Below are positions 1 through 32,103 of a DNA stretch of 32,103 bases, piece by piece. The DNA is from Anaerolineae bacterium (lineage in GTDB: Bacteria; Chloroflexota; Anaerolineae; Aggregatilineales; Phototrophicaceae): the NCBI GenBank assembly GCA_019912985.1, contig JAIOHN010000244.1:1-32103 (forward strand), in the 5' to 3' direction. The notes under the pieces are model-generated. The model was not told the DNA's origin and made no database searches. It saw only the letters and a program-made list of their open reading frames with translations. The translations under genes were made by a program, and so were the position numbers. Position 1 is the first letter of the stretch; every line of letters starts with the position of its first letter.

Positions 1-1644
1 CTCCATCGCCGCCAGCACGGGAATCAGCGGCAGTTCCAGTGTGTCCATCAACTTGACGAGTTCGGGCTGGCTGCTGAGTTCATCCTGCAGAAATGTGACA
101 CAGCGGAAGGTTACTGCGGCATCCGCCGCTGCGTAAGGCGCGGCCCTGTCGATGTCGACCAGGTCCATCGTAATCTGCTTTTTGCCCGTGCCGATTAATT
201 CGGTAATTTCAGTCATTACCACGGGCGGTTTGAGCCGGAAATTGGCGAAGTTCTTCAGCCCCAGAAATTTACTGCCCGGTTCGAGCAGCCATTCGGCAAT
301 CATCGAATCAAAACCGATGGGCTGCACGTCAATTCCGTAACGCTGCATCACCACCAGATCATAGTTGGCATTGTGGGCAAACTTGGGAATGTTCGGGTTG
401 GTCAGCGGTTCGCGCAGCGCATCCAGCACCGTCGAAAGCGAAAGCTGGTTGACCGCGCTCTCCATATCGAAGATGTCTCGCTCTTTGCGATGCCCTACCG
501 GCACGTAATAACCGGTCTGACCATCCACCGCCAGCGCGATTCCGACAAGATCCGCTGACATCTGGTCGGTGCTGGTGGTTTCAACATCAAACGTGATACC
601 TTCCGCCTGATTGAGCTGCTTGACCATCGCCTGCAACGCGGCTTCGTCCTGAACAATCACGGTATCAACATCAGGTCCTTCGGGCTCAGCCGGTGCGGCA
701 AATTCATCTTCATCCTCATCAGCACCCACGATCTGGAGCGTTTCCACTTCCAACTCAGGTTCAATGTAGACCCCACCCAGGCGCTCGGTAAACTGGCGGA
801 ACTCCAATTCACGAAACAGCTTGATCACCCGTTCGTGATCAAAGTCATGAGCAACACAGTCCGGCAGATTGATCTCAATTGGCACATCACGGCGGATCGT
901 CGCTAATTCACGGCTGAGATAAGCCATCTGCTCACCATCAATCAGCTTTTTCTGAAGTGAGCCTTTTAGATCATCAATATGCGCGTAAATCCCCTCGATA
1001 TTCTGATACTGCTGGAGCAAGGTCGTCGCCGTTTTCTGTCCCACGCCTTTGATACCGGGGATATTATCCGACGAATCGCACATCAGACCTTTTAAATCCA
1101 CCAGTTGCGACGGTTCCAGATCGAATTTTTCGCGAAACAGCGCCTCATCGTAGACGACATCACTCTCGCCACGCTGCGGCAGTTGGACCGTGATATGAGG
1201 TGTCAGCAGTTGCAGCAGGTCGCGGTCCCCGGTGATGATGTTGGTATTTACCCCCTCAGCCTCTGCCTGCTGAACCACAGTACCGATTACATCATCGGCT
1301 TCATAACCATCCAGCATCAGAATCGGGATATTGAAGGCTGCCGTCAGTTCAAAGAGGCGATCCAACTGCGGGACCAGCTCATCCGGCATCTTCTCGCGGG
1401 TGCCTTTGTAGTCGCTGAACAACTCATCACGCCCGCTCAACCCGCCATCGAAGCTGACCGCCAGATAGTGCGGCTGATCTTTTTCCAGAATATCCAGCAG
1501 CACGCGTGTAAATCCGAACACCGCGTTGGTGATTTCACCCCGGCGGGTGGTGAACCCCCGGCTGTTTTTCATCTGCAAGCCAAAAAACTGGCGATAGGCC
1601 ACAGCGTGACCATCAATGATGTAAAAGATGGGACGTTCTGACAT
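1..1644 (-). CDS. polA: DNA polymerase I, N-terminal part (5'-3' exonuclease and 3'-5' exonuclease domains), truncated by window edge
   Basis: Minus-strand frame is open from ATG at 1644-1642 to position 1 (548 codons): MSERPIFYIIDGHALAYRQFFGLQMKNSRGFTTRRGEVTNAVFGF... GLMCDSSDNIPGIKGVGQKTA (5' nuclease H3TH) ... then ITFDVETTSTD / HNANYDLVV / YAAADAA exonuclease motifs. Not in ORF track because no stop lies in the window. Confidence 0.95.
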   Translation of the reverse strand, partial: MSERPIFYIIDGHAVAYRQFFGLQMKNSRGFTTRRGEITNAVFGFTRVLLDILEKDQPHYLAVSFDGGLSGRDELFSDYKGTREKMPDELVPQLDRLFELTAAFNIPILMLDGYEADDVIGTVVQQAEAEGVNTNIITGDRDLLQLLTPHITVQLPQRGESDVVYDEALFREKFDLEPSQLVDLKGLMCDSSDNIPGIKGVGQKTATTLLQQYQNIEGIYAHIDDLKGSLQKKLIDGEQMAYLSRELATIRRDVPIEINLPDCVAHDFDHERVIKLFRELEFRQFTERLGGVYIEPELEVETLQIVGADEDEDEFAAPAEPEGPDVDTVIVQDEAALQAMVKQLNQAEGITFDVETTSTDQMSADLVGIALAVDGQTGYYVPVGHRKERDIFDMESAVNQLSLSTVLDALREPLTNPNIPKFAHNANYDLVVMQRYGIDVQPIGFDSMIAEWLLEPGSKFLGLKNFANFRLKPPVVMTEITELIGTGKKQITMDLVDIDRAAPYAAADAAVTFRCVTFLQDELSSQPELVKLMDTLELPLIPVLAAME

Positions 1645-1701
1645 CAATATCCGTCCTGTGGTGTTTTAGCGAACATCTGAGCGATTATAACGTAAAAATT
1701 G

Positions 1702-2850
1702 CTATAACGCCTGTTCGAGTATTCCCGCCAGTTCATCATGAGTCAGCGTGATTGGGTTGCCTTTCATACTGCTGGAACGTGCGCTCTTTTCGACGATCTC
1801 CGGGATCGCCGCGCGTGTGACACCATATTCTCCCAGCGGCGGAATCTCAAGTGCTTCGCCCAGTTCATGGACCCAGGCGACGACCTGCTCAGCACCCGGT
1901 GTGCCGGTCAGAATCTGCCCGATCTCATCGTAACGTTCCAGCGCGCGATTGTGCGGATCACGGTCACGCAGAGCATGAACATTCACCTCGGTCACAAACG
2001 GCAGCAGCCGCGCACACACCGCCCCATGCGGCGCGTGATACATCCCACCAAGCGGCCCAGCGAAACCATGCACGGCTCCCAGTTTGGCATTCGCCAGGGC
2101 CAATCCTCCAAACAGGCTGGTCAACGCCATATCTTCACGAGCGGCGTTGTCTTCGCCATCGTCGTAAGCGCGGCGCAGTGACCGGGCAGCCCGCGCCATG
2201 CCTTCGCGGCACAGGCTGTCCGTAAGCGGGTTCGCCAGATGAGTCACATAAGGTTCCAGCACCTGTGTCAGCGCATCCATGCCTGTATAGGCGGTCACAT
2301 TGGGCGGCACAGAATACGTTAGTTCCGGGTCCACCAGTGCAACACGTGGCAGCATTAACGGGCTGCGCAGGCTGACTTTTACCTTGTGCTCGTGCGAGGC
2401 CAGAACCGCGTTGCGCGTCACTTCCGCGCCCGTTCCGGCAGTCGTCGGAATCGCAATGACCGGCAGCGGTGGTTGGGTCAAAGGCTGCCCCTTGCCGATG
2501 ACTTCCAGATAATCCAGCGGTTCACCAGCATTGGTCGCCAGCGCAGCGATCGCTTTGCCGGTGTCGATCACGCTGCCGCCGCCCATCGCAATCACCAGAT
2601 CGCAGTCCGCTTGGCGTGCCTGTTTGATACCAGCCTGTACCAGTTCAACACTCGGCTCCTCAGTGACCTGAAAAACACTGTACGGGATGTGGCCTTCGTC
2701 CAGCAGTTCCAGCAGTGAGCTGGAACGGGTGACGGTCGTCGCCGTGATAACCAGCACCCGTGTTCCCATCTCCGCGACGATCGCGCGCAGATCATACAAC
2801 TTTCCCGACCCAAAGATAATGCGGCTGGCGGTCGCAAATTCAAAATTCAT
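1702..2850 (-). CDS. Iron-containing alcohol dehydrogenase family protein (382 aa)
   Basis: Fe-ADH fold motifs: GGGSVIDTGKAIA, IPTTAGTGAEVT, GMDALTQVLEPYVT, HGFAGPLGGMYHAPHGAVCA. Confidence 0.9.
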   Translation of the reverse strand: MNFEFATASRIIFGSGKLYDLRAIVAEMGTRVLVITATTVTRSSSLLELLDEGHIPYSVFQVTEEPSVELVQAGIKQARQADCDLVIAMGGGSVIDTGKAIAALATNAGEPLDYLEVIGKGQPLTQPPLPVIAIPTTAGTGAEVTRNAVLASHEHKVKVSLRSPLMLPRVALVDPELTYSVPPNVTAYTGMDALTQVLEPYVTHLANPLTDSLCREGMARAARSLRRAYDDGEDNAAREDMALTSLFGGLALANAKLGAVHGFAGPLGGMYHAPHGAVCARLLPFVTEVNVHALRDRDPHNRALERYDEIGQILTGTPGAEQVVAWVHELGEALEIPPLGEYGVTRAAIPEIVEKSARSSSMKGNPITLTHDELAGILEQAL

Positions 2851-2883
2851 TTTATAGTTCCTTTGTGCTCGTTTTGCACTGCC

Positions 2884-3828
2884 TTACGCGGGCTGGTAAG
2901 GAATAAGCTCGACCTCCTGCAAAAACCGGTCAATATCTTCCTTGCGACACTCCGCCGTGCCGGGCATCAGCACCACCGCCGTCGCGGCAGCAAAACCCAA
3001 ACGAATGCCTTCTTCAATCGGCTCACCGCGCGCAATCGACGCGGCCAGTCCTGCCAGCACGGCATCCCCCGCCCCGGCGACATTCAAGACTTTTTCCAGG
3101 CGAATGGGCGGGACACGGTACGCGCGGTCCGGTAGGACGGCTAATCCGCCTTCAGAGCCAAGTGTGATGATCGGGCAGGTGCCGTAACGCTCGTAGATTT
3201 CGCGTCCGACTGCGTAAGCCTCGTCAACCGTGTGAATGCGCCTGCCCGCAAACTGCGAGATTTCATCCTGATTAGGCTTCACATAATCGGGATGGCCTTT
3301 CAGACCAGCACTGAGAAATGGCTCGCTGCCATCGAAAATGACCGGGATATGACGCGCCTTCGCCAGCCCGATAAAATCCTCATAGAAAGACGGTTCCATC
3401 CCTGATGGTAGTGTGCCACCCAGCACCACCACCTCAGGCGATTCATCCAGCGCCTTGATGTAGCGCTCACGCAGCATGGGAACATGCTCTGGCTTGACGA
3501 TCAGCGTGGAGTAGGTGACGCTGGTCTGTTCCCCTTCCGCTTCGGACATAATCACGATATTGCGGCGCGAGGAGCCTTCAACCTCGACATAATCCGTCGT
3601 GACGCCTTTCGCTTCCAGCAGTTGCCGGCAGACCTGCCCTTCGTAGCCCGCAGCGAAGCCCAATGACAGGCTCGGCAGGCCCATTTCTCCTAAAATCCAC
3701 GACGCATCAATGGCCTTACCGCCCACACTGATGCTCAGGCGTGTGGCCCGGATGGTCGCGTCAAGCTTAAACTCAGGTACAAAAAGAATATGATCAATGG
3801 ATGTATTGGCCGAAACAGTAACAATCAT
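2884..3828 (-). CDS. PfkB-family sugar kinase, FruK/LacC-like (314 aa)
   Basis: N-terminal MIVTVSANTSIDHILFVPEF, SVGGKAIDASWILGEMG, C-terminal NVAGAGDAVLAGLAASIARG catalytic GAGD motif. Confidence 0.88.
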   Translation of the reverse strand: MIVTVSANTSIDHILFVPEFKLDATIRATRLSISVGGKAIDASWILGEMGLPSLSLGFAAGYEGQVCRQLLEAKGVTTDYVEVEGSSRRNIVIMSEAEGEQTSVTYSTLIVKPEHVPMLRERYIKALDESPEVVVLGGTLPSGMEPSFYEDFIGLAKARHIPVIFDGSEPFLSAGLKGHPDYVKPNQDEISQFAGRRIHTVDEAYAVGREIYERYGTCPIITLGSEGGLAVLPDRAYRVPPIRLEKVLNVAGAGDAVLAGLAASIARGEPIEEGIRLGFAAATAVVLMPGTAECRKEDIDRFLQEVELIPYQPA

Positions 3829-3833
3829 TGACG

Positions 3834-4523
3834 CTAGTGTCCTTTATACGGAGCCTGTGCCGCGGCCAGTGCCGCCCGCTGCTGTGCCAGCATATCCGAT
3901 GCACCCAGGGCTTGCTGTGCCATTAGAATGCAGTAGGCGTTGGTATCAAAGCGCTCCATCGCATCGAAAGCGGCGTCAATATCCTTGCCAATGAGAAAAA
4001 CGCCATGCCACGGCGCAATGACCCCGGCAGCGTGGTTGCGAATACGCTCTTCCTGGCCGCGAATGGTGGCGATAATATTCTTTGCCAGATCAACACTGTG
4101 CGCTGGCGCGTAATCAATACACTTGACATCACCAAACTTGATGTTGGCTTCCAGCACCGGAGGCATGGTCAATCCCATCGCCGCAAAAACCATCACATTG
4201 CGCGGGTGCGCGTGCATCACGCCTGTGCCATATTCGCCATATTCACGGTGTAACCCGAGATGCACATTCGACTCGCGCGAGATTCCGCCATCACCTTCCA
4301 GGATATTGCCATCCAGATCGACCACCAGCACATCGTCGGCGCTGATCTGCCATTGGCGTTTCTGGCCGGATTTGGTGGGCGAAATGCACACCAGGTCCCC
4401 CACACGGGCGCTGATATTGCCGCCACAGGCATCTGTTAAATGACGGTCGAACAGCATCTGCCCGAAGTAGGCGATGCGCTCCCGCATACGGTCTATCGCT
4501 TGATCTTTAACTCGATTCATCAT
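3834..4523 (-). CDS. Class II aldolase/adducin family protein, fuculose-1-phosphate aldolase-like (229 aa)
   Basis: DACGGNISARVGDLVCISPTKSG; HLGLHREYGEYGTGVMHAHPRNVMVFA; APWHGVFLIGKD typical of class II aldolase. Only 5 nt separate its stop from the PfkB start. Confidence 0.9.
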   Translation of the reverse strand: MMNRVKDQAIDRMRERIAYFGQMLFDRHLTDACGGNISARVGDLVCISPTKSGQKRQWQISADDVLVVDLDGNILEGDGGISRESNVHLGLHREYGEYGTGVMHAHPRNVMVFAAMGLTMPPVLEANIKFGDVKCIDYAPAHSVDLAKNIIATIRGQEERIRNHAAGVIAPWHGVFLIGKDIDAAFDAMERFDTNAYCILMAQQALGASDMLAQQRAALAAAQAPYKGH

Positions 4524-4575
4524 TTATCCTTTTGAACAGTTTGAGCGAACACATTCCAATTGTAACGCGCTTCCA

Positions 4576-4604
4576 GCGACAGAATGTGACCAATGCGCTA
4601 TATT
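4576..4604 (+). promoter_or_regulatory. Putative promoter for the RraA-like gene (GCGACA-N17-TATATT)
   Basis: GCGACA at 4576-4581, TATATT at 4599-4604, 17-nt spacer. Implied TSS about 4611, upstream of ATG 4635. Confidence 0.45.
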
Positions 4605-4634
4605 ATGCGCAGGATCACGGTAGAGGAACAATCT

Positions 4635-5333
4635 ATGGCAGAATCAATGAGCGAACGCCAGGAAATCCTGGAGCAGTACAAACATTTGCGTGTGGCGGAT
4701 GTCCGCGATGGTCTGGACTGGAACCTGATGTCACAGTTCGGCAGTGTCGAGCCGGAGATCCGTCCCTTGTGGCGCACGCGGGTCGTCGGCATTGCCCGCA
4801 CAGCACGCTACCTGCCCTTTGAGGGGCCAATTCCACCCATGGACTCCAACCAGTACACGGAATGGTCACGGCATTACTATCGCAATATCTGCACCTATCC
4901 CTGGGAGAATGACATCCTGCCAGGCGATGTCATTGTGATTGACCAGAGCCGCATCCATGCAGGATTACTAGGCTCGAACAACACGCTGGCAGGGGTCAAA
5001 AAAGGCGCGCGGGCGTACATTACTAATGGCGGCATCCGCGACACAGACGAGATCATTTTGCAAAAAATTCCGGCATGGTCGCTCTACAGTAGTCAGGGCA
5101 TGGTGCAGGGCCGCATTCAGTTTGATGCCAAGGATATTCCGGTTGCCATTGGCGGCGTCACCGTTCGACCGGGAGACATCATCGTCGCGGATGGCGATGG
5201 CATCATTGTTGTGCCACGCAAAATGGCTTTTGATGTCGCGCATTTCGCACAGCTTGAACTGACCAGTGATAAACAAAGCCGCCGCGCTCTTTACGAATCA
5301 TTAGGTATGGCGCTGGACGATACGGTGCTTTAA
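4635..5333 (+). CDS. RraA-family protein (HMG/CHA aldolase / demethylmenaquinone methyltransferase-like fold)
   Basis: HAGLLGSNNTLAGVKKGARAYITNGGIRDTDEI and GGVTVRPGDIIVADGDGIIVVPRK. ORF track starts at 4593, but ATG at 4635 follows TAGAGGAACA SD-like sequence and lies after the putative promoter. Confidence 0.85.
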   Translation: MAESMSERQEILEQYKHLRVADVRDGLDWNLMSQFGSVEPEIRPLWRTRVVGIARTARYLPFEGPIPPMDSNQYTEWSRHYYRNICTYPWENDILPGDVIVIDQSRIHAGLLGSNNTLAGVKKGARAYITNGGIRDTDEIILQKIPAWSLYSSQGMVQGRIQFDAKDIPVAIGGVTVRPGDIIVADGDGIIVVPRKMAFDVAHFAQLELTSDKQSRRALYESLGMALDDTVL

Positions 5334-5356
5334 GCGCCACACCGCATCACGTCTGA

Positions 5357-6640
5357 TCAATCCCCGGCAGCAGGAACGGGCTGCTGGCGTTGTGCCAGCC
5401 AGCGCACCAGATAAGACCACAATGCCAACGGGATCAGCGCGATAAACACAGTCCCCAATGCCACCAATCGCGCGTTTTCAACACCGACCGCATCAATCAA
5501 GCTGCCGTGGATGAGTGTGCTGGTCACGGTCGCCAGATAAAACGCAGCCATATCCATTGAAAAGACACGGCCCAGGTAGGCGTCCGGTGTGCTTTTCTGG
5601 ATAATGACGGAGCTGTAGGTCCAGTTCACAGAACCACCCATCGCCCGCAGGACTAATGCCAGGCAAACCAGCGCCAGGGTCTGCGCCAGGCCGAGACCCA
5701 CCCACGCCAGCGCGACCCATAGAAAACCGATGACGATCATCCGGCGCAGCGCAGGGACAGACCCATCGTGCAGCCGGTTGAGCACCAGCGGTCCCAGGAT
5801 TGCCCCCAGGCCAAAGGCGCTGTACATGATACCCAGCGCCAGCTGTTCACCATCCACATTTTCCCAGATATTCAGCGCGAATAATTGAGTCGCATAAATC
5901 GTCATCAGTGTATCAACATTGCCCAGGCTGGAGCCAAATTTCACCAGTAAGGTCGAAGCGATTCCCGGTCGGCGGCGCAAGAAGCGCAACCCCTCACGAA
6001 AACTTTTGTCGTCCTGATGGTGTTCATCACTACTTACCGCAGCGGCATTGCCTTTGTAATCCTTGATCTGGTAGATCAAGAGCGCAGCCACCAGGAAGGT
6101 GATCGAGTCTATCAGCAGGGCAACTTCCGCACCCAGCACTGCCCCGACCACGCCACCCACCACCGCGCCCAGCGCCAGCATGACCGACCATGTCACACTG
6201 GCTAATGTATTCGCCACCACCAGTGACTCGGTGGGGACAAGATTTGGGATCAATGCCGACTGCCCCGGCTCAAATACGGCGGACAGAATAAACTGAAACA
6301 CGGAAAGTAAATAAATCAACCACAGCAGATCCGCATTATGCGTCGTGGCGATAAAGCCAAGCACGACGATTGCCCGCAGCACATTGCTCATAATCAGCAG
6401 CAGTTTGCGATCAAAGCGATCCACCAGCACACCCGCAATGGGGCTGATCAACATGGGTGGGATAAAACGAGCCAGCAGCAGCCCACTTACTGCCAGGCCA
6501 GAGTTATTCGGGCTGTATTTGACCACCAGCACAGAGAGCACAATCGTAGTAAACCAGTCACCCAGCAGGCTGACCACCTGCGCCATCCACAGGAGTGAAA
6601 AACCAGGGTGATTACGTAAAAGGGCGATATATTTGGACAC
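5357..6640 (-). CDS. MFS transporter (427 aa)
   Basis: About 12 hydrophobic segments; LLARFIPPMLISPIAGVLVDRFDRKLLLIMSN cytoplasmic MFS motif. Confidence 0.9.
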   Translation of the reverse strand: MSKYIALLRNHPGFSLLWMAQVVSLLGDWFTTIVLSVLVVKYSPNNSGLAVSGLLLARFIPPMLISPIAGVLVDRFDRKLLLIMSNVLRAIVVLGFIATTHNADLLWLIYLLSVFQFILSAVFEPGQSALIPNLVPTESLVVANTLASVTWSVMLALGAVVGGVVGAVLGAEVALLIDSITFLVAALLIYQIKDYKGNAAAVSSDEHHQDDKSFREGLRFLRRRPGIASTLLVKFGSSLGNVDTLMTIYATQLFALNIWENVDGEQLALGIMYSAFGLGAILGPLVLNRLHDGSVPALRRMIVIGFLWVALAWVGLGLAQTLALVCLALVLRAMGGSVNWTYSSVIIQKSTPDAYLGRVFSMDMAAFYLATVTSTLIHGSLIDAVGVENARLVALGTVFIALIPLALWSYLVRWLAQRQQPVPAAGD

Positions 6641-6784
6641 AGTATTAGACCTTCTGAAATTTGCCCTGCCAGTGTAGCAGGCGGTCTAGCGCTGTCACAA
6701 GTGTACAAAAGACCAGAAGCGTTGACAGGCAAGCTGTAGGGGACTAAGCTAAGCGCCTTGCGAGACGATGTTATGAGGCTGTAA

Positions 6785-7171
6785 GTGGAGACGATTATCT
6801 TTGTGGGCATTGGCGGATTCCTGGGCGCGAATGCCCGTTATCTTCTGTCGAGCTGGATGACCTATCAACTGGCAGAAAACTACGAGATCACATTCCCCTA
6901 TGGGACACTTGCCGTCAATTTTATTGGCTCTGCGCTGCTGGCGTTTTTTATCGGGTGGGTTTCACGCCATGTCGAGCTGCCCGTCAACATACGCTTGCTG
7001 GTCGCGACTGGTTTTTTTGGTGCATTTACGACATTTTCGACCTTTGCCAATGAAACGGTCGCGCTGGCACAGCAGGGCAACTGGTTGGGCGCTGCCGGGA
7101 ACCTGATCGGCACCAACCTGATTTGCATCCTTGGGGTGTTACTGGGACTTGCGGTTGTCAGCCGCCTCTAA
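6785..7171 (+). CDS. crcB: Fluoride efflux transporter CrcB (128 aa, GTG start)
   Basis: GIGGFLGANARYLLSSW, FPYGTLAVNFIGSALLAF, GFFGAFTTFSTFANE are CrcB/Fluc signatures. Confidence 0.93.
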   Translation: METIIFVGIGGFLGANARYLLSSWMTYQLAENYEITFPYGTLAVNFIGSALLAFFIGWVSRHVELPVNIRLLVATGFFGAFTTFSTFANETVALAQQGNWLGAAGNLIGTNLICILGVLLGLAVVSRL

Positions 7172-7186
7172 CATAGGAATATCGCT

Positions 7187-7999
7187 TTGATCGAGTACTT
7201 AAAGGTCATCATCCTGGGCATTGTCGAGGGTTTGACCGAATTCCTGCCTATTTCTTCCACCGGCCACCTGATCGTTGCCGCAGCCATCCTCAATTTTCAA
7301 AATGACCTCAACGGTACCTTTGAGATTTTCATCCAGCTTGGCGCAGTCATTGCGGTGATTATCTACTATCAGCGTGACCTGCTGACTCAGGCCCGTCGTC
7401 TTCCTCGTGATCGCAGTGTTCAGGTATTCTGGCTGGGGATTGTGATCGCCGTCATCCCGGCAGGCATCCTCGGTTTTCTGCTTCGTAACTGGATTAAAGA
7501 AGTATTGTTTTCGCCCGCAGTGGTCGCCATCTCGCTGATTCTCGGTGGCATAATTTTCCTCCTCACCGAACTCCGTCCACCCACAGCCGAAGAAGTGACC
7601 ACCGAGGATGTTGCCCAGGTCAGCATCAAGCAGGCGTTCATCATTGGCCTTGCCCAAACGATTGCGCTTATTCCTGGGGTCTCGCGTTCAGGTGCATCGA
7701 TTGTGGGCGGTATGCAAGCCGGGCTATCCCGCAAAGCCGCCACACACTTTTCGTTCTACCTGGCTATCCCCACCCTGGGTGGTGCCACTCTGTTTGAACT
7801 CATCACCAGCCTCGATACAATCAGCGCGGATAGCCTGTTCATGCTTGTGCTCGGCGCGATTGTTTCTGGAATTATCGCCTGGCTGTCGATTGGTTGGCTG
7901 CTGCGCTATGTCTCTAACAATACATTCGTTGTCTTTGGTTACTATCGTATCCTGGCCGGCATTGTGATCTTGATTTTGGTTGCTGCCCAGATCCTGTGA
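7187..7999 (+). CDS. uppP: Undecaprenyl-diphosphatase UppP/BacA (270 aa, TTG start)
   Basis: IILGIVEGLTEFLPISSTGHLIV, IIGLAQTIALIPGVSRSGASI are diagnostic BacA motifs. Confidence 0.95.
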   Translation: MIEYLKVIILGIVEGLTEFLPISSTGHLIVAAAILNFQNDLNGTFEIFIQLGAVIAVIIYYQRDLLTQARRLPRDRSVQVFWLGIVIAVIPAGILGFLLRNWIKEVLFSPAVVAISLILGGIIFLLTELRPPTAEEVTTEDVAQVSIKQAFIIGLAQTIALIPGVSRSGASIVGGMQAGLSRKAATHFSFYLAIPTLGGATLFELITSLDTISADSLFMLVLGAIVSGIIAWLSIGWLLRYVSNNTFVVFGYYRILAGIVILILVAAQIL

Positions 8000-8101
8000 A
8001 AAATCCGAAGCGCTTGATACAAGCATGCTGAACACAGCAGTCAAATTTATAATAAGATTGAGGAGAGACCGCAAAGGTTTTCACACTGCAAGGAAAAAGG
8101 C

Positions 8102-9211
8102 ATGGTTCACCTGGAAAAACGGAAAGTTTTGGTGATTGAAGATGAGCATTCGCTCCGCAAAGACATTGTCGAAATGCTTACCTTTGAGGGCTACGAGGTT
8201 TTTGAAGCCGAGCACGGTCTGGCAGGAGTCAGGCAGGCACGTCAGCACCATCCGGACCTGATTATTTGCGACATTATGATGCCGGAACTCAACGGCTATC
8301 AGGTCCTTGAAGAACTGCGGCGTGACTTTCAAACGCAGACGATTCCTTTTGTATTTTTAACGGCCAGCACCAACAAAGAAGACCGGCGGCGTGGCATGGA
8401 TGAGGGCGCTGATGATTTTCTGACGAAGCCTTTTAATGTCGATGATCTCCTCAACACCATCCGTGTGCGATTGGAAAAACATGATGAGATTATTCGCCGG
8501 GGGCGAGCGGAAGTAAGTTCGGCAATCATCCTCTCCATGCCGCACGAACTACGCACCCCCCTCACCGTGATCCTGGGCTTTGCCGACATCATCATGGCTG
8601 AGACCGATCATCTCACCAGTAACCGCACGCATGAAATGGCAAACAACATCAACAAAGCCGCAATGCGTCTCTATCATTTAGTTGAAAATTACCTGATTTT
8701 CGCCCAAATTGAGATTGCAGAAAACGATACCGAATTTATCGAGTCCCTTCAGGAAAGTCTTCCCTTCCAACCCAATGCCCTGGTCGAACTGGCTGCAGCG
8801 GAAAAAGCAGCGATTCACAAGCGCACACCTGATCTCAAACTCGAAATCACCGCTGATGCGACCGTAAAAATCCGCGAAGACCTCATGAAAAAGGTCATTG
8901 AGGAGTTGGTCGATAATGCTTTTAAGTTCTCACCGCCCGATTCCGAGGTCAAAGTGCTGCTCTATAACGACGAAGACAGCCTTTACCTGGTAGTGATTGA
9001 CCACGGGCGAGGGATGTCCAACGATCAGATTTCACGCGTTGGGGCGCACATGCAGTTTGACCGTAAACTCTATGAGCAGCAGGGTTCCGGCCTGGGATTG
9101 GTTATCGCGCTCCGCATTGCAGAATTGCACCAGGGCACATTAACCATTACCAGTGAACAGGATGTCTACACTGCCGTTACAGTCCGGCTTCCGCGCAGCT
9201 ATGAAGCATAG
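8102..9211 (+). CDS. Response regulator receiver-histidine kinase fusion, no sensor/TM region (369 aa)
   Basis: REC: VLVIEDEHSLRKDIVEML...LIICDIMMPELNGYQVLEELR; HisKA: SMPHELRTPLTVILGFADI; HATPase: DNAFKFSPP, DHGRGMSNDQ, QGSGLGLVIALRIAELHQG. Confidence 0.9.
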   Translation: MVHLEKRKVLVIEDEHSLRKDIVEMLTFEGYEVFEAEHGLAGVRQARQHHPDLIICDIMMPELNGYQVLEELRRDFQTQTIPFVFLTASTNKEDRRRGMDEGADDFLTKPFNVDDLLNTIRVRLEKHDEIIRRGRAEVSSAIILSMPHELRTPLTVILGFADIIMAETDHLTSNRTHEMANNINKAAMRLYHLVENYLIFAQIEIAENDTEFIESLQESLPFQPNALVELAAAEKAAIHKRTPDLKLEITADATVKIREDLMKKVIEELVDNAFKFSPPDSEVKVLLYNDEDSLYLVVIDHGRGMSNDQISRVGAHMQFDRKLYEQQGSGLGLVIALRIAELHQGTLTITSEQDVYTAVTVRLPRSYEA

Positions 9212-9320
9212 TCTAGCGCTCATAAGCCGGATTGCTTGCCCATTAATCCGCATAATGGTAGACTGACAGCATACTTGAAATTCGGACTTTCCAGCGCCTG
9301 CTGCTCGAGGAGGCTAATCT

Positions 9321-10220
9321 ATGCAGAGGTATCGATCACAACTGCTTCTGGCTGTGAGTTGTCTGGGGATTCTGCTCCTGGCAACAGCATGTTTCCAGAC
9401 AGCGGGTGAAAGCCTCAACGCGACCAGTGTTGCACAGGACTTCTCAACCCTTACACCCAGCCCTACGCTCGAAACCCAGGCCGGGGCTGAAACACCAGAA
9501 GTCACCGAAGCACTACTCCCAGAGCTTCCGCTTGACATCACTGAAGAACCCGGTTTTGAGACCATCCCGGATACCCCAACACCGGATCAGAACTTTTCAG
9601 TGCCGCAGCAGGACACAATTGATGACTCGGCCATGACCGCGACCGCGATTATTGTCACCGCGACCGCGCGTGCTGAGCAGGCCCTCACAGCCACGGCGCA
9701 AGCTGAACTTGGTCAGGGTGGCGGCGTCATTCCACCTGATAATTTCGCCAGCCCCACACCTTTTGTCCAGCCGCCGGCATTTGCGACCGCAACACCTGCG
9801 GTGCCAGTCTATCAGCCCACCGTTCCAGCCAACTATGTTCCGGGGCAGGACTGCATCCACGAGGTAAGAATCGGTGATAATCTGTTCCGCATTTCTCTGT
9901 ACTACGGGATCAGCATCGAGCAGATTGCTGCTTACAATGGCATCAGCAATATCCAGCTGATTATTGTCGGCCAGAAACTGGTTATCCCTGGCTGCGGTAC
10001 GACCGGCAACCCACCACCACCGACCTCCGTGCCGGGTACTTACCCGCCCTACCCAGGGAATCCCTATCCACCGAGCGGTCGTGTCCATGTCGTGCGGCAG
10101 TATGAGAGTCTGTTCCGCATTTCCATGCAGTACGGAGTCCCGATTCACACAATCGCAGCGGCCAATGGCATCTACAACATTAACTTGATCTACATCGGTC
10201 AACAGTTGATTATTCCTTAG
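9321..10220 (+). CDS. LysM-domain putative lipoprotein (299 aa, two C-terminal LysM modules)
   Basis: Signal peptide with lipobox-like LLLATAC; Thr/Ala/Pro-rich linker; two repeats of type IGDNLFRISLYYGISIEQIAAYNGISNIQLIIVGQKLVIP and YESLFRISMQYGVPIHTIAAANGIYNINLIYIGQQLIIP. Confidence 0.88.
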   Translation: MQRYRSQLLLAVSCLGILLLATACFQTAGESLNATSVAQDFSTLTPSPTLETQAGAETPEVTEALLPELPLDITEEPGFETIPDTPTPDQNFSVPQQDTIDDSAMTATAIIVTATARAEQALTATAQAELGQGGGVIPPDNFASPTPFVQPPAFATATPAVPVYQPTVPANYVPGQDCIHEVRIGDNLFRISLYYGISIEQIAAYNGISNIQLIIVGQKLVIPGCGTTGNPPPPTSVPGTYPPYPGNPYPPSGRVHVVRQYESLFRISMQYGVPIHTIAAANGIYNINLIYIGQQLIIP

Positions 10221-10230
10221 GCTGTTGATC

Positions 10231-10761
10231 ATGGAAGAATCGATTACAGCCACGCGGCAGATCTTCAAAGGGCGTGTAGTGGATTTAAAAGTCCACGAAG
10301 TACAAATGCCCGATGGCGAGAAAAGTCGGCGTGAGTTGGTCCACCATCCCGGCGCGGTGGCGATTGTCGCGATGGACGAAGAAAAAAATGTCATTCTGGT
10401 GCGCCAATTTCGCATTGGTGCGGGCAAGCCGCTTTACGAAATCCCGGCGGGTATTCTGGAAAAGGGTGAACCGCCGGAAAACTGTGCTATCCGTGAATTG
10501 CAAGAGGAAGCCGGGTACAAACAGGGCCATCTGGAACTGTTGTCCGGTTTTTATACCGCCCCAGGCTACACCACGGAATTCATTCATGTTTATCTGGCAA
10601 CCCAACTGACCGCGTCACGGCTGGCGGGTGATAAAGATGAATTCGTTCAATCGGAAAGCCTGCCACTTGTCCGGGCGCTGAAAATGATCGAGGATAGACA
10701 GATCGAAGATAGCAAGACAATCATTGGTTTATTGCAGACAGCGCGCCGCCTGGGCCTCTAG
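10231..10761 (+). CDS. NUDIX hydrolase, ADP-ribose pyrophosphatase-like
   Basis: GILEKGEPPENCAIRELQEEAGYKQG matches Nudix box GX5EX7REUXEEXGU. ATG at 10231 preferred over TTG at 10225. Confidence 0.92.
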   Translation: MEESITATRQIFKGRVVDLKVHEVQMPDGEKSRRELVHHPGAVAIVAMDEEKNVILVRQFRIGAGKPLYEIPAGILEKGEPPENCAIRELQEEAGYKQGHLELLSGFYTAPGYTTEFIHVYLATQLTASRLAGDKDEFVQSESLPLVRALKMIEDRQIEDSKTIIGLLQTARRLGL

Positions 10762-10766
10762 CGGAC

Positions 10767-10796
10767 CCTTGTCGCTGATACTGTACACATGCTATA
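10767..10796 (+). promoter_or_regulatory. Putative sigma70-type promoter of rplS (TTGTCG-N18-TATAAT)
   Basis: TTGTCG 10767-10772; consensus TATAAT 10791-10796. Confidence 0.7.
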
Positions 10797-10823
10797 ATGC
10801 GCCCACTTTCGTAAGACCATGTC

Positions 10824-10847
10824 ATACGCCCACGGGCGTATTTTTTT
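10824..10847 (+). terminator. Intrinsic-terminator-like hairpin in the 5' leader of rplS (possible attenuator)
   Basis: ATACGCC-CACG-GGCGTAT stem-loop immediately followed by a T run, between the TATAAT promoter and the rplS ATG. Confidence 0.65.
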
Positions 10848-10864
10848 GAGAAGGGCAAATCCGC

Positions 10865-11212
10865 ATGAAAAACATCTTAGAGACCCTCATTGAAGAAACC
10901 GAAGATCGTGGACATCCTGAACTGGCGTCCGGCGATACGGTTAAAGTTCACGTGCGCATTGTTGAAGGCGACCGTGAGCGTATTCAGATCTTTCAGGGTG
11001 TGGTGATCCGCTTGCGCAAAGGCGGCAACGACGCCAACTTTACCGTGCGCCGCATTGCGAGCCATGGTATTGGTGTCGAGCGTACCTTCCTGCTCAAGAG
11101 CCCGCGCGTCGAGAAGATTGAAATTCTTCGCCGCGCCAAGGTTCGCCGCGCTCAGCTCTACTACCTGCGCGATCGTCGCGGTAAGGCCGCACGCCTCAAG
11201 GAGCGTCGCTAA
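10865..11212 (+). CDS. rplS: 50S ribosomal protein L19 (115 aa)
   Basis: [33 protein letters not shown]...[54 protein letters not shown]. Confidence 0.98.
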
Positions 11213-11215
11213 TCC

Positions 11216-11971
11216 TTGCAGCCGCTGATCGGCATCACCACGCACTTCCTGCCCATTGATGCAGGAGGGCGTCCCTACCATCAAAGTTATGGCCGCAATG
11301 CGCTGGCGGTTGAACGCGCAGGCGGCCTACCACTTTTGATTCCATCCGGCCTTCAGTTAAGCAATCTGCGCCAGATTTATGAGCGCCTGGATGCGGTGCT
11401 TATCCCTGGCGGTGGGGACATCAACCCCGAATGCTACACGAGCGAAACCCACAACACGGTTTATCGCGTGGATGATGCACGAGATCAGAGCGAAATCGCC
11501 CTGGTGCGTTGGGCGGTCGAAGATAATCGTCCCCTGTTTGGCATCTGCCGTGGCAATCAGCTCATGAATGTGGCTTTGGGCGGCACGCTCACACAGGACA
11601 TACCCTCACAGATCGAAAGCGACATCAAACACGATTACTCTCGCAAAGACATCCCCTACAACCATCTGGCACATCCTATCACGATTATGCCGGATAGCCG
11701 CCTTGCCGGGATCATCGGCAGCACGACCCTTACGGTGAACAGCCTGCACCATCAGTGTGTCCAGCAGCTGGCACCCGGTTTGCGGGTGACCGCGCAATCA
11801 CCCGATGGCATTATTGAAGCACTGGAAATCCCCGGGAAACAATTCGCACTCAGCGTGCAGTGGCATCCTGAAGATTTGCTTGATGATCCGACCATGCAGG
11901 CGCTGTTTGACGCGTTTGTCGACGCTGCCCGCGATGCGTCAACCCGCCGCGCGGCTGGCCTCTCCGCGTAA
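11216..11971 (+). CDS. Gamma-glutamyl-gamma-aminobutyrate hydrolase family protein (peptidase C26, class I glutamine amidotransferase-like)
   Basis: PLIGITTHF, GGDINPECY, RPLFGICRGNQLMNVALGGTLTQDI, NSLHHQCVQQLAPGLRVTA, SVQWHPEDL. TTG start 3 nt after the rplS stop. Confidence 0.9.
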   Translation: MQPLIGITTHFLPIDAGGRPYHQSYGRNALAVERAGGLPLLIPSGLQLSNLRQIYERLDAVLIPGGGDINPECYTSETHNTVYRVDDARDQSEIALVRWAVEDNRPLFGICRGNQLMNVALGGTLTQDIPSQIESDIKHDYSRKDIPYNHLAHPITIMPDSRLAGIIGSTTLTVNSLHHQCVQQLAPGLRVTAQSPDGIIEALEIPGKQFALSVQWHPEDLLDDPTMQALFDAFVDAARDASTRRAAGLSA

Positions 11972-12012
11972 ACAGACTCCATTCCAATTCAATTGAAGCA
12001 GGTTTCGATGGA

Positions 12013-14277
12013 TTATGCTGTCGGCTGTTGCAGCGCGCTCTTATCTTCGATCAAGACCCGCTTGGCATTTTCGGGTGGCACCACCGGCAGCAGGATATAA
12101 AAGGTTGTGCCTGGACAGGTTTCGATATTATGTCCGCTGCTCTTGGCCCAGATTTTGCCACCGTGACTCTCGATCACACCTCTGGCAATGGTCAGCCCCA
12201 ATCCCGGTCCGGCTCCCATGAACTTATACGTCCCGGTGGAGTGCAGGCCAGGGTCATAGGCACGATAGAATTTCTCAAAAATCAGCTCCAGATTTTCCGG
12301 CTCAATCCCGACCCCGGTATCCGAAATAGCGATCAAAATCTGCTGGGTTTCGCCATTATTGGACACAGGATTTAGACCGGCGTTGATCTCAATTCGGCCC
12401 CGGTCCGGCGTGAACTTGATGGCGTTCACGACGATATTGCGAAAAGCCTGCACCAACCGCTGCATATCGGCATAGATCGTTGGCAGACCACGCAAACCAC
12501 GCGCGGAGAGCGACAGTTTGCGCTGGTTCAGCGGGTCGGTCAGCGGCTCAATTGCCATACGCAGCACGCTTTCCGGCGAGGTCTCTGTGAAGCGCAAATC
12601 CATCGCATCCACATCCAGCTGACTCACAAACAGCATGTCAGAAAGCAGTGTTTCCGTACGTTCGGCTGCTTTGCGCAGGTTGGCGACCATCCCCGCAATC
12701 TGATCTTTATCCAGCATCCCCTGTTCGTTCAGCGCATCAAGAATATCCGTATAGCCGCGCATCTGTGCCAGCGGCGTGCGCAGCTCATGGCTGGCAATCG
12801 TGATGAAATCTGTCTTGACGGAGTCGAGCTTTTCAAGCTGCTCGTTGGCTTCTTCCAGATCAGCATTGAGCGCCAGCATGGTCATATTGAGATGGCGCAA
12901 ATCCGCCACCGAGCGCGCATTGCGTAGTGCGACACCAGTCTGGTCGGCCATTGTCGCCAGCAGTTCAAGATCATGCTCGTAGTAGGGTGCGTCGCTGACC
13001 TTGGGGCCGCACATCAAAATGCCAAGCAGCACTTCATCAACGATAATCGGTGCATAAGCACTCATTTGCAGACCATGGAAAAACATACGCTCTTCCGCTG
13101 GCAAATCCGCAAACTGCGGATCACGCTCGATGTCGAACTGCGCCAGCGGCAGCTTACGAACCGCCAACTGCTGATAAATGCCGCCCGAACGCGACATATA
13201 GCCTCTGGTTTCTTCTATATCGGGGAATGCCGGGCTGTTCATCAACACCAACTGCACGCGATTACTATCCGTACTGGTATCGTTGACCAGCAGCATCCCT
13301 GAGCGCCGCACTGCCATCACAGTGTTGAGCGTCTCCGAAGCAATTTCCAGCAGTTGATTGAGATCAACCGAACGTGAGACCTGCTGGCTGTAGCGCCGGG
13401 CAGCATGAGTAGGGTCTACCTTGTACAAACGCCGCAGCAGATGACCGATCATCTGCGAGATGATCACGTAGAGCGTCCCCGTCAGCGCCGCCAGAAACAC
13501 CCACATCAACGTACGTTCCTGAGTGTTCGCGATGCGTGATGTTTCCGCCACATTCAGCACCAGAAAAATCACTGCGGCGGTGATCGTCGCCAGCACGATG
13601 ACGCGTGCTGCTGTGGTAATCCCAAGCCGAATATCAAATACGCGGTAAGAGGTCAGGCCATACACTGCACCGCCTACCGTGGTCACCAACATGAGCATCC
13701 CTGCCAGGAACACCATGTATGATCCGCTGATCGCCAGCAGCACGCCCACCAACAGCCCGGCGGTATTCAGCACCCAGAACAACGCCCGGTTAGCGACTTC
13801 AGGCAGCGCTGCCACATAAAACCCGTAGAAGGCCACACCGAGCAAAACCAGCGTGGTAATCGCCAGGCCGGACAGCATCAGGGTGCCAGTAATATCAGGC
13901 GTCGCGAAAAATTGCAGCAGCCAATCCGGTTGGCCGATGAGGACGTTCTCGGTCAGCGTACCAGCCAAAGCCAGTGCGATCACCCAGACGCTGCCCAATA
14001 GCAACCACCAACGTCCACCACGATTGAAAATATCCCGTATGATCACCATGCCGTAACAGGTGACCAACGCCGCCAATCCAACAATCAATCCGGTCGTGCG
14101 CTGCGAACCCTCAAGCGGCCAGAAATACACTGTATTGACCACGACCGCCAGTACAATCGATAGCATCAGCCAGAACAGACCGGATCGGATTCGCTTTCGG
14201 CGTAGTTGACTATAGATCGCCAACATCAGCAAAACGACGATATTGACGATGATAATGCCGCCGATTAATGAGTCCAT
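12013..14277 (-). CDS. Membrane histidine kinase: N-terminal multi-TM region, GAF-like domain, HisKA, HATPase_c (754 aa)
   Basis: About 8 hydrophobic N-terminal segments; MADQTGVALRNARSVADL GAF end; TIASHELRTPLAQMRGYTDIL H-box; FRNIVVNAIKFTPDRG N-box; ISDTGVGIEPENLELIFEKF and GAGPGLGLTIARGVIESHGG. Confidence 0.93.
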   Translation of the reverse strand: MDSLIGGIIIVNIVVLLMLAIYSQLRRKRIRSGLFWLMLSIVLAVVVNTVYFWPLEGSQRTTGLIVGLAALVTCYGMVIIRDIFNRGGRWWLLLGSVWVIALALAGTLTENVLIGQPDWLLQFFATPDITGTLMLSGLAITTLVLLGVAFYGFYVAALPEVANRALFWVLNTAGLLVGVLLAISGSYMVFLAGMLMLVTTVGGAVYGLTSYRVFDIRLGITTAARVIVLATITAAVIFLVLNVAETSRIANTQERTLMWVFLAALTGTLYVIISQMIGHLLRRLYKVDPTHAARRYSQQVSRSVDLNQLLEIASETLNTVMAVRRSGMLLVNDTSTDSNRVQLVLMNSPAFPDIEETRGYMSRSGGIYQQLAVRKLPLAQFDIERDPQFADLPAEERMFFHGLQMSAYAPIIVDEVLLGILMCGPKVSDAPYYEHDLELLATMADQTGVALRNARSVADLRHLNMTMLALNADLEEANEQLEKLDSVKTDFITIASHELRTPLAQMRGYTDILDALNEQGMLDKDQIAGMVANLRKAAERTETLLSDMLFVSQLDVDAMDLRFTETSPESVLRMAIEPLTDPLNQRKLSLSARGLRGLPTIYADMQRLVQAFRNIVVNAIKFTPDRGRIEINAGLNPVSNNGETQQILIAISDTGVGIEPENLELIFEKFYRAYDPGLHSTGTYKFMGAGPGLGLTIARGVIESHGGKIWAKSSGHNIETCPGTTFYILLPVVPPENAKRVLIEDKSALQQPTA

Positions 14278-14296
14278 CCCAACTTGGTCCCGGTTA

Positions 14297-15673
14297 TCAT
14301 TTTAGAATGTAGTATGTACCCTTTTTTGAGCCGACCTTGAGCAGAATACCCTGCTCGACCATATCCACCAGGTCGAGACGCAGCGTTTCCGCTGAGACAC
14401 CCTGGCACAAGCTGCGATACTCGCGATTGGTGATCGAGCCGCTCTCACGAATATACTGCAAGGCGCGTGCCTGGCGGTGATTGGTATTTCGTGACCAGGC
14501 GGGTGCGCTTGGTTTCTCGCGGGCATTGTACAGTGTGACCGCGAAGCTGTAAGGCCGCGCATCGAACATGGGTGGCTTGTGTCCAGCCTGTTGCATGACT
14601 TCCATCATGCGGTCGATACCTAACCCCAGTTCTTCGATGTAACCCCACTGGAAGAGGCCATTCACAATGCGCGGATTGCGGCTGAAGTGCTCGTCAACGA
14701 TATTCTCCACCGTGATGAAACCCGGCAGCCCACCCGGTGAGATGACTTCCAGCCGGTCGGAGTACATGCGAATTTCAATCCGGCGGCCTTTCAACCGGTA
14801 ATCCCGATGGCAGACGGCGTTTACGATCGCCTCACGCACAGCAAACTGCGGGTACTCGTAGGTTTCTTCCCGCTCCAGGCCTTTTACCACCGCGCTCACA
14901 GCCATCTCACTCCAGATGAGATTCCATGAGGCTTCAATCACTTTGGAAAGCGGCCCGGTGATTTCCTCGCGGCGGGAATATCCGGCCAGGCCGTTCTCAC
15001 CACGCGGGGTCTTGCCTACAAATTTCGCAAACACCACACTGCACTGCGGCAGCCAGTGCTGCGGATACTCGCTGAACAGCAGCAGCCCCATTACTGTGGG
15101 TTTGCCATCGGCATTCACCGCGCCAACTTCCAGCAACAGGTCGTCAATTTTGCCATTGTAAGGGCGTTTCGTTCGCTCAGCACGCTTCGCCAGATATTCA
15201 TCCAGCATCTTGCGGCTGAAATCATTCTTGGATGCGCCCGGCACCACCTCGGATTCGAAGTCGCCGGTACTTTTGGCGCTTACCAGCTTGAGGATTTCCT
15301 GGCCGCCCAACGGTCGATTTTTCGCGCCACTGCGGATCAACACGCGTCCATCAGTTAAGGCATGCAGCTCAATACTGCGCGGCACCCGCAGCGAATAGAC
15401 TGAGGAGCCATCCTCGTCAATCTCCACCTGCTCCCAGCTCCCCAACACAACCGGCGGGTTGCAGCTGGCATCAGCATCATTCAAGGCCTTTTCAAACTTC
15501 TCGGTCTCGATTTTGCTGGTAGGTTTTCCCTCTTCATCCAGCCCGACGATCAACGTGCCGCCTTCCGTGTTGGCAAAAGCCACCATCGTTTCCGACATCA
15601 AACGAGGATCCGCTTTTTCCAAAAAGGCCACTCTGGGACCTGGACCAGATTTTATAAGTTCTGTGTTCGACAT
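14297..15673 (-). CDS. AlbA_2 (Schlafen-type) DNA-binding domain / ATP-binding transcriptional regulator-like protein with C-terminal wHTH (458 aa)
   Basis: MVAFANTEGGTLIVGLDEEGKPT (AlbA_2); FAVREAIVNAVCHRDYRLKGRRIEIRMYSDRLEVISPGGLPG (HATPase_c_4-like); C-terminal HTH-like ITNREYRSLCQGVSAETLRLDLVDMVEQGILLKVG. Confidence 0.88.
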   Translation of the reverse strand: MSNTELIKSGPGPRVAFLEKADPRLMSETMVAFANTEGGTLIVGLDEEGKPTSKIETEKFEKALNDADASCNPPVVLGSWEQVEIDEDGSSVYSLRVPRSIELHALTDGRVLIRSGAKNRPLGGQEILKLVSAKSTGDFESEVVPGASKNDFSRKMLDEYLAKRAERTKRPYNGKIDDLLLEVGAVNADGKPTVMGLLLFSEYPQHWLPQCSVVFAKFVGKTPRGENGLAGYSRREEITGPLSKVIEASWNLIWSEMAVSAVVKGLEREETYEYPQFAVREAIVNAVCHRDYRLKGRRIEIRMYSDRLEVISPGGLPGFITVENIVDEHFSRNPRIVNGLFQWGYIEELGLGIDRMMEVMQQAGHKPPMFDARPYSFAVTLYNAREKPSAPAWSRNTNHRQARALQYIRESGSITNREYRSLCQGVSAETLRLDLVDMVEQGILLKVGSKKGTYYILK

Positions 15674-15699
15674 TGGTTTTTCTTAGAAGTTAATATAAG

Positions 15700-15717
15700 T
15701 GGTGCTGGACAGCACCA
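15700..15717. promoter_or_regulatory. 18-bp palindrome TGGTGCTG-GA-CAGCACCA upstream of the AlbA_2 gene
   Basis: Perfect 8-bp arms with 2-bp spacer. On the minus strand it lies just upstream of a TATATT -10-like hexamer preceding the ATG at 15673. Confidence 0.6.
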
Positions 15718-15792
15718 TCATTATCACTGGGTGACTACGCATCTGAACAGACAGGTATTCTAACATACATTGACAGGTCGCGTACATCAGGT

Positions 15793-15821
15793 TTGATCTT
15801 CCTAATTATCCTGATTATACT
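15793..15821 (+). promoter_or_regulatory. Putative promoter of radical SAM operon (TTGATC-N17-TATACT), implying a leaderless mRNA
   Basis: TTGATC 15793-15798; TATACT 15816-15821; ATG begins at 15828, 6 nt after the -10 box. Confidence 0.55.
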
Positions 15822-15827
15822 GGTAAT

Positions 15828-16880
15828 ATGGGTGCCAGACATTTGTTAAATCTGGCAGGCAACCGCCTGCAAACGCTGCCGCTGGTCGTCCTCTATCTGA
15901 CCGACGGCTGTAACAGCCGCTGTATAACCTGTGACATCTGGCGCAATCCCCGACGCAATATGTCGCTGTCCCTTGTTGAAGAGATTACCAACACGTTCGC
16001 CGACTTAGAGGTGCGTTGGGTGTTGCTCAGTGGTGGCGAAGCCATGCAGCATCCCGACTGGCCGCTGATTGCGCAGCGCTGCCGGCAGGCCGGGGCGCAT
16101 GTTATGCTGCTCACCAATGGGCTGCTGCTGCGCCGACAGGCTGACGCCGTGCTTGAAAATGTCGATGAGGTCATCGTCAGCCTGGATGCAGGCACGCCAG
16201 CGACATATGAAGCTATTCGCGGCGTGGATGCGTTTGACCTGGTGCTTGAGGGCATCCGTGCCGTCCATGCTGGCGGGCTGCCTGTGACCACGCGCACCAC
16301 GGTACAGCGAGCTAACTATCGCGAAATTCCACAAATTATTGAGATCGCCAGCCAGGCCGGTGCCGATCACATCAGTTTTCTCACCGTGGATGTCAGCAGT
16401 CTTGAAGCCTTTGGCCCACGTTTCACAGCCGACCCGTCGCTAATGATTATGCCACAACCCAACACGAACGATCCATCGACCAGCGCCCTCGATGCCAGCG
16501 ATATTGAGCAGTTAGCGCACATTCTCGATGAAGTGGAGCAGCGCTTTGCGGATTTTTTTGCCAGTGGCCGCATTGCAGAATCCCCTGCCAAGCTGCGCCG
16601 GATGCTCGGTTATTTTCGCGCCCTGCTTGGAGAAGGCGATTTTTCGCCGCCACGCTGCAATGCGCCTCACTTTAGCACTGTGATCGAAGTGGATGGTACG
16701 CTGCGCCCCTGCTATTTTCTACCTGCCTATGGCAAAATAGAGGGTGCTCCGCTGCCTGCCGTACTCAATGGAGATATCGCACAGACTCTGCGCCAGGCCT
16801 ATCGCAGCGGCCAGCGACCAGAATGCGCTCGCTGTGTGTGTCCGCTTTACAAAGGCCCGCGCACCTTACTGCGCATGTAA
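15828..16880 (+). CDS. Radical SAM protein with C-terminal SPASM/twitch-like cysteine cluster (350 aa)
   Basis: CNSRCITCDIW (CX3CX2C), LSGGEAMQHPDW, TNGLLL; C-terminal CNAPHFSTVIEVDGTLRPC (CX17C) and CARCVC. Confidence 0.93.
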   Translation: MGARHLLNLAGNRLQTLPLVVLYLTDGCNSRCITCDIWRNPRRNMSLSLVEEITNTFADLEVRWVLLSGGEAMQHPDWPLIAQRCRQAGAHVMLLTNGLLLRRQADAVLENVDEVIVSLDAGTPATYEAIRGVDAFDLVLEGIRAVHAGGLPVTTRTTVQRANYREIPQIIEIASQAGADHISFLTVDVSSLEAFGPRFTADPSLMIMPQPNTNDPSTSALDASDIEQLAHILDEVEQRFADFFASGRIAESPAKLRRMLGYFRALLGEGDFSPPRCNAPHFSTVIEVDGTLRPCYFLPAYGKIEGAPLPAVLNGDIAQTLRQAYRSGQRPECARCVCPLYKGPRTLLRM

Positions 16881-17405
16881 ATGATGTATATTCTAATTCC
16901 GTCTTTGATTTGTCTCATTTTTTTAATCCGCACCGTCTTGATTATGGCGGGGATGCTGAAAGGCCCCGTGCTGCAAACATTTGAAAAATACGGGGATACA
17001 GAAAATATTTACCATCCTCTGCCCTCACTGCTCTTCTGGAGCGGGATTATGATCGTGTTCATCAGCCCGATTATCGCTGAGGCGCTGGTCACCAGCACCA
17101 CCAATATTGCCATGCCGGGTTTTATGATGATCCTCGCTGCCTATCTGGTGGTCACCAATCCGCAATACGTGCGAGAGCATCCTAATATCTTCTTTATTTA
17201 CCCGCGCTGGTATCATGAACTGCGCGCCCGCACCTCACGCTATGAGCGGCGGCGTATCGCCTATAAGTGGCTATGGCTCCCGCCCCGTTTGCGTTTGATC
17301 TACAGTAGTAGTGATCGTGCCTTCAGCCAATGGGCTGACCTGATCATTATGACGACCACGGATATTGACGAAACACCGACTGACCGTATTGTCTCGGATT
17401 ATTAA
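16881..17405 (+). CDS. Hypothetical membrane protein (174 aa)
   Basis: ATG directly abuts the radical SAM stop; about three hydrophobic segments in the N-terminal two-thirds; basic C-terminal region RARTSRYERRRIAYKW. Confidence 0.75.
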   Translation: MMYILIPSLICLIFLIRTVLIMAGMLKGPVLQTFEKYGDTENIYHPLPSLLFWSGIMIVFISPIIAEALVTSTTNIAMPGFMMILAAYLVVTNPQYVREHPNIFFIYPRWYHELRARTSRYERRRIAYKWLWLPPRLRLIYSSSDRAFSQWADLIIMTTTDIDETPTDRIVSDY

Positions 17406-17456
17406 CGCAACGACGATGCCATCCACAGCGTATAGGGTAGCAAAGGAGAAATAACC

Positions 17457-17660
17457 ATGTCGATTGTCTTGCTACCTTTCCGTATCGTATGGGGTTTGTT
17501 GGCCTTAATCCTCAACATCGGTGGGCGGCTGCTGGCGATTATCCTGGGCCTGGTGCTGTTGTTGATTGGCGCACTGCTCACGCTGACCGGTGTGGGGGCG
17601 CTGTTCGGCGTTCCCATGTTGATACTGGGTTTTGCACTCATCTTACGAGGCTTGTTCTAA
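17457..17660 (+). CDS. Small, highly hydrophobic Gly/Leu-rich membrane protein (67 aa)
   Basis: MSIVLLPFRIVWGLLALILNIGGRLLAIILGLVLLLIGALLTLTGVGALFGVPMLILGFALILRGLF preceded by strong SD AAAGGAGAAATAACC. Confidence 0.75.
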   Translation: MSIVLLPFRIVWGLLALILNIGGRLLAIILGLVLLLIGALLTLTGVGALFGVPMLILGFALILRGLF

Positions 17661-17670
17661 GGATAATCAC

Positions 17671-18333
17671 GTGCTCGATCGTATTCGCCATCTATTACCC
17701 ACTATCTCGCTGAAAACACTCACCAGCATCGAAGCCTACGACCAATGGGCGACAACGTACCCACCACGTGCGCACAATGTATTGATGTCATTAGAAGAAG
17801 ATGCCATGCTGCGCCTCATGCCAACACTGGCAAACCAGCGTGTGCTCGATCTGGCCTGTGGCAGCGGGCGCTATGGGCGACTGGCACTGGAACAGGGTGC
17901 AAAAAGCGTCACCGGCCTGGATAACAGCCCTGCCATGCTCCAGGCCAACCAGCATGGACAGCGCGTGCTTGCCACCGTCGGAGCACTGCCCCTGCCACAG
18001 AACTGCATGGATATTATCCTGTGTGGGTTGGCGCTTGGCCATCTTCCCTCGCTGCTGCAACCGCTGGCGGAAATTGGCCGTGTGCTCAAAAGTGGTGGGA
18101 TCGCCCTTATCAGCGATTTCCACCCGTTCGTGTTTTTTAACGGCGGGCAGCGCACCTTTACCGGGCGTGATGGTCGAGTATATGCGGTCGAGCATTATCC
18201 GCATCTCTACGCGGATTATCACAATGCAGCGATGGCCGCAAATCTGTTGATCGAAGGGGTGCTAGAGCCAGTGCTGGATAACGGCAGCGGGGAAATCCCT
18301 ATTATTCTGGCGCTGCGGCTGCGAAAACTCTAA
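17671..18333 (+). CDS. Class I SAM-dependent methyltransferase
   Basis: VLDLACGSGRYGRLALEQGAKSVTGLDNSPAMLQ motif I; GRVLKSGGIALISDFHPF. GTG at 17671 after AAGGATAA SD, 10 nt past the upstream stop; track start 17632 overlaps the previous gene. Confidence 0.88.
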   Translation: MLDRIRHLLPTISLKTLTSIEAYDQWATTYPPRAHNVLMSLEEDAMLRLMPTLANQRVLDLACGSGRYGRLALEQGAKSVTGLDNSPAMLQANQHGQRVLATVGALPLPQNCMDIILCGLALGHLPSLLQPLAEIGRVLKSGGIALISDFHPFVFFNGGQRTFTGRDGRVYAVEHYPHLYADYHNAAMAANLLIEGVLEPVLDNGSGEIPIILALRLRKL

Positions 18334-18560
18334 TGAGGCCGGTTGTGCGTGATGAGAAAATAAATGCCCAGAAGCGCAGTAATGATGGCTGGCGGCACAC
18401 AGAAGGAAACCAGCAACCGCGCAAGTTGATCAATGCCGGTGTTGCCCAGCACAATCCACAACACGATAAATAAAATAATCCCACCAACCGCCATAGCGGC
18501 GGCAATGATCGTGGCGCGTGAGATGGTTTTACGGTTGAAGGGATTTGGTGTCTCGCTCAT
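18330..18560 (-). CDS. Small two-TM membrane protein, hypothetical (76 aa)
   Basis: ATIIAAAMAVGGIILFIVLWIVLG and LLVSFCVPPAIITALLGIYFLI hydrophobic segments; overlaps the convergent methyltransferase end by 4 nt. Confidence 0.6.
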   Translation of the reverse strand: MSETPNPFNRKTISRATIIAAAMAVGGIILFIVLWIVLGNTGIDQLARLLVSFCVPPAIITALLGIYFLITHNRPH

Positions 18561-18608
18561 GTGGTCATTATATACGAATACGCACGGGGACAGTAGGTTT
18601 AATCAGGC

Positions 18609-18962
18609 TCATCGCTCCAGATAATCAATAAGCCGTTGAACTGTGCGCTCACTCTCGTTCGGCCCCTCTGGCGCGTCAATTTGTAAGACCACCTCGGCCC
18701 CTTCCGCCAGTTCGGAAGGTTGATCGTCGACCTCAGCACTCGTCTCAACAGGTTCCAACTCAGCAGGGGGCACCAACGGGTTGACCACGACAGGCACTTC
18801 GACTACTTCCTTTGAAGACGTCTCCCGTTTGATTTCATAAGCTGCATCCGCCCGCCGTCTACGCAAAAATGACAACAGCCCGATCGACCCTACAATCAGC
18901 AATACCAGAACAGCGAATCCAAGAACGACTGCTAATAACGATAGATACGGTGACATGATCAT
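18609..18962 (-). CDS. Single-pass membrane protein with acidic C-terminal tail, hypothetical (117 aa)
   Basis: LLAVVLGFAVLVLLIVGSIGLLSFLRRRR TM plus stop-transfer, then Glu/Val-rich acidic region. Confidence 0.6.
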   Translation of the reverse strand: MIMSPYLSLLAVVLGFAVLVLLIVGSIGLLSFLRRRRADAAYEIKRETSSKEVVEVPVVVNPLVPPAELEPVETSAEVDDQPSELAEGAEVVLQIDAPEGPNESERTVQRLIDYLER

Positions 18963-19045
18963 GCGCTCCGCTTGACTTCAGGCGGCTTCATTGTAACCAT
19001 GGTATTACGGATGCTCAATAGCAACGAGGTCATGACGAAGAGCGT

Positions 19046-19084
19046 AAAGAAAAGCAGGCCCGCCATCACCCGACAGCGAGCCTG
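19046..19084 (-). terminator. Intrinsic terminator downstream of glnS
   Basis: Minus strand CAGGCTCGC-loop-GCGGGCCTG (9 bp, one T-G wobble) followed by CTTTTCTTT. Confidence 0.65.
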
Positions 19085-19091
19085 TAAAAAG

Positions 19092-20819
19092 CTAACGATT
19101 CTGCGCTTTCTGCAACTTCGCCCATTCATCGCGCAGGGTCACGGCGCGATTGAACACCAACTTATCCCCTTTCGTGTCAGGGTCCACACAGAAATAACCC
19201 AGGCGCTCAAACTGATAGCGGGTGCCCGGTTCTGCATCGTTCAGGCTCGGCTCCACTTTGCAGCCTTGCAGCACTTGCAGCGAGTCGGGGTTAATGTAAT
19301 CGGTAAAATCCTTACCCTCTTCGACATCATTCGGGTTGGCGACCGTAAACAACTGCTCATACAAACGTACTTCAGCATCCAACGCCTGCCCAGCGGACAC
19401 CCAGTGTAGTGTGGCCTTGACCTTGCGACCATCTGGCGCATTGCCGCTGCGGGTTTCGGGATCATAGGTGCAGCGTAGTTCTACCACATTGCCATCCGCA
19501 TCTTTAATCACCTCATTGCAGGTGATGAAGTAGCCGTAGCGCAGCCGCACTTCACGCCCAGGAGCAAGCCGGTAGAATTTTTTCGGCGGGTCTTCCATGA
19601 AGTCATCCTGCTCGATATACAACTCACCTGAGAAGGGTACGGTTCGGGTTCCAGCATCCGGGTCTTCGGGATTATTGACCGCTTCCATCTGCTCGACCAG
19701 CCCCTCAGGATAATTGGTGATGACCACCTTGAGCGGATTCAAAACCGACATCACACGCGGCGCAGTGGCATTCAGGTCCTGGCGCACGCAATATTCGAGC
19801 ATCCCGATTTCGGCGGTGCTGTTACTTTTGGCAACTCCTAACAGCTCACAGAAATTGCGGATCGAGGCTGGAGAATAACCGCGCCGCCGTAAGCCGGACA
19901 GGGTAGGCATCCGGGGATCATCCCAGCCACGCACATAATTTTCCTTCACCAGCTTGATCAGTTTACGCTTGCTCAAAACCGTGTGAGACAGGTTCAAGCG
20001 TGCGAACTCGATCTGCTGCGGGTGATAAATTCCTAGCTCGTCCAGAAACCAATCGTACAGCGGGCGATGATCTTCAAATTCCAGCGTGCAGATTGAATGG
20101 GTAATGCCTTCAATCGAGTCAGATTGCCCGTGCGCCCAATCGTACATGGGGTAAATATGCCACTTATCGCCTGTGCGCGGGTGCGGCGCATTCAGGATGC
20201 GGTACATGACCGGGTCACGCATGTTGATGTTCCCCGATGTCATATCCACTTTAGCCCGCAGCACATGCTCGCCTTCTGCAAATTCACCATTGCGCATACG
20301 CTCGAACAGGTCGAGGTTTTCCTCAACAGAGCGGTCACGGTAAGGGCTTTCCTTGCCGGGTTCGGTCAATGTCCCGCGATACTCGCGGATTTCATCCGCA
20401 CTCAGACTATCTACGTAAGCTTTGCCCTTCTTGATAAGCTGGATCGCCCATTCGTAAAGCTGATCAAAGTAGTCCGATGCGAAGAACAGCCGGTCTTCCC
20501 AGTCAAACCCCAGCCAGCGTACATCTTTCTGGATCGAGTCGATGTATTCCTGTTCCTCTTTGGTGGGGTTGGTGTCATCAAAACGCAGATTGTATTTACC
20601 ACCGTAAGACTGGGCGAGGCCAAAATTAAGCCAGATGGACTTGGCATGGCCGATATGCAGGTAGCCATTTGGCTCTGGCGGGAAACGCGTGTGAACCCGG
20701 CCATCAAACCGTCCCGTCCGGTTGTCTTCGTCGATAATATCCTGAATAAAATGGGTGCGGCCAGCAGCTTCCTCGCTGTCTGTCTCCGCGTCAACGTGAT
20801 TCTTCAGTTCGTCTGACAT
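19092..20819 (-). CDS. glnS: Glutaminyl-tRNA synthetase (575 aa)
   Basis: [100 protein letters not shown]. GlnRS-specific. Confidence 0.97.
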
Positions 20820-21008
20820 AACCTGTTGTTCCTTGTGACTCTGTCAGTGTTTATCCATAGACTCTATAGGCGCGGCATCCCGCGCCCGCTAAGTGTAACA
20901 CAACCTTGATTTGGCGAAAGGCGGCTGTTCACTTAAACATCCGTTAAATTCATCCAGTCTTAATAGATTTATAGAAGCACATTCACACATCTTCTGATAA
21001 AGTATAGG

Positions 21009-21042
21009 AGCCGTTTTGCCGAACGAGCCGGCAGCGGCTTTT
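21009..21042 (+). other. Nested stem-loop plus short T run in the leader of the desaturase gene
   Basis: AGCCG-TTT-TGCCG-AACGAGC-CGGCA-G-CGGCT-TTT: two stacked 5-bp stems upstream of the GTG start at 21071. Confidence 0.5.
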
Positions 21043-21070
21043 CATTTCTATAGCGGAGTACAAGATTAAC

Positions 21071-22147
21071 GTGACCGTTACGACCAACCAGCGTACCACT
21101 CAGACTGAGAAACCTGCCTGGCAGCAGGCCGTTCGCCACTACCAACATTCCGACACATGGACCAGCGTCTGGCAGATTTTTAACAGTGTGGTCCCCTACT
21201 TTGTGCTGTGGTACCTGGCTTATCGCAGTTTAGAAGTTTCATACTTGCTGACACTGGGGATAGCCTTATTTGCCGGGTTATTTGGCATGCGTATTTTCAT
21301 CATTTTCCATGATTGCGGGCATGGCTCCTTTTTCAAATCTCGTCGTGCCAATAATATCGTTGGTGTCATCACGGGTATAATCACCTTTACGCCATACTAT
21401 GCCTGGCGGCAAGCGCATGCGGTTCACCATGCCACTGCTGGTGACCTTGACCGGCGCGGTACCGGAGATATCTGGACCCTGACTTACGACGAGTACAAAA
21501 CACTGTCACGCTGGAAGCAGATTTCCTACCGTCTCTATCGCAATCCGTTCATCATCTTTGTGATCGGCCCTGTGATTGACTTCGTCATTTTGCAGCGCCT
21601 GCCCTGGGTTTGCGCATCCGATAAACCGCGTGATAAGAACAGTGTCGCCTGGACGAACCTGGCACTACTGACCATTGCGATCGTCATGAGTCTGCTGATT
21701 GGCTGGAAAGAGTATCTCCTGGTTCAGATCCCGATCATCGCCATGGCATCCTCGATTGGCGTATGGCTGTTCTACGTGCAGCACCAGTATGAGAACACCT
21801 ATTGGGAACACCATGAAGATTGGGACTTCGCCACCGCTGCCCTCTATGGCAGTTCCTACTTCAAACTGCCGAAAGTGCTCCAATGGTTTAGCGGTAATAT
21901 CGGTTTTCACCATATCCATCACCTCAGCCCCCGTATTCCCAACTACAAGCTTGAAAACTGCCACAACGAAAATGAAATTTTCCAGGTTCAGCCATTGACT
22001 CTGCGCGCCAGCATCCAATCGATGCGTATCCGTGTCTGGGATGAAGACCGTCACAAAATGATCGGTTACTATAAACCCGGTGAGGAACATGGCGAGGAAC
22101 ACACCGAAGAAGCCCTCTATCCACTCGAGCCGAACCTGGGAGCGTAA
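21071..22147 (+). CDS. Membrane fatty acid desaturase, DesA/omega-6-like (358 aa, GTG start)
   Basis: Three His boxes: HDCGHGS, HAVHHA, HHIHH in a multi-TM protein. Confidence 0.92.
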   Translation: MTVTTNQRTTQTEKPAWQQAVRHYQHSDTWTSVWQIFNSVVPYFVLWYLAYRSLEVSYLLTLGIALFAGLFGMRIFIIFHDCGHGSFFKSRRANNIVGVITGIITFTPYYAWRQAHAVHHATAGDLDRRGTGDIWTLTYDEYKTLSRWKQISYRLYRNPFIIFVIGPVIDFVILQRLPWVCASDKPRDKNSVAWTNLALLTIAIVMSLLIGWKEYLLVQIPIIAMASSIGVWLFYVQHQYENTYWEHHEDWDFATAALYGSSYFKLPKVLQWFSGNIGFHHIHHLSPRIPNYKLENCHNENEIFQVQPLTLRASIQSMRIRVWDEDRHKMIGYYKPGEEHGEEHTEEALYPLEPNLGA

Positions 22148-22165
22148 ACGCTCAAGGGCGACTAC

Positions 22166-22204
22166 GTCTGCAACCCTTCTCGACGCAGAGGAGGGTTCGC
22201 AGAC
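22166..22204. repeat. Long inverted repeat / hairpin in the desaturase-DinB intergenic region
   Basis: GTCTGCAACCCTTCTC-GACGCA-GAGGAGGGTT(C)GCAGAC: 16 bp with one bulged C and one G-T wobble; no U tract downstream. Confidence 0.7.
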
Positions 22205-22282
22205 CAGCGAGGTCATAGGCAAGCAAATATCCCTGCTTTACAGTACAATAACTTAGAATATACGTTCTATGTACTGAGGGGA

Positions 22283-22762
22283 ATGCCCATGACAGCCGAT
22301 GACTTCCGCAAACTATACGAATATCACTTTGCACGAAACCGAACGATCTGGGATCGCTGCATCGTCCCACTTAGTGACGAGCAGTTCACTCAAAATCTGG
22401 ATTACTCGGTCGGTTCGCTGCGCAATCAGATGGTCCACATGCTGAACATTGATGATCGCTGGTTCTCTGGCCTGCGCGGTGAAGCGATTCCTGACTTCCT
22501 CAATCCAGTCCACTTTCCGAAGCGCTCCGCCATTCGTGAACAATGGGATACCGTAGAAACCCATATGCGCGCCTATCTTGACCAACTTACAGATAATGAT
22601 CTTCAAGGTTCGCTTGGCGATCTAAAAACCTGGGAAGTGTTGTTCCATGTACTCAACCACGGCACCGATCACCGCGCGCAGGTACTGGCGATGCTCCATT
22701 TAATCGGCGCGCCGACCTTCCCGCAGGACTACGTGTATTTTGCCTGGGGCAAGGATGTATAG
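22283..22762 (+). CDS. DinB family protein (159 aa)
   Basis: Four-helix pattern with conserved His: NQMVHMLNIDDRWFSGL, VLFHVLNHGTDHRAQVLAMLHLIG. Confidence 0.88.
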   Translation: MPMTADDFRKLYEYHFARNRTIWDRCIVPLSDEQFTQNLDYSVGSLRNQMVHMLNIDDRWFSGLRGEAIPDFLNPVHFPKRSAIREQWDTVETHMRAYLDQLTDNDLQGSLGDLKTWEVLFHVLNHGTDHRAQVLAMLHLIGAPTFPQDYVYFAWGKDV

Positions 22763-22765
22763 CAT

Positions 22766-23605
22766 CTAGACTCGACGCAGCAGCGCCCGGTACTTACCGG
22801 GTGAATGGCCGCACAAATTTTTGAATGCCACATAGAAATGACTGAGGGTGTGAAATCCGGCATCCAGTGCAATATCGGTCACACTGACATCCGTCGTCAA
22901 AAGCTGCTGCTGTGCATAAGCAATGCGACGCTGCGTTAAATAATCGGTAATGGTCACGCCAAAAGCACTCTTGAAAGTGGACATGGCGTAATTCGCATTG
23001 AGGCCGACCTGCGCCGCCACATCGCTGGCGCTAATCGACTCCTGAAACTGCTCGTTCATTACACGCGCCATTTGCTGCGCTTTGACTGGCACCGTCAGAC
23101 CATCATCAACAGGCGTATGTTCCGTCTCAGAGGGCCACAGGAGCGCGCAGCGATAGAGAAAAGCCTTTATCTCCATCAGCGCGATATGGCGATGCCCCAA
23201 TGCCGCATCCGCATACCACTGCCGGAACATCGCATCAGTATAAGTGAGCAAGCTGCGATCGGTGCTGCAAAACATCGAACCGGAAAGCAGCGCCAGCACA
23301 AAATCCTGCGGCAGCTCCCAGCGGAGCACCTCGCTCATAGGGATCGTGACGATACCCATTAAGGCGTCCACCGTGCAATCGACAAGCTGGTGTGGCACAG
23401 CCCCCCAGAAAACCGCATGTTCATGAGTCTGAATCTGAATGTGGCGACCGGCATGGGTATAAGTCACGCTGCCGCGCTCGATGAAATTCAGCTCAAGCTC
23501 GTTATGGCGGTGCGGTGGCATATTCTCCCCAACTGGAGATTTGCCGGACCATACTCGGAAGCCGTGGGTTTGCAGCGCAACCGGCTGTTTAAGATTTTGG
23601 ATCAT
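22766..23605 (-). CDS. AraC family transcriptional regulator with cupin-like N-terminal domain
   Basis: NMPPHRHNELELNFIERGSVTYTHAGRHIQI (cupin); SASDVAAQVGLNANYAMSTFKSAFGVTITDYLTQRRIAYAQQQLLTTDVSVTDIALDAGFHTLSHFYVAFKNLCGHSPGKYR. ATG at 23605 preceded by CAGGTGGGG SD; the track start at 23734 overlaps the divergent gene. Confidence 0.92.
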   Translation of the reverse strand: MIQNLKQPVALQTHGFRVWSGKSPVGENMPPHRHNELELNFIERGSVTYTHAGRHIQIQTHEHAVFWGAVPHQLVDCTVDALMGIVTIPMSEVLRWELPQDFVLALLSGSMFCSTDRSLLTYTDAMFRQWYADAALGHRHIALMEIKAFLYRCALLWPSETEHTPVDDGLTVPVKAQQMARVMNEQFQESISASDVAAQVGLNANYAMSTFKSAFGVTITDYLTQRRIAYAQQQLLTTDVSVTDIALDAGFHTLSHFYVAFKNLCGHSPGKYRALLRRV

Positions 23606-23714
23606 AGCCCCACCTGAGAATACAGGAAAAATATAGCAATATACCGGACGTTTTTCCAGTGATGTGCCTCTATACTGATAAACGCAAAAATTATAGATAA
23701 AGGGGTATATTCTG

Positions 23715-24542
23715 ATGCTGACCGATATGGACATTTATTTATTTGACCTGCGCGGTTATCTCATCCTGGAAAATGCGCTGACGCAGGATGAAGTTGCCGC
23801 CCTGAATGCGGGCATCGACGCAATCCCGCCGATGAAGCATGGCGAGTGGTTTGGTTACATTCAGTCACACACCTTCGGCGATGACGAAGGCACCAATTTG
23901 CAGCAGATCTACGAAGCGGGCGAACCCTTCGAACGTCTCATCGACCATCCTTCATGGATTGACAAAGTAAAACATTTTGTCGGCGGTGAAGGCACTTTCG
24001 ATTACCATCACGGCCCGCTCTTTATCGACGAAAACTTTGCCAATCTGCGCGGCCCCGGCGAGGCTATCGGCCTGCATTCCGGTGGACATACCGGCGTCAA
24101 GCGCAACCAGTTTCGCTTCCACAATGGCCGTTTTCAATGCGGTCAGGTCAACATCCTGATCGCGCTGACCGATATTGGCCCCGGTGATGGCGCGACCATG
24201 ATTATCCCCGGCAGTCACAAAGCCAACTTTGAAAATCCTGATTTTGAAAAGCACCGCATGGGCGGCGAGGAATCCTCTGTAGATAATGTCACTGGAGCGA
24301 TTGAAGCACAGATGAAAGCCGGAGACGCCCTGCTGTTTGTGGATGCCATCTCACATGGATCGGCCAAGCGGGTGAATCCCGGTGAGCGCCGCATCGTCGT
24401 CTACCGCTACGGGCCTTCCTGGGGCAATTTCCGTCACGGCTATCAGCCCTCGCCGGAGCTGCTGGAACGGCTGACACCGGAACGCCGTAAGATTGTCCAG
24501 CCGCTTCAAATCCTCCCGCGTGAGCCGCAGAAGCAGGTTTAA
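23715..24542 (+). CDS. Phytanoyl-CoA dioxygenase (PhyH) family protein (275 aa)
   Basis: LRGYLILENALTQDEVAALNAGID; LIALTDIGPGDGATMIIPGSHKANFENP; GDALLFVDAISHGSAKRVNPGERRIVVYRYGPSW. Confidence 0.9.
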   Translation: MLTDMDIYLFDLRGYLILENALTQDEVAALNAGIDAIPPMKHGEWFGYIQSHTFGDDEGTNLQQIYEAGEPFERLIDHPSWIDKVKHFVGGEGTFDYHHGPLFIDENFANLRGPGEAIGLHSGGHTGVKRNQFRFHNGRFQCGQVNILIALTDIGPGDGATMIIPGSHKANFENPDFEKHRMGGEESSVDNVTGAIEAQMKAGDALLFVDAISHGSAKRVNPGERRIVVYRYGPSWGNFRHGYQPSPELLERLTPERRKIVQPLQILPREPQKQV

Positions 24543-24565
24543 CCCCTCAAACAACTCGTATTTTC

Positions 24566-24594
24566 AAGAACTCGTTCCATGTGGGCGAGTTCTT
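24566..24594 (+). terminator. Hairpin terminator-like element after the PhyH gene
   Basis: AAGAACTCG-TTCCATGTGGG-CGAGTTCTT (9 bp), followed by CATTTA (weak T tract). Confidence 0.5.
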
Positions 24595-24677
24595 CATTTA
24601 CAGTCCCAGACGTGATTGATTGCATATTCAGCGCATTCCGTTTATAAGTGACGGGTACCCGGTTTCAGGATAATCCT

Positions 24678-25355
24678 ATGAGCGATCAAGATCAGCTTTC
24701 TCGAATACCATTAGACAGGCTTCTGCAAGAGGCATTTCACGCTTTTGACAATGACCGCCTGGATGAGGCGGAAACTCTTTACCGGCACTGCCTGCACCGC
24801 CTGAAAGATTCAGATGACACCGATACCTATCACCACGCCCTGCACATGCTTGCCTTCGTCAGAAGCCATCAGGGAGATTTTGATGAGGCACGGCAAATTT
24901 ATCAACAATTGCTGGATGCAGCACGCCAACGAGAAGACCAGCAAGCTATTTCAATCAATTTGCATCAACTGGGCATGGTCGAAAGATTAGCCGGGCAATA
25001 TATCCAGGCACAGCAACTGTTTGAAACTGAATTCCAACATCTAAAAACTCACCTGCCGGATTTTAACCTGGGACTCTCAGCCAACGCCTACGAGCGGGCC
25101 TATGCCCGTCTTTTACAGGGTGATGTTGTCAGCGCTGAATCTGTGATGATGGAGGCATTGGACTATGCTGAAGCCGGACAAGATCCGGTCTGCAAGGCAT
25201 GTGCATTACGCGGAATGGGCGAAATCCACCTTGCCAGACAGAACAAACAGCAAGCACAAGACTACTTTGCACAGAGCGCTGCCGCTTTTCGGATGGTGGG
25301 CGATGATAAGGCCGCATTGCAGGTCGAGCAAATGTCTATCGCAACCACGGAATAA
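24678..25355 (+). CDS. Tetratricopeptide repeat protein
   Basis: Repeated helical units: AFHAFDNDRLDEAETLYRHCLHRL, LAFVRSHQGDFDEARQIYQQLLDAA, LGMVERLAGQYIQAQQLFETEF, GMGEIHLARQNKQQAQDYFAQSA. ATG at 24678 favoured over 24648. Confidence 0.8.
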   Translation: MSDQDQLSRIPLDRLLQEAFHAFDNDRLDEAETLYRHCLHRLKDSDDTDTYHHALHMLAFVRSHQGDFDEARQIYQQLLDAARQREDQQAISINLHQLGMVERLAGQYIQAQQLFETEFQHLKTHLPDFNLGLSANAYERAYARLLQGDVVSAESVMMEALDYAEAGQDPVCKACALRGMGEIHLARQNKQQAQDYFAQSAAAFRMVGDDKAALQVEQMSIATTE

Positions 25356-25373
25356 CGTTGAGAATGCTGAACG

Positions 25374-25422
25374 CGCAGCAATAAAAAAACCAGCGACAGT
25401 AATGCCACTGGTTTTTATTGCT
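25374..25422. terminator. Bidirectional terminator between convergent TPR gene (+) and tRNA-Gln (-)
   Basis: CAGCAATAAAAAAACCAG ... CTGGTTTTTATTGCTG long inverted repeat with T runs in both orientations. Confidence 0.75.
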
Positions 25423-25491
25423 GGGGGACCTGGATTCGAACCAAGATTAACAGGGCCAGAACCTGCCGTTCTGCCGTTGAACTATCCCCCA
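25421..25491 (-). tRNA. tRNA-Gln, anticodon CUG (71 nt, no encoded CCA)
   Basis: Minus strand folds as cloverleaf: acceptor TGGGGGA/TCCCCCA, D-stem GTTC/GAAC, anticodon stem GCAGG/CCTGT with loop TTCTGGC, T-arm CTTGG-TTCGAAT-CCAGG, discriminator G. Confidence 0.95.
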
Positions 25492-25505
25492 ATGGGATGC
25501 GCAGT

Positions 25506-25534
25506 ATCTTAGTATACCTTGCCCTTTATTTCAA
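25506..25534 (-). promoter_or_regulatory. Putative promoter of tRNA-Gln (TTGAAA-N17-TAAGAT on minus strand)
   Basis: -35 at 25529-25534, -10 at 25506-25511, 14 nt from the tRNA 5' end. Confidence 0.5.
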
Positions 25535-25676
25535 GACCTTTTTGGTGCCAAATGGTTTTTGTTTCACTTACTTTGGGTGTATCATTGTAATTATACTTAA
25601 CATAACACTCTCCCGTACTTTGCCCTCCCATAGATCATCGTACCCCTTATGCATTTACTGGTTCAGGAACTTAGCC

Positions 25677-28415
25677 ATGTACAGAATACTTATTCAAAGA
25701 TTGTTTTTAGTGGTCGCTGCTGTGTGTTTTTTAGCACCCGCAGCGATCATTTTAGCCCAGGAGGAAACTGCAGAACCACTCCCGACTGTGACCGATACCG
25801 CCACAGATCTCCCAGAGCCAACACAGGCACCACCGACAGAAACACCGCTGCCCACTGAAACCTTATCGCCAACTGAAACTGCCACCAGTATCCCCACAGC
25901 ATCCATGACACCGGAGGCAGAACGCACAGCTGAAGCTACTATGCCGCCCCCTGTTAGCTCGGATACGCCATCACCAACATCTCTTCCATCACCACAGCCC
26001 ATCCAACGTGGTGCAGCCCTGTTGCCGTGTGTCCCTATCAGTTTTGGCAGCCCTGCCACACAGCAGTCACTCTCGACAGATGAAGAGGGTTGTTTTACCT
26101 TCTCTGGCAACATTGGCGATGTCATCCGCGTCGAGATCACGGTCGTCAGTGGCAATTTTGGCGACCAGACTTTAAATCGCCCCAATTCCACAACCCTTGA
26201 TAGCACGATTTTTACGGAGGGTACCTATACCTTAGACGCGGATGGTACGCACACCCTGATTGTAGATCCTTCTGGAAGCAGCTCGCTCAATTATGATGTG
26301 CATATCCAGCGCCTGAATAACCCGGTGGGCTGTACCGCTTTGAACTTTGGCAATCCGTCTACGCAGCGCACAACCGCTGTGGGCGATGTCGAATGTTTCA
26401 CCTTTTCGGGCAACGCTGGTGATGTGATTCGTGTCGAAGATACCGTCATCAGTGGTAACTTCGGCGATCAGGAGATCGCTCGGCCTGATGGCAGCACACT
26501 CGACAGCAGTATCTTTACTGCGGACACCTATATTCTGGATGCGACCGGCACGCACACGCTCATCATTGATCCCGCTGGCACCAGTTCGCTCAACCACCGC
26601 ATCCACATTCAGCGCTTGAACAATCCGCTCACCTGTACCGCCCTGAGCTTTGGCAATCCATCCACACAACGTACCACCGCTGTCGGCGATGTGGACTGCT
26701 TCACGTTCTCCGGCACCACAGGTGATTTCATCCGGGTCGAGGTGACCGTCCTCAGTGGTAATTTTGTGGATCAGGAAATCGCTCGCCCGGATGGCAGCAC
26801 GCTTGACAGCAGTATCTTTACTGCGGACACCTACATTTTGGATGCCACTGGCACGCACACGCTCGTGATTGACCCCGCCGGGACCAGTTCGCTGAATTAC
26901 CGTGTGCATATCCAGCGCTTGAACAACCCGCTCACCTGCACAGCCTTGAACTTTGGCAATCCTTCGACACAGCGCACAACTGCCGTGGGTGATGTGGAAT
27001 GTTTCACCTTCACCGGCAATACTGGCGATATTATCCGGGTTGAGGAGACGGTCATCAGCGGTAATTTCGCCGACCAGGAGATCGTTCGGCCTGATGGCAG
27101 CACACTCGACAGCAGCATCTTTACTCAGGATACGTATATCCTGGATGCCACTGGCACCCACACCCTCCTGATTGATCCATCTGGTACCAGTTCGCTCAAT
27201 CACCGCGTCCATATCCAACGCTTGAATAACCCGGTGGGTTGTATCGCGCTGGGCATTCCAGGCACCTCCGCCACACAATCAACCAGTGTTGGTAATATTG
27301 GTTGTTTCACGTTTTCAGGCACATCGGGCACGGAGGTTCAGGTTGAGATCCTGGTAAACAACGGCAATTTCGCCGACCAGGAAGTGACTCGTCCTGATGG
27401 CACCACGCTCGACAACAGTATCTTCCGCGATGAAACCTATACGCTCGATACCACTGGCACCCATACCCTGCTGGTGGACCCATCTGGCACCAGTTCGCTG
27501 AGTTACCGTGTTCGTCTCACCTGCGCTTCATGCCCGCCGCCGCCCAAACCACCTGGCCCGCCAACACTTCAAACACCAGCGAACAGAGCTTCTCTCAACG
27601 ACAATACGCCAGCGTTTGCGTGGATGGCGGTGATAGATGCCACCAGCTACCAACTACAGGTAGACAATAGCTGCAATTTCAGAAGCCCGGAGATTGATAC
27701 TGCGCCAACACCATCCACATTCACGGCAACCACACCACTGCCGGATGGGCGTTACTGCTGGCGTGTGCGCGGCATCAACGCAGGCGGTGCCGGTCGCTGG
27801 AGCCGAAAGTGGCGTTTCACAATCGACACGATTGCGCCAGACGCACCGCTGCTCCGATCCCCCAAAGCAGATGCGGTTTCGAGCAACGCAAAACCAAGAT
27901 TGATCTGGCGATCTGTGCGTGGTGCGAAAACTTACCACCTGCAAATCGACAACGAACCGACGTTTGCCAACCCGCTGATTGTGGACGAAAGTGGTTTGAG
28001 ACGCCCGCTCTACCGGTTAACGGAGGCGCTGCCGCAGGGCACTTATCACTGGCGCGTTGTGGCGATCGATGCAGCCGGTAACGAGAGTGTGTTCAGCGAA
28101 GTGCGGATGTTTTCAATCAACATCATGCGCGCACCACGAGACGGTCAGACGATTCGATCATCGAAACCCGTGCGGGTCAGTTTCAAATGGAGTCGTGTGC
28201 CGGGTGCGCTGGGTTATGAGCTGGAAATTGCCACCAGCCCGGCCTTTGGCGGCACCGTAATCTACAGCGTGGAACTCACACGGCCAAACCACCGTTTACC
28301 AACTGTCTCGGCGCTGACGGATGGCACCTACTACTGGCGCGTCAATCTAAACCTCGGCAGCGGCTTAGTCGATTCACCATTTTCTCGAATGTTTATGATC
28401 GTGCCACGGTCGTAG
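25677..28415 (+). CDS. Large secreted repeat protein: signal peptide, Pro/Thr linker, five 101-aa PPC-like repeats, three Fn3-like domains (912 aa)
   Basis: MYRILIQRLFLVVAAVCFLAPAAIILAQ signal peptide at ATG 25677; track start 25497 is only an upstream extension adjoining the tRNA. Tandem repeats then LQTPANRASLNDNTPAFAWMAVIDATSYQLQVDN-type modules. Confidence 0.88.
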   Translation: MYRILIQRLFLVVAAVCFLAPAAIILAQEETAEPLPTVTDTATDLPEPTQAPPTETPLPTETLSPTETATSIPTASMTPEAERTAEATMPPPVSSDTPSPTSLPSPQPIQRGAALLPCVPISFGSPATQQSLSTDEEGCFTFSGNIGDVIRVEITVVSGNFGDQTLNRPNSTTLDSTIFTEGTYTLDADGTHTLIVDPSGSSSLNYDVHIQRLNNPVGCTALNFGNPSTQRTTAVGDVECFTFSGNAGDVIRVEDTVISGNFGDQEIARPDGSTLDSSIFTADTYILDATGTHTLIIDPAGTSSLNHRIHIQRLNNPLTCTALSFGNPSTQRTTAVGDVDCFTFSGTTGDFIRVEVTVLSGNFVDQEIARPDGSTLDSSIFTADTYILDATGTHTLVIDPAGTSSLNYRVHIQRLNNPLTCTALNFGNPSTQRTTAVGDVECFTFTGNTGDIIRVEETVISGNFADQEIVRPDGSTLDSSIFTQDTYILDATGTHTLLIDPSGTSSLNHRVHIQRLNNPVGCIALGIPGTSATQSTSVGNIGCFTFSGTSGTEVQVEILVNNGNFADQEVTRPDGTTLDNSIFRDETYTLDTTGTHTLLVDPSGTSSLSYRVRLTCASCPPPPKPPGPPTLQTPANRASLNDNTPAFAWMAVIDATSYQLQVDNSCNFRSPEIDTAPTPSTFTATTPLPDGRYCWRVRGINAGGAGRWSRKWRFTIDTIAPDAPLLRSPKADAVSSNAKPRLIWRSVRGAKTYHLQIDNEPTFANPLIVDESGLRRPLYRLTEALPQGTYHWRVVAIDAAGNESVFSEVRMFSINIMRAPRDGQTIRSSKPVRVSFKWSRVPGALGYELEIATSPAFGGTVIYSVELTRPNHRLPTVSALTDGTYYWRVNLNLGSGLVDSPFSRMFMIVPRS
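26028..27524 (+). repeat. Five tandem in-frame 303-nt coding repeats (last one slightly shortened/divergent)
   Basis: Repeat starts at Cys codons 26028, 26331, 26634, 26937, 27240: exact 303-nt spacing; consensus CTALNFGNPSTQRTTAVGDVECFTFSG...HTLIIDPAGTSSLNYRVHIQRLNNP. Confidence 0.95.
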
Positions 28416-28425
28416 CATAAAGTAA

Positions 28426-28448
28426 AAGGGGCGCATAAAGCGCCCCTT
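28426..28448 (-). terminator. Intrinsic terminator of gltX
   Basis: Minus strand AAGGGGCGC-TTTAT-GCGCCCCTT followed by TTACT (pyrimidine/T-rich); 9-bp GC-rich stem right after the gltX stop. Confidence 0.8.
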
Positions 28449-28458
28449 CGAGGATGAA

Positions 28459-29970
28459 CTACTGCTGGGAAACGCGCTGTTTGGCGAGGACATCAATCGC
28501 CAGTTGAATGCGGCGCAGTGACTCCGCCTTGCCCAGGATTTCCATCGTTTCAAACAAGGGCGGCGAGACACTCTGCGCCGTCACGGCGACTCGCAGCGCG
28601 CCAAACAACTGCCCCGCCTTCAGCCCCAGTTCTTCAGCCAGGGCGCGCATCGCCGGTTCAGTGTGATCAAACGCAAAACTTGACAGTCCACTCAGGTGCG
28701 CATGGGCAATTTCCAGTGCATGGAGCGTACCGGCAGCATCCATTTTTCGTGGGATGAGATCCTCCACCGATGGCGGCGAAAAGTCCTCACGGAAGAAGAA
28801 TCCGGCAAGATCCACCACATCATTGAATATTTTGATGCGTGTCCGCACAATCGGCACGATTTGCAGCAGCGTGCTGTCATCCACCGTCAGCCCGGCACGC
28901 TCCAGCGGAGTTCGTAAGTGTGCCGCCAGTTCCGCATCGCTCATCTTCTCACGGATGTAAACCCCGTTCAGCCAATCCAGCTTTTCAATCGGGTAGACGC
29001 TGTTCGCCGGGTTGATGCCCGTGCCATCAAAGCGCGCGATGGCCTCCTCGACACTGAAGACTTCCCGCTCATCGCCAAAATTCCAGCCGATATTCGTCAG
29101 GAAATTCACCACTGCCGGGGCATAATAACCGGCCTCCTGGAATTCTTTGGTCAGCACCAGAACCTGCTTACCATCCTCGCTAAAACCGGCATGACGCTTG
29201 CTCAACTTGCCTTTGCCATTGGGGTTCAGCAGCACAGGCAGATGTGCATAAACCGGCATTTCCCAGCCAAACGCCTGCCAGAGCTGGTAATGCAGCGGCA
29301 GTGATGGCAGCCACTCGATGGAGCGTGTCACATGGCTGATTTCCATAAGATGGTCGTCGATAATGTGTGCCAGGTGATAGGTCGGGAAGCCGTCCTCTTT
29401 CAGCAGGATCATGTCGGAAATCGTGCTGTTATCGAACTCGACTTCACCACGCACCAGATCCTGCGCGATCGTTTTCCCACTATCTGGCGCTTTGAAACGG
29501 ATCACCGGCTTGCGGCCTTCAGCGATGAATTTTTCCTCCTGTGCCGGAGTCAGCTCACGGTGACGGCCATCGTAGCCCGGCGGCAATTTCTTCGCCTCAC
29601 GCTCGGCACTAATCTGCGATAGCTCTTCGCGTGTGTCATAAGCACGGTAGGCTTTGCCCTGTTCCACCAACCAGTTCGCCCACTGCTGATACAGATCCAA
29701 ACGCTGCGATTGGGTGTAGGGGCCATAAGGGCCGCCTTTATCCGGGCCTTCATCCCAATCCAGGCCCAACCACTGCAACCCATCAGTCACAAGCTGCAAA
29801 GAGCCTTCGATATAGCGCTTTTGGTCAGTATCTTCAATTCGCAGAATAAACTGGCCGCCGTAATGCCGGGCTAGCAGCCAGGTAAAGAGCGCCGTCCGCG
29901 CGCTGCCAATATGCAGCGGCCCTGTCGGACTGGGCGCAAAGCGGGTGCGAACAGGCCGTGCTTCAGTCAC
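28459..29970 (-). CDS. gltX: Glutamyl-tRNA synthetase (503 aa)
   Basis: VRTRFAPSPTGPLHIGSARTALFTWLLARHYGGQFILRIEDTDQKR; GKGKLSKRHAGFS (KMSKS-like). Confidence 0.97.
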   Translation of the reverse strand: MTEARPVRTRFAPSPTGPLHIGSARTALFTWLLARHYGGQFILRIEDTDQKRYIEGSLQLVTDGLQWLGLDWDEGPDKGGPYGPYTQSQRLDLYQQWANWLVEQGKAYRAYDTREELSQISAEREAKKLPPGYDGRHRELTPAQEEKFIAEGRKPVIRFKAPDSGKTIAQDLVRGEVEFDNSTISDMILLKEDGFPTYHLAHIIDDHLMEISHVTRSIEWLPSLPLHYQLWQAFGWEMPVYAHLPVLLNPNGKGKLSKRHAGFSEDGKQVLVLTKEFQEAGYYAPAVVNFLTNIGWNFGDEREVFSVEEAIARFDGTGINPANSVYPIEKLDWLNGVYIREKMSDAELAAHLRTPLERAGLTVDDSTLLQIVPIVRTRIKIFNDVVDLAGFFFREDFSPPSVEDLIPRKMDAAGTLHALEIAHAHLSGLSSFAFDHTEPAMRALAEELGLKAGQLFGALRVAVTAQSVSPPLFETMEILGKAESLRRIQLAIDVLAKQRVSQQ

Positions 29971-30001
29971 AACGCATATTCTCCTTTACTCAAATGAGGA
30001 A

Positions 30002-31099
30002 CTAAATCCGACGGCGGCGGGCGATGACGCTCTGCGCCAACCCGATTCCAGCCATCGTGGATAGCAATGAAGTACCGCCAGAACTAATAAATGGCAGAGT
30101 CAACCCGGTCACAGGCAGCAGCCCGAGATTCATCCCGATTGACGTCACCGTCTGAAAAAAGATGAAGGCCGCCACACCATAGCAGATCAGGCTGCCAAAA
30201 GGATCAACCGCCGTGCGCGCGCCATGTAAAATGCGAATCAAAACCACCCCGATCAGCCCCATCACAAGCGAGCCGCCAACCATGCCAAACTCTTCTGCGA
30301 TCACGCTAAAGATGAAGTCTGTATGACGCACACGCAGGAAGCGGCCTTTATTCTGTGAGCCTACCGAGTAACCTTTGCCCACGGTGCCGCCAGAGCCAAT
30401 GCTGATGAGCGCCTGCCGGATGTTATAGTAACCGGCTTCATCACTCTCAGGGTTAATGAATGTTGTGATACGCTTCTGCTGATACTCCGCCATCTGTGAC
30501 CAGATCAACGGTGCGGAAACCGTCAGCACCAGCGCAAACAAAGCGATATGTTTCAATCGCAGCCCTGATGCCCAGATCATCACCATCCAGATCGCCGCAA
30601 ACACGGTGACCATACCCAGGTCTGGCTGAATAAAAATCAGGAGCGCAGGAATACCCATGTGAACCAGCGAGGCAAAAATCGTTGATAAACTGCCCACATT
30701 CTGATAATGAGTCGCGAGGAAATGACCCAGCGTGATGATAATCAGCACTTTTGCCACTTCTGACGGTTGGATACGAATGCCGATGTTGATCCAGCTTTGT
30801 GCGCCAGCGTCACCCTCAACACCCAGGAAAAACACCATCACGAGCAGCACCACCATAAGCAAATAAAGCCAGGTATGCAACCCATTGAACAGCCTGTAGT
30901 CCATGAACGACAGGGCAAGCATTAATGCCAACCCAACAAAAGCAAATTGAATTTGATCTGGAACACGGCTGATTAGCGCCGGATCAATAGCACCCTGCGT
31001 AGCACTACGAATCATCAGGATGCCGAAGATGATCAGGAGAATAGTGATCCCAAACAGGACGTAGTCAAAACGTTGCCAGATACTCTCGGTACGCGTCAT
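30002..31099 (-). CDS. rodA: FtsW/RodA/SpoVE family peptidoglycan polymerase, RodA-like (365 aa)
   Basis: INIGIRIQPSEVAKVLIIITLGHFLA; FIQPDLGMVTVFAAIWMVMIW; QALISIGSGGTVGKGY; HTDFIFSVIAEEFGMVGG; LTLPFISSGGTSLLSTMAGIGL. Confidence 0.95.
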   Translation of the reverse strand: MTRTESIWQRFDYVLFGITILLIIFGILMIRSATQGAIDPALISRVPDQIQFAFVGLALMLALSFMDYRLFNGLHTWLYLLMVVLLVMVFFLGVEGDAGAQSWINIGIRIQPSEVAKVLIIITLGHFLATHYQNVGSLSTIFASLVHMGIPALLIFIQPDLGMVTVFAAIWMVMIWASGLRLKHIALFALVLTVSAPLIWSQMAEYQQKRITTFINPESDEAGYYNIRQALISIGSGGTVGKGYSVGSQNKGRFLRVRHTDFIFSVIAEEFGMVGGSLVMGLIGVVLIRILHGARTAVDPFGSLICYGVAAFIFFQTVTSIGMNLGLLPVTGLTLPFISSGGTSLLSTMAGIGLAQSVIARRRRI

Positions 31100-31172
31100 A
31101 CCCTGTACTCGCTCTAATCAGGGCAGGCATTATACCGAAAGCCCAGTTAGAATTGAACCCCTGCCTCCGCGC

Positions 31173-31496
31173 CTACTCCGGGGGTTCGAGAGGGTCTTCG
31201 GCAGTATCCGCCTCGGGGTCATCACTTTCAATACCCTCGACAGGTCGGGAAAAAGGGATTTCCGCCACCAGTAAGCTGTCACGCTGCCGCTGCTGAAGCG
31301 CAATATCCACATTCTCCTGGTCGATTTTGACATACTTGGAAATCACTTCCAGGATTTCCTGCTTCATTGCTTGCAATTTCTCCGGCGGCAGATTGATACG
31401 ATCATGTAACAGGATGAATTGCAAGCGTTGTTTCGCGGTGGAACCACTTCCCTTATTCCCACTACGACCCAGCATCCGGTCGAAGAATCCACTCAT
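31173..31496 (-). CDS. minE: Cell division topological specificity factor MinE
   Basis: MSGFFDRMLGRSGNKGSGSTAKQRLQFILLHDRINLPPEKLQAMKQEILEVISKYVKIDQENVDIALQQRQRDSLLVAEIPFSR. ATG at 31496 with AAAGGATG SD is preferred; the track start at 31532 overlaps minD. Confidence 0.93.
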   Translation of the reverse strand: MSGFFDRMLGRSGNKGSGSTAKQRLQFILLHDRINLPPEKLQAMKQEILEVISKYVKIDQENVDIALQQRQRDSLLVAEIPFSRPVEGIESDDPEADTAEDPLEPPE

Positions 31497-31512
31497 AAGC
31501 TCATCCTTTGGG

Positions 31513-32103
31513 CTAACTATTTCCTCCGGCAAACAGTCGTGCCAATCGTTGAAATAGGCCGCTACTGTTTTCCAGGTTCATGAACGGCACTGTCTCGCCA
31601 TTCAAGCGGCGGGCAATATTTCGAAAGGCTTGACCGGCGCGGGAGTTTTCGTTGAGTGATACCGGGACACCACTGTTGGATGCTGGCACCACGGTTTCAT
31701 CCTCAGGGACAATACCCAGCAAACTAATGGCGAGGATGTCTGTGACATCACCCGCAGAGAGCATTTCCCCTTTACGGATCATATCCATTTTGACGCGATT
31801 CAAAATCAACCGTACCGGTTTGTCTTTATGTTCTGCCTCCAGAAGGCCAATAATACGATCGGCATCCCGCACCGCAGAAACTTCCGGGTTCGTCACGATG
31901 ATAATTTCATCTGATGGTGCAACCGCATTGCGAAAACCGCGTTCAATACCAGCCGGGCAGTCCACTAAAATAAAGTCTGTCTCCGCCCGCAGCTTATCCG
32001 CCAGCTGAATCATATCTGCCGGGCTGACAGCCGTCTTGTCCCGCGTTTGAGCCGCTGGTATCAGATACAACTCCGGGAACTGCTTGTGCTTGATCATCGC
32101 CTG
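31513..32103 (-). CDS. minD: Septum site-determining protein MinD, C-terminal part (truncated by window edge)
   Basis: DFILVDCPAGIERGFRNAVAPSDEIIIVTNPEVSAVRDADRIIGLLE...RLILNRVKMDMIRKGEMLSAGDVTDILAISLLGIVPEDETVVPASNSGVPV; frame stays open to 32103. Confidence 0.96.
   Translation of the reverse strand, partial: QAMIKHKQFPELYLIPAAQTRDKTAVSPADMIQLADKLRAETDFILVDCPAGIERGFRNAVAPSDEIIIVTNPEVSAVRDADRIIGLLEAEHKDKPVRLILNRVKMDMIRKGEMLSAGDVTDILAISLLGIVPEDETVVPASNSGVPVSLNENSRAGQAFRNIARRLNGETVPFMNLENSSGLFQRLARLFAGGNS

Follow-up and report, generated by a model that had tools for sequence, protein, structure and literature searches.

An acid-less PhyH-family gene of the HygX clade in an Anaerolineae bacterium: probably an unusual oxygenase rather than a halogenase

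Enzymes of the PhyH family bind iron through an HxD...H triad, and the question raised by the 32,103 bp stretch of Anaerolineae DNA analyzed here (the window) is what is encoded by a PhyH-type gene in which Gly stands at the Asp site of this triad. An earlier note had suggested a halogenase-like, an alternatively liganded or a non-iron member of the family. The gene is an ORF at positions 23715-24542 of the plus strand, with an ATG start and a product of 275 aa. In a profile search, residues 10-226 match PF05721 (PhyH) with 88.5 bits against a cut-off of 22. The AF2 model (mean pLDDT 88.1, pTM 0.88) has PhyH-type structures as its top matches, so that both the curated cut-off and the double-stranded beta-helix fold of the family are found in this protein, while the iron triad is not. 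Two features of PhyH-type 2-oxoglutarate (2OG) enzymes, a distal H-x-S motif and an Arg 11 residues after the distal His, are both present. EctD and human PHYH have the fold, the H-x-S and the Arg in common with the 275 aa protein (in PHYH, the His and Arg are residues 264 and 275, with the same +11 spacing), but retain the HxD that is absent here. The protein scores only 28.7 bits with the ectoine hydroxylase profile TIGR02408, below the cut-off of 336.5. Based on the ORF, PF05721, the AF2 fold and the tree described below, we classify 23715-24542 as an acid-less PhyH-fold Fe(II)/2OG oxygenase gene of the HygX clade.

The absence of the acid from the canonical site, as the earlier note had claimed, is confirmed by alignment. 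H121-S122-G123 (24075-24083, plus strand) aligns exactly with the WHQD/WHRD site of HxD paralogs from the same genome, placing H121 as the proximal iron His and G123 where HxD enzymes have Asp. H121, G123, H214 and R225 are invariant in 82/82 close members and in all 25 distant homologs (roughly 29-33% identity); because position 123 is Gly in every one of these, the HxG is conserved rather than accidental. A second HxG sequence noted earlier, H136-N-G138, is indeed present, but H136 (24120-24122, plus strand) is not a ligand candidate because it is unconserved (His in only 59 of the 82 close members, otherwise mostly Tyr or Arg) and is modeled with lower confidence; this site was accordingly rejected. 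The distal His and later Arg are retained, again as proposed. H214-G-S216 (24354-24362, plus strand) comprises the distal iron His, found in 82/82 close members, and a Ser, found in 81/82, which by analogy with PhyH-like enzymes would contact the 2OG 5-carboxylate (PMC2871039). R225 (24387-24389, plus strand), located +11 from H214, is the predicted 5-carboxylate Arg based on its invariance and on comparison with EctD, where His-248 and Arg-259 are among the 2OG-binding features of PhyH-like enzymes (PMC2871039).

If the acid is missing from HxG, a carboxylate might be provided from elsewhere in the protein. D105 and E106 (FIDE) were considered as a third ligand and rejected: they are invariant in close members but missing in distant homologs that share HxG. 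The candidate relocated carboxylate is D210 (24342-24344, plus strand), four residues before the distal His (position -4). This position is Asp in 82/82 close members, Glu in 25/25 distant homologs and Glu (E202) in HygX. In the AF2 model, D210 directly follows the strand formed by residues 205-209 and precedes H214 by four residues, a placement that makes proximity to the metal plausible. K169 of the PGSHK motif (24219-24221, plus strand) is a clade-specific Lys, present in 99% of the acid-less clade versus 32% of the HxD group, and from sequence it could simply pair with D210 as an ion-pair partner. D11 is a further mark of the clade (97% versus 17%).

A search of the genome collection identified 80 orthologs with 65-86% identity, distributed among Chloroflexota (28), Latescibacterota (21), Gemmatimonadota (13), Poribacteria (8), Verrucomicrobiota (3) and others represented singly, and the invariance of H121, G123, H214 and R225 spans at least nine named phyla. 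Such sequences are therefore common among environmental PhyH paralogs, which the earlier note had considered possible; they form a deep clade. Close relatives are nonetheless sparse in the window's own phylum, where 34 of 400 genomes have a match at E ≤ 1e-20, only a few of these above 50% identity. The dN/dS ratio is 0.03-0.10 for the computable pairs involving the window gene (one pair is saturated at synonymous sites) and 0.06-0.11 between neighboring orthologs. The gene is thus under strong purifying selection with the acid missing, and intact reading frames and low dN/dS rule out sequencing error or decay as the origin of HxG.

To place the protein, HygX was aligned with PhyH paralogs of the window's genome (30 matches) and of three complete genomes. 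The three genomes, G400 (L074), G401 (L048) and G402 (L095), are Latescibacterota/Poribacteria chromosomes of 5-6.5 Mb with 126-156 PhyH matches each, and 52-83 matches per genome to a profile of the acid-less clade at E ≤ 1e-6; high PhyH copy number has already been published for Poribacteria (PMC3909097). The aligned paralogs were reduced to 122 representatives with less than 60% identity, and a protein was called acid-less if its proximal His was not followed by Asp or Glu at +2. Asp or Glu occurs at -4 of the distal His in 58 of 63 acid-less representatives (one of them, L003, having an uncertain proximal His) versus 2 of 57 with HxD, and four more of the 63 carry an acid at -5 instead. 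In a quick tree of 91 rows with less than 50% identity, from which the trait columns were omitted, HygX (a long branch in this tree) and the acid-less proteins form essentially one clade of 40 members with an SH-aLRT value of 92. The 275 aa protein, which combines a non-acidic Hx motif with D210 at -4, groups with HygX apart from the HxD paralogs, and is in this respect ordinary for its clade.

On the tree, the -4 acid accounts for 2 changes and the loss of Asp for 3, or about one origin each. The swap of acid thus occurred about once and was retained over great divergence, and because of this near-single origin the association of the two traits is not independent evidence of compensation. L184 and L218 lie inside the acid-less clade with both HxD and a -4 acid, so the latter need not be a substitute for the former; L215 and L219 are likewise clade members with HxD and Glu at -4. 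Several other relatives depart from the usual pattern. L224, L225, L226, L229, L231, L233 and L234 are ORFs of about 520-610 aa with seemingly two PhyH domains, the halves of which have HxA, HxN or HxG and either Asp at -5 (MDGG..H) or no -4 acid; one half may be degenerate. In L003/L146 (from the window's own genome), L262 and L263, the proximal His is apparently replaced (RSDGG, RRDNG, RGDGG) while FTESL.HA, with Glu at -4, is retained. In the alignment, L246 is without the proximal His and L238 without both iron His residues.

HygX, from hygromycin B biosynthesis (PDB 4XC9, 4XCA, 4XCB and 4ZPI), is the nearest protein of known structure both by sequence (E = 1.1e-14 with phmmer, 1e-24 with a profile) and by fold, with 4XCA as the top Foldseek match of the AF2 model (E = 1.5e-17). 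Its structures with iron, with Ni/2OG and with Ni/2OG/hygromycin B all rank high in the fold search, the iron-bound structure being 4ZPI. The abstract of the HygX structure paper (PNAS 2015) reportedly mentions variation in metal coordination in HygX. Apart from the PhyH fold, the two proteins have in common an HxG (H102-G-G104 in LHGG of HygX), an acid at -4 of the distal His (E202 and H206 in LNEALMHG, corresponding to D210 and H214), an Arg at +11 (R217), an FD..G N-terminus and a GSHKANF motif. They differ in that identity is only about 25%, in a stretch of about 10 additional residues after HxG in HygX, and in that the HygX gene belongs to an antibiotic cluster, which the window gene, judged by the neighbors tested, does not. 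HygX is described as an enzyme of oxidative cyclization, as far as the title of a reference in PMC8748661 and a review (PMC8234114) indicate. The idea of a non-iron protein is unlikely, because HygX, which has HxG, is iron-bound in 4ZPI and because the HxS and Arg(+11) for 2OG binding are retained.

If the enzyme were a genuine Fe(II)/2OG halogenase, the vacated Asp site would be filled by chloride or bromide, which would be transferred to a free small molecule. The HxG of the 275 aa protein agrees with the HxG/A signature of these enzymes, SyrB2-type halogenases combine a PhyH-like fold with a missing HxD acid as this protein does, and BesD and WelO5 are halogenases with sequences unlike that of SyrB2. 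The chlorinating-enzyme profile TIGR01762, however, gives 15.5 bits against a cut-off of 226.3 (a survey of 400 genomes with this profile returned no matches, but neither did its controls), and SyrB2 is distant (profile E = 2.5e-5) compared with HygX. A -4 acid would bring negative charge near the vacant site; SyrB2 has Ser at this position. No NRPS/PKS, biosynthetic cluster or carrier-protein gene was found among the neighboring genes tested with profiles (AraC, DinB, fatty-acid desaturase, TPR, Ig-like protein, gltX and rodA), which sets the window gene apart from the carrier-protein context of SyrB2-type enzymes. HxG is moreover a feature of a deep clade with many copies per genome, and it also occurs in the hydroxylase AspH (PMC8252765). 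A change of Asp to Gly by itself usually gives no halogenation: P4H was not turned into a halogenase by an Asp to Gly/Ala change (PMC2767507), 8/10 plant enzymes with such a change did not halogenate (PMC12346261), and in a BesD homologue it was insufficient for efficient halogenation (PMC13244439). A halogenase is therefore very improbable, and the protein is more likely an unusual oxygenase; of the options raised at the outset, the data favor an alternatively liganded enzyme, since the clade is distinguished by a conserved Asp/Glu four residues before the distal His.

How such an oxygenase would hold its iron can be read in two ways. The acid may have been relocated rather than lost in the HygX clade. 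Tentatively, an ancient PhyH branch could have moved the third iron ligand to the Asp/Glu at -4, thereby freeing the side of the metal that faces the substrate; the branch's only member of known structure would then be HygX, and the 275 aa protein a typical environmental member, a corollary that is equally tentative. Alternatively, iron might be held by H121 and H214 only, with water at the third site and a structural role for D210, for example in a pair with K169. This too is possible without being probable. AspH hydroxylates with two His residues at a natural HXG...H site and FIH retains some activity after an Asp-to-Gly change (PMC8252765); K169 and D210 are both invariant in the clade, and the -4 acid is also found in two members with HxD. 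AspH itself, although a 2OG oxygenase with the same kind of iron site (PMC8252765), belongs to another family, hydroxylates EGF-like domains and has no sequence relationship that we could find to the 275 aa protein. Against this reading, the -4 acid is nearly confined to proteins that lack the HxD acid, which suggests that its role is linked to the metal site, though it has a single origin. That the fold has been turned to ligand sensing or binding in a non-catalytic PhyH relative is highly unlikely. The missing acid is compatible with it, as are relatives that have lost one or both His residues (L238, L246) or, in the window's own genome, the usual proximal His (L146), but the remaining Fe and 2OG residues are invariant across wide divergence at low dN/dS, and the related HygX binds both Fe and 2OG.

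Upstream of the PhyH gene and divergent from it is an AraC-family regulator gene (22766-23734, minus strand) encoding a cupin-like sensor and an HTH (PF12833, 75.6 bits; PF00165, 54.9 bits). An internal Met near 23605 is the likelier start of this gene, in which case an intergenic gap of approximately 109 bp separates the two. A divergent AraC gene is also found upstream in six orthologs (L039, L049, L051, L053, L090 and L100), and the PhyH-family gene of the window is possibly controlled by its own AraC-type neighbor. Elsewhere in the window, the fatty-acid desaturase gene (21071-22147, plus strand) scores 439.5 bits with the Delta(5) desaturase DesA model, short of the cut-off of 500, and 25497-28415 (plus strand) encodes a likely surface-exposed protein of 972 aa with bacterial Ig-like (Big_13) and PPC domains. 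Neighbors of the orthologs include enolase-superfamily, sulfatase, FAD oxidoreductase, DHDPS, RraA-like, aldo/keto reductase and heparinase-like genes, a setting that suggests the breakdown of organic matter, carbohydrate-like or other. As these neighbors vary among orthologs and carry several themes rather than a single one, the neighborhood does not fix the substrate, which is perhaps a carbohydrate-related small molecule. Some bacterial HxD PhyH proteins demethylate 2'-O-methyl nucleosides (PMC12709175), but this activity cannot be transferred to the acid-less clade.

Our preferred explanation, to which we assign a probability of roughly 0.6, is that the gene encodes an active Fe(II)/2OG oxygenase of the HygX clade, with D210 near the vacated site, a small-molecule substrate and AraC-driven expression. 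This PhyH-family enzyme would be soluble and is predicted to bind iron through H121 and H214, and 2OG through R225 with S216. With G123 providing no carboxylate, D210, the -4 Asp/Glu, would probably sit in or beside the coordination position left empty, bound to iron directly or by way of water, and the HxD side would gain space for a substrate that is bulky and polar. The small molecule acted on is plausibly derived from a sugar, and the enzyme most likely hydroxylates it, closes a ring oxidatively or cleaves a C-O bond. The divergent AraC-type regulator probably drives expression in the presence of a ligand.

The HxG trait is not an isolated one, but is common to a large, old family that includes an antibiotic-pathway oxygenase. 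HxG is often taken to mean "halogenase", yet HygX, the one structurally known member of the clade, is an oxygenase. In Latescibacterota and Poribacteria, the clade is present in dozens of copies per genome, with HxG or its equivalents and a second conserved acid nearby, and a search for halogenases that relies only on HxG would give these genes the wrong label. Whether the iron carboxylate can relocate within the fold could also be tested simply in the acid-less clade, for which L184 and L218 (and L215 and L219) are useful as natural double-acid controls.
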